From assembly GCA_937958265.1 (NCBI GenBank), contig CALGNX010000001.1:310001-374000 (forward strand): DNA of 64,000 nt, read 5' to 3'. This DNA comes from an uncultured Algibacter sp. (GTDB lineage Bacteria; Bacteroidota; Bacteroidia; Flavobacteriales; Flavobacteriaceae). Below are positions 1 through 64,000 of this stretch, in pieces (within the stretch, counting starts at the first letter, position 1; each line of letters opens with the position of its first letter). The translations under genes were made by a program, and so were the position numbers. Below the pieces are notes generated by a model. It had not been told where the DNA came from and ran no database searches. It saw only the letters and a list, made by a program, of their open reading frames with translations.

Positions 1-639
1 GCTTTACAACATATTACACGTCCATCTAGCTTAACAGAAAATGCACCTTTACTCATTTTAATACATGGGTATGGTAGCGATGAGAACGATTTATTTTCTT
101 TTGCTGCGGAATTACCTGAGGAACTTTATATTATTTCGGTTAAAGCGCCCTACCCTATGCAACCTCATGGCAATGCATGGTATGCTATTAATTTTGATGC
201 AGATAAAGGCAAATGGAGTGATAATAATCAAGCCATAGAATCACGCGATTTAATAGCAAAATTTGTAGATGAAGCGACAGTTAAATATCCTGTAAACAAA
301 GCTAACGTGTCGCTTTTAGGCTTTAGCCAAGGCGCTATACTTAGTTATGCTGTTGCGCTTAAATATCCCGAAAAAATTAAAAACATTATGGCACTTAGCG
401 GTTATATTAATAAAGATATTTTTCCTGATGACCTTAAGACCAATAATTATTCCGATTTAGATTTTTATTGTTCTCACGGAAGTGTAGATCAAGTAATACC
501 TATAGATTGGGCTAGACAAACCTCTCCGTTTTTAAATGCTTTAAATATTAAACATAAATATTCTGAATTTCCTGTAGGACACGGCGTTGCGCCACAGAAT
601 TTCTACGAGCTTAAAGATTGGTTATCAAAACGTATTTAA
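1..639 (+). CDS. Alpha/beta hydrolase, carboxylesterase/phospholipase type (5' end missing)
   Basis: The reading frame is open from the first base, so the true start lies before the window; the first ATG inside (157) is internal because the frame before it already encodes an HGYGSDENDL oxyanion-type motif near the window start. The family is the small serine esterases (Abhydrolase_2, YpfH-like), which cleave carboxyl or lysophospholipid esters. The nucleophile elbow GFSQGA is visible, followed by the acid region (GSVDQVIP) and the histidine in the VGHGV segment, so the Ser-Asp-His triad is complete. There is no sign of export in the part seen. It converges with the response regulator gene, sharing a bidirectional terminator. 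The substrate cannot be told. Confidence 0.85.
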   Translation, partial: ALQHITRPSSLTENAPLLILIHGYGSDENDLFSFAAELPEELYIISVKAPYPMQPHGNAWYAINFDADKGKWSDNNQAIESRDLIAKFVDEATVKYPVNKANVSLLGFSQGAILSYAVALKYPEKIKNIMALSGYINKDIFPDDLKTNNYSDLDFYCSHGSVDQVIPIDWARQTSPFLNALNIKHKYSEFPVGHGVAPQNFYELKDWLSKRI

Positions 640-700
640 TTCTATTTTTTTAAAACAAAAAAAGTAAATATAGTAAGGTTAGTTTATTTACACATACACA

Positions 701-735
701 TAAAAAAATCCAGCAAAATGCTGGATTTTTTTTAT
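701..735. terminator. Bidirectional rho-independent terminator
   Basis: A 12-bp stem (703-714 with 720-731) with a five-base loop has an A run on one side and a T run on the other. It lies between the convergent esterase and response regulator genes and can serve both. Confidence 0.85.
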
Positions 736-760
736 AAATTTTGGTTAACAGTTATATCTT

Positions 761-1465
761 TTACGAATTAATAACTAGCCTAAACCCTTCACCATGAATA
801 TTTAATATCTCTACTTTTGGATCTAACTTCATATATTTACGAAGTTTAGCAATATATACGTCCATACTACGAGATGTAAAATAATTATCATCACGCCATA
901 TTTTAGTTAGAGCTAGTTCCCTTGGCATGAGATCGTTTTCGTGCAAGGCTAATAAACGTAATAATTCATTTTCTTTAGGAGAAAGCTTTACAGGATTTTC
1001 CCCATCAAACTTTAAAAAACGTAGCTTTGAATTTAAATCGAAACGCCCTATTTTAAATTCAAATTGCTTACTATCCGAAACAGTTTCAGTAGCCTTACGT
1101 TGTATAATGGCTTTAATTTTCATTAAAAGTACTTCAGAATCAAAAGGCTTATTCAAATAATCGTCTGCTCCTGCTTTGTACCCCTTTAAAACGTCTTCTT
1201 TCATCGTTTTAGCAGTTAAAAATATAATGGGTACATCTTTATTTTTATCTCTAATTTCTTTAGCTAAAGTAAAGCCATCCTTATAAGGCATCATAACATC
1301 CAAGATGCACAAATCAAAATCATCTTTCTTAAATTTTTCAAAGCCCTCCATACCATTTTTTGCATGTGTAACTTCATAATCATTCATCATTAGATAATCC
1401 TTCAAAACCGTTCCAAAGTTCGGATCGTCTTCCACTAGCAATATTCTTTTTTTAAACTCTTCCAT
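761..1465 (-). CDS. rprY: OmpR-family response regulator (RprY-like)
   Basis: This is a two-component transcription regulator. The N-terminal receiver domain (about residues 7-120) has the acidic pocket (E12, D13, D14), the phospho-acceptor Asp56 in LDVMMP, and the conserved Lys in the LNKPF segment. A C-terminal winged-helix DNA-binding domain (about 137-232) contains the SPKENELLRLLA and SMDVYIAKLRK elements typical of OmpR/PhoB proteins. It follows the histidine kinase gene by only five bases, so the two are surely co-transcribed and are cognate partners. The length of 234 aa is usual. The symbol reflects resemblance to the Bacteroides RprXY pair; the regulated genes are unknown. Confidence 0.92.
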   Translation of the reverse strand: MEEFKKRILLVEDDPNFGTVLKDYLMMNDYEVTHAKNGMEGFEKFKKDDFDLCILDVMMPYKDGFTLAKEIRDKNKDVPIIFLTAKTMKEDVLKGYKAGADDYLNKPFDSEVLLMKIKAIIQRKATETVSDSKQFEFKIGRFDLNSKLRFLKFDGENPVKLSPKENELLRLLALHENDLMPRELALTKIWRDDNYFTSRSMDVYIAKLRKYMKLDPKVEILNIHGEGFRLVINS

Positions 1466-1470
1466 ATTTT

Positions 1471-3042
1471 TTATGATATTAACGGAAGCTTCACAATAAA
1501 AGTGCTTCCTTTATCTTTTTCTGATTCTACTGATACATGACCTTGATGATCTTCTACAATTCTTTTAACGTAAGCCAAGCCTAAACCTTGACCTTTTACG
1601 TTGTGAATATTACCTGTATGTTCTCTATAAAATTTTTCAAATATTTTTTTTGAAGCAGCTTTACTCATACCGCTCCCGTAATCTTTAATTTTTAGTATAA
1701 TATTTGTTCCAATATTTTCTGTATACACTTCTATTCTTGGCGTTACTGGTGAATATTTAATAGCATTATCTAAAATATTCACTACAACATTGGTAAAATG
1801 TGTTTCGTTTGCTAATACCGAAGGTTGACCTGCATTAAAAAATGTTTGTATGGAGCCCTGTCTATCTTCAACAATAAGTTCTACGTGTGTTAAAGCATCC
1901 TCTATTAGGTCGTGAAAATTTACTCTATCCTTACTAATATTTAATTCGTTTTTTTCTAATTTAGAAATTCGTAATACATTTTCAACTTGAGCATGCATGC
2001 GTTTGTTTTCCTCTTTTATCATTCCAAGGTACCTTAAAACCTTTTCTTTATCTTCAATAATTTTAGGATTCTTAATAGAATCGATTGCTAAATTAATAGT
2101 AGCTATAGGTGTTTTAAACTCATGGGTCATATTATTTATAAAGTCTGTTTTAATCTCAGATATTTTTCGCTGTCTTACTAATTGAAACAATGCACTAGCG
2201 TAAGCTAAAATAATAATAGATGTAAACACAATGGATAATAAAATCATACCCATAATACCAGATAAAACAAACTTTCTATCGTCTGGGAAATTAACTATAA
2301 GACTATAAGGTGTTTTAATATTTACGTCGTAAAAAATGGGAACTTTAAAATTTGATTTAGGATTAAATTCAAAATTATTACTACTTACTTTTGTGGCTAA
2401 TCCATTACTATAAATAGCAAACTCAAAATCGATATCTATAGCATCTTTCTTAAGCTTTTCCGATAATAAATTTTTAATTTCTTTTTCTGATACCCGTTTA
2501 TGTATCGGATACGTTTTTCTTAATTTTTTAAATCCTTTTTCAAATCTTAAACGTTGGGCTTCATCTAAAATACCACTTTCAATAATACTTGATAATGGAC
2601 TTTTTATATCTTTATTGGATGCTTGCGGTGTATTGTATACTTGTAATGTAGATTTACCTGTAATTTTCGCAAAATCTAAGCTATCTAATCCAATATCAAA
2701 GAGCGAAGCAGACAACTTATAATCCTCTTCCAGAATATCACTTCTAAAAATAATAGCTTCTTTAGTACTTGGATTTTTTTGGTAAATTAAAAACTGAGAA
2801 ACTGCAACAGTATCAATCTCACCATCTTTATTAACAATTTCCTTTACACCCTCATAGTATTTTTCTATTTCATTTTCTTCAATAGTGTTGGAAACATAAT
2901 TAAGCGCTTTCTCAACATTAAACTTAAAACGGGCTTTCTCATTGTCTACTGCATCACCAATATAGTAAGCTTGGATGGCTATTATACCAACCAAAGACAA
3001 ACTCATTAATATTATTAGCAATATAAATAATCTCTTACCCAT
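1471..3042 (-). CDS. rprX: Sensor histidine kinase (RprX-like)
   Basis: This is a membrane sensor kinase that phosphorylates the downstream response regulator. It has an N-terminal membrane helix (about 4-26), an extracytoplasmic sensing region of roughly 230 residues, and a second membrane helix near 262-288. The dimerisation/phosphotransfer domain with the H-box NMTHEFKTPIATI (His near 310) follows, then the ATPase domain with the N box (NILDNAIKYSP), G1 (DYGSGMS) and G2 (GQGLGLAYV). All catalytic motifs are present. It lies 71 bases after coaE on the same strand, so read-through from the upstream operon is possible. The sensed signal is not evident. Confidence 0.92.
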   Translation of the reverse strand: MGKRLFILLIILMSLSLVGIIAIQAYYIGDAVDNEKARFKFNVEKALNYVSNTIEENEIEKYYEGVKEIVNKDGEIDTVAVSQFLIYQKNPSTKEAIIFRSDILEEDYKLSASLFDIGLDSLDFAKITGKSTLQVYNTPQASNKDIKSPLSSIIESGILDEAQRLRFEKGFKKLRKTYPIHKRVSEKEIKNLLSEKLKKDAIDIDFEFAIYSNGLATKVSSNNFEFNPKSNFKVPIFYDVNIKTPYSLIVNFPDDRKFVLSGIMGMILLSIVFTSIIILAYASALFQLVRQRKISEIKTDFINNMTHEFKTPIATINLAIDSIKNPKIIEDKEKVLRYLGMIKEENKRMHAQVENVLRISKLEKNELNISKDRVNFHDLIEDALTHVELIVEDRQGSIQTFFNAGQPSVLANETHFTNVVVNILDNAIKYSPVTPRIEVYTENIGTNIILKIKDYGSGMSKAASKKIFEKFYREHTGNIHNVKGQGLGLAYVKRIVEDHQGHVSVESEKDKGSTFIVKLPLIS

Positions 3043-3113
3043 GGGTCAAAATTAACATTTTAACATCTAGCAATCATCATTTTAACCTTACATTAACAAA
3101 AATGTTAAAATTT

Positions 3114-3710
3114 TTAGTTTTGGCTCTGAATTTTCTTATCTATCGCTTTTAATACGTTTAATACTTGCGTTTTAGTGTTAACCATATCAATATTTTCAAT
3201 TACAAAATGAGATTCTTTTATCTTTTCTTCATCTGTCCATTGATTTTTCATAATGGCTTCAATTTTTTCTTTTGAAGTGGAATCACGTTTAAGTAAACGT
3301 TCAATTCTAATATCTAGAGGTGCAATTACTGTAATTATAAAATCACAGGTTTTATCTCCACCGTTTTCAAAAAGTATGGCAACTTCTTTTATAACATAAG
3401 CGGTGTTTTGCTTTGCAACCCATTTTTCAAAATGCTTAGCAACTTCAGGATGTATTATAGCATTCATTTTTTTAAGATAATCTTTATCACTAAAAATAAT
3501 ATTTGCTATAAATGGTCTGTTTAATGCGCCATTAAAATATGCGTTTTCACCAAAAAGGTCAACAAGTTTTTTTTTTATGACTTTTGATTTATGCATTAAA
3601 TGCTTTGCTTCATCGTCTGCTATATAAACGGGTACGCCCAATTTAGAAAACGCCTTCGCAACTGTTGTTTTCCCGCTTCCTATACCGCCTGTTAATCCTA
3701 TTATAATCAT
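3114..3710 (-). CDS. coaE: Dephospho-CoA kinase
   Basis: CoaE catalyses the last step of coenzyme A synthesis, ATP-dependent phosphorylation of the 3'-hydroxyl of dephospho-CoA, in the cytoplasm. The P-loop GLTGGIGSGKT is at residues 5-15, and the family's ADDEAKHL and NRPFIANIIF segments follow. The length of 198 aa is standard. It overlaps the YbbR gene by four bases (ATGA type), which implies translational coupling. The other CoA-pathway gene in this window, coaBC, is in a separate operon. Confidence 0.95.
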   Translation of the reverse strand: MIIIGLTGGIGSGKTTVAKAFSKLGVPVYIADDEAKHLMHKSKVIKKKLVDLFGENAYFNGALNRPFIANIIFSDKDYLKKMNAIIHPEVAKHFEKWVAKQNTAYVIKEVAILFENGGDKTCDFIITVIAPLDIRIERLLKRDSTSKEKIEAIMKNQWTDEEKIKESHFVIENIDMVNTKTQVLNVLKAIDKKIQSQN

Positions 3711-4663
3711 TTTATAAGTATATATTCAATACGTTTTTGCCCTATACGAACGTTTTTAACTAATTTAGGCTGGCTCTCCAATTTTGGTATAAAGAACGAT
3801 CTATTTTCATTAATTTCACTAAAATCGCCAACTACCTTAAAATCTTTAGGTAAAATTCTTTTGAAATTCTTTAAGCTAACGTAATATGAAACACTAACAA
3901 CCTTAGGAAAGTATTTTACTTTTGCATTTTTTGGTGCGTTAATTAATAAAACAGGAACTTTAAGCATACCTTCTGTAAACTTTTCTACCTTGCCTTGTAA
4001 AACAATTTCATTACTAGAAAATTTAAGGTTTGGCGCATTTTTTGGCAGCTTTATTTTTACTGTTTCATTTATGTCTGTTCTTACCTTATTTAAACTGACT
4101 GTTTCTGCATGAAGCTCATTTATACTAGAAACTAAAATATCTGGACCAACTACCGTTATAGAATCTGGCTTAACTATAAATTTGTTGGACATATCAAAAC
4201 CTGGACTAAAATTAATAGCTGTATTTAGAATTACAGGAACTTTTTTCACCTTGTTTACACCATATCTAAATTTTATTGTGTCTGGCGATATATTTAACAA
4301 CTCAACTTGATTATTAAACTGCGTATTATTCAAATAGGATTTTGATTTATTAAAAACAAATAGTGCGTCTTTTTTATAAACATCTTTACTAAAATCAATT
4401 TTTATTTTGGGGTTAGTTATATAAAATTTCAACCAATTAAAACCATGTGTTTTTAAAGTAACATTTAGTTTCACAGAATCATTTAGTATTATATTTTCTT
4501 GAGGCACATTAATCTTCTGTACACTTAAAGCTATAGTACTGGTGTATGATTTGGATAATTTAGTAAAAATTAGCGTTATAAAAGAAAAAAGTAAAAATAA
4601 AAAAAACACATTTATTTTTCTGTTTTTAAACCATGCTACAACATATGTTTTTAGTGCTTTCAT
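3707..4663 (-). CDS. YbbR-like (CdaR-like) membrane-anchored protein
   Basis: This 318-residue protein has one N-terminal membrane helix (about 17-37) with a basic patch before it. The rest is beta-rich and would lie outside the cytoplasmic membrane, in a pattern of YbbR-type repeats. YbbR proteins include the regulator CdaR of the diadenylate cyclase CdaA in Firmicutes; in Bacteroidetes a YbbR protein is usually found beside coaE, as here, and its role is not settled. It is packed tightly between the glycosyltransferase gene (two-base gap) and coaE (four-base overlap). No diadenylate cyclase gene is in view. Confidence 0.8.
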   Translation of the reverse strand: MKALKTYVVAWFKNRKINVFFLFLLFSFITLIFTKLSKSYTSTIALSVQKINVPQENIILNDSVKLNVTLKTHGFNWLKFYITNPKIKIDFSKDVYKKDALFVFNKSKSYLNNTQFNNQVELLNISPDTIKFRYGVNKVKKVPVILNTAINFSPGFDMSNKFIVKPDSITVVGPDILVSSINELHAETVSLNKVRTDINETVKIKLPKNAPNLKFSSNEIVLQGKVEKFTEGMLKVPVLLINAPKNAKVKYFPKVVSVSYYVSLKNFKRILPKDFKVVGDFSEINENRSFFIPKLESQPKLVKNVRIGQKRIEYILIK

Positions 4664-4665
4664 TA

Positions 4666-5670
4666 TTAAATATTAAAAAACAATTTAGGAAAACATAACT
4701 CAGGTTTCTTTTTTAATATAAAAATGGCTGTTGTAGATTTTAAAAAACCATAACCATAACCAAAGAATTGTATAAAAATAGCTGGTATAACAAAAAGGGC
4801 CACTAATAAATTTTTAGTAGCAAAGAGTGCACAAATAAATGCTAATAAAAAATAAAAACTATAACTTATTAGCAGCCATTTAAAACCCATGGTAAAAATT
4901 GTAAAAGCTATTAATAAACCTACACTAAACACACTAGGAAACCAATACGTTATTTTTTTTGTTTCTGGATGCCATTTGTTTAAAATAGGCCTAACCATGC
5001 CAAATTTATTAACTTGTTTATAAAAATTACTCCAAGAAATACGGCGTTTATGGTATACGTGGGCGTTTGCTATTAATTTTGTTTTAAAACCTAAATTCCA
5101 TAGTCTGATAGATAAATCTGGATCTTCACCAGGATGAATGCGCCCAAACCCACCAGACGCTTCAAAACCTTTTTTTGAAAGCCCCATATTAAAACTCCTT
5201 GGCTGAAATTTGTTAACACTTTTTTTATGGCCTCGAATACCTCCTGTCGTAATAAAAGCTGTCATGGAAAAATTTATCGCTTTTTGAAGATTTGAAAACG
5301 AATGGTGTGCGGCGTCTGGCCCTCCAAAACAGTCCACATACTCTGCTGTTAAACTTTTTTCAACGTTTATCAAATATGTTTTTGGTAAAATACAATCTGA
5401 ATCTAAAATAATAAAGTAATTACCTTTAGCGTTTTTCATACCAAAGTTCCGGGAGTCTCCTGGTCCTGTATTATTTTTTTGAAAGTATGAAATATTTAAT
5501 TTTCTACTAAATGCTTCGACCACTGCTTTTGAGGTTCTAGACGAGCCATCTTCAACAATTACAATTTCAAAATTTATTGTCCCCTCCAAAGCTTCAAAAC
5601 TTTCCAAAAGTTCTTGAATTTCCTCTGGCCTGTTATATACAGGAATTATAAATGAATATTGTAATTGCAT
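4666..5670 (-). CDS. Family 2 glycosyltransferase with C-terminal membrane helices
   Basis: The GT-A fold N-terminal domain shows YSFIIPVYNRPEEI at the start, IVEDGSS, and the metal-binding DSDC acidic motif (near residue 113). A PGEDPDLSIRL segment corresponds to the catalytic-base region of GT2 enzymes. From about residue 245 to 310 there are two to three hydrophobic helices, so the enzyme is held in the inner membrane and probably transfers a sugar to a lipid-linked or surface polysaccharide. Its acceptor is unknown. It is the first gene of the series continuing into ybbR and coaE. Confidence 0.88.
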   Translation of the reverse strand: MQLQYSFIIPVYNRPEEIQELLESFEALEGTINFEIVIVEDGSSRTSKAVVEAFSRKLNISYFQKNNTGPGDSRNFGMKNAKGNYFIILDSDCILPKTYLINVEKSLTAEYVDCFGGPDAAHHSFSNLQKAINFSMTAFITTGGIRGHKKSVNKFQPRSFNMGLSKKGFEASGGFGRIHPGEDPDLSIRLWNLGFKTKLIANAHVYHKRRISWSNFYKQVNKFGMVRPILNKWHPETKKITYWFPSVFSVGLLIAFTIFTMGFKWLLISYSFYFLLAFICALFATKNLLVALFVIPAIFIQFFGYGYGFLKSTTAIFILKKKPELCFPKLFFNI

Positions 5671-5859
5671 AGTCTAAAAAAAAGATTAATTACTAGCTTC
5701 ACTAAATTTAAAATTAGGAAAGCAAATAAAATGAAAACCGCATTTTAACTTAAAATAACATTTTAATAAATTTCACCTTATTTTAGTTTATAAAACTCTA
5801 GGGTGTTAAAAAAATATAGAACGTAAAAAAGCGTGTTTATGTATTATTCTTATAACAAA

Positions 5860-5892
5860 AATAATAAAAAAGCCACCGCTTTACCGGTGGCT
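5860..5892 (-). terminator. Rho-independent terminator after fabI
   Basis: A stem made of 5871-5892 (AGCCACCG... with CGGTGGCT) is followed, on the minus strand, by a T-rich run (complement of 5860-5870). It lies about 50 bases after the fabI stop codon. Confidence 0.85.
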
Positions 5893-5944
5893 ATAAATTT
5901 AATAAACCTTAAGAGTTTTAAAATTTTTAAGGCGTTTTATAGTT

Positions 5945-6763
5945 TTACATATTTTTAGTAAAGGCTTCCATAACTTCATCACTAACACCCATATTACTAA
6001 AACCACCATCATGAAACAAGTTTTGTAGTGTTACGCGTTTTGTTAAATCGCTAAATAACGATACCGTATAGTCTGCACAATCTTGGGCCGTAGCGTTACC
6101 TAATGGGGACATTTTTTCGGCATAAGCAATAAATCCATCAAATCCTTTTACGCCACTACCAGCAGTTGTTGGAGTTGGCGATTGCGAAATAGTATTAACA
6201 CGCACCTTTTTGTCTCTACCAAAAAAGTAGCCAAAACTACGTGCCACACTTTCTAAATAGGCCTTATTATCAGCCATATCATTATAATCTGGAAAAACAC
6301 GCTGGGCTGCCATGTAGGTTAATGCAACGATACTTCCCCACTCATTCATAGCATCCGATTTGTAAAGCGTCTGCATTAGTTTATGAAAAGACATTGCAGA
6401 CACATCTGTTCCTTTTTGAGTCCACGCGTAGTTTTGATCTGTATAATGTTTTCCCTTACGAACATTTATAGACATACCTATGGAATGTAATACAAAATCT
6501 AATTTACCACCAAGAATTTCTTGAGCTTTATCAATTAAATTCTGTAAATCTTCAACCGATGTTGCATCGGCAGGAATAACCTGAGAACCTGTTTTTTCTG
6601 CTAACTCTTCTATTTGCCCCATGCGCATAGCCACTGGTGCATTGGTTAAAACAAACGTGCCGCCTTCTGCATGAACACGTTCTGCTGTTTTCCAAGCAAT
6701 TGAATTAGAATCCAATGCTCCAAAAATTATTCCTCTTTTTCCTTTTAGTAAATTGTATGACAT
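5945..6763 (-). CDS. fabI: Enoyl-ACP reductase [NADH], FabI type
   Basis: FabI reduces trans-2-enoyl-ACP in the last step of each fatty acid elongation round. It is an SDR fold enzyme of 272 aa. The divergent cofactor motif GALDSNSIAW stands in place of the classic GxxxGxG, and the active-site pair is seen as Y with K seven residues later (YNDMADNK), with a second Tyr in LTYMAAQRV. I place the start at the ATG at 6763 (MSYNLLKGKRG), which matches the usual FabI N-terminus; an upstream TTG would overlap a promoter-like motif at 6809-6816. A terminator follows. It should be a triclosan target if it is the only enoyl reductase, which this window cannot show. Confidence 0.93.
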   Translation of the reverse strand: MSYNLLKGKRGIIFGALDSNSIAWKTAERVHAEGGTFVLTNAPVAMRMGQIEELAEKTGSQVIPADATSVEDLQNLIDKAQEILGGKLDFVLHSIGMSINVRKGKHYTDQNYAWTQKGTDVSAMSFHKLMQTLYKSDAMNEWGSIVALTYMAAQRVFPDYNDMADNKAYLESVARSFGYFFGRDKKVRVNTISQSPTPTTAGSGVKGFDGFIAYAEKMSPLGNATAQDCADYTVSLFSDLTKRVTLQNLFHDGGFSNMGVSDEVMEAFTKNM

Positions 6764-6808
6764 AAATTTATTTGTTAAGCGGTTTTCTACGTTTAAAATA
6801 AAAAAAAT

Positions 6809-6816
6809 CAAAGATA
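6809..6816 (-). promoter_or_regulatory. Candidate -7 element upstream of fabI
   Basis: The minus strand reads TATCTTTG, matching the Bacteroidetes TAnnTTTG -7 element, 46 bases before the chosen fabI ATG. No TTG is seen at the expected -33 spacing, so this is a half-match. Confidence 0.4.
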
Positions 6817-6854
6817 AAAAACTTTAAACGCTTTGCTTTAAACTTTTCTTTTTT

Positions 6855-8507
6855 TTAACTAAGCAATTCCTTGGCATGAGCAACTGCAGATGTTGATAAT
6901 TCGGAGCCTCCCAGCATTTGTGCTATTTCCACAATACGTTCATCATGCTTTAATTCAATCAAATTAGTTTGCGTAATATTATTAACATCCTCTTTATAAA
7001 CTTTGTAATGTGAATGCCCCTTCGCTGCGACTTGAGGTAAATGCGTAATAGAAAATACTTGCATTGTTTTACTCATTTGCAACATAATATCTCCCATTTT
7101 ATTTGAAATTTCACCAGACACTCCTGTATCAATTTCATCAAACATAATAGTTGGTAATTGCATATACTTTGTAAGCACGGATTTTATGGCCAACATAATT
7201 CTAGAGAGTTCGCCACCCGATGCTGCTTTTTTTAATTCGCTAAAATTACCACCTTTATTTGCTGAAAATAAAAAAGACAATTCATCTTTGCCATTGCTAT
7301 TATAAGTATCTCCTTCCAACACATCTATATTAAATTGCGCATTAGGCATACCTAAATCTATTAAAATTGTTTCTAATTGCTTTTTTAAATTAGGAATAAC
7401 TTTAACACGTTTTTTATTAATCTTAGAGGCTAGTTGGTTTAGCACACCTTCCTTCGATTTAATTTCTAATACTTTTTTTTGAATGGTCTCGTCTAAATTT
7501 TCGGTAACTAAAACTTTTTCTTCAAGCGACTTTAAAATCGTTAGCAATTCCAATATGTTTGAAGCTTTATGTTTTTGCAATAAACTATGAATGGTTTTTA
7601 GTTTAGCATCCACAATATCCAACCTTTTCGGATTGGGATTTAGTGCATCTTGCATTTCATCTACCTCATTAAATAAATCGTCCATTTCAATTAAGCTACT
7701 TTGCGATCTATTAAATAACTCTTCATATTTTGATGAAAGCCCGGATAACTTCTGAAACGTATTTTTTAACGTTGTAAGCGCTGCCATAATACCTACTTGC
7801 TCATCACTTAAAAGTTGGTGTGCCTCGGCTAATTTTTCTTGTATCCCCTCTATATTGTTAAGTGTTTCATACTCTGCCTCAAGAATTTCAGCTTCGCCAG
7901 CTATTAAGTTAGCTTCTTGTAATTCGTTTAATAAAAAGGCATTATAATCTTGTTCTTTAATGGCTTCTGCTTGAAACTGTATAAGTATATTATACTCTTT
8001 ATGAAGGTTTTTATATGCCTTTAATTCTAATTTGTAATTTTGAAGTACATCTTCATTTTTTGCTAAAGCATCTATTACTTTAAATTGAAATGTATTACTA
8101 GTAAGTTGTATGGTTTGGTGTTGCGAATGAATGTCGATTAAACGTTCGCCTAATAACTGTAAACTTGTTAAATTTACCGGTGAGTCGTTAACAAATGCAC
8201 GTGATTTACCAGAGGGTAATATTTCTCTTCGTATTATGGTTTGGGTATCAAAATCAAAATTTTCAGCTTTAAAAAATGCTTCTAAATTATAACTTGAAAT
8301 ATTAAAAACAGCTTCGATAATACATTTTTTAGTATCATTTTTCACACTGTTTAAGTCTGCTCGTTTGCCTAAAATTAAAGATAAACCACCAAGTAAAATA
8401 GATTTTCCAGCTCCGGTTTCTCCCGTAATAATGGATAATCCATTATTAAAATTGACATGAAGATTATCAATTAAAGCGTAATTTTTTATAGATAATGAAG
8501 TTATCAT
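6855..8507 (-). CDS. recN: DNA repair protein RecN
   Basis: RecN is an SMC-like ATPase that acts in double-strand break repair. The 550-residue protein shows the N-terminal Walker A GETGAGKS, a central coiled-coil region (about 160-380), and the C-terminal ABC signature region (AASGGELSRIMLAIK) followed by Walker B IMFDEIDTGVSGE. It lies downstream of porD on the same strand, with an 80-base gap, in the order coaBC-porD-recN that is common in flavobacteria. The ATG at 8507 gives the expected MITSLSIKNYAL start. Confidence 0.95.
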   Translation of the reverse strand: MITSLSIKNYALIDNLHVNFNNGLSIITGETGAGKSILLGGLSLILGKRADLNSVKNDTKKCIIEAVFNISSYNLEAFFKAENFDFDTQTIIRREILPSGKSRAFVNDSPVNLTSLQLLGERLIDIHSQHQTIQLTSNTFQFKVIDALAKNEDVLQNYKLELKAYKNLHKEYNILIQFQAEAIKEQDYNAFLLNELQEANLIAGEAEILEAEYETLNNIEGIQEKLAEAHQLLSDEQVGIMAALTTLKNTFQKLSGLSSKYEELFNRSQSSLIEMDDLFNEVDEMQDALNPNPKRLDIVDAKLKTIHSLLQKHKASNILELLTILKSLEEKVLVTENLDETIQKKVLEIKSKEGVLNQLASKINKKRVKVIPNLKKQLETILIDLGMPNAQFNIDVLEGDTYNSNGKDELSFLFSANKGGNFSELKKAASGGELSRIMLAIKSVLTKYMQLPTIMFDEIDTGVSGEISNKMGDIMLQMSKTMQVFSITHLPQVAAKGHSHYKVYKEDVNNITQTNLIELKHDERIVEIAQMLGGSELSTSAVAHAKELLS

Positions 8508-8587
8508 TTTTTTAAATTCGGTTAGCTACAAGAGATATTAATTAATTTATACTAATTAGTATAAGCTTAAATACACAATAGTTTGTT

Positions 8588-9475
8588 TTAAAACTTGATA
8601 TTTTGCCACTTACTATTATGCGTGGGCGCTATTCGAGTTAGGGTTTCCTTTAAACTAGAAATATTAACCTTAGGCCCATCTGAAAATATCTGTTCAATTT
8701 CCTCTGCTTTGGCATCAAAAAATGTTCTTAATAGGAAAGAATTAGGTCTGCGACTATTCATTGCTTTTAGGCTAATTAAAGTAGATGCTACTTGTTCTTT
8801 ACCCGCCTTAACATCATTACTCATTTCATCCAACCCATTTCTATGATAGTTGTATATTACACTTCTGTATTCTTTAAAAGTTGGGGACAGTATATTATCA
8901 ATAAGGATAAACCTGCTTTGTAAACCGTCTTCCAACTTCCAACCTGAAAAGTTACTTTGTTGCGAATAATTAGTAATAGTTTGCGCTTGCTTATAGTAAT
9001 CATCACCTCCATTTTCTTCAAAAGAATCTGCATCAACACCTAAAATCATATTAATATGAAATGCTAAAACAGATATTAAATTGGATTCAAATTGAGCTTG
9101 ATTATACACTAAATTTTGAAATTCGAGATATTGAAAATTAAAATCTTTATCGTTAAAATTATATATGGGTGAGCTTAAAGAAGCTCCATAAACCGGACGT
9201 GAAGATTGAACTTGTAACGTAGCTTGAAAATTTTCGCCACTATAATTAGTAACATTTATAAACATGTTACAATTAATGCGCTCTTGATCTTTAAATACTT
9301 TTTTAGTCCATTTTGTATTATTAATAAACTCGTTTAGTTGTTTTTCTAGCGTTTTAAATATGGGGAAATTTTCGTTTCCTGTTTGCTGTGCATTTACCAC
9401 AACGTTACAATTAAGTTCTTGGCTATTAACCAATGTACTAAAAAAAACCACAAATACAACTATTAGATTACGCAT
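8588..9475 (-). CDS. porD: Type IX secretion protein PorD (DUF4835)
   Basis: PorD belongs to the Bacteroidetes type IX secretion/gliding apparatus; its family was first called DUF4835, and it is thought to be a periplasmic or outer-membrane-associated component. The protein has a signal peptide (about 1-18, ending near SQELNC) and a family pattern including RPVYG and SFLLRTFFDAKAEEI. The start is taken at ATG 9475, one codon inside a TTG; it overlaps the end of coaBC by eight bases, so translation is likely coupled. The rest of the secretion system is not in this window, which is usual because its genes are dispersed. Confidence 0.85.
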   Translation of the reverse strand: MRNLIVVFVVFFSTLVNSQELNCNVVVNAQQTGNENFPIFKTLEKQLNEFINNTKWTKKVFKDQERINCNMFINVTNYSGENFQATLQVQSSRPVYGASLSSPIYNFNDKDFNFQYLEFQNLVYNQAQFESNLISVLAFHINMILGVDADSFEENGGDDYYKQAQTITNYSQQSNFSGWKLEDGLQSRFILIDNILSPTFKEYRSVIYNYHRNGLDEMSNDVKAGKEQVASTLISLKAMNSRRPNSFLLRTFFDAKAEEIEQIFSDGPKVNISSLKETLTRIAPTHNSKWQNIKF

Positions 9476-10679
9476 CAATTTCCAATATAATTTTGTTTAT
9501 TAAATCCAAAGCTACCTCAGCTTTAGATTTTAACTGAAATTCTGTAATAGTATTTTTATTATCAATAAAAGTAACTTTATTTGTGTCTGTTTTAAATCCA
9601 GCACCTTTATCGTTTAACGAATTTAAAACAATTAAATTTAAATTCTTTCTTTTTAATTTGCCTTTTGCATTTTCCAACTCGTTATTAGTTTCTAACGCAA
9701 AGCCTACAAGATATTGTTTCTTTTTAATAGCCCCTAAAGATGCTAATATATCTTTTGTTTTATCTAACTCTAAAGTTAACGTATCTGTTTTCTTTTTTAT
9801 TTTCTGTGTAGCTATTTCTTTAGGCTTAAAATCTGCCACAGCGGCAGATAAAATTGCAATATCAGAACTTTCAAAGTGCTTATGGGCCTCATCATACATA
9901 TTTTGTGCGCTTACAACAGCTTTTACCTGTATTAAACTATGCGCAACGCTTTGGTGTGTGGGTCCCGAAACTAAAGTAACTTCAGCGCCAAAATTAGCTG
10001 CTGCTTTTGCAATTTCAAACCCCATTTTACCGCTTGAGTGATTACCAATAAAACGTACAGGATCTATAGCTTCGTGAGTAGGTCCTGCTGTAATCAATAT
10101 TTTTTTGCCTCGTAATGGTAATTTACCAAGCATATCTTGCTCTACAAAATGCAAAATATCTTCAGGCTCTGCCATACGCCCCTTTCCTACTAAACCACTT
10201 GCTAACTCACCTGTAGCAGCGGGTATTACAATATTACCAAATTCTTTTAACTTTTTAAAAGTATTAAAAGTAGATTTATGCTTGTACATATCCAAATCCA
10301 TAGCAGGTGCAAAATAAACTGGACATTTAGCAGATAAATATGTTGCCATTAGTAAATTATCGCAAATACCGTTTGCCATTTTAGACAAGGTGTTGGCTGT
10401 TGCAGGCGCAATTACAAACACATCTGCCCATAACCCTAAATCAACATGGTTAGTCCACACAGCATTATCGTCCTCCTCGTTAGTAAAAGAAGAATAAACA
10501 GGATGTTTTGATAATGTGGATAATGTTAAAGGGGTTACAAAATCTTTAGCAGAAGGCGTTATTACAACTTTAACCTGTGCGCCAGATTTAATAAATAATC
10601 GAACTAAGGTTGCCGATTTATAAGCAGCAATACCCCCAGTAACACCCAAAAGTATTTTTTTTCCGTTTAATATACTCAT
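9468..10679 (-). CDS. coaBC: Bifunctional phosphopantothenoylcysteine decarboxylase / phosphopantothenate-cysteine ligase
   Basis: CoaBC performs two consecutive steps of coenzyme A synthesis: joining 4'-phosphopantothenate with cysteine, then FMN-dependent decarboxylation. The N-terminal CoaC half has GVTGGIAAYK, the catalytic His in WTNHVDLGLWAD, and PAMDLDMY. The C-terminal CoaB half has ITAGPTHEAIDPVRFI and SSGKMG. The start at ATG 10679 (MSILNGKKILLG) fits the family; the longer frame upstream would run into intergenic sequence. A terminator between rpoZ and this gene (10925-10967) suggests that coaBC-porD-recN have their own promoter. Confidence 0.95.
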   Translation of the reverse strand: MSILNGKKILLGVTGGIAAYKSATLVRLFIKSGAQVKVVITPSAKDFVTPLTLSTLSKHPVYSSFTNEEDDNAVWTNHVDLGLWADVFVIAPATANTLSKMANGICDNLLMATYLSAKCPVYFAPAMDLDMYKHKSTFNTFKKLKEFGNIVIPAATGELASGLVGKGRMAEPEDILHFVEQDMLGKLPLRGKKILITAGPTHEAIDPVRFIGNHSSGKMGFEIAKAAANFGAEVTLVSGPTHQSVAHSLIQVKAVVSAQNMYDEAHKHFESSDIAILSAAVADFKPKEIATQKIKKKTDTLTLELDKTKDILASLGAIKKKQYLVGFALETNNELENAKGKLKRKNLNLIVLNSLNDKGAGFKTDTNKVTFIDNKNTITEFQLKSKAEVALDLINKIILEIDA

Positions 10680-10716
10680 ATACTTTAATTGATAATAATA
10701 AAAATAACATGCCAAT

Positions 10717-10880
10717 AATACCAATTATCACTTAAAATAAGCTATATAATTAGTTTCTATTGCGTCCATATTTCAATATAAAATAAAACCGTAACTAAGG
10801 CTATACTTTGATTTTCTATTTCATTTAAACACAATATAATTCAAATTATTTATAGTTCCTTTTAAATAATAATTGGTATA
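10717..10880. repeat. MITE-like segment with terminal inverted repeats
   Basis: The left end 10717-10737 (AATACCAATTATCACTTAAAA) and the right end 10860-10880, read on the other strand, match at 18 of 21 positions. The enclosed 122 bases are AT-rich and non-coding. No clear target duplication is seen, so a mobile origin is only a possibility. Confidence 0.4.
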
Positions 10881-10924
10881 ATGTACAAAATATTTGTTTT
10901 GTGTTTTATTGAAAATAACGCGTA

Positions 10925-10967
10925 ATAAAAAAAACTCCAAAACTATTAAGTAACAGTATTGGAGTTT
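10925..10967 (-). terminator. Terminator after rpoZ
   Basis: A stem AAACTCCAA/TTGGAGTTT (10932-10940 with 10959-10967) extends with a few more pairs (the loop side has ACT/AGT pairs) and is followed on the minus strand by eight T. It lies about 175 bases beyond the rpoZ stop. Confidence 0.75.
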
Positions 10968-11140
10968 CTTTAAATTTATTTGTTAAAAGATAAGTTCCTT
11001 TCTCTAAAATTATATCTACAACTTGCAATCAACTATGGATAAATGCATAGTATTATATAAAACCAGTAGTAAAATTTCAATTTAATTGGTTTTTACTCCA
11101 GTTAAAAATAATTATAGTTATTGTTTTTTTTTAGAAAATA

Positions 11141-11467
11141 TTATTGAACGTCATCATCAGCATTTCTAAAATAAATTTTATCGGTTAACCATTCTTGAAC
11201 AGCTAAAGCGTGGGGTTTTGGTAATTTTTCGTAAAATTTAGAAACCTCAATTTGCTCCTTATTTTCAAATATCTCCTCAAGACTATCATTATAAGTTGCA
11301 AATTCGTCTAACTTATCAATAAGTTCTTTTTTTATTTCTGTATTAATTTGATCTGCACGCTTGGATATTATCGAAATTGATTCATAGATATTTTCTGTTG
11401 GCTCGTCTATTTGATTTCTATCATACGTTACCGTATTAACTGGAGCACTAGTTTTTTTTAAATCCAT
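11141..11467 (-). CDS. rpoZ: DNA-directed RNA polymerase omega subunit
   Basis: The omega subunit helps assemble and stabilise RNA polymerase. The 108-residue protein has the form of the Bacteroidetes Rpb6/omega family: a short variable N-terminus, the NIYESISIISKRADQI helix that contacts beta', and an acidic C-terminus. It lies 12 bases after bamD, which is the standard order in flavobacteria, so it is most likely translated from the bamD transcript. Sequence similarity to proteobacterial omega is weak; context carries much of the call. Confidence 0.85.
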   Translation of the reverse strand: MDLKKTSAPVNTVTYDRNQIDEPTENIYESISIISKRADQINTEIKKELIDKLDEFATYNDSLEEIFENKEQIEVSKFYEKLPKPHALAVQEWLTDKIYFRNADDDVQ

Positions 11468-11479
11468 ACTTATTATAAT

Positions 11480-12319
11480 TTAGCTTTTGGTACTATAAAC
11501 TTCTAATTGTTCGGTTATTGTTGAATCCATTTCGTTTACCGCCTCAATATATTTTGAATCGGTAAAATTTTTCTTGAATGTGTCTGCATATTCTTGAGCC
11601 GTTTCTAAACGTTGTTTTCGCAAATAAATTAAGCCTTTTTGTAGCGATCGCTTAACCTCTACGCTTCTAATTGCTAATTTAAATGCTGAATCCAATCTGT
11701 AAAAAAAAGCATCTTCTCGCAATTTCGAACCAGGAAAATCAAAAATAAAATTATCAAAAGATCTTACAGATGCAGGATAATCTGAAATATGATTGTATTG
11801 CTTTGCAATTTCGTAAGCTTTCTTTTCTAGTTTAAAATCTAACTGTTTAATGAGTGCATTTGCATCTTGAACGTACTGTGAATTAGGAAAAAGATTTATA
11901 AAATTTTGCAATTTAGTAATAGCTTCCTTAGTTTCCTTTTGGTCTTTACTATAAACTGGAGATAATTGATAATAGCTTTTAGCACTTAAAAAAGAAGCGT
12001 ATTCTACTTTTTCACTTTTTGGATAGCTAGATACAAAACGCTCGAACTGATAACCTGCTGTGTAATAATCCTTCATTTGATAGAACGTATCCGAGTACAA
12101 AAACATTAATTTTTGTGCCTGCGGCTTACCTCTATAATTAGGAACTATCTGTGCGAAAAGCCTATTTGCTTTGGCAAATTTCCCTTCTTCATATAATGCT
12201 TCGCCCATTTTAAATTTAGTAACAGTAGCTTCTTCACCTTGTGCTTTTAAAGCTTTTTGATATTCGCTACAACTACTTAATGCGAAAAAAAATATTAATG
12301 TATAAAAGAATTTATTCAT
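11480..12319 (-). CDS. bamD: Outer membrane assembly lipoprotein BamD
   Basis: BamD is the lipoprotein of the BAM complex that helps insert beta-barrel proteins in the outer membrane. The N-terminus is a lipoprotein signal (hydrophobic helix then LSSCS, Cys at residue 17). The rest consists of TPR-type helical repeats, for example ALYEEGKFAKANRLFAQI and YPASVRSFDNFI. The length of 279 aa is normal. The downstream gene is rpoZ. A -7-like motif lies 20 bases before the ATG. Confidence 0.9.
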   Translation of the reverse strand: MNKFFYTLIFFFALSSCSEYQKALKAQGEEATVTKFKMGEALYEEGKFAKANRLFAQIVPNYRGKPQAQKLMFLYSDTFYQMKDYYTAGYQFERFVSSYPKSEKVEYASFLSAKSYYQLSPVYSKDQKETKEAITKLQNFINLFPNSQYVQDANALIKQLDFKLEKKAYEIAKQYNHISDYPASVRSFDNFIFDFPGSKLREDAFFYRLDSAFKLAIRSVEVKRSLQKGLIYLRKQRLETAQEYADTFKKNFTDSKYIEAVNEMDSTITEQLEVYSTKS

Positions 12320-12338
12320 ATTTTATATGTACAGCCTG

Positions 12339-12346
12339 CAAAATTA
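12339..12346 (-). promoter_or_regulatory. Candidate -7 element of bamD-rpoZ
   Basis: The minus strand reads TAATTTTG, a TAnnTTTG match just upstream of bamD. The -33 TTG is not found at the usual spacing. Confidence 0.35.
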
Positions 12347-12437
12347 CGGTATTATTATGGATTTTAAAAATATAATTTCAAAGCTAAACTACTAGGTTGA
12401 AGCCAATGAATACCGAGTTTAAGTTATATTTAACAAA

Positions 12438-13316
12438 TTAAAAATTTTTTACAAAATCCCCGATTTTTTCTTTTAAGTTATTAGACGCTGGTACTAAAGG
12501 TAAGCGTACATAGTCCTTACAAAGGTTTAAAGCTTCAAAAACGGCTTTAATTCCTGCTGGATTATTTTCTTCAAAAATATATTCTATAACGTTTATAATC
12601 TTATTGTGAATTTTTAAAGCAGCCTCATCATTGCCTTTTAAACCCAATTGAATCATTTCAGAGAACTCTTTTGGAAACGCCTGCCCTATTACAGATATTA
12701 CACCTGCACCTCCTGCTAACATAACACGTAATGCTAAATCATCGTCACCAGAAATTATTAAAAAATCTTTAGGTTTATTTTTAATCAGCTCTAAATATTG
12801 AGGCATACTATTTCCCGCTTCTTTAACACCTACAATATTCGAAAAATCGTTGGCCAACCTTAAGGTCGTTTCAACTTCAACATTTTTAGATGTACGCCCA
12901 GGAACATTGTAAAGTATTATATCTACGGGCGAAACCGCTGCAATAGCTTTAAAGTGTTGATAAATCCCTTCTTGTGTAGGCTTGCTGTAATAAGGAGACA
13001 CAGATAAAATAGCATCAATACCCGTTAAATCTGTAGTTTTAATTTCTTCTAAAACTGCCATTGTATTATTACCACCAATTCCTAGCACTAAGGGCAACCT
13101 ATTGTTATTAGCCTTTTTTATTGTTAATACAACATCTAGTTTTTCCTGCTTTTTAAGCGTAACGCTTTCGCCAGTAGTACCACATATTACCAAATAGTCA
13201 GTACCATTTTCAATATTATAATTTACAATATTTTCTAAGGCCTTATGGTCGATACTTAAATCTGAATTAAATGGAGTGACTAGTGCAACTCCCGTTCCTA
13301 CAAATTTACTATTCAT
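12438..13316 (-). CDS. dapA: 4-hydroxy-tetrahydrodipicolinate synthase
   Basis: DapA condenses pyruvate with aspartate semialdehyde, the first step of the lysine/diaminopimelate branch. It is a TIM-barrel lyase of 292 aa. GTTGES binds substrate, SVSPYYSKPTQEG carries the active-site Tyr, and the Schiff-base Lys is in GVKEAG. NVPGRTSKNV is also typical. It overlaps the preceding DUF6913-like gene by four bases. Another gene of the same pathway, dapF, is at 29909-30682. Confidence 0.95.
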   Translation of the reverse strand: MNSKFVGTGVALVTPFNSDLSIDHKALENIVNYNIENGTDYLVICGTTGESVTLKKQEKLDVVLTIKKANNNRLPLVLGIGGNNTMAVLEEIKTTDLTGIDAILSVSPYYSKPTQEGIYQHFKAIAAVSPVDIILYNVPGRTSKNVEVETTLRLANDFSNIVGVKEAGNSMPQYLELIKNKPKDFLIISGDDDLALRVMLAGGAGVISVIGQAFPKEFSEMIQLGLKGNDEAALKIHNKIINVIEYIFEENNPAGIKAVFEALNLCKDYVRLPLVPASNNLKEKIGDFVKNF

Positions 13317-13834
13317 TTTTTATTACTTTTTTTTAAAATAGTTAAATACTTTTTAAGTTCAGTTTTAAAAAGAGTAAACTCTTTTGTGTTTGTTTTTATT
13401 ATTAAATCGTTTAGGCGATTATCTGTTTGTAAAATACCAATTTTAAATTTTGATTTGGACTTAGCGGTAATTAATTTAAGTTCTAATAACTCCTCTTCAT
13501 AGTAACTAATTAATAAATCAAACTCTACATTTAAAAATGCCTTAAGCGCTGTGTTTTTCACTACACCATTCCACCCAAAATCATTTGGACCATAAAACGC
13601 ACCAGAAGCATCTGAATTTTCATTTGCACTATATGCTACTAATTTAAACGTATCGGGATGCCCCGTAATGTCTTTACATAAATCCTTAAAAAAATCAAAA
13701 TCAACAAATTCATTACTATTAACAACAATACCTAAACTTCTTACAGTCTTATTACTACCGTTCACCTTTCGGTTTACTAACAATTTGTTTAAGTACTTTT
13801 TGTTAGATTTTCTTTTAAAACCGTTTAAAACCAT
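13313..13834 (-). CDS. Conserved flavobacterial protein of unknown function (DUF6913-like)
   Basis: This 173-residue protein has a very basic N-terminus (VLNGFKRKSNKKYLNKLL) and no signal peptide or membrane helix, so it should be cytoplasmic. Its position directly before dapA with a four-base overlap matches a small family, DUF6913 as I recall, that is found at this place in flavobacteria. No enzyme motif can be seen. The minus strand reads TACCTTTG (13863-13870), a possible -7 element, 29 bases before the ATG. The function is not known. Confidence 0.75.
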   Translation of the reverse strand: MVLNGFKRKSNKKYLNKLLVNRKVNGSNKTVRSLGIVVNSNEFVDFDFFKDLCKDITGHPDTFKLVAYSANENSDASGAFYGPNDFGWNGVVKNTALKAFLNVEFDLLISYYEEELLELKLITAKSKSKFKIGILQTDNRLNDLIIKTNTKEFTLFKTELKKYLTILKKSNKK

Positions 13835-13901
13835 TTAAAATCCTTTACCTTTAGCCTAACAACAAAGGTAGCAAAACTACAAACAAATTATATAGATATA
13901 A

Positions 13902-14660
13902 ATGAGGTTTACAAATTTCTTTTTTTTGTTGTATTTTTTTGTTTTTACAAACTGTAAACAACAAAAATTACATATTTCAAAAGTTGAAAACACAGTACTT
14001 AAAGTGTCTGATACGTTATCTGTTAATGCCGAAATAGAGGCCTATATTAAACCTTTTAGACTGCATATAAAAAAAGATTTAGATAGTGTTTTAGCTTATA
14101 CACCAAATACCTACTCCAAAAAAGTTGATAATTTTAATTCTGCAATAGGCAATTTCATTGCGGATGCGGTGTACAGCGAATCCAATCCTGTTTTTAAACG
14201 TATTACTGGAAAAAACATTGATATGGTTTTACTTAACCATGGCGGTATAAGAGCCGGTATTAATAAAGGGAACATTTCAAAACAAACAGCTTTCGAATTA
14301 ATGCCTTTTGAAAATAGCGTAGTAGTTGTGGCGCTTAAAGGAAAGCAGATTAATAATTTAATAAAATACCTATCAATATCTAAAAAAGCACATCCCGTGT
14401 CTAAACTTCAACTAATTTTAGATAAAGATTTTAATGTGAGTAAAGCAGCAATCCAAGGTAAAGTTATTAAACCCAACCAAACCTATTACGTAGCCACAAG
14501 CGATTACCTCTACAACGGTGGGGATAATATGACTTTTTTTAAACCTAATGCGGGTTTCAATTATTTAAATTACAAAATAAGAAATGTTTTAATAGATAAA
14601 TTTAATAAAATTGACACGCTAAAAGCAGTAATTGATAATAGATTTATTCAAATTAAATAA
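13902..14660 (+). CDS. 5'-nucleotidase C-terminal domain lipoprotein
   Basis: The 252-residue protein is a stand-alone substrate-binding domain of the UshA type (5_nucleotid_C). It begins with a lipoprotein signal (helix ending TNCKQQ, Cys at residue 18). Family motifs are AIGNFIADAV, DMVLLNHGGIRAGI, FENSVVVVALKG and YNGGDNMTFF. It lacks the metal-binding catalytic domain, which is encoded by the next gene two bases downstream. The two products presumably act together in the periplasm to release phosphate from nucleotides. Confidence 0.88.
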   Translation: MRFTNFFFLLYFFVFTNCKQQKLHISKVENTVLKVSDTLSVNAEIEAYIKPFRLHIKKDLDSVLAYTPNTYSKKVDNFNSAIGNFIADAVYSESNPVFKRITGKNIDMVLLNHGGIRAGINKGNISKQTAFELMPFENSVVVVALKGKQINNLIKYLSISKKAHPVSKLQLILDKDFNVSKAAIQGKVIKPNQTYYVATSDYLYNGGDNMTFFKPNAGFNYLNYKIRNVLIDKFNKIDTLKAVIDNRFIQIK

Positions 14661-14662
14661 TT

Positions 14663-15577
14663 ATGAATCGAAGACGTTTTATTCAAAAAGCATCTGCTGG
14701 AGGGACATTGATTGCCTTAGGCAATTTAGGGCTGCAATCTTTCGTTAGCGCACCAACAACAACTAAAATAACAGTACTTCACACTAACGATGTGCATAGC
14801 CATATAGATTCCTGGAAAATAGCGGGCAAAAACAAAGACATAGGCGGTGTCGCCAGACGTGCAAATTTAATTGAGTCAATAAGAAAGGAAAACCCCAATA
14901 CACTATTATTGGATGCTGGAGATATTTTTCAAGGTACACCTTATTTTAATTATTACGGTGGCGAATTAGAATTTAAATTAATGAGTAAATTAAAATATGA
15001 TGCTGCAACTCTTGGCAACCATGATTTTGATAACGGTATTGATGGACTATACGCCCAATTACCACACGCTAATTTCGATTTTATTACGGCTAATTACGAT
15101 TTCTCAAATACCATAATGAACACACATACAAAACCTTACAAGATTTTTAAAAAATCGGGTATTAAAATTGGTGTTTTCGGTTTAGGTATAGAGCTTGAAG
15201 GCCTAGTTACCCGCGATATGTTTAAAGAAACTAAATATTTGGACCCTGTGGAAATTAGTCAGGATATGAGCCGAATATTAAAAGTTGAAGAAAATTGCGA
15301 TTTAGTTATATGTTTATCCCATTTGGGGTACTATTACGGAGATAATTCAAAAAAAATTAGCGATTTAATTTTAGCTAAAAACAGCAAAAACATTGATTTA
15401 ATTATTGGAGGTCATACGCACACTTTTCTACCTGAGCCTACCGTAGTTAAAAACTTGGATAACAAAAATGTATTAGTTAATCAAGTAGGATGCTTTGGAG
15501 AAAACCTAGGACGTATAGATTTTCATTTTAGCAATAATACTGCAATATCTGGAAATGGGACTTCCTTAATCGTTTAG
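14663..15577 (+). CDS. Metallophosphatase domain of a 5'-nucleotidase, Tat-exported
   Basis: The 304-residue protein is the catalytic partner of the preceding gene. The N-terminus NRRRFIQKASAGG is a twin-arginine signal, so it is exported folded, probably with its metals. The calcineurin-like metal ligands are visible: LHTNDVHSH, DAGDIFQG, LGNHDFD, and GGHTHT. It ends near where the UshA catalytic domain normally ends, and no C-terminal binding domain follows. It forms an operon with the binding-domain gene. Preference for UMP, AMP or other nucleotides cannot be told. Confidence 0.9.
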   Translation: MNRRRFIQKASAGGTLIALGNLGLQSFVSAPTTTKITVLHTNDVHSHIDSWKIAGKNKDIGGVARRANLIESIRKENPNTLLLDAGDIFQGTPYFNYYGGELEFKLMSKLKYDAATLGNHDFDNGIDGLYAQLPHANFDFITANYDFSNTIMNTHTKPYKIFKKSGIKIGVFGLGIELEGLVTRDMFKETKYLDPVEISQDMSRILKVEENCDLVICLSHLGYYYGDNSKKISDLILAKNSKNIDLIIGGHTHTFLPEPTVVKNLDNKNVLVNQVGCFGENLGRIDFHFSNNTAISGNGTSLIV

Positions 15578-15838
15578 TTTCGAATTATAAAAATAGGTAC
15601 AATAACATTATTTCATACTAACCGAAATTTTACTAATTGCAACAAACTAAATAAAAAGTTTAAATAAAATGTTGCAATTACATAAATTGGGTTCACGCAT
15701 CGAACATACTTACTTTTATCTATTTCTATTTGAAAAGTTAAATTATTGAACATAATTAATACTAATTATTAGTTATCCAATAAAATTTGATTTTCAAATA
15801 GCACGCTATCAAGACTCTAATTGGGCAAGCAGCAAAAT

Positions 15839-17242
15839 ATGAAAGAACAAAAACAAGACATATTAATAATAGGTGCCGGTTTATGTGGCTCACTACTAGC
15901 TCTGAGGCTAGCACAAAGAGGCTATAATGTTTCTGTTTATGAAATGCGTCCTGATTTGCGAAACGTTGACATTTCTGCCGGCCGCTCAATAAACTTAGCG
16001 TTTTCAAACCGTGGAAATAAAGCTATAAAACTAGTGGGGCTAGAGGATAAAGTGAACGCACTTTGCGTACCAATGAATGGCCGTATGATACATGATAAAA
16101 ATGGCAACACCTTTCAATCAAATTATAGTGGTCGCGATTACGAGTATATAAATTCCATATCGCGCAGAGATTTAAACGTTTTACTTTTAAATGAAGCCGA
16201 AAAAAATGATAATATTACCATAGCATTTAATAAAAAATGCACATCTGTCGATTTTGAAAATACTACAGCATATTTTGAAGATTACCATACTAAAAACACA
16301 TGTGATAAAACCGCCAATATTATTATAGCTACAGATGGCGCTGGTTCCGCCATGCGTAAAAGCTACTACTTAAACAAAGCGTTTTTATTCAGTTTTTCAC
16401 AAGAGTATCTAACGCATGGCTATAAAGAATTACGTATTTCACCAAAACCTAATGGCGAATATAAAACCCATAAAAATGCACTTCATATTTGGCCTCGAGG
16501 GGATTTTATGTTAATTGCACTACCCAATTTAGATGGCAGTTTTACAGTTACACTTTTTTTAAGTTATAATGATGGCGAATATAATTTTAACAACCTTAAT
16601 ACAGAAGCACGTGTACTTGAGTTTTTTGAAAATGAATTTCCAGATGCCCTAAGAATTATGCCCAACTTAATTAAAGACTTTTTTAATAACCCAACAGCTC
16701 CTTTAGGTACTATAAAATGTTCGCCTTGGCATTACAAAGGACACACCCTTTTATTAGGAGATGCCGCCCATGCTATTGTTCCGTTTTACGGACAAGGTAT
16801 GAATGCTTCTTTTGAGGATGTTGTTGAATTTGACAAAATTCTAAACCTAAACCTTAACAATTGGGAAGCTGTATTTAAAGCCTACGAAACCAAGCGCAAA
16901 AAAGATACGGATGCCATAGCAGACTTAGCTATTGATAATTTTCATGAAATGAAAGACCATGTTAACCAAACCGTGTTTCAAGACAAACGTAAATTAGAAA
17001 TGGCTTTAGAAAAAACGTTCCCCAACGCCTATTCCTCAAAATACGCACTAGTCACTTTTAACGAAGATATTAGTTATCGGGAAGCCATGCTAAAAGGTCG
17101 CGCACAAGATAAAGCTATTATAAAGCTACTTAGAAACGGAACTATTGCTGTTAACGGAGATTTAAAAGTTATTTTAGAAAAAGTACAAAAAACCACCGAG
17201 ATCTTTCTACAAGATGACAAAATTTTAGGATTCAATAAATAA
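15839..17242 (+). CDS. kmo: Kynurenine 3-monooxygenase (FAD-dependent)
   Basis: Kmo hydroxylates L-kynurenine to 3-hydroxykynurenine with NADPH and oxygen, in tryptophan breakdown or NAD synthesis. The protein shows the N-terminal FAD motif GAGLCGSLLALRLAQRG, the family motif SAGRSINLAFSNRG, DGAGSAMR, and the second FAD motif LLGDAAHAIVPFYGQGMNA. I choose the ATG at 15839 over an in-frame TTG at 15821 because it starts the usual short leader before the FAD motif. It stands alone; no other kynurenine-pathway gene is nearby. A terminator is far downstream (17558-17590). Confidence 0.93.
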   Translation: MKEQKQDILIIGAGLCGSLLALRLAQRGYNVSVYEMRPDLRNVDISAGRSINLAFSNRGNKAIKLVGLEDKVNALCVPMNGRMIHDKNGNTFQSNYSGRDYEYINSISRRDLNVLLLNEAEKNDNITIAFNKKCTSVDFENTTAYFEDYHTKNTCDKTANIIIATDGAGSAMRKSYYLNKAFLFSFSQEYLTHGYKELRISPKPNGEYKTHKNALHIWPRGDFMLIALPNLDGSFTVTLFLSYNDGEYNFNNLNTEARVLEFFENEFPDALRIMPNLIKDFFNNPTAPLGTIKCSPWHYKGHTLLLGDAAHAIVPFYGQGMNASFEDVVEFDKILNLNLNNWEAVFKAYETKRKKDTDAIADLAIDNFHEMKDHVNQTVFQDKRKLEMALEKTFPNAYSSKYALVTFNEDISYREAMLKGRAQDKAIIKLLRNGTIAVNGDLKVILEKVQKTTEIFLQDDKILGFNK

Positions 17243-17665
17243 AAATATCCTGGAGTTATTAAAATTAGGTTTGGTTCAAATCTTTTACGAGGTTTTTACA
17301 TTACAGAATGTATAGTAATCCAAATTAGGTTTATTTCTTTTTAGAATTCATAATTTGAGCATTCCTTTGGATAAGTTTTTATTTCATAAAAGTGGATTGA
17401 CTATATGACATTTAAAAAAGCAATCCCGTTATTTCTAGTCAGTTTCTATCCACTAACCTTAGCGCTTTAAGCGCATAATTTGAAGCTTGTATAGGTTCTA
17501 TAAAATTATTTAAACCTTTATTTTTATAACATAAATCTAGAAAACAAAAGAGCAGTTACACAACAAAGAATTGCGTTGTGTTTTTTTTTATTTCGGCTAA
17601 AAAATGAATTCGCCTATAGGTGTATGTTATAAAAATAAAGATTTAAAATAAGTTAATATAAAATG
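17243..17665. other. kmo-ligA intergenic region, possibly transcribed and structured
   Basis: No coding sequence is seen. There is a TAGGTTTG -7-like motif (17266-17273), a bulged long-range hairpin (17391-17454: AGTGGAT-TGACTA pairing with TAGTCA...ATCCACT), the near-palindrome GCGCTTTAAGCGC around 17463-17473, and a terminator at 17558-17590. This could be a long 3' UTR of kmo or a small RNA; neither is proven. Confidence 0.35.
17558..17590 (+). terminator. Rho-independent terminator
   Basis: Stem ACACAAC (17558-17564) with GTTGTGT (17575-17581) is followed by nine T. It lies about 315 bases after kmo on the plus strand. Confidence 0.8.
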
Positions 17666-19735
<2,070 letters not shown>

Positions 19736-19742
19736 TCAATGC

Positions 19743-20594
19743 TTAAAAATTAACTAACTCGGCTTTAAGTATTCTATCTTTCTTAAAAAAATCTTGTTTT
19801 AATTTAATATTTTTAAAATTACTAGCTTTTAATAGCTCCACCATTTCATCACCTAAAAACTCATTAATTTCAAAATACAACAAACCTTTATTTATCAAAT
19901 TTGATACTGCAAATTGTGTTATAGCATTATAAAAAACTAAGGGTTTCTCATCTTTAACAAACAATGCTAGATGCGGCTCATTATCCAAAACATTGGGTTG
20001 CATTAAGCGTTTTTCTTGTTCACGCACATAGGGCGGATTGGATACTATAATATCAAATTTCAAGTCCTTTAAACGCTTAATATTTAAAATATCTGCTTCA
20101 AAAAAATCGATAATAACATCATTTACCTTCGCATTATTAATTGCAACCTCTAAAGCTTTATCACTCACATCCAAAGCATAAACCTTAGCCTGAGGTAAAT
20201 TTTTAGCTAACGCTATTGCTACACAACCACTACCAGTTCCTATATCTAAAATTTTAATTGGTTTATTATGGTTTATCGCCTTTATAATATACTCCACCAA
20301 CTCCTCAGTTTCCGGCCTAGGAATTAAAACATTTTTATTAACCTTAAAAGGCAGTCCATAAAATTCTGTTTCTCCAATTATATATTGAATTGGTTTTTGT
20401 TGCTTAAGTAGTTTTAAAGCTTTTATTATAAATTCAGGATTGCTAACCGCATAATCTGGTTCTAGAACTAATGTAACCCGTTTAACATTATAAAAATGAT
20501 TAATTAAAATGTAAAAAAAACTATTTATTTCTTCTAAAATATACAAATCATTTAATTCTTTATGAAAGGTATTTTTAAGCGTTTTTAGTTTCAT
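19743..20594 (-). CDS. prmC: Release factor glutamine methyltransferase
   Basis: PrmC (HemK) methylates the Gln of the GGQ motif in peptide release factors RF1 and RF2, using S-adenosylmethionine. The N-terminal helical domain (about 1-90) is followed by PRPETEELV, the SAM-binding motif ILDIGTGSGCVAIALA, and the catalytic motif IVSNPPYV. The length of 283 aa is usual. It is the first gene of a probable unit with ligA. Confidence 0.94.
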   Translation of the reverse strand: MKLKTLKNTFHKELNDLYILEEINSFFYILINHFYNVKRVTLVLEPDYAVSNPEFIIKALKLLKQQKPIQYIIGETEFYGLPFKVNKNVLIPRPETEELVEYIIKAINHNKPIKILDIGTGSGCVAIALAKNLPQAKVYALDVSDKALEVAINNAKVNDVIIDFFEADILNIKRLKDLKFDIIVSNPPYVREQEKRLMQPNVLDNEPHLALFVKDEKPLVFYNAITQFAVSNLINKGLLYFEINEFLGDEMVELLKASNFKNIKLKQDFFKKDRILKAELVNF

Positions 20595-20774
20595 ATTATT
20601 AGGTCTTATTTTTAAACGTATAATTTTAGTAGTTTTTACTTACCTATTCCACATACTTATACGATTAATCTGCTTTTTTTTAAATTTAATTTTTAAAATA
20701 ACTATAGTATCTTTATAAACTTTAAAAACGGTTATTTAATTTAGGAAAGATACAGTAATTAAAAAAAAACAAGA

Positions 20775-21230
20775 ATGAAGAAGCTTATAATTTTATCAAC
20801 AATTTCGGTACTTTTCCTATGTTGTTCCGTAAATAAAAAACCAAAATTTGTTGGTTTAGCTAACATTCAATTACTAGAATCAACACCCCACTACGTTACC
20901 TTTATTGCCGATGCTAAATTTATAAATCCTAATATTATTGGTGGTAACTTACAAACCGACGAAATAAAGGTTTTTGTAAATGATAATGAGATGGCAAGCG
21001 TTTCTGCTGAAAAATTTGATGTTCCGGCTAAAAAAGAGTTTTCGGTACCTTTAAAAACAAAAATACCTACAGATAGTATATTCAGCAATAAAAATTTAAG
21101 TGGCTTATTAGGGAGTTTATTTAGTAATAAAGTAAAAATTCAATTTAAAGGCGATATAAAGTATAAAATTTTAGGTTACTCGCACACCTATAGCGTGGAC
21201 AAAACTGAAGATGTAAAAATAAAATTCTAA
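20775..21230 (+). CDS. LEA14-like lipoprotein
   Basis: The 151-residue protein has a lipoprotein signal (helix followed by FLCCS, Cys near residue 17) and an LEA type 2/WHy-like immunoglobulin-type beta domain, recognised by the FVGLANIQLLE start, the DAKFINPN segment and the FSVPLKTKIP strand. Such proteins are found in the envelope of many Bacteroidetes; their role is not well known. It is followed at two bases by ribD, so the two are co-transcribed. Confidence 0.75.
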   Translation: MKKLIILSTISVLFLCCSVNKKPKFVGLANIQLLESTPHYVTFIADAKFINPNIIGGNLQTDEIKVFVNDNEMASVSAEKFDVPAKKEFSVPLKTKIPTDSIFSNKNLSGLLGSLFSNKVKIQFKGDIKYKILGYSHTYSVDKTEDVKIKF

Positions 21231-21232
21231 TT

Positions 21233-22237
21233 TTGAGTATTCATAATATCTATATAAAACGTTGCCTTGAAATCGCTAAAAATGGTTTGGGTAATACCAG
21301 ACCAAATCCTATGGTTGGCAGTGTAATTGTGCATAATAATAAAATAATAGGCGAAGGTTTTACAAGCCCCTATGGGGGAAACCATGCCGAGGTAAACGCA
21401 ATACATTCTGTTTTAAACAAAACGCTTTTAAAAAACGCTACAATTTATGTAACCCTTGAGCCGTGTTCCCACTTTGGAAAAACACCGCCGTGTAGTAACT
21501 TAATTATAGCACATAAAATCCCTAATGTAGTTATTGGATGTGTTGATGAAAACGAAAAAGTTTCTGGTAGAGGTATAAAAAAACTAAGAGATTCGGGGTG
21601 CAATGTAACCGTTGGTATTTTGGAGGATGATTGTAAAAATCATCATAAAAGATTTTTTACATATCATAATAAAAAGCGTCCGTACGTAATATTAAAATGG
21701 GCAGAAACAAATAATGGCTATATAGCCCCTGCTACAAAGGAAGATAAAAAACCTGTTTGGATTACCAATTCCATCTCCAGACAAATGGTACACAAATGGC
21801 GGGCTGAAGAACAAGCTATTCTTGTTGGTACAAATACCGTTTTGGAAGACAACCCAACACTAACCACTAGAAACTGGACTGGACCTAACCCTACTCGAGT
21901 TGTAATTGATATACATAAAAAATTAGACCCAAATCTGAATATTTTTAAAAACCATGCGAAAACATTAATTATTACAAATACACAAATTGATACATCAAAA
22001 CCTTTAGCACATCAAATCTGTGATTATTTGTTTAAACAAAATATAAACTCTATTATAATTGAAGGTGGTGCTAAAACTTTACAAACCTTTATAGATGAAG
22101 ATATATGGGATGAGGCAAGGGTTTTTAAAGGACCCAACACATTCCAAACAGGTATTAAAGCTCCCGTTTTTAATGGCACACTAACTTCGAAAGACACTAT
22201 TATAACAGATACGCTTAACATATATAAAAATGATTAA
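21233..22237 (+). CDS. ribD: Riboflavin biosynthesis deaminase/reductase
   Basis: RibD carries out the deamination and then the reduction of the pyrimidine intermediate in riboflavin synthesis. The N-terminal deaminase has HAEVNA and the zinc site EPCSHFGKTPPCS. The C-terminal reductase has ILKWAETNNGYIA, VGTNTVLEDNPTLT and IEGGAKTLQTFI. The start is a TTG at 21233, giving MSIHNIYIKRCLEIAKNG, which aligns with the usual N-terminus; no ATG is in a suitable place. It overlaps the following HAD gene by eight bases. Confidence 0.94.
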   Translation: MSIHNIYIKRCLEIAKNGLGNTRPNPMVGSVIVHNNKIIGEGFTSPYGGNHAEVNAIHSVLNKTLLKNATIYVTLEPCSHFGKTPPCSNLIIAHKIPNVVIGCVDENEKVSGRGIKKLRDSGCNVTVGILEDDCKNHHKRFFTYHNKKRPYVILKWAETNNGYIAPATKEDKKPVWITNSISRQMVHKWRAEEQAILVGTNTVLEDNPTLTTRNWTGPNPTRVVIDIHKKLDPNLNIFKNHAKTLIITNTQIDTSKPLAHQICDYLFKQNINSIIIEGGAKTLQTFIDEDIWDEARVFKGPNTFQTGIKAPVFNGTLTSKDTIITDTLNIYKND

Positions 22238-22841
22238 AACAATTATATTCGATTTTGGAAACGTGTTTATTAATTTAGACATAGAAGCTGCGCACAAAAA
22301 CGCATTGAAAACCTTAAATGTAGAGTCACTTTCAAAAGAGATCCAGGGTTTTAATAGTTTTTACGAACAAGGGTTAATTTCAACAACCGAATTTATTACA
22401 TTTTATTCTGAGAATTTCCCTAAACTATCTGAAGCGGAACTTGTTAAAACATGGAACTACATGTTAAAAGATTTCCCAGAATACCGTTTGGACTTTCTAA
22501 AAAAACTTAAAGCAACCGCAAAATATAAATTAATATTATTAAGTAACACTAATGATCTTCATATAAATCACATAAAAGAAAATGTTCCTTTTTATGAAAC
22601 TTTTAAAAACTGTTTTGACGCTTTTTATCTTTCTCATGAAATAAATTTGGTGAAACCCAATTCTAATATTTTCGAATTTGTTTTAAATGAAAATAACATA
22701 ATAGCAGAGGAATGTATTTTTATAGATGATAATACTGAGAACATTAAAACTGCAAAACAATTAAAACTTAATACTTGGCATATAAACCCAGAGCATGAAG
22801 ATGTAATAAATTTATTTGAAATAAAAAAAAATCTATTTTAA
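22230..22841 (+). CDS. HAD-superfamily hydrolase (YihX-like)
   Basis: The 203-residue protein is a haloacid dehalogenase-type phosphatase. Motif I is IIFDFGNVFINLD, motif II LLSNTN, motif III the Lys in VKPNSNIFEF, and motif IV IFIDDNTENI, with a helical cap between motifs I and II. FDFGNV resembles YihX-type sugar phosphatases. The tight overlap with ribD raises the possibility that it dephosphorylates the riboflavin precursor, a step for which HAD enzymes are known in other bacteria; this is inference from position only. Confidence 0.85.
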   Translation: MIKTIIFDFGNVFINLDIEAAHKNALKTLNVESLSKEIQGFNSFYEQGLISTTEFITFYSENFPKLSEAELVKTWNYMLKDFPEYRLDFLKKLKATAKYKLILLSNTNDLHINHIKENVPFYETFKNCFDAFYLSHEINLVKPNSNIFEFVLNENNIIAEECIFIDDNTENIKTAKQLKLNTWHINPEHEDVINLFEIKKNLF

Positions 22842-22850
22842 AATACTATT

Positions 22851-23459
22851 TTGAATATACCGGATACTTACCAAACTATTACTACTATTGAAGAACCAGT
22901 TATATTTAAAGATAAAAACAGTAAATTTTTCGGCTATGCGTTCCCTGTTTTAACCGAAGACGATATTAAACTACACCTTGCTACCTTAAAAAAGAAGCAT
23001 TATGCTGCTAGGCATTGGTGTTATGCTTACCAAATAGGGACACAAACATTTACATATCGTGCTAATGATGATGGCGAACCTAGTAACTCTGCAGGCATGC
23101 CAATTTACGGCCAAATACAATCCTTTAACGTTACCAACATATTAATTGTTGTAGTGCGCTACTTTGGAGGCGTAAAATTAGGAGTAGGCGGATTAATTAA
23201 GGCTTACAGGACAACAGCTAAGATGAGTCTTGATGCAGCAAAAATTACAAAAAAAACAATTAACATAAACTTTCTTATTTCTTTTGATTATAAACACATG
23301 AACACCGTTATGCGTATAATAAAAGAAAAAGCATTGCAAATTACGCATCAAAAGCTAGAAATGGACTGCCAAATAACAATTTCGGTAAGAAAAAATGAAT
23401 CCAATTTTATTTTTGAAATTTTTAATCGACTACACGACATAAAAATCGAAAAATTCTAA
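22851..23459 (+). CDS. YigZ/IMPACT-family protein
   Basis: The 202-residue protein belongs to the UPF0029/IMPACT family. The N-terminal domain shows KFFGYAFPV, AARHWCYAYQIG, NDDGEPSNSAGMPIYGQI and VVVRYFGGVKLGVGGLI, which are the hallmark motifs; the C-terminal domain is the DUF1949 ferredoxin-like fold. Function is uncertain; the eukaryotic relative affects translation control. The start is TTG at 22851, nine bases after the HAD stop. It ends one base before the convergent thioesterase gene. Confidence 0.9.
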   Translation: MNIPDTYQTITTIEEPVIFKDKNSKFFGYAFPVLTEDDIKLHLATLKKKHYAARHWCYAYQIGTQTFTYRANDDGEPSNSAGMPIYGQIQSFNVTNILIVVVRYFGGVKLGVGGLIKAYRTTAKMSLDAAKITKKTININFLISFDYKHMNTVMRIIKEKALQITHQKLEMDCQITISVRKNESNFIFEIFNRLHDIKIEKF

Positions 23460-23460
23460 C

Positions 23461-23859
23461 TTATATCCCTATCGCATCCAATATATATTGCGGGGCTTTA
23501 ATAGGTCTTTTTGTAGCCTTATCAACAAACACTAAAACAGTGCTTGCAGTTGTTAAAACAGCCCCACTTTTATTAGTAATTTCATAATCAAATTCAATCT
23601 TAGCACTAGGTCTTTTTTTAAGTTGTGTTTTCACATTAATAAGGTCATCATAACCAATAGGTTTTTTGTAATTTACCTGTAAAGAAACCACAGGTAACAT
23701 AATACCATTTTCCTCCATAGACTTATATGAAACCCCTAACTTCCTTAACCACTCAATTCGCCCCATTTCTAGATATAGTGCGTAATTCCCATGGTAAACA
23801 ACACCCATTTGGTCAGTCTCGCCATACCTCACTCTTATTTGTATTTCATCGGTTTTCAT
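23461..23859 (-). CDS. Acyl-CoA thioesterase, YbgC/FadM type
   Basis: This 132-residue hotdog-fold protein shows RVRYGETDQMGVVYHGNYALYLE, with the catalytic Asp in ETDQMG and the following His characteristic of 4-hydroxybenzoyl-CoA thioesterase-type enzymes. The likely activity is hydrolysis of short or medium acyl-CoA. It is divergent from dnaA, with 187 bases between them, an arrangement common in flavobacteria. Confidence 0.88.
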   Translation of the reverse strand: MKTDEIQIRVRYGETDQMGVVYHGNYALYLEMGRIEWLRKLGVSYKSMEENGIMLPVVSLQVNYKKPIGYDDLINVKTQLKKRPSAKIEFDYEITNKSGAVLTTASTVLVFVDKATKRPIKAPQYILDAIGI

Positions 23860-24046
23860 AAGCTTTACTAATTCGTTTTTTGTAATTTAAAATGATGGCT
23901 CAACATGGGGAAAAAATTTCATATATTCAATAGTAAATGATTTTTTTTTTAAGAATTTTGTCCACATATTTGCCCCTCCTTAAAACGGCATAGAGGTTAT
24001 TTAAATCTCTACAGAATAAATAACAATAATACTACAAATTATAAAC

Positions 24047-25474
24047 ATGAATGTAACTGCGGAATCGGTCTGGAACAACTGTCTTAATTTTATAAAGGAT
24101 AACATACAGCCTCAAGCCTATAAAACTTGGTTTGAACCTATAAAAGCAGTAAAGCTTACTGAAACGGCTTTAAGTGTTCAAGTACCAAGCAAGTTTTTTT
24201 ATGAATGGCTAGAAGAGCATTATGTTAAAATCCTTAAGGTGTCCCTTACTAAAGAGTTAGGAGAAACTGCCAAGCTAGTTTACATTATAAAAATGGAAAA
24301 CACATATGGCAATAAACAACCATTTACAGAAAAAATACCTAGCTCAAACAGAGGCTCTTTAAAATCACAAAATGTTGATATTCCATTAAAAAATAAAAGC
24401 CCGGAATTACGTAACCCATTTGTAATCCCTGGTATTAGAAATGTAAAAATTGAATCTCAGTTAAATCCAAATTACAATTTCGAGAATTTCCTAGAGGGCG
24501 ATTCTAACAGGCTAGCACGTAGTGCTGGTTTAGCAGTTGCAAATAAACCTGGTGGCACATCATTTAATCCCTTATTAATATTTGGAGGTGTTGGTTTAGG
24601 AAAAACACACTTAGCACACGGTATTGGTGTTGATATTAAAGATAAATATCCAGAAAAAACAGTTTTATATATTTCTGCAGAAAAATTTACTCAGCAGTAT
24701 ATAGATGCGGTTAAAAAAAATAATAGAAATGATTTTATTCATTTTTATCAAATTATCGATGTTTTAATTATTGATGATGTTCAGTTCCTATCTGGTAAAA
24801 CAGGAACTCAAGATGTATTTTTTCATATTTTTAATCACTTACATCAAAATGGCAAACAGGTTATATTAACAAGTGATAAAGCACCGGTTGATATGCAAGA
24901 TATTGAACAGCGCTTATTATCTCGTTTTAAATGGGGTTTATCAGCAGAGTTACAAAAACCAGCTTTTGAAACTCGTGTTTCAATTTTAAAAAACAAATTA
25001 TATCGCGATGGTGTTGAAATGCCAGAAGATATAATTGAGTATGTTGCTAAAAACATTAAATCTAACGTAAGAGAGCTTGAAGGTGCAGTAATTTCATTAA
25101 TCGCACAATCATCCTTTAATAAAAAAGATATTACAGTAGATTTGGCACGATCTGTAGTAGAGAAGTTTGTTAAATATACAAAACGCGAAGTATCCATAGA
25201 TTACATACAAAAGGTAGTTTCAGATTATTTTCAAATGGATGTTGATACACTTCAATCTAAAACAAGAAAACGCCATATTGTACAGGCACGTCAATTAGCT
25301 ATGTTTTTTGCGAAAAAATTCACAAAAGCATCATTAGCTAGTATTGGTTCTCAAATTGGTAAACGAGATCATGCCACTGTACTTCATGCTTGCAAAACAG
25401 TAGATAATTTAACTTCAACAGATAAACAATTTAGAAAATATGTTGAAGATATTAGTAAAAAACTAGCTATTTAA
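24047..25474 (+). CDS. dnaA: Chromosomal replication initiator DnaA
   Basis: DnaA opens the replication origin. The 475-residue protein has an N-terminal helicase-interacting domain (AESVWNNCLNFIKD), a short linker, the AAA+ domain with Walker A GGVGLGKTHLAHG and Walker B LIIDDVQFL, sensor motifs around RLLSRFKWG, and the C-terminal DnaA-box-binding domain with GKRDHATVLHACKTV. All parts are complete. The upstream intergenic region has one near-match DnaA box (TTGTCCACA, 23958-23966) but no cluster, so this locus is not shown to be the origin. Confidence 0.97.
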   Translation: MNVTAESVWNNCLNFIKDNIQPQAYKTWFEPIKAVKLTETALSVQVPSKFFYEWLEEHYVKILKVSLTKELGETAKLVYIIKMENTYGNKQPFTEKIPSSNRGSLKSQNVDIPLKNKSPELRNPFVIPGIRNVKIESQLNPNYNFENFLEGDSNRLARSAGLAVANKPGGTSFNPLLIFGGVGLGKTHLAHGIGVDIKDKYPEKTVLYISAEKFTQQYIDAVKKNNRNDFIHFYQIIDVLIIDDVQFLSGKTGTQDVFFHIFNHLHQNGKQVILTSDKAPVDMQDIEQRLLSRFKWGLSAELQKPAFETRVSILKNKLYRDGVEMPEDIIEYVAKNIKSNVRELEGAVISLIAQSSFNKKDITVDLARSVVEKFVKYTKREVSIDYIQKVVSDYFQMDVDTLQSKTRKRHIVQARQLAMFFAKKFTKASLASIGSQIGKRDHATVLHACKTVDNLTSTDKQFRKYVEDISKKLAI

Positions 25475-25950
25475 GATAGTTATATATCGTATTATTAAAA
25501 TTTTGGTGTTCTAATCGCGAACCATATTTATAATACAAACATGGTTATTGGTATTTTAAAGCTTTAACTTTTTAATAAAACTTTAAATTTATTTTAAACA
25601 CTGCCTTTATGTAAAAAAGCAGTGTTTAAAATAAATTACACTTCGTAAACACAACAATACAACTCGGCATACTTATTTAGAGCCTAAAAGGTACATTGGT
25701 TTAATATTAGTATTTTTAATACAATATAAATTATATTTAAATCTAATTTCGAGTAAGCTATAAAAACACTAAAGGCATAAAAAATATATTGCCAAAATAA
25801 AATTGTTTTTACCAGGCTAATAAAAGTACAATAGCAAAATCATTACACCTTAAAAGAGCTAGTTAAGCCTAATTAAAAATTATATTTTTTAATAGTTAAA
25901 CAAACCTTTAAAAAAGCGCTAATTTTAAATTAAAAATAAAACTAAATTAA
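25475..25950. other. Gap after dnaA with a long hairpin
   Basis: The 476 bases hold no recognisable gene. A perfect 19-bp inverted repeat (25586-25604 with 25619-25637, loop of 14) is the only clear structure. In many flavobacteria, as I recall, a low-molecular-weight protein tyrosine phosphatase gene occupies this place; no remnant of one can be seen here. Confidence 0.5.
25586..25637. terminator. Perfect 19-bp hairpin, possible dnaA terminator
   Basis: The arms read AATTTATTTTAAACACTGC and its complement around a 14-base loop. It is AT-rich at the base with a CACTGC/GCAGTG top and no clean T run after it, so it is an atypical, possibly bidirectional terminator about 110 bases after the dnaA stop. 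Confidence 0.5.
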
Positions 25951-26664
25951 ATGGACACAATTGGCAAGCTATTTCTTATTCCAACAACACTAGGAAACAA
26001 TAATCCTCTAGAGGTATTACCTGTTACTGTTAAGGAGACTATTGATAAAATAAACACATTTATTGTTGAAAATGATAAAACAGCAAGACGCTTTATTAAA
26101 CGAATAAGTCCAGAAAAATCACAGCCTGATTTAAAAATGTTTCATTTAAATAAATTTACAGATGAGGCTGAATTACCCTCATTTTTAAATGCTTGTTTAC
26201 AAGGCGAAAATATTGGTTTATTATCTGAAGCTGGTTGCCCAGGTGTAGCAGATCCTGGAGCCGATATTGTTAAAATAGCACATGAAAAAAATATAAAAGT
26301 AGTGCCATTAGTTGGCCCATCTTCTATTTTGTTAGCATTAATGAGTTCTGGTATGAATGGACAGAGTTTTAGCTTTAATGGCTACTTACCAATAGATAAA
26401 AATGAACGTAAAAATGAAATTAAACGATTAGAACGCTTATCTTTTGAACACAACCAATCTCAAATATTTATTGAAACACCTTACCGGAATAATAAGATGT
26501 TAGAAAATTTAGCTAACGTTTTAGAAAACAATACTGATGTTTGTGTTGCTTGTGATATTACATTAAACACAGAATTTATTAAAACACAATCTGCCAGCGC
26601 CTGGAAAAAAAATAAAATAGATTTACATAAGAGACCTACTATATTTATTATTCATAAAAGTTAA
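25951..26664 (+). CDS. SAM-dependent methyltransferase, RsmI/tetrapyrrole-methylase family
   Basis: The 237-residue protein has the two-domain tetrapyrrole methylase fold. Visible motifs are GKLFLIPTTLGNN, GLLSEAGCPGVADPGADIV and VPLVGPSSILLALMSSG, which match the RsmI family that 2'-O-methylates C1402 of 16S rRNA. It is shorter than E. coli RsmI and belongs to the variant usual in Bacteroidetes, so the exact target is inferred. It converges with the next gene with a four-base overlap of stop codons. Confidence 0.88.
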   Translation: MDTIGKLFLIPTTLGNNNPLEVLPVTVKETIDKINTFIVENDKTARRFIKRISPEKSQPDLKMFHLNKFTDEAELPSFLNACLQGENIGLLSEAGCPGVADPGADIVKIAHEKNIKVVPLVGPSSILLALMSSGMNGQSFSFNGYLPIDKNERKNEIKRLERLSFEHNQSQIFIETPYRNNKMLENLANVLENNTDVCVACDITLNTEFIKTQSASAWKKNKIDLHKRPTIFIIHKS

Positions 26665-27320
26665 ATAGCCTTTGCCTTTTTATTAGCCTTAACAAAAGAA
26701 GTATCATATCCAGAAAAACGTTTCATATAATTATGTACTGTAGTACCATATCCATCGGCAAAATTATCTAAACCATAACTTCTTAAATACTTCTTTACGT
26801 TACCGGGACCCGCTAAATGCGCGGCAGCTATAATGCCAGATTCTGTAATTATTATACCATTAATACGCTTACCAACAAAATTCTTTATATCGCGTCTTAA
26901 AATCCATTTGTTACGAGCTGAGTTCGCTATAAAAGCTTTTTCTTGTAATCTTGGATTTTTTAAAAACTTAGTAGGGTTGTGTATTCCAATAAGTTTTAAA
27001 GTCTCTGAGCCAAACTGATATTTACCTAAATACCCATAAGTATTAACCGAACTGTAATTTCCCCCAGACTCTTTAAAAGCTAAAGCTTCTTTAAAGCCTA
27101 CAAAAGATTTACCTAATTGTAATGAAAATTCTAAGTCTGAATCATTCAATTCAGATGCATTTTTATTTACAGGAGCACTATTTCGTACTGTGTAATTTAA
27201 ATTTAAGCCCTCTGTAGAATACCTACCTAAGCTAGCTGTCTCATTAGATTGTAACGACACATACAATAGAACTAATATTGTAAGCGTAATAGTTACGTAT
27301 CTTCCAATATTCCTTTTCAT
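26661..27320 (-). CDS. Membrane-anchored lysozyme-like protein
   Basis: The 219-residue protein has an N-terminal membrane helix (about 8-24) and a periplasmic domain with FKEALAFKESGGNYSSVNTYGYLGKYQFG, a lysozyme/transglycosylase-like fold in which a Glu of FKESGG would be catalytic. SGIIAAAHLAGPGNVKKYL also fits a peptidoglycan-lytic enzyme. In flavobacteria such genes are often labelled peptidoglycan-binding proteins. Catalysis is inferred from the motifs; no separate wall-binding domain is seen. Confidence 0.7.
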   Translation of the reverse strand: MKRNIGRYVTITLTILVLLYVSLQSNETASLGRYSTEGLNLNYTVRNSAPVNKNASELNDSDLEFSLQLGKSFVGFKEALAFKESGGNYSSVNTYGYLGKYQFGSETLKLIGIHNPTKFLKNPRLQEKAFIANSARNKWILRRDIKNFVGKRINGIIITESGIIAAAHLAGPGNVKKYLRSYGLDNFADGYGTTVHNYMKRFSGYDTSFVKANKKAKAI

Positions 27321-27432
27321 GATTAAAAAATTTTTTCAGTATATCATTATAATTCAATACACTTTGAAATTTGAGAGCGCAAAAGTACTATTTTTAATAG
27401 TACCGTCAACATAAATCGACTATGTGTTTATT

Positions 27433-28344
27433 TTAAAGGTAGAATAGATGAAACACACCTCTTTTACGGCTAACTTCCAAAGTAGGAAGTGGCACTTTAA
27501 CCATGTTAAACAACTGAAAAAGAGATTTTAATAATTTTGAATTTGTTTTTATAGCATTTAAATTAAGATCTAAACTTATGTAATATTGCCTATATCGCCT
27601 ATCTTTTAATAATGATATATCGCCTACTTTGCTAATACCAGATAACATACCCTCTCCCCCATAACCTACTGCCACATTTAACCATTTAGGTATTTTACTT
27701 TTATTAAAAAACGAATATAAATTAGCGCTAAGCCAATACGTTTGGCCGTTATAATCTTTTAAAAGCTGCTCTAGTAAATTATGCCCTAATTTATCTGGCC
27801 GAAGCTTTGCGTATGGCGTTTGATGAAATGAATATTTTAAAGCCATACGCTGTTCGTTCCATAATAGTTCTTGACCAATATATAAAGATGTTCCTGCTCC
27901 ATTAGCTAAAATATCGCCCCATGAAAAGCCCCATGCTTTGGAGTAACCATCTAGAACTTCCACAGCAGATAAAAACGCAAAACCTAAAGTTGCACCATAT
28001 ACTAGTTGGTCTTGTTTATTCACACCGCTCCAATTTAAAAGGCGTACACCTTGTTCACCTAATTGATAAGCTGTAAAAGCATGACCAAGTTTGTCCATTT
28101 GAAACCACTCACCGTTATCGTTTATTGTTTGAAATTTTGAACGCTTAAAGTCTGCATACCAAAGTTGATTTAACCCAACCAACGTGGTAACCCCAATTGA
28201 AGCCTCTGAGATAACAACTAAATTACGCCTTGGCTTATTTAATGTATCACTAGCTGTTAAAAATTGATTAAATTTAGATTGTGAAAATCCAGTTGCACAG
28301 CATAAAACAAAAACCAGGATATGCTTTGTTAATGTATAAAGCAC
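27433..28344 (-). CDS. DUF2279 family outer envelope protein
   Basis: The 303-residue protein starts with a signal peptide (about 1-21, ending GFSQS) and contains the DUF2279 pattern (DKLGHAFTAYQLGEQG, GFAFLSAVEVLDG, WGFSWGDILANGAG). It is likely an envelope protein; its role is not known. The start is GTG, overlapping the mltG stop by one base (TAGTG), which implies translational coupling. It closes the dapF-GNAT-mltG-DUF2279 operon. Confidence 0.82.
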   Translation of the reverse strand: MLYTLTKHILVFVLCCATGFSQSKFNQFLTASDTLNKPRRNLVVISEASIGVTTLVGLNQLWYADFKRSKFQTINDNGEWFQMDKLGHAFTAYQLGEQGVRLLNWSGVNKQDQLVYGATLGFAFLSAVEVLDGYSKAWGFSWGDILANGAGTSLYIGQELLWNEQRMALKYSFHQTPYAKLRPDKLGHNLLEQLLKDYNGQTYWLSANLYSFFNKSKIPKWLNVAVGYGGEGMLSGISKVGDISLLKDRRYRQYYISLDLNLNAIKTNSKLLKSLFQLFNMVKVPLPTLEVSRKRGVFHLFYL

Positions 28345-29387
28345 TATTTATTTATACCTTGAGATGATAAATAGCGATGGTATTCTCTAGCATTTTTATT
28401 ATGTTGGGAAAGTGTTTTAGCAAATTTATGAAAGCCAATACGTTTGGCATCGGCAGCGAAAAATATATAGTTATGGTTTTCAAAATTGAGAACAGCTTTA
28501 ATTGCAGAAATATCTGGCATAGCAATTAATCCTGGTGGCAAACCTCTATTTTTGTATGTATTATAAGGTGAAACGATATCTTTATGAATGTTTAATACTC
28601 TTTTTATAATCGTATTTTTATATTTTGGAAGTTGGTATGCGGCAAATTTTAAAGTTGGATCTGCTTGCAATGGCATCCCTATTCGTAAACGATTCATATA
28701 AACACCTGCTATTCTTGGTTGTTCTGCTGCTTGTTTTGATTCCTCATAAACAATAGATGCTAAAGTAATAACTTCTTCTGGTGTTAAACCTGCGGCCTGC
28801 GCTTTACTAACACGATCGTCTGTCCAAAAACGGTTATACTCTTTTAACATTTTATCTCTGAAGGTTTCTGCAGACGAATTCCAAAACAGCTCGTAACTAT
28901 TAGGTAAGTACATGCCAAGAGCTGTGTTGTTTTTAAAATTATTTTTATTTAAAAAAACGCTATCTCTCATAGCTTTTAAAAGTGACAGACTATCGGCTTC
29001 AATATCTCTTGAAACACGACCAGCTAATTTCTCCAAAGTATTTTGGTTATTAAACGATACTTTTATAGGTAAGTTTTTACTTCTTATTGAGTTTATTATA
29101 TCGTTATTAGTCATATCTTTTCTAATTTCAAAACGTCCTGCTTTAATATTAGTTGTATATTTTTTTTGCTCTGCCAAATCATCAAAAGATTCTATATTTT
29201 TAAGTAAAGGTTCCAACTGCTCCCTAACCACTTTATAGTTGGCATGGGTTGGCACAAAAATATAAGCAGCTTCATTATTAAATGCTGTATTTGGCTTAAG
29301 CATAGCATTGTAAACAAAATTTGCAAAAAAGGCTGCTACTACAAGACCTATAATTAAAATGGCTAAGAGTATTTTTTTTATATACAT
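28344..29387 (-). CDS. mltG: Endolytic murein transglycosylase
   Basis: MltG cleaves nascent glycan strands in the periplasm and is thought to set their length. The 347-residue protein has one N-terminal membrane helix (about 5-27), a LysM-like subdomain, and the YceG catalytic domain with LASIVYEESKQAAEQPRIAGVYMNRL (catalytic Glu), LQADPTLKFA and NTYKNRGLPPGLI. It begins directly after the GNAT gene with no gap. Confidence 0.94.
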   Translation of the reverse strand: MYIKKILLAILIIGLVVAAFFANFVYNAMLKPNTAFNNEAAYIFVPTHANYKVVREQLEPLLKNIESFDDLAEQKKYTTNIKAGRFEIRKDMTNNDIINSIRSKNLPIKVSFNNQNTLEKLAGRVSRDIEADSLSLLKAMRDSVFLNKNNFKNNTALGMYLPNSYELFWNSSAETFRDKMLKEYNRFWTDDRVSKAQAAGLTPEEVITLASIVYEESKQAAEQPRIAGVYMNRLRIGMPLQADPTLKFAAYQLPKYKNTIIKRVLNIHKDIVSPYNTYKNRGLPPGLIAMPDISAIKAVLNFENHNYIFFAADAKRIGFHKFAKTLSQHNKNAREYHRYLSSQGINK

Positions 29388-29912
29388 TTAATTTTTTATT
29401 AGCTGATATATGTATTCATTTTTATAAGAACCGTTTACATAGTTCCAATCTTTTTTTAATCCAACTTCTTTAAACCCTAGTTTGGAAAACAATTTGATAC
29501 TCGCCAAATTCTCTTCGGAAATATTGCAATACAACTGGTGTAGTCCTAAATGCTTAAAGCTATAATTAACCAATAATTTTAAGGCCTCTTCTCCGTAACC
29601 TTTCAATCTGTCGTCTATATTATTTACAAGTATGCCAATACCCGCTCTTTTATTTTTAAAATCAAAATCAAACAAATCAATTAAACCTAATGTAACATCG
29701 CTATAATTTGCTATTACAAGGCGTAATTGCTTAACTTCAAAAATATCTTGATGCGCATTTTCTAAATATTGCTTTATTAAAAACCTAGAATAGGGTGTTT
29801 GTGTATTACTTATTTCCCAAATAGACTCATCATTCTCAATAGTATAAATAAAGTCTAAATCTTCGGGCTCCAAGGCTCTTAAAAATATTTTTTGACCTTT
29901 TAGCGTAATCAT
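29388..29912 (-). CDS. GNAT-family N-acetyltransferase
   Basis: The 174-residue protein has the RimJ/RimL-type acetyltransferase pattern: KIFLRALEPEDLDFIYTIEND at the start, GIGILVNN and GYGEEALKLLVNYSF for the acetyl-CoA binding loop, and LHQLYCNISEENLASIKLFSKLGF. The substrate could be a protein N-terminus, a small molecule or an amino group on a sugar. It overlaps dapF by four bases (ATGA). Confidence 0.87.
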   Translation of the reverse strand: MITLKGQKIFLRALEPEDLDFIYTIENDESIWEISNTQTPYSRFLIKQYLENAHQDIFEVKQLRLVIANYSDVTLGLIDLFDFDFKNKRAGIGILVNNIDDRLKGYGEEALKLLVNYSFKHLGLHQLYCNISEENLASIKLFSKLGFKEVGLKKDWNYVNGSYKNEYIYQLIKN

Positions 29913-30682
29913 AATGTCCCTTTAAATACAAACACGGCTGGACCAATTAGCCATACATTATTGTACTTATTATTTTCCACATTAAAGGTTACCTCTAAAA
30001 CACCACCTTGAACATTTAGTGTAATATGTTTTTTATTTGTTTTCCCTAAACGATGCATTGCAATAGCAACGGCGGTAACGCCTGTTCCGCAGGATAGTGT
30101 TTCATCCTCTACACCGCGCTCATAGGTTCGTACACGAAATGTTGTATCTAATTCTTGTTTAACAAAATTAACATTAGTACCTGCTTCGTTATAAGGTGCC
30201 CCGTAACGAATATTTGCGCCTGTACGTTTAATATCAAAATTTTCAATATCTGCTTCAAACTGCACATGGTGTGGCGATCCTGTGTTTAAAAAAACATAAT
30301 TATCATGTAGCGCAATAGAATCTACATTAAGCATTTGAAGTTTTACCACGCCATTATCTATAGTAGCATGGTGTAAACCATCAATAGCCTCAAAAATAGC
30401 TTTATTTTTAATCACACCTAATTGTTGTGCAAAGGCTACTAAGCAACGACCACCATTTCCGCACATGGTACTTTCGTTACCATCGGCATTATAATACACC
30501 ATTTTAAAATCGTGTTCAGGGTGGTTTTCTAGAAGTATAAGCCCGTCTGCTCCTACTCCAAAGCGCCTATCGCATAAAAATGCAATATGTTTTGTATTAT
30601 TTTTATCGAATGTTTGTTGACGATTATCTATCATCACAAAATCGTTTCCTGTTCCTTGGTATTTATAAAAAGTCTGTTGCAT
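29909..30682 (-). CDS. dapF: Diaminopimelate epimerase
   Basis: DapF converts LL- to meso-diaminopimelate for lysine and peptidoglycan. Both catalytic cysteines are visible, in NESTMCGNGGRC and LSCGTGVTAVA, and the N-terminal FYKYQGTGNDF is typical. The start is ATG 30682, four codons inside an upstream TTG. It is the first gene of an operon whose later members include mltG, so cell-wall precursor supply and wall cleavage are linked. Confidence 0.95.
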   Translation of the reverse strand: MQQTFYKYQGTGNDFVMIDNRQQTFDKNNTKHIAFLCDRRFGVGADGLILLENHPEHDFKMVYYNADGNESTMCGNGGRCLVAFAQQLGVIKNKAIFEAIDGLHHATIDNGVVKLQMLNVDSIALHDNYVFLNTGSPHHVQFEADIENFDIKRTGANIRYGAPYNEAGTNVNFVKQELDTTFRVRTYERGVEDETLSCGTGVTAVAIAMHRLGKTNKKHITLNVQGGVLEVTFNVENNKYNNVWLIGPAVFVFKGTL

Positions 30683-31017
30683 AATGTATAGCAAAGATAA
30701 ACAAGTGATTTAAATTTTTTGTGCTTAAATAAAATTTTGAATGCTTAAAAAAGGTTTATTATTTAATTTAAAAATATGTGTGCAAAGTGCGTTAGGGATT
30801 GCAGTGAAAAGCCCACAGCCCGACTTTTGGAGGTGCGCGGACTTGTAACGTAAAGCCCGACCCTTGTGGTAACGCCCAAATAATAAGTTTGTTAATTACG
30901 CGTTAAAGTTGGCGTTAAAAAAAGTTAAAACATTAAAACCAACTCAATATTTATCTAATTTTATTTGTTATAGATTGGAATCGCTTTCGCGGAATTAAAA
31001 ACTTAAATTTTACATTT
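30683..31017. other. Divergent dapF-htrA intergenic region
   Basis: This 335-base region separates divergent genes and so must hold both promoters, though no full consensus promoter is seen. It contains one copy of the dispersed repeat (30789-30877). Confidence 0.6.
30789..30877 (+). repeat. Dispersed ~90-bp repeat, copy A
   Basis: The copy runs from GCGTTAGGGATTGCAGTG to GTGGTAACGCCC with two GCCCGAC blocks inside. GCGTTA at one end and TAACGC at the other form short terminal inverted repeats. Confidence 0.85.
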
Positions 31018-32445
31018 ATGAAAAACATTTTAACCTTATTAATGGTTTCGGCCCTAGGTGGTATTTTCACATTAGGTTCTTACAAACTTTTTTTGGAAGA
31101 CGAAAAACCCGTATTAGTGGCGCAACAAAATAGTAACGCATCATTTTTGCCTACTAGCCACACAAACGCTTTAGTTAGCGCCGAAGAAAAGGTAGATTTT
31201 ACAGTAGCGGCTGAAAATACTGTTAATGCAGTAGTACACGTTAAAAATGTAACACTTAGTACGGGACAATTTACAATGAGTGATTTGTTTTCTGGAAGAA
31301 GTTCTGAGCGCGCTCAGCTAGGTACAGGATCGGGTGTTATAATTAATAGCGATGGTTATATTATAACCAATAACCATGTTATTAAAAATGCTCATGAATT
31401 ATCGGTTACTTTAAATAATAACAAAACTTATACAGCTAAATTAATTGGTGCAGATGAAAAGACAGATATAGCCTTACTAAAAATTGAAGCCGAAGAGGCT
31501 TTGCCTTTTGTAACGTTTGCAGATTCTGATAGTGTGAAAATTGGCGAATGGGTTTTAGCCGTTGGTAATCCTTTTAATTTAACATCTACAGTTACGGCAG
31601 GTATTATAAGTGCAAAATCTAGAGATTTATCGGGTACTAATAGCCAATCTTTTATACAAACCGATGCTGCTGTAAACCCTGGTAATTCTGGCGGAGCACT
31701 TGTTAATACAAATGGGCAGTTGGTAGGTATTAATACTGCTATTACCTCACAAACAGGATCGTACGTTGGCTATTCGTTTGCAGTACCTAGTAACATTGCA
31801 CGAAAAGTTATTGAGGATATTATGGAGTATGGTAACGTACAAAATGGTATTTTAGGTATTGTTGGCGTACCGCTACCTGTAGATTTAAAAACTGCTGAAG
31901 CTAATGATATTGAATTTTCTAGTATTGAAAATATTTCTGAAGGAATTTATATTGGCAGTGTGGTTGAAGATTCTGGCGCAGATAGAGGCGGCCTATTACG
32001 AGGGGATATTATTAAAGAAATTGATGATATTAAATTATCCAAATTTGCCGATTTAACAGGGTATTTGGGTTCTAAAAGACCAGATGATGTTGTAAACCTT
32101 AAAGTCTCTAGAGATGGAGACATTAAATTAATTGCTGTAACCTTAGCTAAAAATACAAGTTTTGTTATGCCTTTAGTTGGTAATATAAAAAATGCTAAAC
32201 CAGCAGATTTGAAAAAATATAATGCTACTTATGGTGTAAAAATTACCGACCTTAACCCACAATACATGGAGTATTGGCGTAAAAATGGCATTAAAGAAGG
32301 ATGTATTATTACAGCTATTAACGATATAAAAGTAAAGGATGTTGAGGATGTACAAAGAGCATTAAAAAACCAATCGTATAACGAGGCCTTACGTCTTGAA
32401 ATTATTAATAGCTATGGTGATTTAGAGCGCTATAATTTCAGGTAA
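31018..32445 (+). CDS. Do-like periplasmic serine protease (HtrA/DegP family)
   Basis: The enzyme degrades or refolds damaged envelope proteins. The 475-residue protein has an N-terminal hydrophobic anchor/signal (about 1-22). The trypsin-like domain carries the complete triad: His in ITNNHVIKNA, Asp in KTDIALLKI, and Ser in VNPGNSGGAL. Two PDZ domains follow (about 285-375 and 385-475; the first has GGLLRGDIIKEID, the second GCIITAINDIKV). Its own terminator follows. Regulation by envelope stress is expected from the family, but no operator is visible. Confidence 0.94.
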   Translation: MKNILTLLMVSALGGIFTLGSYKLFLEDEKPVLVAQQNSNASFLPTSHTNALVSAEEKVDFTVAAENTVNAVVHVKNVTLSTGQFTMSDLFSGRSSERAQLGTGSGVIINSDGYIITNNHVIKNAHELSVTLNNNKTYTAKLIGADEKTDIALLKIEAEEALPFVTFADSDSVKIGEWVLAVGNPFNLTSTVTAGIISAKSRDLSGTNSQSFIQTDAAVNPGNSGGALVNTNGQLVGINTAITSQTGSYVGYSFAVPSNIARKVIEDIMEYGNVQNGILGIVGVPLPVDLKTAEANDIEFSSIENISEGIYIGSVVEDSGADRGGLLRGDIIKEIDDIKLSKFADLTGYLGSKRPDDVVNLKVSRDGDIKLIAVTLAKNTSFVMPLVGNIKNAKPADLKKYNATYGVKITDLNPQYMEYWRKNGIKEGCIITAINDIKVKDVEDVQRALKNQSYNEALRLEIINSYGDLERYNFR

Positions 32446-32464
32446 ATATTTAATATAAAGTAAT

Positions 32465-32510
32465 AAAAAGTCTTGCTATAAACTAAATTGTTTTGGCAAG
32501 ACTTTTTTTT
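32465..32510 (+). terminator. Terminator after htrA
   Basis: A 12-bp stem AAAAAGTCTTGC (32465-32476) with GCAAGACTTTTT (32496-32507) is followed by T. It lies 20 bases after the stop codon. Confidence 0.9.
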
Positions 32511-32683
32511 AGCCTAAATAAATTGGTATAACAATAGGAATTTAAAAATCTTTTATTTGTTAACGCATATCCTGCAACACTATTTTAATTAAGGCTTTTT
32601 TACTTTTTAGATATACAAAACAAACAATATTTTATAAATTAGCCAAAACCAAAACAACACGTAAAACCAATAAAACATTTAGA

Positions 32684-33310
32684 ATGTTCGCTATTAAAAA
32701 TTTATTTGTATTAGTATTATCGTGCTTAATTAGCAGCACCGCTTTCTCTCAAGCTTCTACACCAAAAGATGATACATTATCTTTAGATAAAAGCACTATT
32801 GAAAATCAATTTGAATATATACTTAATACTTCTGGAAACTTTAAAGGCACTAATGGCCAGGCTTACGAAGCTGTAAAACTTAAAACGTTTCTTGCGCTTA
32901 AGTCACATACCTTGGATTCTTTAAAAACAGTACATAAAAACTTAGTTGAAACACAAGCCGTAGTTAAAACACAAGAAATAGAAATTTCGAATTTAAAAGC
33001 AAACCTCGACAAAACAAAACTGAATTTAGAAAGCACAAATACTGAAAAAAACAACATGGCTTTATTCGGTTTGCAAATGAGTAAGGCAAACTATAACGTA
33101 CTTATGTGGTCTATTATTGGGGGGTTGTTAGCTTTACTTTTATTATTTATTTTCAAATTTAAAAATAGCAATACCATTACTAAAAAAGCAAACGCAGATT
33201 TAATTGAAATTGAAGAAAAATTTGATGAGCATCGTAAAACAGCATTAGAGCGAGAACAAAAAGTAAGACGCCAATTGCAAGATGAGATTAACAAACAAAA
33301 AAAGGGATAA
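32684..33310 (+). CDS. Conserved membrane coiled-coil protein, function unknown
   Basis: The 208-residue protein has a signal peptide (about 1-22, ending AFSQA), a long helical/coiled-coil stretch (about 85-130, with regular Leu and Lys/Glu spacing), one strongly hydrophobic membrane helix (about 145-163), and a basic and acidic coiled-coil tail rich in Arg, Gln and Lys. It resembles conserved Bacteroidetes proteins of unknown role. Its own terminator follows, so it is a single-gene unit. Confidence 0.7.
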   Translation: MFAIKNLFVLVLSCLISSTAFSQASTPKDDTLSLDKSTIENQFEYILNTSGNFKGTNGQAYEAVKLKTFLALKSHTLDSLKTVHKNLVETQAVVKTQEIEISNLKANLDKTKLNLESTNTEKNNMALFGLQMSKANYNVLMWSIIGGLLALLLLFIFKFKNSNTITKKANADLIEIEEKFDEHRKTALEREQKVRRQLQDEINKQKKG

Positions 33311-33453
33311 TTTTATCCACTTTCCCATAAAAAATAATCAAACTTTTTTATTTTCCTACCACTGGTATTAAACAATGTAAAAAACTGTGAATAATACAAA
33401 AAAACAAATCCAACCTTCACATTAAACCTAAAAGTTTAAACACGCTCATAAAC

Positions 33454-33490
33454 AAAACACCTGTAATTTACTATTGCAGGTGTTTTTTTT
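33454..33490 (+). terminator. Rho-independent terminator
   Basis: Stem AAAACACCTG (33454-33463) pairs with CAGGTGTTTT (33477-33486), then T. It closes the unit of the coiled-coil membrane protein. Confidence 0.88.
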
Positions 33491-33586
33491 ATATTTGTTT
33501 AACGCTATACAGAATATAGGTTATGTAATTTCTCTTTATTAGTTCCTCCATTTATTGATGTATCAATAATAACTAAAAAAGCAATT

Positions 33587-34888
33587 TTAAAAAGCTTTAA
33601 GCGTACTTAATATTTCGGAAAAACTAGGACGTAATGTAACATTTGGCTCAGTGCAATTTTTAATTAATGTTTCCCATTTTTTATAAAAACTCAAACTTAC
33701 ATCACTTTCTTTTGTTTGGTTTATAAGGTCTTCCAATAAACAACCAAAAGCCCTAACCTCAACACGTTCTATATTTTTAGCCAATACAGAATTAATATTA
33801 TATGGTGAAGCTGCACCAAAATCACCTAAAAATGAATTTGCATTTTTATTTACCAAAATGTTATGCGCATAAAAATCGCCATGATTAATGCCCTTAAAAT
33901 GTAACTGCGCACATACAGAGGCCATACTTACTGCTATTTTTAGTAGGGCATTGGTATTATAAACCTGTGTTTTACTAAAAGTATCGCGTGTACAGGACTC
34001 TAAACTTGGTGGGTTTCCTAAGTTCTTATAATTGGACGTTATAAGCTCCATTACTAAAGCTTTCTTAGCGTCTGGATGCGCCTTAATTTCTCCTAAAATT
34101 GGAATTAAATTTTTGTGTGTTCCTGCTGCAATAGCTATTTTCATTTCATCTTCTGGCAACCCATCACTGGTTACATCGCCTTTAAAAACCTTAATAGCAA
34201 CATCTGTTTTTTTTGAGTGCCATAATGCCTTTGAAATAAACCCTGAAGCACCCTCACCTATTAAATTTTTAATACTAAAATCGTTCCAAGCAAAGGCTTC
34301 TAAATTATTATTTAATTGTACTTTATCTGTCGCTGGATTACCTCCAAATGCAATCCATGATAGTTTAGGTAGTTTAAAAAGCCATTCTGGTATAACTTCT
34401 AAGTTATTTGCAGAAACTCTAAGGAGTTCTAAATTTTTACAATTTGCCATTTCTGGTGGCAATATTTTAATACGGTTACCTGATAATGCACATTTTTGAA
34501 GTAAATGCATATTACCTATACTTTTTGGTAGCTTAGTAATTTTATTATCGGTTAAAATTAACCAATTTAATTTTAAGGGGAATGCATGCTCTGGTACAGT
34601 TGTAATTTGGCTTGATTTAAAACCAACCATACTTAAATTTGGACATTTGGATAAGATAGCGGGAAATTCTGTAAAATGGTTTCGTGCAAAAAAAAGAATT
34701 TTTAATTTTTTTAATCTTACAATATCATGAGGTATTTTGGCTATTCGATTGTCCGACAAATCTAAAACTTCTAATGTTTCAGAAAGTGTTAGTATTTCTT
34801 TTGGAAATGTTTCTAATCCGCAAGCTAACTTTAAGGTTTTACTCCCTATGAGTTCTCCAGATTTTAGGGCTTCTAAAGTTTGTATCAT
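33587..34888 (-). CDS. Leucine-rich repeat protein with protein kinase-like domain
   Basis: The N-terminal half (about 1-190) is a series of roughly 23-residue leucine-rich repeats of the LxxLxLxxNxIxxLP kind (LEVLDLSDNRIAKIP, LNWLILTDNKITKLP, LELLRVSANNLEVIP). The C-terminal half (about 205-430) is kinase-like: glycine loop GEGASG, Lys in VAIKVFKG, catalytic-loop HGDFYAHNIL (HGD in place of HRD), and LGDFGAAS. The key Asp and Asn residues are present, so activity is plausible. There is no signal or membrane helix, so it is cytoplasmic. Its target is unknown; it stands alone. Confidence 0.85.
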   Translation of the reverse strand: MIQTLEALKSGELIGSKTLKLACGLETFPKEILTLSETLEVLDLSDNRIAKIPHDIVRLKKLKILFFARNHFTEFPAILSKCPNLSMVGFKSSQITTVPEHAFPLKLNWLILTDNKITKLPKSIGNMHLLQKCALSGNRIKILPPEMANCKNLELLRVSANNLEVIPEWLFKLPKLSWIAFGGNPATDKVQLNNNLEAFAWNDFSIKNLIGEGASGFISKALWHSKKTDVAIKVFKGDVTSDGLPEDEMKIAIAAGTHKNLIPILGEIKAHPDAKKALVMELITSNYKNLGNPPSLESCTRDTFSKTQVYNTNALLKIAVSMASVCAQLHFKGINHGDFYAHNILVNKNANSFLGDFGAASPYNINSVLAKNIERVEVRAFGCLLEDLINQTKESDVSLSFYKKWETLIKNCTEPNVTLRPSFSEILSTLKAF

Positions 34889-35046
34889 ACATGGTGTTTC
34901 AGCTTGCTAATTTAAGTATTATTAAAACTAAAGATTGGCATAAGAGTTAACGATCTTTTTTTAATAGCTAGATGCAACTAATAAAAAAACTTAAATATTT
35001 AACTTTAAGTTAAGAACTATTAATTCCTGTTTTTTAAACTTTGATA

Positions 35047-35823
35047 ATGAAAGTTTTACTTCAAATAATAATTTTATTATTCTTAGCACCATTAATTATG
35101 AGTCAAAATAAAGATATTAAAGTATCCTGCGATCCAGAAACAGGATTATGTACCGTTCCTGAATTTTCAGAAAAAAAAGAAAATATAAATTGGAATACTA
35201 ACACGGAAGTGATTTACATTGGCGACCCTATGTGCAGTTGGTGTTGGGGCATATCGCCACATTTAAATGCGCTAAAAAGGTATTGTGATACTCAAAACAT
35301 ACCGTTTACTATGCTTATGGGTGGTTTAAGACCTGGTGGTGGCGATACTTGGGATAACGATTTTAAAAACTATTTAAAGCACCACTGGAACGAGGTTAAC
35401 AACCGCAGCAAACAACCTTTTGGGTTTGAACTTTTTAACCAAGAGAATTTTAATTATGATACAGAGCCTGCTTGCCGTGCCGTGGTAACAGTTAAACAAA
35501 TGGCACCCCAAAAAGCAATGGCATTTTACGAGCTTGTTCAACATTATTTTTACGTAAAATCCAAAGATCCTAAACAGGTTGAGTTTTACCGCCCAATATG
35601 CGATGTATTAAAAATGGATTACGAATTATTTGCTGCTGCTTTTATTTCTGATGAGATGAAACAAGCTACGCACAACGAATTTAAAAAGAGTAGAAACTTG
35701 GGTATAAATAGTTTTCCTTCTATAATTTATAGAAAAGGTGAACAATTACATTTAATTGGTAAAGGTTATGCCGAATTTAACGATTTACAAGCTATTATTA
35801 TTAAACTAAATAAAGCTAATTAG
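35047..35823 (+). CDS. DsbA/FrnE-family thioredoxin-like protein, exported
   Basis: The 258-residue protein has a signal peptide (about 1-20, ending IMSQN) and a thioredoxin-fold domain of the DsbA type with the active-site motif CSWC in GDPMCSWCWGISPHLN and the cis-Pro region GINSFPSIIY. FrnE-like proteins are disulfide oxidoreductases. The start is ATG 35047, two codons inside a TTG. No partner DsbB-like gene is near. Confidence 0.85.
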   Translation: MKVLLQIIILLFLAPLIMSQNKDIKVSCDPETGLCTVPEFSEKKENINWNTNTEVIYIGDPMCSWCWGISPHLNALKRYCDTQNIPFTMLMGGLRPGGGDTWDNDFKNYLKHHWNEVNNRSKQPFGFELFNQENFNYDTEPACRAVVTVKQMAPQKAMAFYELVQHYFYVKSKDPKQVEFYRPICDVLKMDYELFAAAFISDEMKQATHNEFKKSRNLGINSFPSIIYRKGEQLHLIGKGYAEFNDLQAIIIKLNKAN

Positions 35824-36033
35824 GCGAATCGTACAATATTCGATAAGCTTTATTAAAAGCTATTAAGTAATTTACTAATAATTACAGTTTCTATTTTTTA
35901 TTTATTTTCCTAGTGCTGTTTTACTAATACGCTTTAATTATGCGGAAAAACATATATTTTTTAAAATACAAAAGGTTAAAGGAGGTATTAAGGCAGAAAA
36001 ATAAGAATGTTTTATTACAAACTAATTAGAAAC

Positions 36034-36067
36034 AAAAAAGCAAGCAAAATATTTTGCTTGCTTTTTT
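36034..36067. terminator. Perfect palindromic terminator after tRNA-Tyr
   Basis: A 17-bp perfect palindrome (AAAAAAGCAAGCAAAAT and its complement) lies ten bases beyond the 3' end of the minus-strand tRNA. T runs occur on both strands, so it can work in either direction. Confidence 0.85.
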
Positions 36068-36076
36068 GTTTAAAAG

Positions 36077-36158
<82 letters not shown>

Positions 36159-36168
36159 AAACTGAGTG

Positions 36169-36198
36169 CAAATATATTATTGTTTCTTAATTCTACAA
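36169..36198 (-). promoter_or_regulatory. Consensus Bacteroidetes promoter of tRNA-Tyr
   Basis: The minus strand has TTG, exactly 19 bases, then TATATTTG, matching the Bacteroidetes primary sigma factor consensus. The -7 element ends 11 bases before the tRNA. Confidence 0.75.
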
Positions 36199-36271
36199 AG
36201 AGAATTGTGAAATTATTTTAATAAAAAATAAATGACCTCCAAAATAATAAGATATGTTAGCAAATAAACAT

Positions 36272-36362
36272 GCATTAGGGATTGCAGTGAAAAGCCCACA
36301 GCCTGACCATTTGGGAGGTGCGAGGACTTGTAACGTAAAGCCCGACCCAAAGGGGAATGCCC
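36272..36362 (+). repeat. Dispersed ~90-bp repeat, copy B
   Basis: It is very similar to copy A, with degenerate ends (GCATTAGGG... and ...GGAATGCCC). The changes at the two ends keep complementarity (GCATTA with...AATGC), which is a compensatory pattern. Confidence 0.85.
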
Positions 36363-36391
36363 AACTATTAAATTTAAAAACGTATTCTTAA

Positions 36392-36592
36392 TATAAAGAA
36401 ACGTGGCTAAATAAAGGTTTCGAAAAGAGGTACAGACACGTTATTGGTATTGTTTTGTATTTTAGAATCGATATCCAATTAATTAGTGGCTTTATCTTTT
36501 TTGTTTACCAAGGAAGCCTCCTAGATCTCGAAGAGGTTCTAGTGGCCTTATTCACCTTGGTTATTGCTTGGGTAATTGGTTTTAAATGTTAA
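36392..36592 (+). pseudogene. Possible membrane-protein gene fragment
   Basis: The frame is open for 66 codons, ends with TAA, and has no usable start. It reads as a basic segment (WLNKGFEKRYRH), then hydrophobic VIGIVLYF, an ISGFIFFVYQG segment, LEEV, and a hydrophobic helix LVALFTLVIAWVIGF. The amphipathic and hydrophobic order looks like protein, but such a short stretch may be chance. It starts 30 bases after repeat copy B. Confidence 0.25.
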
Positions 36593-36660
36593 AGTTTAGC
36601 GTACTTATTATTTATAAACACCGTTAAAAGTGGTTTGATTTTTGTACTTTTAAAACGCCA

Positions 36661-37440
36661 ATGAAAAATATATTTTACACACTATTCCTATTTACCCTCT
36701 CTGTAGTTGCTCAAGCTCCTATTAAAACAACATTTATTAAAAAAACCAACCTGTATGCAGACAAACTAATATCTATCGATAATTTTGGAACGTCCTATTA
36801 CACAAAAAACAATGTATTTTATAAAACTATTAATAACAAAGCTATAACTTATAATAATTTACAATTAGGCACCTTGCATTCTGCCAATGCTTTTAACCCA
36901 TTAAAAATAAACTTATTTTATAAGTATTTTAATACCGTTATTATTCTAGATAACAGGCTAGCCGAAATTTTTAAAATAGACTTTAATACACTTGCAGATT
37001 ATAAAAATGTAACGCACGTAACCACAGGCCACGATAATACAATTTGGATTTTTAACCAAGACTTACAACGCCTAGAATTATTCGATTATAAAACCGAAAC
37101 CATACGCGCACAAACCGCACCAGTACAAAGTGCCGTATTAGGCATAACTAGTAATTTTAACTCCTGCTTACTGCTAACAGAAAACTACCTATACATTTAT
37201 AATTATTTTGGTAGCCTGCGAAAAAAAATAAAAAACATAGGATATACAGCCCTTGCCGAAAGCAACGAAAACATCGTTTTAAAAAAGGACAACGCCTTGT
37301 TTTATCTAAAAAAAAATCAAGAGCATATTCACCCCATTACCACTCCTAATTTATTGATAAATCATTTTTTTGTAACCAACGAATCCTTGTATCTTTACCA
37401 CCCTGAAGTTTTACAGGAGTTCCAATTAAAAATTAAATAA
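36661..37440 (+). CDS. Exported protein of unknown function, beta-propeller-like
   Basis: The 259-residue protein has a signal peptide (about 1-17, ending VVAQA). The rest is beta-rich with recurring short strand pairs (SIDNFGTSYYTKNNVFYK, GHDNTIWIFNQDLQRLELFD, FNSCLLLTENYLYIYNYFG), suggesting blades of a propeller. I do not recognise a named family. It precedes a deoxynucleoside kinase gene by two bases, so the two are co-transcribed, although no shared function is obvious. Confidence 0.75.
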   Translation: MKNIFYTLFLFTLSVVAQAPIKTTFIKKTNLYADKLISIDNFGTSYYTKNNVFYKTINNKAITYNNLQLGTLHSANAFNPLKINLFYKYFNTVIILDNRLAEIFKIDFNTLADYKNVTHVTTGHDNTIWIFNQDLQRLELFDYKTETIRAQTAPVQSAVLGITSNFNSCLLLTENYLYIYNYFGSLRKKIKNIGYTALAESNENIVLKKDNALFYLKKNQEHIHPITTPNLLINHFFVTNESLYLYHPEVLQEFQLKIK

Positions 37441-37442
37441 CT

Positions 37443-38054
37443 ATGCATATTGCCATTGCCGGAAATATTGGTGCAGGAAAAACTACGCTCACAAAATTAT
37501 TAGCAAAACACTACAAGTGGGAAGCCCAATTAGAAGATGTTGTAGATAACCCTTACTTGGACGACTTTTATAACGAGATGGCACGCTGGAGCTTTAATCT
37601 ACAAGTGTACTTTTTAAACAGCAGGTTTCGCCAAGTTTTACAAATACGTAAAAGCGGAAAAGACATTATACAAGATAGAACCATTTATGAGGATGCCCAA
37701 ATTTTCGCACCCAATTTACATGCTATGGGTTTAATGACGAATCGCGATTTTGAAAATTACAAATCCTTATTCGATTTAATGGAATCGTTAGTACAAGGAC
37801 CAGACGTCCTTATATATTTACGCAGCTCTATACCTAACTTAGTATCTCAAATTCATAAGCGCGGCAGAGATTACGAAAACTCAATAAGTATAGATTACCT
37901 AAGCCGATTAAATGAACGCTACGAGGCATGGATTCACGATTATAAAGGTCGCTTATTAATTATAGATGTCGATAACATTAATTTTGTTGATAACCCAGAA
38001 GACTTAGGAAGCGTTATAAACACGATTGATGCCGAAATAAACGGACTCTTTTAA
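37443..38054 (+). CDS. Deoxynucleoside kinase
   Basis: The enzyme phosphorylates deoxynucleosides for salvage. The 203-residue protein has the P-loop GNIGAGKTTLTKLLAKHY at the N-terminus, the substrate segment RQVLQIRKSGKDIIQDRTIYEDAQIFA with the ERS/DRT-like motif, and the lid-type Arg cluster (IHKRGRDYE). It is of the dGK/dCK/dNK fold. Base preference (dA, dG, dC) cannot be told. A copy of the dispersed repeat lies 20 bases downstream. Confidence 0.9.
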   Translation: MHIAIAGNIGAGKTTLTKLLAKHYKWEAQLEDVVDNPYLDDFYNEMARWSFNLQVYFLNSRFRQVLQIRKSGKDIIQDRTIYEDAQIFAPNLHAMGLMTNRDFENYKSLFDLMESLVQGPDVLIYLRSSIPNLVSQIHKRGRDYENSISIDYLSRLNERYEAWIHDYKGRLLIIDVDNINFVDNPEDLGSVINTIDAEINGLF

Positions 38055-38074
38055 AACTTAATTTTAATTAATTT

Positions 38075-38165
38075 GGGCGTTACCCGAAAAGGGTCGGGCT
38101 TTACATTACAAGTCCTCGCACCTCCAAAAGTCGGGCTGTGGGCTTTCCATTGCAATCCCTAACGC
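38075..38165 (-). repeat. Dispersed ~90-bp repeat, copy C
   Basis: The copy is in reverse orientation, from GGGCGTTACCC to CCCTAACGC, with the complete GCGTTA/TAACGC ends. Confidence 0.85.
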
Positions 38166-38354
38166 ACTTGTGTACTGGCTAAAACCTATTAAATTATGTT
38201 GCTTTTGTTTGTAAATGCTTATAAAACATAGCTATATACAACTTAAAATAAATAGCCTAAATAACGCCTTTTACAAGTAATTAATTAAACGAATATTATT
38301 AAAACAAGGTTTTAATTTTAACTTCTATTTTAAAGGTGGCTTTAAAGTTTCTTA

Positions 38355-38395
38355 TAACAAAAAAAAGCCATCTTAAATAAATTAAGATGGCTTTT
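38355..38395 (-). terminator. Terminator after ppa
   Basis: Stem AAAAGCCATCTTAA (38363-38376) pairs with TTAAGATGGCTTTT (38382-38395); on the minus strand it is followed by a T run. It could also end transcription from the plus strand. Confidence 0.85.
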
Positions 38396-38417
38396 AGTTT
38401 AATAATAGGGTTTCTAT

Positions 38418-38951
38418 TTAAATTGTAAAAGTGCGTTTCTCTTTATGCTCACTATTATCATACCTATCAACACACTCTCTGTAAATTTTAAGTGCATCTT
38501 TAGCATCTCCCCAACCTCCTGTATCTACTTTTTTCTTTTCTAAATCCTTATATACTTGAAAAAAATGTTCTATTTCCTTTAATCTATGTGGATTTAAATC
38601 TGTAATATCCATTTTATTACTCCAAATAGGATCTGATACAGGTACACAAATTATTTTTTCATCAGGCCCTTTTTCGTCTGTCATGTAAAAAACGCCAATA
38701 GGTCTAACCTCCATAACTACCATTGGATAAGTTGGCTGGTGCCCTAAAACTAAAACATCCAAAGGATCATGATCTAAAGCCAAAGTCTCTGGAATAAAAC
38801 CATAATCCCCTGGGTACATCATGGAAGAAAACAACATACGATCAAACCTAATTTTATGTAATTTAAAATCATATTCATACTTATTTCTACTTCCTTTTGG
38901 TATTTCAATTAAAACATCAAATGTTACCGATCCGTCCTTTTCTGCGCTCAT
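38418..38951 (-). CDS. ppa: Inorganic pyrophosphatase (family I)
   Basis: Ppa hydrolyses pyrophosphate and drives biosynthetic reactions forward. The 177-residue protein shows IEIPKGSRNKYEYD, the metal-binding PGDYGFIPETLALDHDPLDVLVLG, and the later Asp/Lys residues (WGDAKDALK). The length is standard for the soluble family I enzyme. A near-consensus promoter is upstream. Confidence 0.95.
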   Translation of the reverse strand: MSAEKDGSVTFDVLIEIPKGSRNKYEYDFKLHKIRFDRMLFSSMMYPGDYGFIPETLALDHDPLDVLVLGHQPTYPMVVMEVRPIGVFYMTDEKGPDEKIICVPVSDPIWSNKMDITDLNPHRLKEIEHFFQVYKDLEKKKVDTGGWGDAKDALKIYRECVDRYDNSEHKEKRTFTI

Positions 38952-39002
38952 ATATTTATTTGTTTTTTCTTTTAAGTTGGGTTTAATTTATTAACTAACG
39001 CA

Positions 39003-39033
39003 CAAATGTACTGAAGACTTTAAATTTAAGCAA
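39003..39033 (-). promoter_or_regulatory. Probable promoter of ppa
   Basis: The minus strand has TTG, 20 bases, then TACATTTG, close to the Bacteroidetes consensus. The -7 element lies 52 bases before the ppa ATG. Confidence 0.55.
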
Positions 39034-39159
39034 CTTTAAATACTAACATCCATATTTATTCGCATAAATAGAAAAGAACAACAGCTTACCTAAGCATTAC
39101 AATAAAGGTTTACTAATAATTACTATATTGTGGCGGACTAATTTAAATACTTACAGAAT

Positions 39160-41367
39160 ATGAAAATTCTATTAACCTTATGCCTTTTTTTTATAACGCT
39201 TACCCAAGCACAGAACCAACCATGGCAAGGGAAATTTGAAACTATTGATAATATGATTGCCCCTCCAAATATTTACAGAACAGCTAGTGGTGCGCCCGGT
39301 AAAGCATATTGGCAACAGCGGGCTAATTACAAAATTAAAGCCAAAATTGATGAAACAAATAACACCCTTTTAGGAGAAGAAACCATTACTTATTTTAATA
39401 ACTCTCCAGACGATTTAAAGTATATATGGATTCAGCTAGAACAAAATGTAAATAAAAAGGAGAATGAAGATTTTGGTGATTTAGGCAATAAAATGCGCGA
39501 TTCCATGACTACCAGACATATGCAATTTTTAACCAGAGCTATTAATTTTCCTGCTGGTTATACCATTAAATCTGTAAAAGATGGTAATGGGACTAACATG
39601 AAAACTATTATAAACAATACCATGATGAAGGTGAAATTAAATACCACCTTAAAATCTGGAACATCTACTAAAATTGCAATTGATTGGTTATACCCTATTA
39701 CAGATAGAAGTATGTATTTATTATCTAGAGAAGGTTATGAGTATTTTCCTGAAGATGATAATACCGTTTATTTAATTGCCCATTGGTTTCCTAGAATGGC
39801 TGTGTATAACGATACTGAGGGATGGCAGAACCAACAATTTCAAAAACTAGGAGAATTTGCTTTAGAGTTTGGCGATTATGATGTAGAAATAACCGTACCT
39901 ACTAATCATATTATAGCCTCTACAGGTGTACTAAAAAATAAAGAAGCCGTTTTAAGTAAAACCCAAATAAAACGTTTAAAACAAGCCGCACAATCTTTTA
40001 AAAAACCTGTAATGGTTATAACAAAGGATGAAGCTGAACGCAATGAAAAACAAAAATCTAACAAACAAAAAACATGGAAATTTTCTGCTAAAAATGTTAG
40101 AGATTTCGCTTTTGCATCTTCAAGAAAATTTTTGTGGGATGCTCAAGCCGTTAAATTACCAACCCATACCGTTATGGCCATGTCCTACTACCCAAAAGAA
40201 GGCTTACCTGTTTGGCAAGAATCCTCAACCAAAGCTGTTATAAATGCATTGGAAGTGTATTCTAAATCCACATTCGAATACCCATACCCAGTATGCATTT
40301 CGGTAAACACCTCTAATATTGGTATGGAATTCCCAATGATTAGTTTTAATGGTGGCCGGCCAGATAAAAATGGAATAATTAGCGACCGTGCCAAACAAAG
40401 CATGATAAGTACTATAATCCATGAAGTAGGACATAATTGGTTTCCTATGATTGTAAGCTCAGACGAGCGCAAATGGATGTGGATGGACGAAGGTTTAAAC
40501 ACCTTTTTAAACCATAGAACACTTGCCGAGCGCTACCCTACTTTTAATAGTGTTAAACCAAAGGACATTGTTCCTTTTATGAGTGGTGATAAAAATATTC
40601 TGCGTCCTATAATGACGAATTCAGACAATGAACTTATGTCACAATTTGGCGCTAACTTTTACAGAAAGCCAACCGTTGGCTTGCAAATGCTAAGAAACTC
40701 CATTATTGGTAAAGAACTTTTCGACGAGGCATTTATAACTTATGCCAACCGATGGAAATACAAACACCCTAACCCTGCCGATTTATTTAGAACTTTGGAG
40801 GATGCCACTGCCACAGATTTAGATTGGTTTTTTCGTGGATGGTTCTTTACCACAGACCACGTAGACATGGAGTTAACAAATGTAAAATGGTTTAAAGTAA
40901 TTAATGAAAATAGTAGTAAACAACAAAACATTTCCAAAAAAACTAAAAATAGTAGTAATACTATAGCAACGTTTAAAAACGGACCAAAATTTATTAACAT
41001 GTTAGCAACACCAGAAAGTGCTTACGGCCAATTTCTTTCAAGACTTGACGAGGATAAAGTACGTAAAAACATTTTAAGTAAAAACATATATGAGATAACC
41101 GTAAAGAATATTGGTGGTCTAGTAATGCCCTTGCACATTGAGTGGATTTTTAACGATGGTACTTCTGAAATAGATAAATTACCTGCAGATATTTGGCGAA
41201 GAAACGAATATGAAATACAAGAAACATTTGTTAAAGAAAAAACAGTACGCCAAGTAAACCTAGATCCAAATTTTGAATTTGCAGATATTAATATGGAAAA
41301 TAATAGTTTTCCTAAAACAATTTTAAAATCTAATTTTGATAATTTTAAAGCTAAAAAATCAAATTAA
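39160..41367 (+). CDS. M1-family zinc metallopeptidase, exported
   Basis: The 735-residue protein has a signal peptide (about 1-17, ending TQAQN), an N-terminal beta domain, and a gluzincin domain with the zinc motif HEVGHNWFP and the third ligand Glu 18 residues on in WMDEGLN. The exopeptidase motif is seen as the NIGMEFPMISFNGG stretch rather than a strict GAMEN. It is likely a periplasmic or surface aminopeptidase. A C-terminal beta-rich region follows. It stands alone. Confidence 0.9.
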   Translation: MKILLTLCLFFITLTQAQNQPWQGKFETIDNMIAPPNIYRTASGAPGKAYWQQRANYKIKAKIDETNNTLLGEETITYFNNSPDDLKYIWIQLEQNVNKKENEDFGDLGNKMRDSMTTRHMQFLTRAINFPAGYTIKSVKDGNGTNMKTIINNTMMKVKLNTTLKSGTSTKIAIDWLYPITDRSMYLLSREGYEYFPEDDNTVYLIAHWFPRMAVYNDTEGWQNQQFQKLGEFALEFGDYDVEITVPTNHIIASTGVLKNKEAVLSKTQIKRLKQAAQSFKKPVMVITKDEAERNEKQKSNKQKTWKFSAKNVRDFAFASSRKFLWDAQAVKLPTHTVMAMSYYPKEGLPVWQESSTKAVINALEVYSKSTFEYPYPVCISVNTSNIGMEFPMISFNGGRPDKNGIISDRAKQSMISTIIHEVGHNWFPMIVSSDERKWMWMDEGLNTFLNHRTLAERYPTFNSVKPKDIVPFMSGDKNILRPIMTNSDNELMSQFGANFYRKPTVGLQMLRNSIIGKELFDEAFITYANRWKYKHPNPADLFRTLEDATATDLDWFFRGWFFTTDHVDMELTNVKWFKVINENSSKQQNISKKTKNSSNTIATFKNGPKFINMLATPESAYGQFLSRLDEDKVRKNILSKNIYEITVKNIGGLVMPLHIEWIFNDGTSEIDKLPADIWRRNEYEIQETFVKEKTVRQVNLDPNFEFADINMENNSFPKTILKSNFDNFKAKKSN

Positions 41368-41374
41368 CAAAATA

Positions 41375-41407
41375 AACTTACCAATACATCCAGTATATTG
41401 GTAAGTT
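41375..41407. other. 12-bp hairpin of unknown role
   Basis: AACTTACCAATA (41375-41386) pairs with TATTGGTAAGTT (41396-41407) eight bases after the M1 peptidase stop. It lacks a T run. It may stabilise the transcript 3' end. Confidence 0.4.
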
Positions 41408-41461
41408 AAAACTGTACTATAAAGCAGATTTTATTAGCCAACGTAATGTTGCATTGGAAAC

Positions 41462-41508
41462 AAAAAAAAAGCATCCTTTTTAAAAATTTAAAAAGGATAC
41501 TTTTTTTA
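41462..41508. terminator. Bidirectional terminator between M1 peptidase and murA
   Basis: Stem GCATCCTTTTT with AAAAAGGATAC, one mismatch, is flanked by nine A and seven T. It lies between convergent genes. Confidence 0.8.
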
Positions 41509-41612
41509 TAGTTATAAAAATTAACAACTTGCTACAAGCCCAACGCATTACTTACCGTAAAAAGGTATAACATAAAGCTTTAGTAATTTATATACAAAAA
41601 GTAATATTCGTA

Positions 41613-42920
41613 TTATTGGCGTACAATGTTTGCACCTATAGCACGCAAGCGCTCGTCTATATTCTCGTAACCGCGATCGATCTGCTCTATATTCTGTATG
41701 GTAGATGTTCCTTTTGCCGAAAGTGATGCAATTAATAAAGATACACCCGCTCGAATATCTGGCGACGTCATGGTAGTGGCTTTTAATGTCGATTTAAAAT
41801 CGTGACCAATAACCGTAGCCCGATGCGGATCGCAAAGTATAATTTTAGCTCCCATATCGATAAGTTTATCTACAAAGAATAATCGGCTTTCAAACATTTT
41901 CTGGTGTATTAAAACACTACCTCTTGCTTGCGTAGCAACCACTAAAATAATACTTAGTAAATCTGGCGTAAAGCCTGGCCATGGCGCATCGGAAATTGTT
42001 AAAATAGAACCATCAATAAAGCTTTGTACTTCATAACCATTTGTATGCGCAGGAATATATATATCGTCCCCTTGTCTTTCAACAGTAATACCCAATTTCC
42101 TAAAGGTAGCCGGAATTACACCTAAATCGTCCCAAGAAACATTGGTTATGGTTAATTCACTTTTAGTCATAGCAGCAAGCCCAATCCAACTTCCAATCTC
42201 AATCATGTCTGGAAGCATTCTGTGGGTAGTACCTCCTAATTTATCAACACCATTAATTACAAGCATATTGGATCCCACACCACTTATTTTGGCACCCATT
42301 CTGTTTAACATTTTACAAAGTTGTTGTAAATATGGTTCACAAGCGGCATTATAAATTGTTGTTTGACCTTCAGCTAAAACCGCGGCCATTAAAATATTTG
42401 CTGTACCGGTTACCGAAGCTTCTTCTAGTAACATATAGGTTCCTTTCAATTTTTCGGCTTCTACACCATAAAACTGTTCCTCCTTACTATACCTAAACTT
42501 AGCACCTAATTTTATTAACCCCTCAAAATGCGTATCTAAACGTCTGCGACCTATCTTGTCGCCTCCCGGTTTAGGTATATAACCTTTACCAAAACGTGCT
42601 AATAGAGGCCCAACAATCATTATTGAACCACGCAAACCGCGACCATCTATCTTAAACTCATCAGACTCCAAGTACTTTAAATCAATAGTATCTGCCTTGA
42701 AACTGTAGGAACCTTTATCTAGTTTTTCAACTTTTACACCTAGTTTTTTTAATAATTTAATAAGTTTATTAACATCAACTATATCGGGTATGTTATTTAT
42801 CGTAACTAATTCTGGAGTTAATAAAACGGCACATAAAATCTGTAATGCTTCATTTTTTGCTCCTTGTGGTTGTATTTTACCTTTTAATTGGTGGCCACCT
42901 TCAATTTTAAATATTCCCAT
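41613..42920 (-). CDS. murA: UDP-N-acetylglucosamine 1-carboxyvinyltransferase
   Basis: MurA starts peptidoglycan synthesis by moving enolpyruvate from PEP to UDP-GlcNAc. The 435-residue protein shows the usual KNEALQ (Lys-Asn pair), GRGLRGSIM, and the loop PKPGGDKIGRRRLDTHF. In this loop, position 121 is Asp where E. coli has Cys115, the residue alkylated by fosfomycin; Asp enzymes remain active and are insensitive to that drug. It follows DUF4290 by eight bases. Confidence 0.95.
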   Translation of the reverse strand: MGIFKIEGGHQLKGKIQPQGAKNEALQILCAVLLTPELVTINNIPDIVDVNKLIKLLKKLGVKVEKLDKGSYSFKADTIDLKYLESDEFKIDGRGLRGSIMIVGPLLARFGKGYIPKPGGDKIGRRRLDTHFEGLIKLGAKFRYSKEEQFYGVEAEKLKGTYMLLEEASVTGTANILMAAVLAEGQTTIYNAACEPYLQQLCKMLNRMGAKISGVGSNMLVINGVDKLGGTTHRMLPDMIEIGSWIGLAAMTKSELTITNVSWDDLGVIPATFRKLGITVERQGDDIYIPAHTNGYEVQSFIDGSILTISDAPWPGFTPDLLSIILVVATQARGSVLIHQKMFESRLFFVDKLIDMGAKIILCDPHRATVIGHDFKSTLKATTMTSPDIRAGVSLLIASLSAKGTSTIQNIEQIDRGYENIDERLRAIGANIVRQ

Positions 42921-42928
42921 GCTTTAAC

Positions 42929-43585
42929 TTAGTAACGTTTTCGTTGACGATTATTAGTGCTCTTTTTCTGGTACGTTTTTTTACTTGCTGTACTTTTACT
43001 AGAATATTTTCCTCTAGTACGCAATAAACTTGCAGCGTTCGATAAATCCTCATCGGTACCCTTTAAATCTATTTTACCGTTAGAGAGTTCATATAAATGA
43101 TTAAAAATTACAGCATCCTGTACCGTGTCTTTATTCCAATTTAAAAAACACTTTTTCATATGGTTTGCAATAGTAAACTTTAAAGCCTCTTTAAGCTCTC
43201 CTTCCTCCCAGGTGTTTGCTACATCAATCATGGTTTTAATATTATTACCATAAAAACGATATTTAGGAAAATTCTGTGGGTAGTGCAATGGCGCTGGTCG
43301 CTCCTCAAAAACCTCCTTAGTTGGTTTCTCGTAAGGTGAGTCCACATCCAACTCAAAATTAGCCATAATAAACAACTGGTCCCACAACTTATGTTGAAAG
43401 TCTGGAACATCTCTTAAATGCGGTTGCATATTACCCATAACAGAAATTATAGCCTTAGCTACCTTGTTACGCTCCTCTTTAGTTTCTTGTGTTTTTGCAT
43501 GATTAATCATTTTTTGCATATGGCGACCATACTCCGGAATAATTAAATGTTCACGCTCTGTATTGTATTCTAAATTATCTGTCAA
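42929..43585 (-). CDS. DUF4290 family protein
   Basis: The 218-residue protein has no signal peptide. It is mostly helical, with LIIPEYGRHMQKMINHAK at the start and a conserved core (PHLRDVPDFQHKLWDQLFIMANFELDVDSPYE cannot be shown in full). The C-terminal 40 residues are basic (RTRGKYSSKSTASKKTYQKK). It is a Bacteroidetes family of unknown function found next to murA, as here. The basic tail suggests nucleic acid or ribosome contact, which is a guess. Confidence 0.85.
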   Translation of the reverse strand: MTDNLEYNTEREHLIIPEYGRHMQKMINHAKTQETKEERNKVAKAIISVMGNMQPHLRDVPDFQHKLWDQLFIMANFELDVDSPYEKPTKEVFEERPAPLHYPQNFPKYRFYGNNIKTMIDVANTWEEGELKEALKFTIANHMKKCFLNWNKDTVQDAVIFNHLYELSNGKIDLKGTDEDLSNAASLLRTRGKYSSKSTASKKTYQKKSTNNRQRKRY

Positions 43586-43651
43586 AATAAGTGTGTAGTG
43601 TTAACTGTTGTTGCACGTAGTAAATATGCGCGTGCAAAATACAAAAAATAA

Positions 43652-43945
43652 TTAAAGGCTTATAACACCCTCTACCTTTTCTGCTACTTCTTTATATTTA
43701 TTAATCACAGCATCAGGGCTTTTCATTTTTACATGAATAGATACGCTTGTATATTTACCTTTTTTAGATGGTATATTTTTAATAACAGCACCTAAATGAT
43801 TAAAAATATTGGCTATCTTCTCAATCTTATCCTTATCTGTAAGTACAATAAATTTATACAAATATTGCGTTGGCCAAAGTGCCGTATCTTCTAATTGCGA
43901 TTTTAATTTCTTATAAAATTCTTCAGGGTTTGGAGGTGTGCTCAT
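43652..43945 (-). CDS. DUF493 family protein (YbeD-like)
   Basis: The 97-residue protein matches the DUF493 family: a short N-terminus, PTQYLYKFIVLTDKDKIEKI, then SKKGKYTSVSIHVKMKSPDAVINKYKEV, a ferredoxin-like ACT-type fold. E. coli YbeD is linked to lipoic acid metabolism only by position. It lies 66 bases upstream of DUF4290 on the same strand and is the last core gene before the restriction island. Confidence 0.85.
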   Translation of the reverse strand: MSTPPNPEEFYKKLKSQLEDTALWPTQYLYKFIVLTDKDKIEKIANIFNHLGAVIKNIPSKKGKYTSVSIHVKMKSPDAVINKYKEVAEKVEGVISL

Positions 43946-44032
43946 AGTACTATAAAATTAAGTACAAATATACATTAGCCTAACATATTTTAAAACAATT
44001 AAAAGATATAAAAGCCTAAATAAATAAAATTT

Positions 44033-44123
44033 GGGTGCTACCCACAAGGGGTCGGGCTTTACGTTGCAAGTCCGCGCACCTCCTAAAAAGTCGGGCTGTG
44101 GGCTTTCCTCTACAATCCCTAGC
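44033..44123 (-). repeat. Dispersed ~90-bp repeat, copy D
   Basis: Reverse orientation, with eroded ends (GGGTGCTACCC...CCCTAGC). The two GTCGGGCT blocks in the middle are intact. Confidence 0.8.
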
Positions 44124-44417
44124 ACAAAAACGCATATAGTACAATGGAACAATAAATTTTAAACCTATTTGCCGTTTGCTTACTAAAGTTATTTTATTAA
44201 AACGAACAATACGCATGCTACTTTTTAGTTTTCAATTTTACTAGTTGTAACGCTTAATTCAAAAAGCCATATAAATAAGTACACTTTTAACCTTACAAAA
44301 GCTTAATACGTGTTTAATTTATATGTGTTTCGGTAAAATTATCAATTCGAAAAATAACGGTTTACGCAGCGCATAAATTTTAGTTTCATACTAATAAAAA
44401 ATAAAGCGAATTAGTAC

Positions 44418-44505
44418 GTTACCTGCAAGCTGAAAAAAAAAGCCCACCGCACGGGAAAGCTCTTTTCATTTTGTTCGTAACTCTCAAAATAAAAAGAGCT
44501 TTCCC
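44418..44505. repeat. Left boundary element with 14-bp hairpin
   Basis: GTTACCTGC (44418-44426) is followed by GGGAAAGCTCTTTT (44453-44466), which pairs perfectly with AAAAGAGCTTTCCC (44492-44505) over a 25-base loop. The same two motifs recur in reverse order and orientation beyond hsdR (51165-51221). Confidence 0.65.
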
Positions 44506-44510
44506 TTCCC

Positions 44511-44526
44511 CCACCACCACCACCAC
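44511..44526 (+). repeat. CCA trinucleotide run
   Basis: Five CCA units within a C-rich stretch of about 25 bases, strikingly GC-rich in this AT-rich genome. It lies in non-coding DNA next to the boundary hairpin. Confidence 0.7.
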
Positions 44527-44612
44527 CCACACCTTATAATCATTTTAATACTCATTTAGTGAGATGCTGAAAAAATGTTCTTACATTAGTGGACTGAATT
44601 AAAATTCAAAAA

Positions 44613-44813
44613 ATGAACCGAATAAAAGAGGTTTTAGAACAAAAAGGAATTAAACAAATCTGGTTAGCTGAAAAGTTAGAGAAGAGTTACAATATGGTAA
44701 ACTCTTATGCTCAAAACAGACGACAACCAAGTTTAGAAGACTTGTACAAAATTGCAGAAATTCTAGACGTAGACGTAAAAGAATTAATCATATCAAACAA
44801 AGAGAATAACTAG
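44613..44813 (+). CDS. XRE-family HTH regulator
   Basis: The 66-residue protein is a single Cro/C1-type helix-turn-helix domain (IKQIWLAEKLEKSYNMVNSYAQNRRQPSLEDLYKIAEIL). It ends one base before hsdM, so it is in the same operon. It is probably a control protein that times expression of the restriction genes after entry into a new host; that role is inferred from position. Confidence 0.88.
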   Translation: MNRIKEVLEQKGIKQIWLAEKLEKSYNMVNSYAQNRRQPSLEDLYKIAEILDVDVKELIISNKENN

Positions 44814-44814
44814 A

Positions 44815-46911
44815 ATGATACATAAAAGCAGATTAGAAAACCTAACTAACGAAGTTTGGAAAGGTGCAATTAAATTAAGAGGAAAATTTAAAGCAAAAGA
44901 TTACCCTTCGGTTATTCTACCAATGATTATGATTCGTAGAATTGAATGTGTGCTTGAAGAAAACAGAGCTAAGTATAAATCCATAGTTATTAAAAAAGAC
45001 GATTCCTTTAGTGACGCAAACATAAAAACTCTGTACGAACAAGATACAGATAAAGGAAAGTCGAAAGAAGAAACCTTAAATAAAAGAATTAAAATTCAAG
45101 AAAAAAGCGGAGACTTCTACAATACGACCAATTGGACACTTAAAAGCATTCTTGCCGACAGTAGCACTTTAGTAGAAAGTAATTTCCGTAGTTTTTTAAA
45201 TGGTTTTAGCGAAAATATAGAAGAAATTGTAGACAAATTTGAATATCGTCAAATGGTTACCAAAATGGTAAAAGAGAAACGTTTGTCTCAAATTATCAAA
45301 TTGGTAGCCGAAGAAGATTTTAGCCCAACACGATTATCGAATATTGAAATGGGTTATGTGTACGAAAACCTGTTGCAACGTTTCTCGCAAGATGATGCCA
45401 AAGATACAGGTGAGCACTTTACACCTAGAGAAATCATTAGAATAATGGTTGACTTGATGGAAATTGACTTTGACCCAGAAACGGCAACAAAAGCAATTTC
45501 TTTATACGACCCAGCTTGTGGAACTGGTGGAATGCTTTCTATTGCAAAAGAACATTTAATTGACCAAGCCAAAACGCCCAAAGGTATTGCAAATACTGAG
45601 GATTTAATTTTGCTTAACGGTCAAGAAATGTTAGCTCAAAACTATGCGGTTTGTAAAGCAGATATGTTAATTAAAGGTGAAACTAAAGCGAATATTACGC
45701 ATGGAAACTCTTTAATTCCACACATAGAAAGTATTCAAGATGATGGTGACCAACACGCAGGAAAACGTTTTGACTATATGATTTCCAATCCGCCTTTTGG
45801 TGTAGATTGGAGTGATTACAAAACTCACGTAGAAAAACTAATTGGTAGCAGATATCAGCCTGGTGCAACAGAATCAAGTAAAAAAGGTGTATTTACAGTT
45901 ACGCCAACGAATGATGGTGCCTTACTTTTTCTACTAACTATGTTAGAAAAAATGAAACCAAAAAGCAAAGGCGGTTCTAAAATTGCCATTTTGTTTAATG
46001 GTTCTCCGCTTAGTAATGGAGATGCAACCCAAAGTGAAAGCGAAATGAGACGTCATATTTTAGAAAACGACTTGTTAGATTCTATTGTAATGATGCCAGA
46101 CCAAATGTTTTACAACACAGGTATTTACACCTACATTTGGATTTTAAACAACAACAAACCAAAACACAAAGAGGAAACGGTATTGATTATTAATGGGCGT
46201 AATCAGTTTGAAAAAGAACCAAAATCTTTTGGTAACAAGCGTAACCAAATAACAGATACCAACCGCAAATGGATTAACGACCAATTTGCCAATTGGAAAG
46301 CTAACGAAGATTGCAAAAAATTCCATACCACAGACTTTGCTTTTCATAAGGTGAAAGTAACGTTTTGGCAAGAAGATGAGAATGGCGAACCAATGTGGAT
46401 TACCGAAGATTGGACAAAACAAATCAATAACGCCAATATGAAAAAGGAGTTTGATTTGTATGGCGATTTTATGGTAAACTTAAAAGTAAACGAACTAGAA
46501 TTTGAAATACATTATGATGGCGAAACCGCTTTTGAAACTTTAGTTGCCAACTTGCTTAAAGAAAAAGTAGCAGAACTAAAAAATGAAAAACTAAACGATA
46601 TTAAAAAATGGTTTAAAAACCAAGATAAAACCGCTACGTTTCACCACAGGCACTATATAGTAGATAACGAGTACATACCTTTTGATAGAACAGCCGAAGA
46701 CAAAGAAGCCTATATAAACGCTTTTCTAGCCAAAGAAATAGATTACCAAATAATTGATTGGAACGAGTACAAAGAGCTAGGTTACGAAATACTGCCAAAC
46801 AAGTATTTTTATAAATACCAAGAGCCTGAAAGTAGTGATATACTGATAGACCAATTTTGGACACTTGAAGAAGAGGCTACCAATTTACTAAACGAAATAA
46901 AAGCTTTATAA
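44815..46911 (+). CDS. hsdM: Type I restriction-modification methyltransferase subunit
   Basis: HsdM methylates adenine in the target half-sites in the HsdM2S complex. The N-terminal helical domain is followed by the SAM-binding motif DPACGTGGM and the catalytic NPPFG typical of N6-adenine methylases, and the HFTPREIIRIMVDLM segment. At 698 aa it is longer than the common ~500-residue form; the extra C-terminal part (about 540-698) includes the HHRHYIVDNEYIPFDRT stretch. It is one base from the regulator and one base from hsdS. Confidence 0.95.
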   Translation: MIHKSRLENLTNEVWKGAIKLRGKFKAKDYPSVILPMIMIRRIECVLEENRAKYKSIVIKKDDSFSDANIKTLYEQDTDKGKSKEETLNKRIKIQEKSGDFYNTTNWTLKSILADSSTLVESNFRSFLNGFSENIEEIVDKFEYRQMVTKMVKEKRLSQIIKLVAEEDFSPTRLSNIEMGYVYENLLQRFSQDDAKDTGEHFTPREIIRIMVDLMEIDFDPETATKAISLYDPACGTGGMLSIAKEHLIDQAKTPKGIANTEDLILLNGQEMLAQNYAVCKADMLIKGETKANITHGNSLIPHIESIQDDGDQHAGKRFDYMISNPPFGVDWSDYKTHVEKLIGSRYQPGATESSKKGVFTVTPTNDGALLFLLTMLEKMKPKSKGGSKIAILFNGSPLSNGDATQSESEMRRHILENDLLDSIVMMPDQMFYNTGIYTYIWILNNNKPKHKEETVLIINGRNQFEKEPKSFGNKRNQITDTNRKWINDQFANWKANEDCKKFHTTDFAFHKVKVTFWQEDENGEPMWITEDWTKQINNANMKKEFDLYGDFMVNLKVNELEFEIHYDGETAFETLVANLLKEKVAELKNEKLNDIKKWFKNQDKTATFHHRHYIVDNEYIPFDRTAEDKEAYINAFLAKEIDYQIIDWNEYKELGYEILPNKYFYKYQEPESSDILIDQFWTLEEEATNLLNEIKAL

Positions 46912-46912
46912 G

Positions 46913-48175
46913 ATGAAAAAATACACTTATAAAGAGAGCGAAGTTGAATGGTTAGGTGAAATTCCTGAACATTGGGAAACTAAAAGGCTATTTAATATAT
47001 GCGATTTTATTAGAGGAAATTCTGGCTTTGAGAAAAATGATTTACTATCAGAAGGGAAATATGTGGCTTTACAATATGGTAAAACATATAAAGTAGAAGA
47101 AGTTAATGAGGAATTTCAGTATTACGTAAATGAAAAATTTTATAAAAGTTCTCAAATAGTAAATTATGGAGATGTAATATTTGTTTCAACTTCAGAAACA
47201 ATGGAAGATTTAGGTCATTCCGTTTTTTACAATAGAAATGATATTGGCTTAATAGGTGGTGAACAAATTTTATTAAAACCTAACAAGAATATTTTAGACG
47301 GTAAATATTTATTTTACGCTTCAAAAGTCTTCGGTAGTGGACTAAATAAGTTTGCTACTGGCATAAAGGTTTTCAGGTTTGATGTATATGATTTAAAAAC
47401 AATTTACATCAGCCTTCCTAAACCAAAAGAACAAAAAGCCATAGCCGAGTATTTAGACAAAGCCACCGCTAGAATAGACCGCATTATTGCTATTAAAAAA
47501 GAGCAGTTGGTGAGTATCGAAGAAACATATATTTCTCTTCGACATAAATTAATAACCCAAGGGAAAAATCATACAGAATTTGTTAGTTATGATGATGATT
47601 TTTTAAAGAAGGTTCCAAAAAGTTGGAAAAAATGGAAATTAAGATATTTATTAAAATTGAAAAATGGTAAACTAATCAAAAACGATGAATTAGTTGATGA
47701 TGGCGAATTTCCTGTTTATGGTGGAAATGGGATTATGGCTCATACTGATAAATATAATTATGAAAATGAATTAATTATACTCGGAAGAGTTGGTGCTAAA
47801 TGTGGAAATGTACACTATACAAATCAAAAAATATGGGTTAGTGATAACGCAATAGCTGTTAGGTCTTCAATTAACTATGGTTACACATATCATTTACTAA
47901 ATGTTCTTAAGCTAAATAGGTTGGCAAGTGAAACTGCACAACCGCTTTTAGTAGGTAATAATGTCAAGAAATTATATGTTGCTATTCCTACAGTTAAGGA
48001 ACAAGAAGAGATTGTAGAATATTTAGACAATTACACAGAAAAACTTGAGAAAACCAAAGCAAACTTAAAATCCCAAATCGAAACGCTACAAGCCTATCGT
48101 AAAAATTTAATTCACGAATGTGTTACAGGTAAAAAGCAAGTAACGTCTGCCATAAAAAATCAAGTCTATGCCTAG
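46913..48175 (+). CDS. hsdS: Type I restriction-modification specificity subunit
   Basis: HsdS chooses the DNA sequence. The 420-residue protein has two target recognition domains (about 15-165 and 230-370), each ending with the conserved helical spacer: PKEQKAIAEYLDKATARIDRI and VKEQEEIVEYLDNYTEKLEK. WLGEIPEHWETKRL opens the first TRD in the usual way. The TRDs look intact, so recognition of a bipartite sequence is expected; it cannot be predicted from sequence. It overlaps hsdR by eight bases. Confidence 0.95.
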   Translation: MKKYTYKESEVEWLGEIPEHWETKRLFNICDFIRGNSGFEKNDLLSEGKYVALQYGKTYKVEEVNEEFQYYVNEKFYKSSQIVNYGDVIFVSTSETMEDLGHSVFYNRNDIGLIGGEQILLKPNKNILDGKYLFYASKVFGSGLNKFATGIKVFRFDVYDLKTIYISLPKPKEQKAIAEYLDKATARIDRIIAIKKEQLVSIEETYISLRHKLITQGKNHTEFVSYDDDFLKKVPKSWKKWKLRYLLKLKNGKLIKNDELVDDGEFPVYGGNGIMAHTDKYNYENELIILGRVGAKCGNVHYTNQKIWVSDNAIAVRSSINYGYTYHLLNVLKLNRLASETAQPLLVGNNVKKLYVAIPTVKEQEEIVEYLDNYTEKLEKTKANLKSQIETLQAYRKNLIHECVTGKKQVTSAIKNQVYA

Positions 48176-51113
48176 CAATAAAGAAACGCTTTTTCAAGAC
48201 CATTTGTGTGCTTTTTTAAGTACAGAACACAAGTATGAAACATTTGAAGCTTCAAGCCTTACCAATGCCAATCATATTATAGAAAAAGACCTTATTGCTT
48301 TTATAAAAAACACACAAGAAAATAAGTACCAAGAACTACAAGAAAATTTTGGCACAGATGCAGACCGAGAAATTATAAAAGCTTTAGAACTAACGCTATT
48401 TAAAAAAGAATTATGGTTAGTAATGCGTGAAGGTTTAACTGTAAAAGGAACAAAGGTACTTTTATACGCTCAAAAACCAAGGTCTGCAACCAATACAGCA
48501 CAAGCAGAAAACTACGCTAAAAACACGTTTACTTATAAAAAAGAATACTACTACAACCCAAACAATCAAGAGCGAATAGATATTGCTATTTGGTTAAACG
48601 GTTTACCAATTATTGTTTTAGAACTAAAGCACGAAGACGAAGGACAAGATGTAAATGATGCCATTTTTGAGAGTTTTTTGAAACGAGATTTAAAAAATCC
48701 AATCTACAAAAATCCGTTTTTGTATGTGGCATTAAGCAATACAGAAGCCAAAATTGCTACCAATCCAAATTCAGAAAAGAACTTTAGATGGTTTAACGCT
48801 AGTTTGCAAAACAAAGCAGAAACTAAAGGCGAATATCCTGTAGAACACGTTTACAGATATGCTTTATCTCCAGAAAATATTTGTCATTATTTAGAACATT
48901 ATTTGGTATTTGTACCAGCCAAACAAAAAGAAGTAGATGGCGAATGGCAAACGACTTCTTCGTTTACTATTTTTCCACGTTACCACCAATTTAGAGCCAG
49001 TAAAAGTTTAGCAGAAGATGTACAACAGTTTGCAGAAAACAAACAGGTATTAGGGAAAAAATATTTAATAAATCATTCCGCAGGAGCAGGAAAAACCTTA
49101 ACCATAGCGTGGATGGCAGACCGTTTGGATAGTTTGTACACCAGTAATGGAAAAAAAGTATTTGATAATATTATTATCCTAACCGATAGAAATGCTTTAG
49201 ACAAAAACGTAAAAGACGATTTAGAAATGTTTACCCATTTGGGTACAAAAATAAACTTTGCTAAAAGGTCTAAAAACCTAGCAGAATATCTAGAAAAAGA
49301 CAGAGATATTATTGTTACAACCATTCATAAGTTTGCTCACATTCAAGAAAAATTAGAGAATGATAAAAGTCTTAAAAACAGAAATGTAGCATTTTTAATA
49401 GATGAAGCACACCGTTCGCAAGATGGTAAAATGGCATTAACAATGCGTAAGTTCTTTAATGATGAAGAAGCAGAAGCTTCCGAAACAGACGAAGATGAAA
49501 CTCTAAAAGAATTACAAAAACTAAACATAAGCAATCAAGTATTTGTAGCGTTCACAGCTACCACAACACCAAAAACAGTTTCATTCTTTGGAGAACCTTT
49601 TGATGTGTATAGTGAAGAAGAAGCCATTGCAGAAGGTTATATTTTAGATGTAGCTCATAATATTATTTCTTACGAAACTTTATACAATTTAAAGCTAAAA
49701 GAAGCTATTCCCGAAAAAGACTTTCCAATAGGAATAGTAAGCAAACTACTAAAAAATATCGCTTACGAAGATGATGCTATTATTCAATACAAAGCAGAAG
49801 TAATAGTAAAACTGTTTGAAGAAAAAGTAGTTCCAAGTATTCAGGGACAAGGAAAAGCAATGGTAGTTACTTCTTCTCGTATTGCAGGGTTAAAATATTT
49901 TAATACACTAAAAACCATTTTAGAAGACAAAGAATCTGAATGGAAAGTATTGTATGCGTTTAGTGATTTTACACACCCAATTACAAACGAGAAAGTAGAA
50001 GAAAATACCGTAAATCAACTAAACGGAAAATTAATAGAAGATGTATTTGCAGAAGAAGGCAATAGAATTTTAGTAGTTGCTAATAAATTTCAAACAGGTT
50101 TTGACCAACCTTTATTATCTACAATGTTTTTAGATAAATCTATAAACGGAGTAAATGCGATACAAACTGTTTCACGTTTAAACCGAAAGCATAAAGACAA
50201 AGAACAGGAAGATATTTTGGTGGTAGATTTTACCAATAACGCTCAAAATATATTTGATGCTTTTAACAAACACAGAAAAGGAAGTCCATACAAAGACAAG
50301 CAACCTGAAAAACAAGTCTTAGTAGACTTGTTTGAAGAAATTGTAAATCTTAATGTGTTTACCGAAGAAGAAATAGAACTTTATGTAAATGCTTTTATTG
50401 ATGCCGAACTAGAAGCTAGAGAAAGAGACTCAACTGCTGATGCTATTTTAAGTAATCTAAACCAAGATTACAGAACAATTTTCAAAAAGAAACTTCCAGA
50501 ATTAGAAGCACAAAAAAGCTATGTTTCTTTATTAAGAAGATACACCAAGCTATATTATTTTATCGCGCAGTTTTTTGACTTAACACCAGAACTAAACGAG
50601 TTTATTGTATTTGCAGAAGTAATGGGTGATACTTTAATCAAAAAAGGAAAAGCTTCTGAAATGAAAGAGTTTCTAAAGAAAGTTGAACTAAGCAAAGGAG
50701 CTGTAAAATTTACTGGAACTAAAACCAATCTTACTGTAGTAGGAAAACCGAAAAAGAAAACTGGACTTAAAATAGGAAAAGGTGGACACGAAATACCAAG
50801 AACAACTATTGAATCTGCAATAAAAGATATTCAAGAAAAATTTCAAATAAGCGAAGAAGATGCAATTTTGATAAAAGAAATAGTAGAAGAAGTATCTGAA
50901 ACGACAAATACAAAAGAAACAGTAATTGCGAATAAAAACAATCAAGTTTATTTAAAAACAAGTGCTGAACCAAGAGTACAATCGGAAGTAAAAGACGAAT
51001 ATATAAAACGAGATTTGTGGGACAAATTGGACGACCCAATGTATGTACAGAAAGGTGGAATTATAAGTTTAATTGGAAAAACAGTAATACAGAATTTAAT
51101 ACAAGCTGGATAA
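48168..51113 (+). CDS. hsdR: Type I restriction endonuclease subunit
   Basis: HsdR translocates and cuts unmethylated DNA. The 981-residue protein has an N-terminal nuclease of PD-ExK type (RIDIAIWLNGLPIIVLELKHE, with Asp and ELK), the SF2 motor with Walker A SAGAGKTLTIAW, DEAH box LIDEAHRSQ, and motif III FTATTTPKT, followed by QTVSRLNRKHK (motif VI). The C-terminal helical part binds the methylase complex. No frameshift is seen, so the locus appears intact. Confidence 0.95.
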   Translation: MPSNKETLFQDHLCAFLSTEHKYETFEASSLTNANHIIEKDLIAFIKNTQENKYQELQENFGTDADREIIKALELTLFKKELWLVMREGLTVKGTKVLLYAQKPRSATNTAQAENYAKNTFTYKKEYYYNPNNQERIDIAIWLNGLPIIVLELKHEDEGQDVNDAIFESFLKRDLKNPIYKNPFLYVALSNTEAKIATNPNSEKNFRWFNASLQNKAETKGEYPVEHVYRYALSPENICHYLEHYLVFVPAKQKEVDGEWQTTSSFTIFPRYHQFRASKSLAEDVQQFAENKQVLGKKYLINHSAGAGKTLTIAWMADRLDSLYTSNGKKVFDNIIILTDRNALDKNVKDDLEMFTHLGTKINFAKRSKNLAEYLEKDRDIIVTTIHKFAHIQEKLENDKSLKNRNVAFLIDEAHRSQDGKMALTMRKFFNDEEAEASETDEDETLKELQKLNISNQVFVAFTATTTPKTVSFFGEPFDVYSEEEAIAEGYILDVAHNIISYETLYNLKLKEAIPEKDFPIGIVSKLLKNIAYEDDAIIQYKAEVIVKLFEEKVVPSIQGQGKAMVVTSSRIAGLKYFNTLKTILEDKESEWKVLYAFSDFTHPITNEKVEENTVNQLNGKLIEDVFAEEGNRILVVANKFQTGFDQPLLSTMFLDKSINGVNAIQTVSRLNRKHKDKEQEDILVVDFTNNAQNIFDAFNKHRKGSPYKDKQPEKQVLVDLFEEIVNLNVFTEEEIELYVNAFIDAELEARERDSTADAILSNLNQDYRTIFKKKLPELEAQKSYVSLLRRYTKLYYFIAQFFDLTPELNEFIVFAEVMGDTLIKKGKASEMKEFLKKVELSKGAVKFTGTKTNLTVVGKPKKKTGLKIGKGGHEIPRTTIESAIKDIQEKFQISEEDAILIKEIVEEVSETTNTKETVIANKNNQVYLKTSAEPRVQSEVKDEYIKRDLWDKLDDPMYVQKGGIISLIGKTVIQNLIQAG

Positions 51114-51526
51114 AGCCAACGCAAGTTCAAGCACATTTAAAGTTTGCTGGTGCCTCACAAATTTAAAAGAGCTTTCACGCCAACGCTAGCAAGTTTGCGG
51201 AAAGAAAAGCCAGCAGGTAACAATGTATATAAAAATAGGGCGATTATTGCTAAATCGAAAGTTTGTGTTTGTTTACAAAGTCCGCCACATTTTTAATTTG
51301 TATTTTAGAAAAAAGGTAAAAATAAAACAAAAAATATGGCTCAGTATAAATCCAAAAGTAAGTGCTTATCAACTGCCCTACTTTTCATATACTAACCGCT
51401 AACATTAAAAACGAAATTAGTTTATCTTAAAGTATACAAAAAAAACAAAATGCTTTTACAATAGTTGGACATCTACTTTTTTTTACGCCCTAAAATACCG
51501 AATTTTACACAAAAAACAAGTTAGTT
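51114..51526. other. Right flank of the restriction-modification locus
   Basis: The 413 bases contain two GCCAACGC motifs (51117-51124 and 51180-51187 approximately), the boundary motifs in reverse, and otherwise AT-rich DNA. No gene is seen. Confidence 0.6.
51165..51221 (-). repeat. Right boundary element, inverted copy
   Basis: On the minus strand it reads GTTACCTGC (51221-51213) and then GCGTGAAAGCTCTTTT (51180-51165), echoing the left element GTTACCTGC...GGGAAAGCTCTTTT. The spacing is 57 nt here and 49 nt on the left. Confidence 0.65.
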
Positions 51527-52066
51527 GTGAGCGCAAAAAAAATAGTAATTACCGGAGGACCAGGTACAGGAAAATCAACACTAATACAAAATCTTATTAC
51601 AAAAGGCCACATATGCCTAGAGGAAATTTCGCGTGAGGTTATTTTAAATGCTAAAAAGGAAGGAATCGATCAATTATTTTTAACAAATCCTTTACTATTT
51701 AGCGAGCTCATTCTAAAAGGTAGGCAACAACAGTTTATAGCAGCAGATGCCTATAAAGATACACCTGTTTTTTTTGATAGAGGCGTACACGATGTACTAG
51801 CATACATGGAATATATTGGCGATAACTACCCAGAAAATTTTGTAGAAGCTTGTAAAAATTCTTCTTATAATTTTGTATTTATTTTAAAACCATGGGAAGC
51901 TATTTACACCAGCGATAACGAACGTTACGAAAGTTTTGAGCAAGCTCTTAAAATACACGATCACTTGGTTAAAACCTACAGCGCATATAATTACAATTTA
52001 GTAGACGTTCCTTTTGGAACAGTAGAAGAACGCACAAATTTTATTTTAAAAACACTAAGCCTTTAA
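51527..52066 (+). CDS. Small P-loop ATPase
   Basis: The 179-residue protein has Walker A ITGGPGTGKSTLI at the N-terminus, a ThiS-like core (LEEISREVI), and VFFDRGVHDVLAYMEYIG. It resembles the AAA_28 family found beside recQ in flavobacteria. The start is GTG at 51527. It ends one base before recQ, so they are probably co-transcribed. The substrate is unknown. Confidence 0.85.
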   Translation: MSAKKIVITGGPGTGKSTLIQNLITKGHICLEEISREVILNAKKEGIDQLFLTNPLLFSELILKGRQQQFIAADAYKDTPVFFDRGVHDVLAYMEYIGDNYPENFVEACKNSSYNFVFILKPWEAIYTSDNERYESFEQALKIHDHLVKTYSAYNYNLVDVPFGTVEERTNFILKTLSL

Positions 52067-52067
52067 T

Positions 52068-53972
52068 ATGGAACATCCCATTAACATATTAGAACGTTAT
52101 TGGAATTTCACTAGTTTTAGACCTGGGCAGGAAACCATTATTAATGCTGTAATTAAAGGTGAAGACACCTTTGTTTTATTACCCACTGGGGGTGGTAAAT
52201 CGCTCTGTTTCCAAATTCCTGCACTAGCAAAAAAAGGAATTTGCGTTGTAGTATCTCCGCTAATTGCACTTATGAAAGACCAGGTACAAGCCTTAAATAA
52301 TAAAGGTATAAAAGCCATGGCTATTACAAGCGGTATAAGCTATAATGAGCTAGACACGTTATTGGATAATTGTATTTATGGAAATTATAAATTTCTATAC
52401 CTCTCGCCAGAACGTTTGCAGCAGGAATTAGTACAGAGCCGTATTAAACAAATGCATGTAAACCTTATTGCTGTAGATGAAGCTCACTGTATTTCACAAT
52501 GGGGTAGCGATTTTCGTCCGGCTTATAAAAACATAACGCTATTAAGGCAACTACACCCTTCTGTTAATGTTGTAGCACTTACAGCTTCGGCCAAACCAGA
52601 TGTGGTACAAGATATTATTAAGGAGTTAGATTTTATAGATGCTAAAATTTTTAAGCAATCGTTTGTAAGGCCCAATTTGGCCTACATGGTATTTCATGAA
52701 AATGACAAATACTACAAGCTTGAAATGATTTTAAAAAAAAATCCAAAATCCTCTATAGTATATGTTAGAAATAGAAAACTAACCATAGAATTATCGGCAT
52801 TTTTAAACTCTAAAAAAATTACAGCAACATATTACCATGGCGGACTGCCAAATATTGACAAAGATAAAAATATGACAGCTTGGCTAAATAACCAAAAACA
52901 GGTTATGGTAGCCACAAATGCCTTTGGAATGGGTATTGATAAACCCGATGTAAAAACGGTTATACACATGGCCTTGCCAGAAAGTATTGAAAGCTATTTT
53001 CAAGAAGCTGGTCGAGTGGGCAGAAACGGCGAAAAAGCCTTTGCGGTAATACTAAAGAATAACAGTGACGAAACATTAATTAAAAATCAATTTCTTAATG
53101 TTTTACCTACCGTAGATCTTGTAAAGCAGGTATACAGAAAATTATGCAACTACTTTCAAATATCATACAGCGAAGGTGCATATGAAACCTTTGATTTTGA
53201 TTTTAATACCTTTTGTAAAACCTACAGCTTCCCTTCTATTTTGTGTTATAACGCATTACTCATTCTGGATAGAACTAGCGTTATTACACTCTCAAAACAA
53301 TTTAAAAACAATGTTACTGTTCAATTCATTATATCTAATAAATCGCTTTTTAATTATTTAGAAACTCATAAAAACCAAAATATTATTGTAAAATCAATTT
53401 TGAGACTTTATGGTGGTGTTTTTGATCATGTTACTAAAATTGATTTAGATAAAATACATAAAAAAGCAGGTGTTACAGAAGTGGTTTTAATCCAAGCCTT
53501 AAAACAATTGGAAGAGCATGATATTATCACTTTAAATTTAGCAAAAACCGACGCGCAAATAACATTTATAGAACCTCGAGAAGACGACAAAACTATAAAC
53601 AGAATTGCAAAAACAATAAAACAGCAAAACGCCCTAAAACAATCGCAGGTAAAGGCTATGCTCGATTATGTTAAAAATGATACGGTTTGTAAAAGTGAAC
53701 AACTACTCGCCTATTTTGGAGAAAAAGAAACAGCACCTTGTGGCTTTTGCTCTGTTTGTTTACAAATTAAGAACACAAAAAAACCAGAAAATCTTAAATT
53801 ACTTAAAAATCAAATTATAGAATTATTAGAAAATGGCGCCCAACCCTCTAGAGCATTATTACAGCATTTAAATTGTGACGAAAATGCGCTTAAAAACATC
53901 TTAAAATTACTTCTAGAACATAACATTATATGTCTTACAGCAAATAATACGTATAAATTAAGTCACTTATAA
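52068..53972 (+). CDS. recQ: ATP-dependent DNA helicase RecQ
   Basis: RecQ unwinds DNA in recombination and repair. The 634-residue protein has the SF2 motor with Walker A LLPTGGGKSLCFQIPAL, DEAH box AVDEAHCISQWGSDFRPAY, and motif VI EAGRVGRNGEKA, then the four-Cys zinc site (CKSEQ...CGFCSVC) and a winged-helix domain. No HRDC domain is present; that is common in this phylum. Confidence 0.93.
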   Translation: MEHPINILERYWNFTSFRPGQETIINAVIKGEDTFVLLPTGGGKSLCFQIPALAKKGICVVVSPLIALMKDQVQALNNKGIKAMAITSGISYNELDTLLDNCIYGNYKFLYLSPERLQQELVQSRIKQMHVNLIAVDEAHCISQWGSDFRPAYKNITLLRQLHPSVNVVALTASAKPDVVQDIIKELDFIDAKIFKQSFVRPNLAYMVFHENDKYYKLEMILKKNPKSSIVYVRNRKLTIELSAFLNSKKITATYYHGGLPNIDKDKNMTAWLNNQKQVMVATNAFGMGIDKPDVKTVIHMALPESIESYFQEAGRVGRNGEKAFAVILKNNSDETLIKNQFLNVLPTVDLVKQVYRKLCNYFQISYSEGAYETFDFDFNTFCKTYSFPSILCYNALLILDRTSVITLSKQFKNNVTVQFIISNKSLFNYLETHKNQNIIVKSILRLYGGVFDHVTKIDLDKIHKKAGVTEVVLIQALKQLEEHDIITLNLAKTDAQITFIEPREDDKTINRIAKTIKQQNALKQSQVKAMLDYVKNDTVCKSEQLLAYFGEKETAPCGFCSVCLQIKNTKKPENLKLLKNQIIELLENGAQPSRALLQHLNCDENALKNILKLLLEHNIICLTANNTYKLSHL

Positions 53973-54455
53973 ACCTTAACTAAAAACTTGCCTTTTTGTT
54001 ACACTTATATTTACAAATTATAATGTGGTAAGACCTGTTAAATTGATCATATTAAATAAAAAAGCTATAGCTATACTCTATTTTTTTTTGCATTAAGACT
54101 AATTTAGTAGCAGTGCCAAACTATAAAAGCTTACAAACTTGTGTTGATACAAGAAACCACATAAATGAAATAAAAATTAATAAAAAAGTATTGCAATTAT
54201 AGATTGAACTCGGTTAAGCCTAATAAATACTATTAGCTATTAACCAAAGTACAATTAATTTACCGAGCAAAACTTAACTAAAAAAAAGACTTCATTTCCA
54301 AAAGAAGAAAATATACTTTAGTTTAGCAACAAAAATAGCAAATACATGCGTTAGGGATTGAACGGTTTGTTTAAGCTCCCCGACTTTTTAGGAGGGAGCG
54401 CGTAGTGAAAGCCCGACCCTTTTCGGGTAACGCCCAATGTTAAATAATATAAAAA
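53973..54455. other. recQ-fmt intergenic region
   Basis: The 483 bases have no gene. Repeat copy E (54349-54436) lies just before fmt; the rest is AT-rich with no clear structure. Confidence 0.65.
54349..54436 (+). repeat. Dispersed ~90-bp repeat, divergent copy E
   Basis: The ends are intact (GCGTTAGGGATTG... and ...GGGTAACGCCC) but the middle differs from copies A-D: GCTCCCCGACTTTTTAGGAGGGAGC can fold as a hairpin with a six-base GCTCCC/GGGAGC stem. It ends 19 bases before fmt. Confidence 0.8.
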
Positions 54456-55403
54456 ATGAAAGATTTAAAGATTGTTTTTATGGGTACGCCAGATTTTGCA
54501 GTGGCAACTTTAAAAACACTGGTTGAAAATAATTTTAATATTGTAGCAGTTATTACAGCACCAGATAAACCTGCAGGACGGGGCAGAAAACTTAACGAAA
54601 GTGCTGTAAAGAAATATGCTGTATCTCAAGATTTAAGAGTTTTTCAGCCTACCAATTTAAAGAATATTGAATTTATTGATACCCTAAAAGCTGTTAATGC
54701 TAACTTACAGGTTGTAGTAGCGTTTAGAATGCTACCCAAGGTAGTTTGGCAAATGCCTAAATATGGTACATTTAATTTGCATGCGTCTTTATTACCAAAT
54801 TACCGGGGTGCAGCACCAATAAATTGGGCTATAATAAATGGCGAAACAGAAACTGGCGTTTCTACTTTTTTTATAGATGAAAAAATAGATACAGGAAACC
54901 TAATCCTACAAGAATCTACTACTATTAACCCAAGTGAAACTGCTGGAAGTTTACACGATAAATTAATGGCACTTGGTAGTGCTTTAGTATTAAAAACCGT
55001 AACCAACTTAAAAAACGAATCTGTTAAAACAATACCACAGGACGATAATTTTGATGTTAAAACGGCTTATAAACTAAATAGAGATAACTGTAAAATAAAT
55101 TGGCAGGATGGTATTGATAAAATTTACAACCACATAAGAGGGCTTTCGCCTTATCCTGCGGCTTGGTGTACATTAACGAATAATGAAGATGTATTGGATG
55201 TTAAAATTTATAAAGCAGAAAAGGAGACTGAAAACCATAATTTAGAGGTTGGCACGATTGTAACATCCAAAAAAGAACTAAAAGTCGCGGTTACTTCCGG
55301 ATTCATTATTATTAAGGAGATTAAACTACCTGGAAAACGAAATATGGACATAAAATCACTTTTAAACGGTTATTCATTTAATGAAAATGCAAAAATGCTG
55401 TAA
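54456..55403 (+). CDS. fmt: Methionyl-tRNA formyltransferase
   Basis: Fmt formylates initiator methionyl-tRNA. The 315-residue protein shows MGTPDFAVATLKTL, APDKPAGRGRKL, and the catalytic stretch NLHASLLPNYRGAAPINWAIINGETETGV with the Asn, His and Asp residues. A C-terminal OB-type domain follows (about 205-315). It starts 20 bases after repeat copy E, so that repeat may lie in its leader. Confidence 0.95.
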   Translation: MKDLKIVFMGTPDFAVATLKTLVENNFNIVAVITAPDKPAGRGRKLNESAVKKYAVSQDLRVFQPTNLKNIEFIDTLKAVNANLQVVVAFRMLPKVVWQMPKYGTFNLHASLLPNYRGAAPINWAIINGETETGVSTFFIDEKIDTGNLILQESTTINPSETAGSLHDKLMALGSALVLKTVTNLKNESVKTIPQDDNFDVKTAYKLNRDNCKINWQDGIDKIYNHIRGLSPYPAAWCTLTNNEDVLDVKIYKAEKETENHNLEVGTIVTSKKELKVAVTSGFIIIKEIKLPGKRNMDIKSLLNGYSFNENAKML

Positions 55404-55506
55404 ACCCTTACTCCCATTGATTTTATCTAAAAGTAAATTAAAAAACTTCACTTATTAACAAAAAACCTAAGTTATTAACAAAAGGACGTTTTTCCCTTGC
55501 TATTAC

Positions 55507-55536
55507 TTGCATGATTACTTAATCCGTATAAATTTG
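55507..55536 (+). promoter_or_regulatory. Consensus promoter of the HU gene
   Basis: TTG, exactly 19 bases, then TAAATTTG, the Bacteroidetes sigma consensus. The -7 element ends 57 bases before the HU ATG. Confidence 0.7.
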
Positions 55537-55593
55537 TGGAGGTTTTAACTTTATGTTTTAACCATTTAATTAATAACTAATTTTATAAATATT

Positions 55594-55866
55594 ATGAACA
55601 AAACAGATTTGATTGATGCAATGGCGGAACATGCTGGCATTACTAAGGCAGCATCGAAAAAAGCATTAGAATGTGCTTTAGGTGAGATTGAAGGTGCTTT
55701 AAAAAAAGGAAATAGAGTTTCTTTAGTAGGTTTCGGTTCTTGGTCAGTTTCACAAAGAGCTGCAAGAGATGGAAGAAACCCTCAGACTGGAGCTACTATT
55801 AAAATTAAAGCTAAAAACGTTATAAAGTTTAAAGCTGGTTCTGATTTATCAGATTCAGTAAACTAA
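55594..55866 (+). CDS. HU-family DNA-binding protein
   Basis: HU proteins bend and compact DNA. The 90-residue protein shows MNKTDLIDAMAEHAGITKA, the beta-arm stretch GRNPQTGATIKI, and AKNVIKFKAG. The length is typical. It has its own consensus promoter and terminator, so it is a single-gene unit that is probably strongly expressed. Confidence 0.95.
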   Translation: MNKTDLIDAMAEHAGITKAASKKALECALGEIEGALKKGNRVSLVGFGSWSVSQRAARDGRNPQTGATIKIKAKNVIKFKAGSDLSDSVN

Positions 55867-55890
55867 TTATTTACGTACCGAATACAGTTT

Positions 55891-55920
55891 AAAGCTTTCA
55901 TTTACATGAAAGCTTTTTTT
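55891..55920 (+). terminator. Terminator after the HU gene
   Basis: Stem AAAGCTTTCA (55891-55900) with TGAAAGCTTT (55907-55916) then T. It is 25 bases after the stop. Confidence 0.9.
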
Positions 55921-56001
55921 ATATCTTCTTACAATAGTTGTTTATTTAACAAATAATTATTAGATTTATTTATAATTACGATATTAATAATTACTATATT
56001 C

Positions 56002-56562
56002 ATGGTTACAACTAACCCCAAAAAAGGAGATTTATTAATCGCTGAACCTTCAATTATAGGTGATGTTTCTTTTAATCGCTCCATAGTCCTACTTGCAGAT
56101 CACTCTACGGAGGGATCAATAGGCTTTATACTAAATAAGCCTCTTAAATATAATATTAATGATTTAATTCCTGAAATTGATGCCACTTTTAAAGTTTATA
56201 ATGGTGGCCCTGTTGAGCAGGATAACCTATATTTCATTCATAAAATTCCACAATTAATTCCACATAGTATTGAAATTTCATTAGGTATTTATTGGGGTGG
56301 CGATTTTTCTAAAGTTGCCGAACTTATAAAAAGTGAAAAAATTAAGGAGGATGAAATTAAATTTTTCTTAGGATACTCTGGCTGGAATACAGACCAATTA
56401 GACGATGAATTGAAAGCAAATTCATGGCTTATTAGTAAGAATACATACAAAAACAGCATTATTGAAAAGGATTATGTTAGCTTTTGGAGAGATAAGATGT
56501 TAGAGCTTGGAGGCCAATATAGTATTTGGTCTAATTTGCCAGAAGACCCTAGCTATAACTAA
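56002..56562 (+). CDS. YqgE/AlgH family protein
   Basis: The 186-residue protein has the UPF0301/AlgH pattern: KKGDLLIAEPSIIGDVSFNRSIVLLADHS, GFILNKPL, VYNGGPVEQDNLYFIH, and FFLGYSGWNTDQLDDEL. The role is unclear; AlgH is linked to alginate regulation in Pseudomonas, but that is unlikely to apply here. It is convergent with the aminotransferase gene. Confidence 0.9.
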   Translation: MVTTNPKKGDLLIAEPSIIGDVSFNRSIVLLADHSTEGSIGFILNKPLKYNINDLIPEIDATFKVYNGGPVEQDNLYFIHKIPQLIPHSIEISLGIYWGGDFSKVAELIKSEKIKEDEIKFFLGYSGWNTDQLDDELKANSWLISKNTYKNSIIEKDYVSFWRDKMLELGGQYSIWSNLPEDPSYN

Positions 56563-56602
56563 AGTTTATAGTTTATTTAATGCGCTATTTAATGTACTTG
56601 GT

Positions 56603-57445
56603 TTAACTTAATCTAATTTTTACATTAACTTTTTGTAACAACAGCTTTGCAACGCTAGTATTATATACCTTTTTACGGTATTTACTAACGCTTTGTATGC
56701 CTGTAATTACATTGGTGATAAACATTTCGTCCGATTTCTGAATTTCAAAAGGAGATATGGACGCCTCTACCAATTCGTATTCTGGTAATTGTTTAATAAT
56801 ATTTATAAGTTGTGTACGCATAACACCTTTTAAACACCCATCGCTTATTGGGGGTGTTTTTATGGTTTTACCTTTTACCAAAAATAGATTACCATTAAGA
56901 GCTTCTATTACGTTTTTGTTTGTATTTAGTATAATACAATTGTTTAAACCATTTTCTTTTGCATAAATACTACCTATTACATTTAATATTTTGTTATTTG
57001 TTTTTAAGGTGGATAGCAAACTTGGTGAGACGTAGTAATCTTTAAATAAATCTACTTCATAAAAATCGGTGTTTAAGGCATAAACATCATTAGAAACTGA
57101 TTTTACTGAAATAACAAAACTTATAGCGTTTGTATCTGGCGTATAAAGCCCACCTTCATTCCTGTGAACTTGTAATTTCACTCGCGAAGACGCTTTAGAT
57201 AATGTGTTCGCTTCTAGAGTTTTGTGAATTTCATTTTCCAAATACTCCATAGTGAAATTCATTGGAATTTCCATACGCATAATACGCATAGACGCCATTA
57301 ACCTAAAATAATGATCTTCCCAGAATAATATTTTGCCATTAACCACCTTTAAGGTTTCAAATAGTCCATCACCATACGAATACCCTCTATTTTGGTTTGA
57401 TAAAATTGTACTATTTTCTAAAAGTGCTTCATTAAAATTTATCAT
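56603..57445 (-). CDS. Aminotransferase class IV (PabC-like)
   Basis: The 280-residue PLP enzyme shows NRGYSYGDGLFETLKV at the start and the likely Schiff-base Lys in LLSTLKTNN, together with NKNVIEALNGNLFLVKG and TPPISDGCLKGVMR. This fits aminodeoxychorismate lyase (folate synthesis) or a branched-chain/D-amino acid relative. The start is ATG 57445; the longer frame upstream codes an unlikely hydrophobic leader. It follows the START-like gene on the same strand. Confidence 0.85.
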   Translation of the reverse strand: MINFNEALLENSTILSNQNRGYSYGDGLFETLKVVNGKILFWEDHYFRLMASMRIMRMEIPMNFTMEYLENEIHKTLEANTLSKASSRVKLQVHRNEGGLYTPDTNAISFVISVKSVSNDVYALNTDFYEVDLFKDYYVSPSLLSTLKTNNKILNVIGSIYAKENGLNNCIILNTNKNVIEALNGNLFLVKGKTIKTPPISDGCLKGVMRTQLINIIKQLPEYELVEASISPFEIQKSDEMFITNVITGIQSVSKYRKKVYNTSVAKLLLQKVNVKIRLS

Positions 57446-57603
57446 AAAAAAATGTAATGTGTAGTGATTTATACGCAGCACAAAGATAAAACATAAGGTT
57501 GAGAAAAGCCATGAAATAAAACAATTCCAAAAAACAATGCAATAAAAAACCCCAAAGTAAATAACCTTGAGGTAATACAACACATAGTGTGTGGCATTTA
57601 TAT

Positions 57604-57996
57604 TTAAGCAGAACCAAGCACTTGCTTTAAACTAGATATTTGGTTTGACCAAAGCATTTTAGACTCGTCAACTTCGTCTTCTTCAGCGAAATCCGTTATC
57701 ATTAAAGAGACATCTTTAGTAATATCATCAACCTGTATTTTAATTTCAAAATAACACGCTAAATCGTCCTCCTCGTCCTCTAACCATCTAAATTTAACAC
57801 GTTCTCCACTTTTCTTGCTGAGTAATTTAGCACGCTCCTCACTATCGTCCCACATAAAGGTGAACAACTCGCCTCTTGAGTTTACATTGTCTGAAAACCA
57901 TTCAGACAATCCTGAAGGCGTAGCTATATATTGATATAATAATTGTGGTGAGGCTTGTATAGGAAACTCGATTTCAAATTTTATTTTTTCGTCCAT
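57604..57996 (-). CDS. START-like/SRPBCC domain protein
   Basis: The 130-residue protein has the AHSA1/START-like fold: FEIEFPIQASPQLLYQYIATPSGLSEWFSDNV, then FTFMWDDSEERAKLL and RFRWLEDEEDD. These proteins bind hydrophobic ligands or act as co-chaperones. No signal is present. It is common beside the class IV aminotransferase in flavobacteria. Its ligand is unknown. Confidence 0.85.
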   Translation of the reverse strand: MDEKIKFEIEFPIQASPQLLYQYIATPSGLSEWFSDNVNSRGELFTFMWDDSEERAKLLSKKSGERVKFRWLEDEEDDLACYFEIKIQVDDITKDVSLMITDFAEEDEVDESKMLWSNQISSLKQVLGSA

Positions 57997-58094
57997 GAAT
58001 TTGGTTTAGGGATTAGGATTTAAAGTTGTAAGATATACATAAATTAATGAGTTTTGCAAATAATAATATTATTTATAATTTTTTTATATTATCC

Positions 58095-58124
58095 TTGCGT
58101 AAACTTAAAAAGTTTGTATATTTG
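58095..58124 (+). promoter_or_regulatory. Consensus promoter of tRNA-Met
   Basis: TTG, exactly 19 bases, then TATATTTG, ending 14 bases before the tRNA. It is a full match to the Bacteroidetes consensus. Confidence 0.78.
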
Positions 58125-58138
58125 CAACCGGAAATTAT

Positions 58139-58212
58139 GGCGAGGTAGCTCAGCTGGTTAGAGCGCAGCATTCATAATGCTGAGGTCATGGGATCGTGCC
58201 CCATTCTCGCTA
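58139..58212 (+). tRNA. tRNA-Met (CAT), with unusual T-loop
   Basis: The 74-nt cloverleaf is complete: acceptor GGCGAGG with TCTCGCT, D arm GCTC/GAGC with GG in the loop, anticodon stem CAGCA/TGCTG with loop TTCATAA, T stem ATGGG/CCCAT. The anticodon stem lacks the GGG/CCC of an initiator, so it is an elongator Met (or a lysidine-modified Ile tRNA). The T-loop reads ATCGTGC instead of TTCRANY: A at position 54 and T at 58. Discriminator A; CCA not encoded. Confidence 0.9.
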
Positions 58213-58674
58213 CATTTACAGGGTTAATCTTATAAAGATTAACCCTTTTTTTTACTACTTTTTTTTAAAATTTATAACAATTTAAAGGCATCAATCCTAA
58301 TTGTGGATAAAATCCAAAAGTCATAAAATTTATAAATTACAAATAAAACACTTAACTTTCTTTATATAAACTACAAGCAATAGCTTAAATTCATTGGGTT
58401 TATAAAGTTTTATTATTTGGGTTTCTAAATAATTATTTAAAAACAAATACTTAGTTCTTTAAATAAATTTTAAAACTTAATACCAATAATGGATACAGAC
58501 ATTTTCGCACCTTAAATTTAATAAGATGTCTTAGTACATGATATAAAAAACAAGGCATAACCATTATTTAGCTTACAAGTTAAATAGTTTGCTCTTTTAA
58601 AATAGAATTACGCCCTAGAAATAGTAAAATTTTAATTTTATGGCTTTAAAAATTATAAAACCTAGCTAACAGTA
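58213..58674. other. tRNA-Met to GT9 intergenic region
   Basis: Apart from the tRNA terminator, the 462 bases hold no gene. One exact DnaA-box sequence (TGTGGATAA, 58302-58310) stands alone. Confidence 0.6.
58221..58253 (+). terminator. Terminator after tRNA-Met
   Basis: An 11-bp stem GGGTTAATCTT (58221-58231) with AAGATTAACCC (58235-58245), loop of three, followed by eight T. It is strong. Confidence 0.92.
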
Positions 58675-59721
58675 TTATTGTAAAATACCGGCTATACCAG
58701 ACATCCAATCACTTATCGTTGTTTTATCTGTGTGATAAGCTAGGCTTCCATTACCATATGGTGCATATATTTCTGGATTAGTAACAGAAAAGAAACCAAT
58801 GCAAGGTGTTAATGCTGCACTAGCTAAATGCATTACGCCGTTATCAGCGGCTATAAAAATACTTGTGTTACTTATAATAGCTGCCATTTCTCGGAGGTCC
58901 TGGCTATAAAAATGTGGTGCTTTAAAATTTATTTTCGAAATATTTTCAATAGGTAGCATTTCAATAATATTATAATTTGGATATTCTTTTTTTAACCTAT
59001 TGTAAAGCAACTCCCACCATGTTTCAGAATAACATTTTTTGCCTGTTGCATTTGTGTAAATGCAAATTGTATTTTTCTTATTTTTAGTAATAGTTTTAAG
59101 TTTCTCATTACCCTGCGATATTTCTTTATGACTTAACTTTATATCTAATACAGGCATATTTTTGTTTTCACTTGTTATATTTAAGCTTAACAAATAATGC
59201 CTTAAATTATAAATGGGATATTTTGATATGTGCTTATGATCCTTATAAGTGGTTCGAATAACCTCATGCACATCACCAAAAACTTTTATTTTCCCATTAG
59301 ACATTTGCGTTAACAGTCTGCCTGATGATGAGTTTTTGTCGCCATTAATTACTAAATCATATTTTTTTCGTTTAATTGATATCCAACTTTTTGTATATTG
59401 ATATAAATTATTGAAAGGTTTTTTAGGTAATTTTATAATATTACTAACATTTGTGTAGTTCTTGAAAACAGGATGCGCAACGCCTCCTTTTACAAACAAA
59501 TCAATTTCACAACCTTCAAACGTATTTATTACTTCCTGAACTAAAGGGGTTAAAAGTAACTGGTTTCCTAAACGGTGATTTGGCCTAATTATTAAAACCT
59601 TCTTGATATCATGGATATTTAATTCTCCCTTTTTAGGCTCAGTATAACCGTTACCAATATTTTTGGTAATACTTCGCATAAAACGTCTTCTGTAATTATT
59701 AACTCGTTTTTTGAATTTCAT
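58675..59721 (-). CDS. Family 9 glycosyltransferase (heptosyltransferase-like)
   Basis: The 348-residue GT-B fold protein shows RLGNQLLLTPLVQEVINTFEG near the start and, in the C-terminal half, AIISNTSIFIAADNGVMHLASA and GFFSVTNPEIYAPYG, which are the ADP-heptose-type sugar-nucleotide binding motifs. It likely adds a sugar to the lipopolysaccharide core. ATG 59721 is chosen over the TTG at 59736. A TAATTTTG -7-like motif is at 59748-59755 on the minus strand. Confidence 0.85.
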   Translation of the reverse strand: MKFKKRVNNYRRRFMRSITKNIGNGYTEPKKGELNIHDIKKVLIIRPNHRLGNQLLLTPLVQEVINTFEGCEIDLFVKGGVAHPVFKNYTNVSNIIKLPKKPFNNLYQYTKSWISIKRKKYDLVINGDKNSSSGRLLTQMSNGKIKVFGDVHEVIRTTYKDHKHISKYPIYNLRHYLLSLNITSENKNMPVLDIKLSHKEISQGNEKLKTITKNKKNTICIYTNATGKKCYSETWWELLYNRLKKEYPNYNIIEMLPIENISKINFKAPHFYSQDLREMAAIISNTSIFIAADNGVMHLASAALTPCIGFFSVTNPEIYAPYGNGSLAYHTDKTTISDWMSGIAGILQ

Positions 59722-59783
59722 CAACTTAATTTTCAAAATAATGAAGGCAAAATTACAATTTTAATAAACATTCTAGCAGAGCT

Positions 59784-60629
59784 TTAATCTATTTTTTTAC
59801 TTTTATACAAAGCGTTAAAAGTTAAACCTGTAATGATTAAAGTGATTCCTAAAAGGCTAATAAGCGTGTACACTTCGCTAAATAACAAAACCCCGAAAAA
59901 CAAAGTAAATACGACTTCTAAATATTTTAAAGGTGCTACTTGATTTGTTGATGCTATTTGAAAAGCTTTAGTCATATAAACTTGCCCTAAATAACCAAAA
60001 ACACCTAATCCGGATAACTGTAACCACTCAATACCTTTTGGGTTAGTCCAATTATTTATAGATAAAACTGCCCCTAAAACTGTAGCAATAATCATAAAAT
60101 AATTAACCACTACAACCGGGTGGTCATTTTTTCCTATTTTACTAATTAAAATATAAACCAAGCCACTAAATAGTGCCGATATAAAAACTAAAATTAGCCC
60201 TATTCCTTTTAAATCTACATCAAAACCTTTTAAAACTAGAACCCCTATAAATGCCATAATAAAAAACAACCACTGTAAGGGAGCTATTTTTTCTTTAAGA
60301 AAATAAACAGCAAAAACTCCAGCAAAAATAGGAGCCATATAGCGTAATGAAACTGCTGTACCAATAGGCAAGTATTTAGTGGACATGAAAAACAAAATCA
60401 TTGAAGTAGCTCCCACTAACCCCCTCAAAATTAATAGTTTTTTTTGGTTTCCTAAAACAGGTATTTTGTTTTTAAACAAAAAACTAAAAGTAAAAACTAA
60501 AGAACCTGCAGACCTAAAAAAGACGATTTGAAAGGCACTAAAGTGTACTAGATGCTTTACCAAAGCATTCATACAAGCAAAAGCTAAAGTACTTATTAGC
60601 ATAAATTTTATAGCGTGCTTAACGTCCAA
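59784..60629 (-). CDS. EamA/DMT-family transporter
   Basis: The 281-residue protein has ten predicted membrane helices in two EamA halves; KHLVHFSAFQIVFFRSAGSLVF and PLKYLEVVFTLFFGVLLFSE are typical. It is probably an exporter of a metabolite. The start is TTG at 60629, overlapping the preceding transporter gene by 11 bases; an alternative is ATG 60602. The substrate is unknown. Confidence 0.88.
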   Translation of the reverse strand: MDVKHAIKFMLISTLAFACMNALVKHLVHFSAFQIVFFRSAGSLVFTFSFLFKNKIPVLGNQKKLLILRGLVGATSMILFFMSTKYLPIGTAVSLRYMAPIFAGVFAVYFLKEKIAPLQWLFFIMAFIGVLVLKGFDVDLKGIGLILVFISALFSGLVYILISKIGKNDHPVVVVNYFMIIATVLGAVLSINNWTNPKGIEWLQLSGLGVFGYLGQVYMTKAFQIASTNQVAPLKYLEVVFTLFFGVLLFSEVYTLISLLGITLIITGLTFNALYKSKKID

Positions 60630-61533
60630 TATGCCTTGTTTTTAATACGCGCTTAGTATTTATAAAATAGACCCCCGTAAGTAATACAGCTGCTGCTATA
60701 ACAGATTGTGTTGTAATCTGCTCATCCAACACCCACCAACCTAATATTAAAGCAACAATAGGGTTTACATATGTATTTGTAGCTACTTTTTCAGGAGACA
60801 CCTGCTTTAAAAGAAAATTAAACGATGTAAACGCTATAATACTTCCTAAAATAACAAGACCTAACATAGACCATTGTACTTTAGTTTGCCAAACATTAGG
60901 TAGTAACCAGGATTCATTTAAAATTAAACTAATAACACTTAACATTAGCCCGCCTGTAAGCATTTGATAACCTGCGTTTACAAAAATATTAGATGGTAAA
61001 TCTGCTTTAGATACAAATATACTTCCATAAGCCCAGCTTAACATACATAAGAATATTAGAAACATGCCTAATAGCTGATCTTCATGTCGCGTAATTTGTT
61101 TTTGACTTACTAAAATAAAAATGCCAATAAAACCCAAAATAACGCCAATGTAAGACATGGCTGTAATAGGCTTACCAAAAAACACACGCATTAAAATTAG
61201 TACTACTAAAGGCTGCGCAGAAACCTCCAAGGCGGCAAAACTACTATCGATGTATTGAAGTGCTAAAACTGCTAAACCATTACCTAGTGTTAAAAAAAAG
61301 AAACCCGAAATAGTACAATTTAATAATTGCTTTTTAGTAATTCTTAACTTAACCTTAAGGAATTTAGCAATTATAAAAATTACAATGCCTGCAGTAGAAA
61401 ACCTCAAAGCCGAAAGAAAAAAGGGCTGTAATTGAGAAACAGCAATTTTATTCATAAGGTATGTTGACCCCCAAATAAAATAGATAGCAAGAAAGGCTAA
61501 AACAATAAGAACGGTTTTACGCGATATACTCAT
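60619..61533 (-). CDS. EamA/DMT-family transporter
   Basis: The 304-residue protein has ten predicted helices. WGSTYLMNKIAVSQLQPFFLSALRF and PEKVATNTYVNPIVALILGWWVLDE are EamA hallmarks (YedA/RhaT type). It overlaps the next transporter gene by 11 bases, so the two are translated from one message. They are two separate full-length ten-helix proteins, not one split carrier. The substrate is unknown. Confidence 0.9.
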   Translation of the reverse strand: MSISRKTVLIVLAFLAIYFIWGSTYLMNKIAVSQLQPFFLSALRFSTAGIVIFIIAKFLKVKLRITKKQLLNCTISGFFFLTLGNGLAVLALQYIDSSFAALEVSAQPLVVLILMRVFFGKPITAMSYIGVILGFIGIFILVSQKQITRHEDQLLGMFLIFLCMLSWAYGSIFVSKADLPSNIFVNAGYQMLTGGLMLSVISLILNESWLLPNVWQTKVQWSMLGLVILGSIIAFTSFNFLLKQVSPEKVATNTYVNPIVALILGWWVLDEQITTQSVIAAAVLLTGVYFINTKRVLKTRHIGR

Positions 61534-61587
61534 ATTTTAGCCTTTATATTATTTTTAATGATATTCTCGTTAACCAAAAAAGGTTAT

Positions 61588-62040
61588 TTAGATTTTCTTC
61601 ACTCTTACCGCGTTCATTCCTTTCTGTCCGCGTTCAAGCTCATAAGTAACCTTATCATTTTCCTCAATATCCTCAAGGGTTCCGCTAACATGAACAAAAT
61701 ATTTTTCTTGATTTACACTATCAATTATAAAACCAAAACCTTTAGAATGATCAAAGAATGATACCTTTCCTTCTTTATTAGCTGGTTCCTCCTCTTCTCT
61801 ATCTTCTTTTTTAGGGATGCCTAACTCAATACTTTCTGCTTCAACCTTCTCGCGCATTGCAGGATCCGGGGGCGTATCAGTCAAATTACCATTAAAATCT
61901 ACATAAGCAAATTGAATTCCTTGTGGGTTTTCTTTAGCTTCAGCTCTACGAGCGTCTTTCTTTTTTTGCTTTTCCTCTCTCTTCTTTAAGCGTTTTTTTT
62001 CTTTTTCAATTTTGTTAAATGTTACTTGCGATTTTGCCAT
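61588..62040 (-). CDS. Cold-shock-domain protein with long charged N-terminus
   Basis: The C-terminal domain (about 88-150) is a cold-shock domain: GKVSFFDHSKGFGFII (RNP1-like) and YFVHVSGT (RNP2-like). The first 85 residues are a very basic stretch (KKRLKKREEKQKKKDARRAEAK) and then an acidic linker with EEEEP. Such proteins bind single-stranded RNA or DNA; the basic arm should add nonspecific nucleic acid binding. A -7-like TATCTTTG is 41 bases before the ATG. Confidence 0.9.
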   Translation of the reverse strand: MAKSQVTFNKIEKEKKRLKKREEKQKKKDARRAEAKENPQGIQFAYVDFNGNLTDTPPDPAMREKVEAESIELGIPKKEDREEEEPANKEGKVSFFDHSKGFGFIIDSVNQEKYFVHVSGTLEDIEENDKVTYELERGQKGMNAVRVKKI

Positions 62041-62080
62041 AGTTTAAAATATGCTACTTTTTTTGTGAATTAATATACCG

Positions 62081-62088
62081 CAAAGATA
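62081..62088 (-). promoter_or_regulatory. Candidate -7 element of the cold-shock gene
   Basis: The minus strand reads TATCTTTG, 41 bases upstream of the ATG. The -33 TTG is not at the right spacing. Confidence 0.4.
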
Positions 62089-62463
62089 CGTTTTATATTT
62101 ATTATCCTAATAATAATCAAACTATTAATGTAAAAATACCTGCTAATAATACGAGCTAGTTAAAGGTAGAACATCAACAAATTCGTACTTAAGCCTGCGC
62201 TTTAACAGTTGAAAAAATGCTTTTTAAATTTTTAATCCATGGTTTGATTTTGTTGCTCCATAAACACAAACTAAAACTAATAATTCAATAACATATTTTA
62301 ATTATAACATCTTCTATTTATAGAATATCTTATTTAAGGGGTTTTAAGCACTTTTTTAAGCAAATTTAAAAATATGACTTAATTTATTTGATAACTCTAA
62401 CCGTTTGTTAATAACTACTACTAACATTATTGAATGAAAATTAATAATTCAAAATCAATTTTT

Positions 62464-62471
62464 TAAATTTG
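62464..62471 (+). promoter_or_regulatory. Candidate -7 element of dnaX
   Basis: TAAATTTG matches TAnnTTTG, 48 bases before the TTG start. No clear -33 element is seen. Confidence 0.35.
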
Positions 62472-62518
62472 TTCATAATTAGAACTGACATCTAACGGTG
62501 TTTTTAAAACTAAAGATA

Positions 62519-63604
62519 TTGGAGCACTTTGTAGTATCGGCTAGAAAATATAGGCCTCAGACATTTAAAGATGTGGTGGGGCAGCAAGCTATTACCAATA
62601 CTTTAATAAATGCTATTAAAAACAATCATTTAGCACAAGCACTATTATTTACGGGCCCTAGGGGAGTTGGCAAAACAACATGCGCACGTATTTTAGCTAA
62701 AATGATTAATAGTAATGGGTCTGAAAATGAAGAAGAAGATTTTGCTTTTAATATTTTTGAATTAGATGCTGCATCGAACAATTCTGTAGACGATATTAGA
62801 AATCTTACAGATCAAGTTAGGATTCCTCCGCAGGTTGGAAAATATAAAGTGTACATTATTGATGAGGTACACATGTTATCACAGTCTGCTTTTAATGCAT
62901 TTTTAAAAACATTAGAAGAACCACCTAAACACTGTATCTTTATTTTAGCTACTACTGAAAAGCACAAAATAATACCAACTATATTATCTAGATGTCAAAT
63001 ATTCGATTTTAAGCGAATTACAATAAAGGACGCTAAAGAATATTTAAAATATATAGCAAAAGAACAGACAATAATTGCTGAGGATGATGCATTGCATATT
63101 ATTGCCCAAAAAGCCGATGGAGCAATGCGTGATGCGCTTTCCATTTTTGATCGTGTAGTTAGCTTTTCTGGAAAAAACTTAACCAGACAAGCGGTTACCG
63201 AAAATTTAAATGTACTTGATTATGAAACGTATTTTACAAGTACAGACCTTATATTGGAAAATAAAATTCCAGAATTATTATTACAATTCAACCAAACTAT
63301 TGCTAAGGGGTTTGATGGTCATCATTTTATTATTGGCTTAGCATCTCATTTTAGAGACTTACTTGTTAGCCAAACTCCTAACACCATTAAATTACTAGAA
63401 GTTGGCGACCAAATCAAAGAAAAATATTTAGAGCAATCTCAAAAAGCTAGTCAAAATTTTTTAATAGAAGGTATTAGTCTGGCTAACGATTGTGATTTAA
63501 AATATAAAGCGAGTAAAAACCAGCGACTGCTAATCGAGCTAACCTTAATGCAACTTGCGTCCATTACTCACAATGGAGAAAAAAAAAAAGTAAACACTAT
63601 ATAA
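62519..63604 (+). CDS. dnaX: DNA polymerase III gamma subunit (dnaX, short product)
   Basis: DnaX is the clamp-loader motor. The frame starts at TTG 62519 (MEHFVVSARKYRPQTFKDVVGQ), the usual flavobacterial N-terminus, not at GTG 62498. Walker A GPRGVGKTTCARILA, Walker B IIDEVHMLS and the SRC box (ILSRCQ) are present, but the usual zinc-finger Cys cluster between Walker A and B is missing: FAFNIFELDAAS follows the MINSNGSENEEED stretch. The in-frame product ends EKKKVNTI after a run of eleven A, 361 aa; longer DnaX needs a -1 shift. Confidence 0.9.
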   Translation: MEHFVVSARKYRPQTFKDVVGQQAITNTLINAIKNNHLAQALLFTGPRGVGKTTCARILAKMINSNGSENEEEDFAFNIFELDAASNNSVDDIRNLTDQVRIPPQVGKYKVYIIDEVHMLSQSAFNAFLKTLEEPPKHCIFILATTEKHKIIPTILSRCQIFDFKRITIKDAKEYLKYIAKEQTIIAEDDALHIIAQKADGAMRDALSIFDRVVSFSGKNLTRQAVTENLNVLDYETYFTSTDLILENKIPELLLQFNQTIAKGFDGHHFIIGLASHFRDLLVSQTPNTIKLLEVGDQIKEKYLEQSQKASQNFLIEGISLANDCDLKYKASKNQRLLIELTLMQLASITHNGEKKKVNTI

Positions 63605-64000
63605 TACCTGCATTATATTTTAAAAATAAAGGTAATACAACTACAGCAGTAAATTTACCCAAGAGTACAACAATAGCCCCGCCGGTAAACGATAAGCAAT
63701 TAAATAATAATTTAAAAAACGCATCTGGAGCAGTTAAAAAACAAGAACCAAATGCAACACCGAAAATTGTTTTAAACAAAAACTCTAAACGTAAATCAGG
63801 ACTATCTTTATCTAGCATACGCACTAAAAAAGAGCACATTATTAAGCAAATGGACGTTGTTGTTGATGAAGAAAATTTACCATCAGAGCCATTTTTAGAT
63901 AAAGATTTTTTTACCGCTTGGCACACATTTATCGAACAGCTAAGAACAAACGGTAAACATAATTTGGCATCTATTTTAGCCATTGACACTCCTAAAATTA
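63589..64000 (+). CDS. dnaX: DnaX tau C-terminal part in the -1 frame (3' cut)
   Basis: From the end of the A run, the -1 frame (AGT at 63589) is open to the window end (137 codons). It reads SKHYIIPALYFKNK, a Pro/Asn/Ser/Thr-rich linker, SKRKSGLSLSSIRTKK and KQMDVVVDEENLPSEP, then FTAWHTFIEQL, which is the pattern of the tau-specific C-terminal part in flavobacteria. It has no start of its own. It is either reached by slippage at the A run (programmed tau/gamma) or the run is one A short in this assembly. Confidence 0.85.

Follow-up and report, generated by a model that had tools for sequence, protein, structure and literature searches.

A retained A run and a drifting frame in dnaX of Flavobacteriaceae suggest programmed transcriptional slippage giving gamma and tau

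A divided dnaX gene

How is the tau subunit of DNA polymerase III made when the part of the gene that is specific to it lies out of frame with the rest? The question is raised by the last gene of the window (the whole 64,000-nucleotide stretch of DNA analysed here), dnaX, which encodes the gamma and tau subunits. Its zero-frame ORF (62519–63604, forward strand) specifies a gamma-like protein of 361 amino acids from a TTG at 62519 and matches both TIGR02397 (381.6 bits; cut-off 250) and NF011531; the open-reading-frame listing holds an earlier possible start, GTG at 62498, and the codon in the place of the apparent TTG start (62519–62521) is ATG in the five relatives displayed (L040, L041, L045, L048 and L068). 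The ORF runs into eleven consecutive A (63579–63589, forward strand), the longest A or T run within the window, at a place where nearly all family members examined have at least nine. Here the zero frame reads GGA GAA AAA AAA AAA GTA AAC ACT ATA TAA, the tail GTA AAC ACT ATA TAA (63590–63604, forward strand) ending gamma with a stop codon at 63602–63604; with A10 or A13, the frame would instead close at TAA 63591–63593.

The tau-specific C-terminal part lies in the −1 frame of the same strand, open for 137 codons from the run to the end of the window (63589–64000) and closed by a stop at 64243–64245 beyond it (C1 374243 in contig terms), 218 codons from AGT. The two ORFs are consecutive parts of the NF011531 DnaX protein, corresponding to positions 1–370 and 428–612 of 614 and scoring 623.9 and 66.3 bits respectively, each alone below the whole-protein cut-off of 685. 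The eleven A and the change of frame described in the first-pass annotation are thus confirmed, with NF011531 spanning both ORFs in order, as are the stop shortly past the run and a −1-frame tau part of at least 137 codons.

We consider it probable that dnaX in the window is expressed through programmed transcriptional slippage, giving gamma and tau. RNA polymerase, with its rA:dT hybrid inside the A run, would add or drop A's and yield mRNAs of varied run length, and a nascent-RNA hairpin (63560–63577) able to form just behind the polymerase would stimulate slippage. By ordinary translation, mRNAs with A11, A10 or A13 would then give gamma, with a stop within 15 nt of the run, and those with A12 or A9 would give tau; the long form would be the slippage-dependent product in this species, the reverse of the situation in its nine congeners. 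We infer from the comparisons below that both products are made, that the polymerase and not the ribosome slips and that the hairpin stimulates slipping; any ratio between the two products would be inferred in the same way.

Run and frame among relatives

Found in 193 of 199 family genomes, dnaX was examined in 191 of these, leaving aside the window and the congener G044, and in all nine congeners; relatives in the run and frame counts that follow are not independent samples. At 198 of 201 loci (188 of 191 in the family, all nine congeners and the window) the N-terminal domain is closed by a run of at least nine A, and this run is exactly A10 in 165 of the 201. The three family exceptions are L172, which has no run and carries GAAAAGTAAGG at the junction, L202, which meets a contig end, and L192, with A8. 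Elsewhere in the gene such runs are rare: none of the 201 loci has one in the remainder of the N-terminal coding region, and a further run of at least nine A occurs in the tau part of 5 of 197. The same control farther out is not wholly clean: one of 30 order loci and one of 70 class loci have another run upstream, and 2 of 28 and 2 of 60, respectively, have one within the tau part. The dnaX frame of L172 ends early, without a long A run, and its tau part then lies in another frame.

Beyond the family, the run stands at the junction in 29 of 30 order loci in a first set (the exception being L380) and in 17 of 22 in a further set that includes five additional family members (exceptions L417, L426, L433, L435 and L436), in 61 of 70 class loci and in 14 of 27 phylum loci, the last set including three class members (L409–L411) and leaving 13 loci without the run. 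The class set was drawn from 195 matches as the 30 top-scoring loci, 20 chosen because their open frames were short and 20 because theirs were long; its nine loci without the run are L210, L211, L219, L228, L235, L329 (cut by a contig end), L330, L352 and L359. In four of these (L210, L211, L219 and L235, the four loci examined from class family-level group f32) the dnaX frame is unbroken, and in L330 the frame ends early with neither a long A run nor a recognisable slippery motif, the tau part being in another frame. All of 80 named GTDB loci have the run; these overlap the other sets and were left out of tests.

We also considered whether a need for lysine residues might account for the run, and rejected this because all three codon phases are used, because the remaining N-terminal regions, in which AAA makes up 76% of Lys codons, hold no such run in any of the 201 loci, and because 18 of 27 GC-rich loci (gene GC >0.5; all sets but the named loci) keep it. 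The phase of the run (1/0/2) is distributed 170/13/6 in family loci with the run, 14/7/9 in the order and 37/9/15 in the class, and one phase is shared by 178 of the 197 family, genus and window loci. Taken together, these comparisons argue that the A run in dnaX is a conserved device, beyond chance.

The frame that follows the run behaves differently. Among 197 family, genus and window loci (L091 and L097, which meet contig ends, were dropped, as were L172 and L202), tau lies in the zero frame in 166, in the −1 frame, where one more A is needed, in 25, including the window, and in the +1 frame, where two more A's or one fewer are needed, in 6. The corresponding zero/−1/+1 counts are 17/10/1 of 28 in the order, 7/7/0 of 14 in the phylum and 40/18/2 of 60 in the class, where shifted loci were over-picked and their share is inflated because loci were chosen by open-frame length and not at random. 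Shifted frames occur in 12 of 78 readable named loci, with Lacinutrix mariniflava, Bizionia argentinensis, Psychroserpens damuponensis, Aurantibacter aestuarii, Cellulophaga baltica, Aquimarina latercula and a Flavobacterium sp. among the species concerned, and two Lacinutrix records (L262 and L264) have A11 and A9, respectively, between near-identical flanks. On an N-terminal-domain phylogeny built with FastTree (200 rows, of which 197 carried labels), 23 changes between zero and shifted frame were counted, of which well-supported branches force at least nine; since 94 of the 197 inner branches are weakly supported and some long branches are joined, 23 is likely an overcount. Across the dnaX genes of the family, then, the run is retained and the frame, as read from these genomes, is not.

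Whatever frame tau occupies, the other two are soon closed. In the window, stop codons begin 12 and 1 nt past the run in the two non-tau frames, and both such frames meet a stop inside the first 30 nt in 192 of the 197 loci of family, genus and window, 25 of 28 order, 55 of 60 class and 13 of 14 phylum loci, against 36%, 29%, 26% and 17%, respectively, at positions sampled from the same genes. Stops in both off-frames fit slippage in two directions, because a one-way ribosomal shift needs just one. The comparison of run length and frame in relatives that the first-pass annotation had suggested has thus given a run of at least nine A in nearly all loci and a zero-frame tau in most, congeners included, and its proposal of programmed slippage giving gamma and tau appears well supported by the comparative data.

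A hairpin before the run, and polymerase or ribosome

Directly before the run, folding predicts the hairpin UCCAUU(ACUCAC)AAUGGA (63560–63577, forward strand; 3′ arm 63572–63577), which G63578 alone separates from the first A. Folding of the last 30 nt before the run, set against shuffles of synonymous codons that follow each gene's codon use, gave −6.1 kcal/mol for the window against a null mean of −2.5 (rank 0.01), and a rank of 0.05 or below was reached by 9 of 9 congeners and 114 of 187 other family members. The signal is centred on the run: in an offset scan (60 shuffles each), 65% of 197 loci ranked at or below 0.05 exactly at the run, compared with 2–7% at seven other upstream offsets, 15% at −30, 23% at −45 and 6–11% at nine downstream offsets. 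Similarly, a stem of at least 6 bp adjoins the run in 146 of 197 loci, compared with 13.7% elsewhere in these genes. The family-wide excess of stability farther upstream, some 30–75 nt from the run, with 23% and 15% of loci at rank 0.05, is perhaps a second RNA structure.

The usual family hairpin is CUCUAUCA-NNNN-UGAUGGAG, sitting directly on the run, and that of the window retains six of its eight pairs, with one C-G to U-A double change relative to the congeners. Across 141 distinct sequences the eight consensus pairs hold in 68% of cells, against 60% in column shuffles (maximum 62%) and 38–59% for slid partners, and cells in which both sides of a pair have changed number 108; in 300 shuffles the mean was 55 and the maximum 70, and slid partners gave 50–87. 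An underpowered tree-aware covariation analysis of the pair −14/−7 pointed in the expected direction, with 3.7 of 7 independent pairs changing the same way and 0.0 the opposite way (median p 0.125). The stem is rarer in shifted loci (17 of 31) than in zero-frame loci (129 of 166). We claim the hairpin for Flavobacteriaceae alone because signals beyond the family are weak: stems of at least 6 bp occur at the run and elsewhere at 0.18 versus 0.13 in the order, 0.23 versus 0.15 in the class and 0.14 versus 0.09 in the phylum, with 21% of order and 20% of class loci at fold rank 0.05 at the run.

The chief alternative attributes tau to ribosomes that make a programmed −1 frameshift at the A run (A_AAA_AAA), the route known from E. 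coli dnaX but with the product roles reversed, and several observations speak for it. Of the 31 shifted loci, 25, the window among them, have tau in the −1 frame, and the tRNA-Lys genes found are both UUU (among 30 of 34 tRNA matches examined), a state resembling that of E. coli, where Lys codons can let ribosomes slip, and one that counts against the polymerase reading. Yet the in-phase codons of the window are AAA AAA AAA GTA and not A_AAA_AAG; the 71 nt downstream of its run show no structure beyond shuffles (z −0.21), in keeping with the 6–11% of family loci at downstream offsets, and the 101-nt fold around the run is no more than mildly stable (z −1.74). Moreover, six of the 31 shifted loci have tau in the +1 frame, out of reach of a −1 shift, and closure of both off-frames by stops is something that a one-way shift does without. 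The first-pass annotation had also drawn attention to the GGAG that precedes the run, and it is indeed present and common in the family (106 of 189 family loci with the run and 9 of 9 congeners); as a Shine-Dalgarno-type stimulator of ribosomes it is unconvincing, for it abuts the run, overlaps the 3′ arm of the hairpin and is rare outside the family (1 of 30 order, 1 of 61 class and 1 of 14 phylum loci). Of the two routes that the same annotation had left side by side, transcript slippage is favoured, because runs occur in any phase, stops close both off-frames, tau is sometimes in the +1 frame and a hairpin lies 5′ of the run with no hairpin signal 3′ of it; a ribosomal shift in the window we regard as unlikely.

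That a ribosomal signal does occur in dnaX of the order is indicated by L380 and L417, two loci of family group f68, because these carry the heptamer together with a hairpin. Lacking a long run at the junction (near position 2545 in L380 and 1340 in L417, in dnaX orientation), they instead have A_AAA_AAG followed by UAG and, 5–6 nt past the heptamer, a strong hairpin (14 bp, −26.5 kcal/mol and z −5.6 in L380; −20.3 kcal/mol in L417) and an open −1 frame that carries tau. The signal is of the same type as that of E. coli dnaX, with product roles reversed. Six other f68 loci examined (L375, L377, L378, L379, L383 and L425) have A10 and zero-frame tau. In L380 and L417 ribosomal frameshifting appears to have taken the place of polymerase slippage, which suggests that the need for two dnaX products outlasts the means of making them.

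Polymerase slippage at such a junction has an established precedent in the A9 run of Thermus thermophilus dnaX (Larsen 2000, as related in PMC5009743 and PMC1088944), which the window resembles in having at least nine A at the gamma/tau junction (A11 in the window), stops in both off-frames and two expected products. Unlike Thermus, where tau is the zero-frame product, the window has gamma in the zero frame; an abutting 5′ hairpin is seen in the window and its family. PMC6260861 reports that the Thermus run slips in both directions in E. coli, mainly by multiple insertions, and cites an A11 run placed in E. coli lacZ and, in Shigella spa13, an A10 run as behaving similarly. In its dnaX section, Antonov et al. 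2013 (PMC3711429) describes two-ORF dnaX with recoded tau in 17 genes of 12 genera, with 10 A in nine of the 17, proposes slippage, and names Chlorobium and Chloroherpeton (7–9 A). The window shares with these genes the adjacent ORFs, a DNA-level −1 transition at a poly-A site and a tau that needs recoding, and differs in its A11; the hairpin and the within-family flips are absent from that section. For the hairpin the nearest parallel is a Roseiflexus IS transposase (Penno 2015), for which a passage of PMC5009743 relates that a 5′-adjacent nascent RNA stem-loop was reported to stimulate polymerase slippage: the window (at the fold rank given above) and the family likewise have a hairpin directly 5′ of the slippery run, but the Roseiflexus element, as described there, slips on T5C5 by one-base deletion only and in a transposase, whereas the window has an A run on which both directions are possible.

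With E. coli dnaX the window shares the gene, the product pair and an A-rich shift site. It differs in lacking an in-phase A_AAA_AAG (GAA AAA AAA AAA GTA) and in the reversed product roles, and neither the window nor the family has the downstream stem-loop signal. The E. coli gene has an internal Shine-Dalgarno about 10 nt upstream of the shift site, and the window has no such spaced element. Among the titles and abstract openings of the openly available papers searched, none dealt with slippage of dnaX in Bacteroidia or with a hairpin placed 5′ of the dnaX run, and PMC3711429 alone brought dnaX, Bacteroidetes and slippage together, Bacteroidetes figuring, in the part of it concerned, as a genome-count row. 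What is known is the gene and the slippage trick; what is added here is the wide retention of the run, the repeated frame flips and the 5′ hairpin.

The frame change in the window and its meaning

In all nine congeners tau is in the zero frame and the run is A10, which most simply places the frame change on the window's own lineage. The other possibility is a homopolymer miscall, in which case the true run would be A12, tau would be read in the zero frame, like that of the nine congeners, and gamma would be the slippage product. An A12 would match the congeners' peptide length, and the assembly is a 2.89-Mb draft in 31 contigs; its completeness, however, is 99.83%, shifted frames occur in 31 of 197 loci, and two loci of other genera (L123 and L177) have the same A11-GTA layout. 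Nor is the window's run merely a length slip of the congeners' form, because the flank has changed too, from A10-TAGC to A11-GT. A miscall is quite unlikely, and a miscalled A12 would merely swap the default product. For the same reason the refutation that the first-pass annotation attached to a run of 12 A does not hold: tau would then be the default product, as in most relatives, and slippage would not be refuted.

Least probable by far is a true, unprogrammed frameshift mutation leaving gamma alone to be made and the tau part to decay, a reading for which tau is out of frame in the DNA and somewhat less constrained in the window (pN/pS 0.31) than among the congeners (0.23), but which is unsupported given a tau part stop-free over 217 codons, a tau that is expected to be needed in Pol III holoenzymes and a divergence that is not particular to tau, because the N-domain of the species is also more diverged. 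In figures, identity between the window and its congeners is 0.66 in the tau part, against 0.78 among the congeners, and 0.91 against 0.96 in the N-domain, where pN/pS is 0.09 against 0.05. The tau part of the window's dnaX is, on this pattern of substitution, under purifying selection, and tau is probably in use in the species.

If programmed slippage in the window and its relatives is true, recoding would be the ordinary route of expression of an essential replication gene in a large bacterial group, and many apparent dnaX frameshifts in databases would be function and not errors. There would also be a natural series of genes yielding the same product pair, with either tau or gamma encoded in the zero frame, through what looks like polymerase slippage in some and a ribosomal shift in others, and with or without a hairpin; whether slippage on an A run is driven by a nascent-RNA hairpin could be tested directly in dnaX. 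A bolder view, which we hold to be evenly balanced between right and wrong, is that dnaX of the Bacteroidia is indifferent to frame: at a long A run, which in Flavobacteriaceae is often preceded by a hairpin resembling that of a terminator, slippage of RNA polymerase would be so strong that any run length in the DNA gives gamma and tau, the frame would be nearly free to drift, the encoded default product would flip between lineages and a ribosomal signal could replace a lost run, as in L380 and L417.

Two other runs in the window lie inside genes. At 3567–3576 a sense A10 falls within an intact-looking gene for CoaE, dephospho-CoA kinase (minus-strand ORF, 3114–3710), where slippage might be expected, and at 52733–52741 an A9 lies inside the open frame of a RecQ-like helicase (52059–53969, forward strand).
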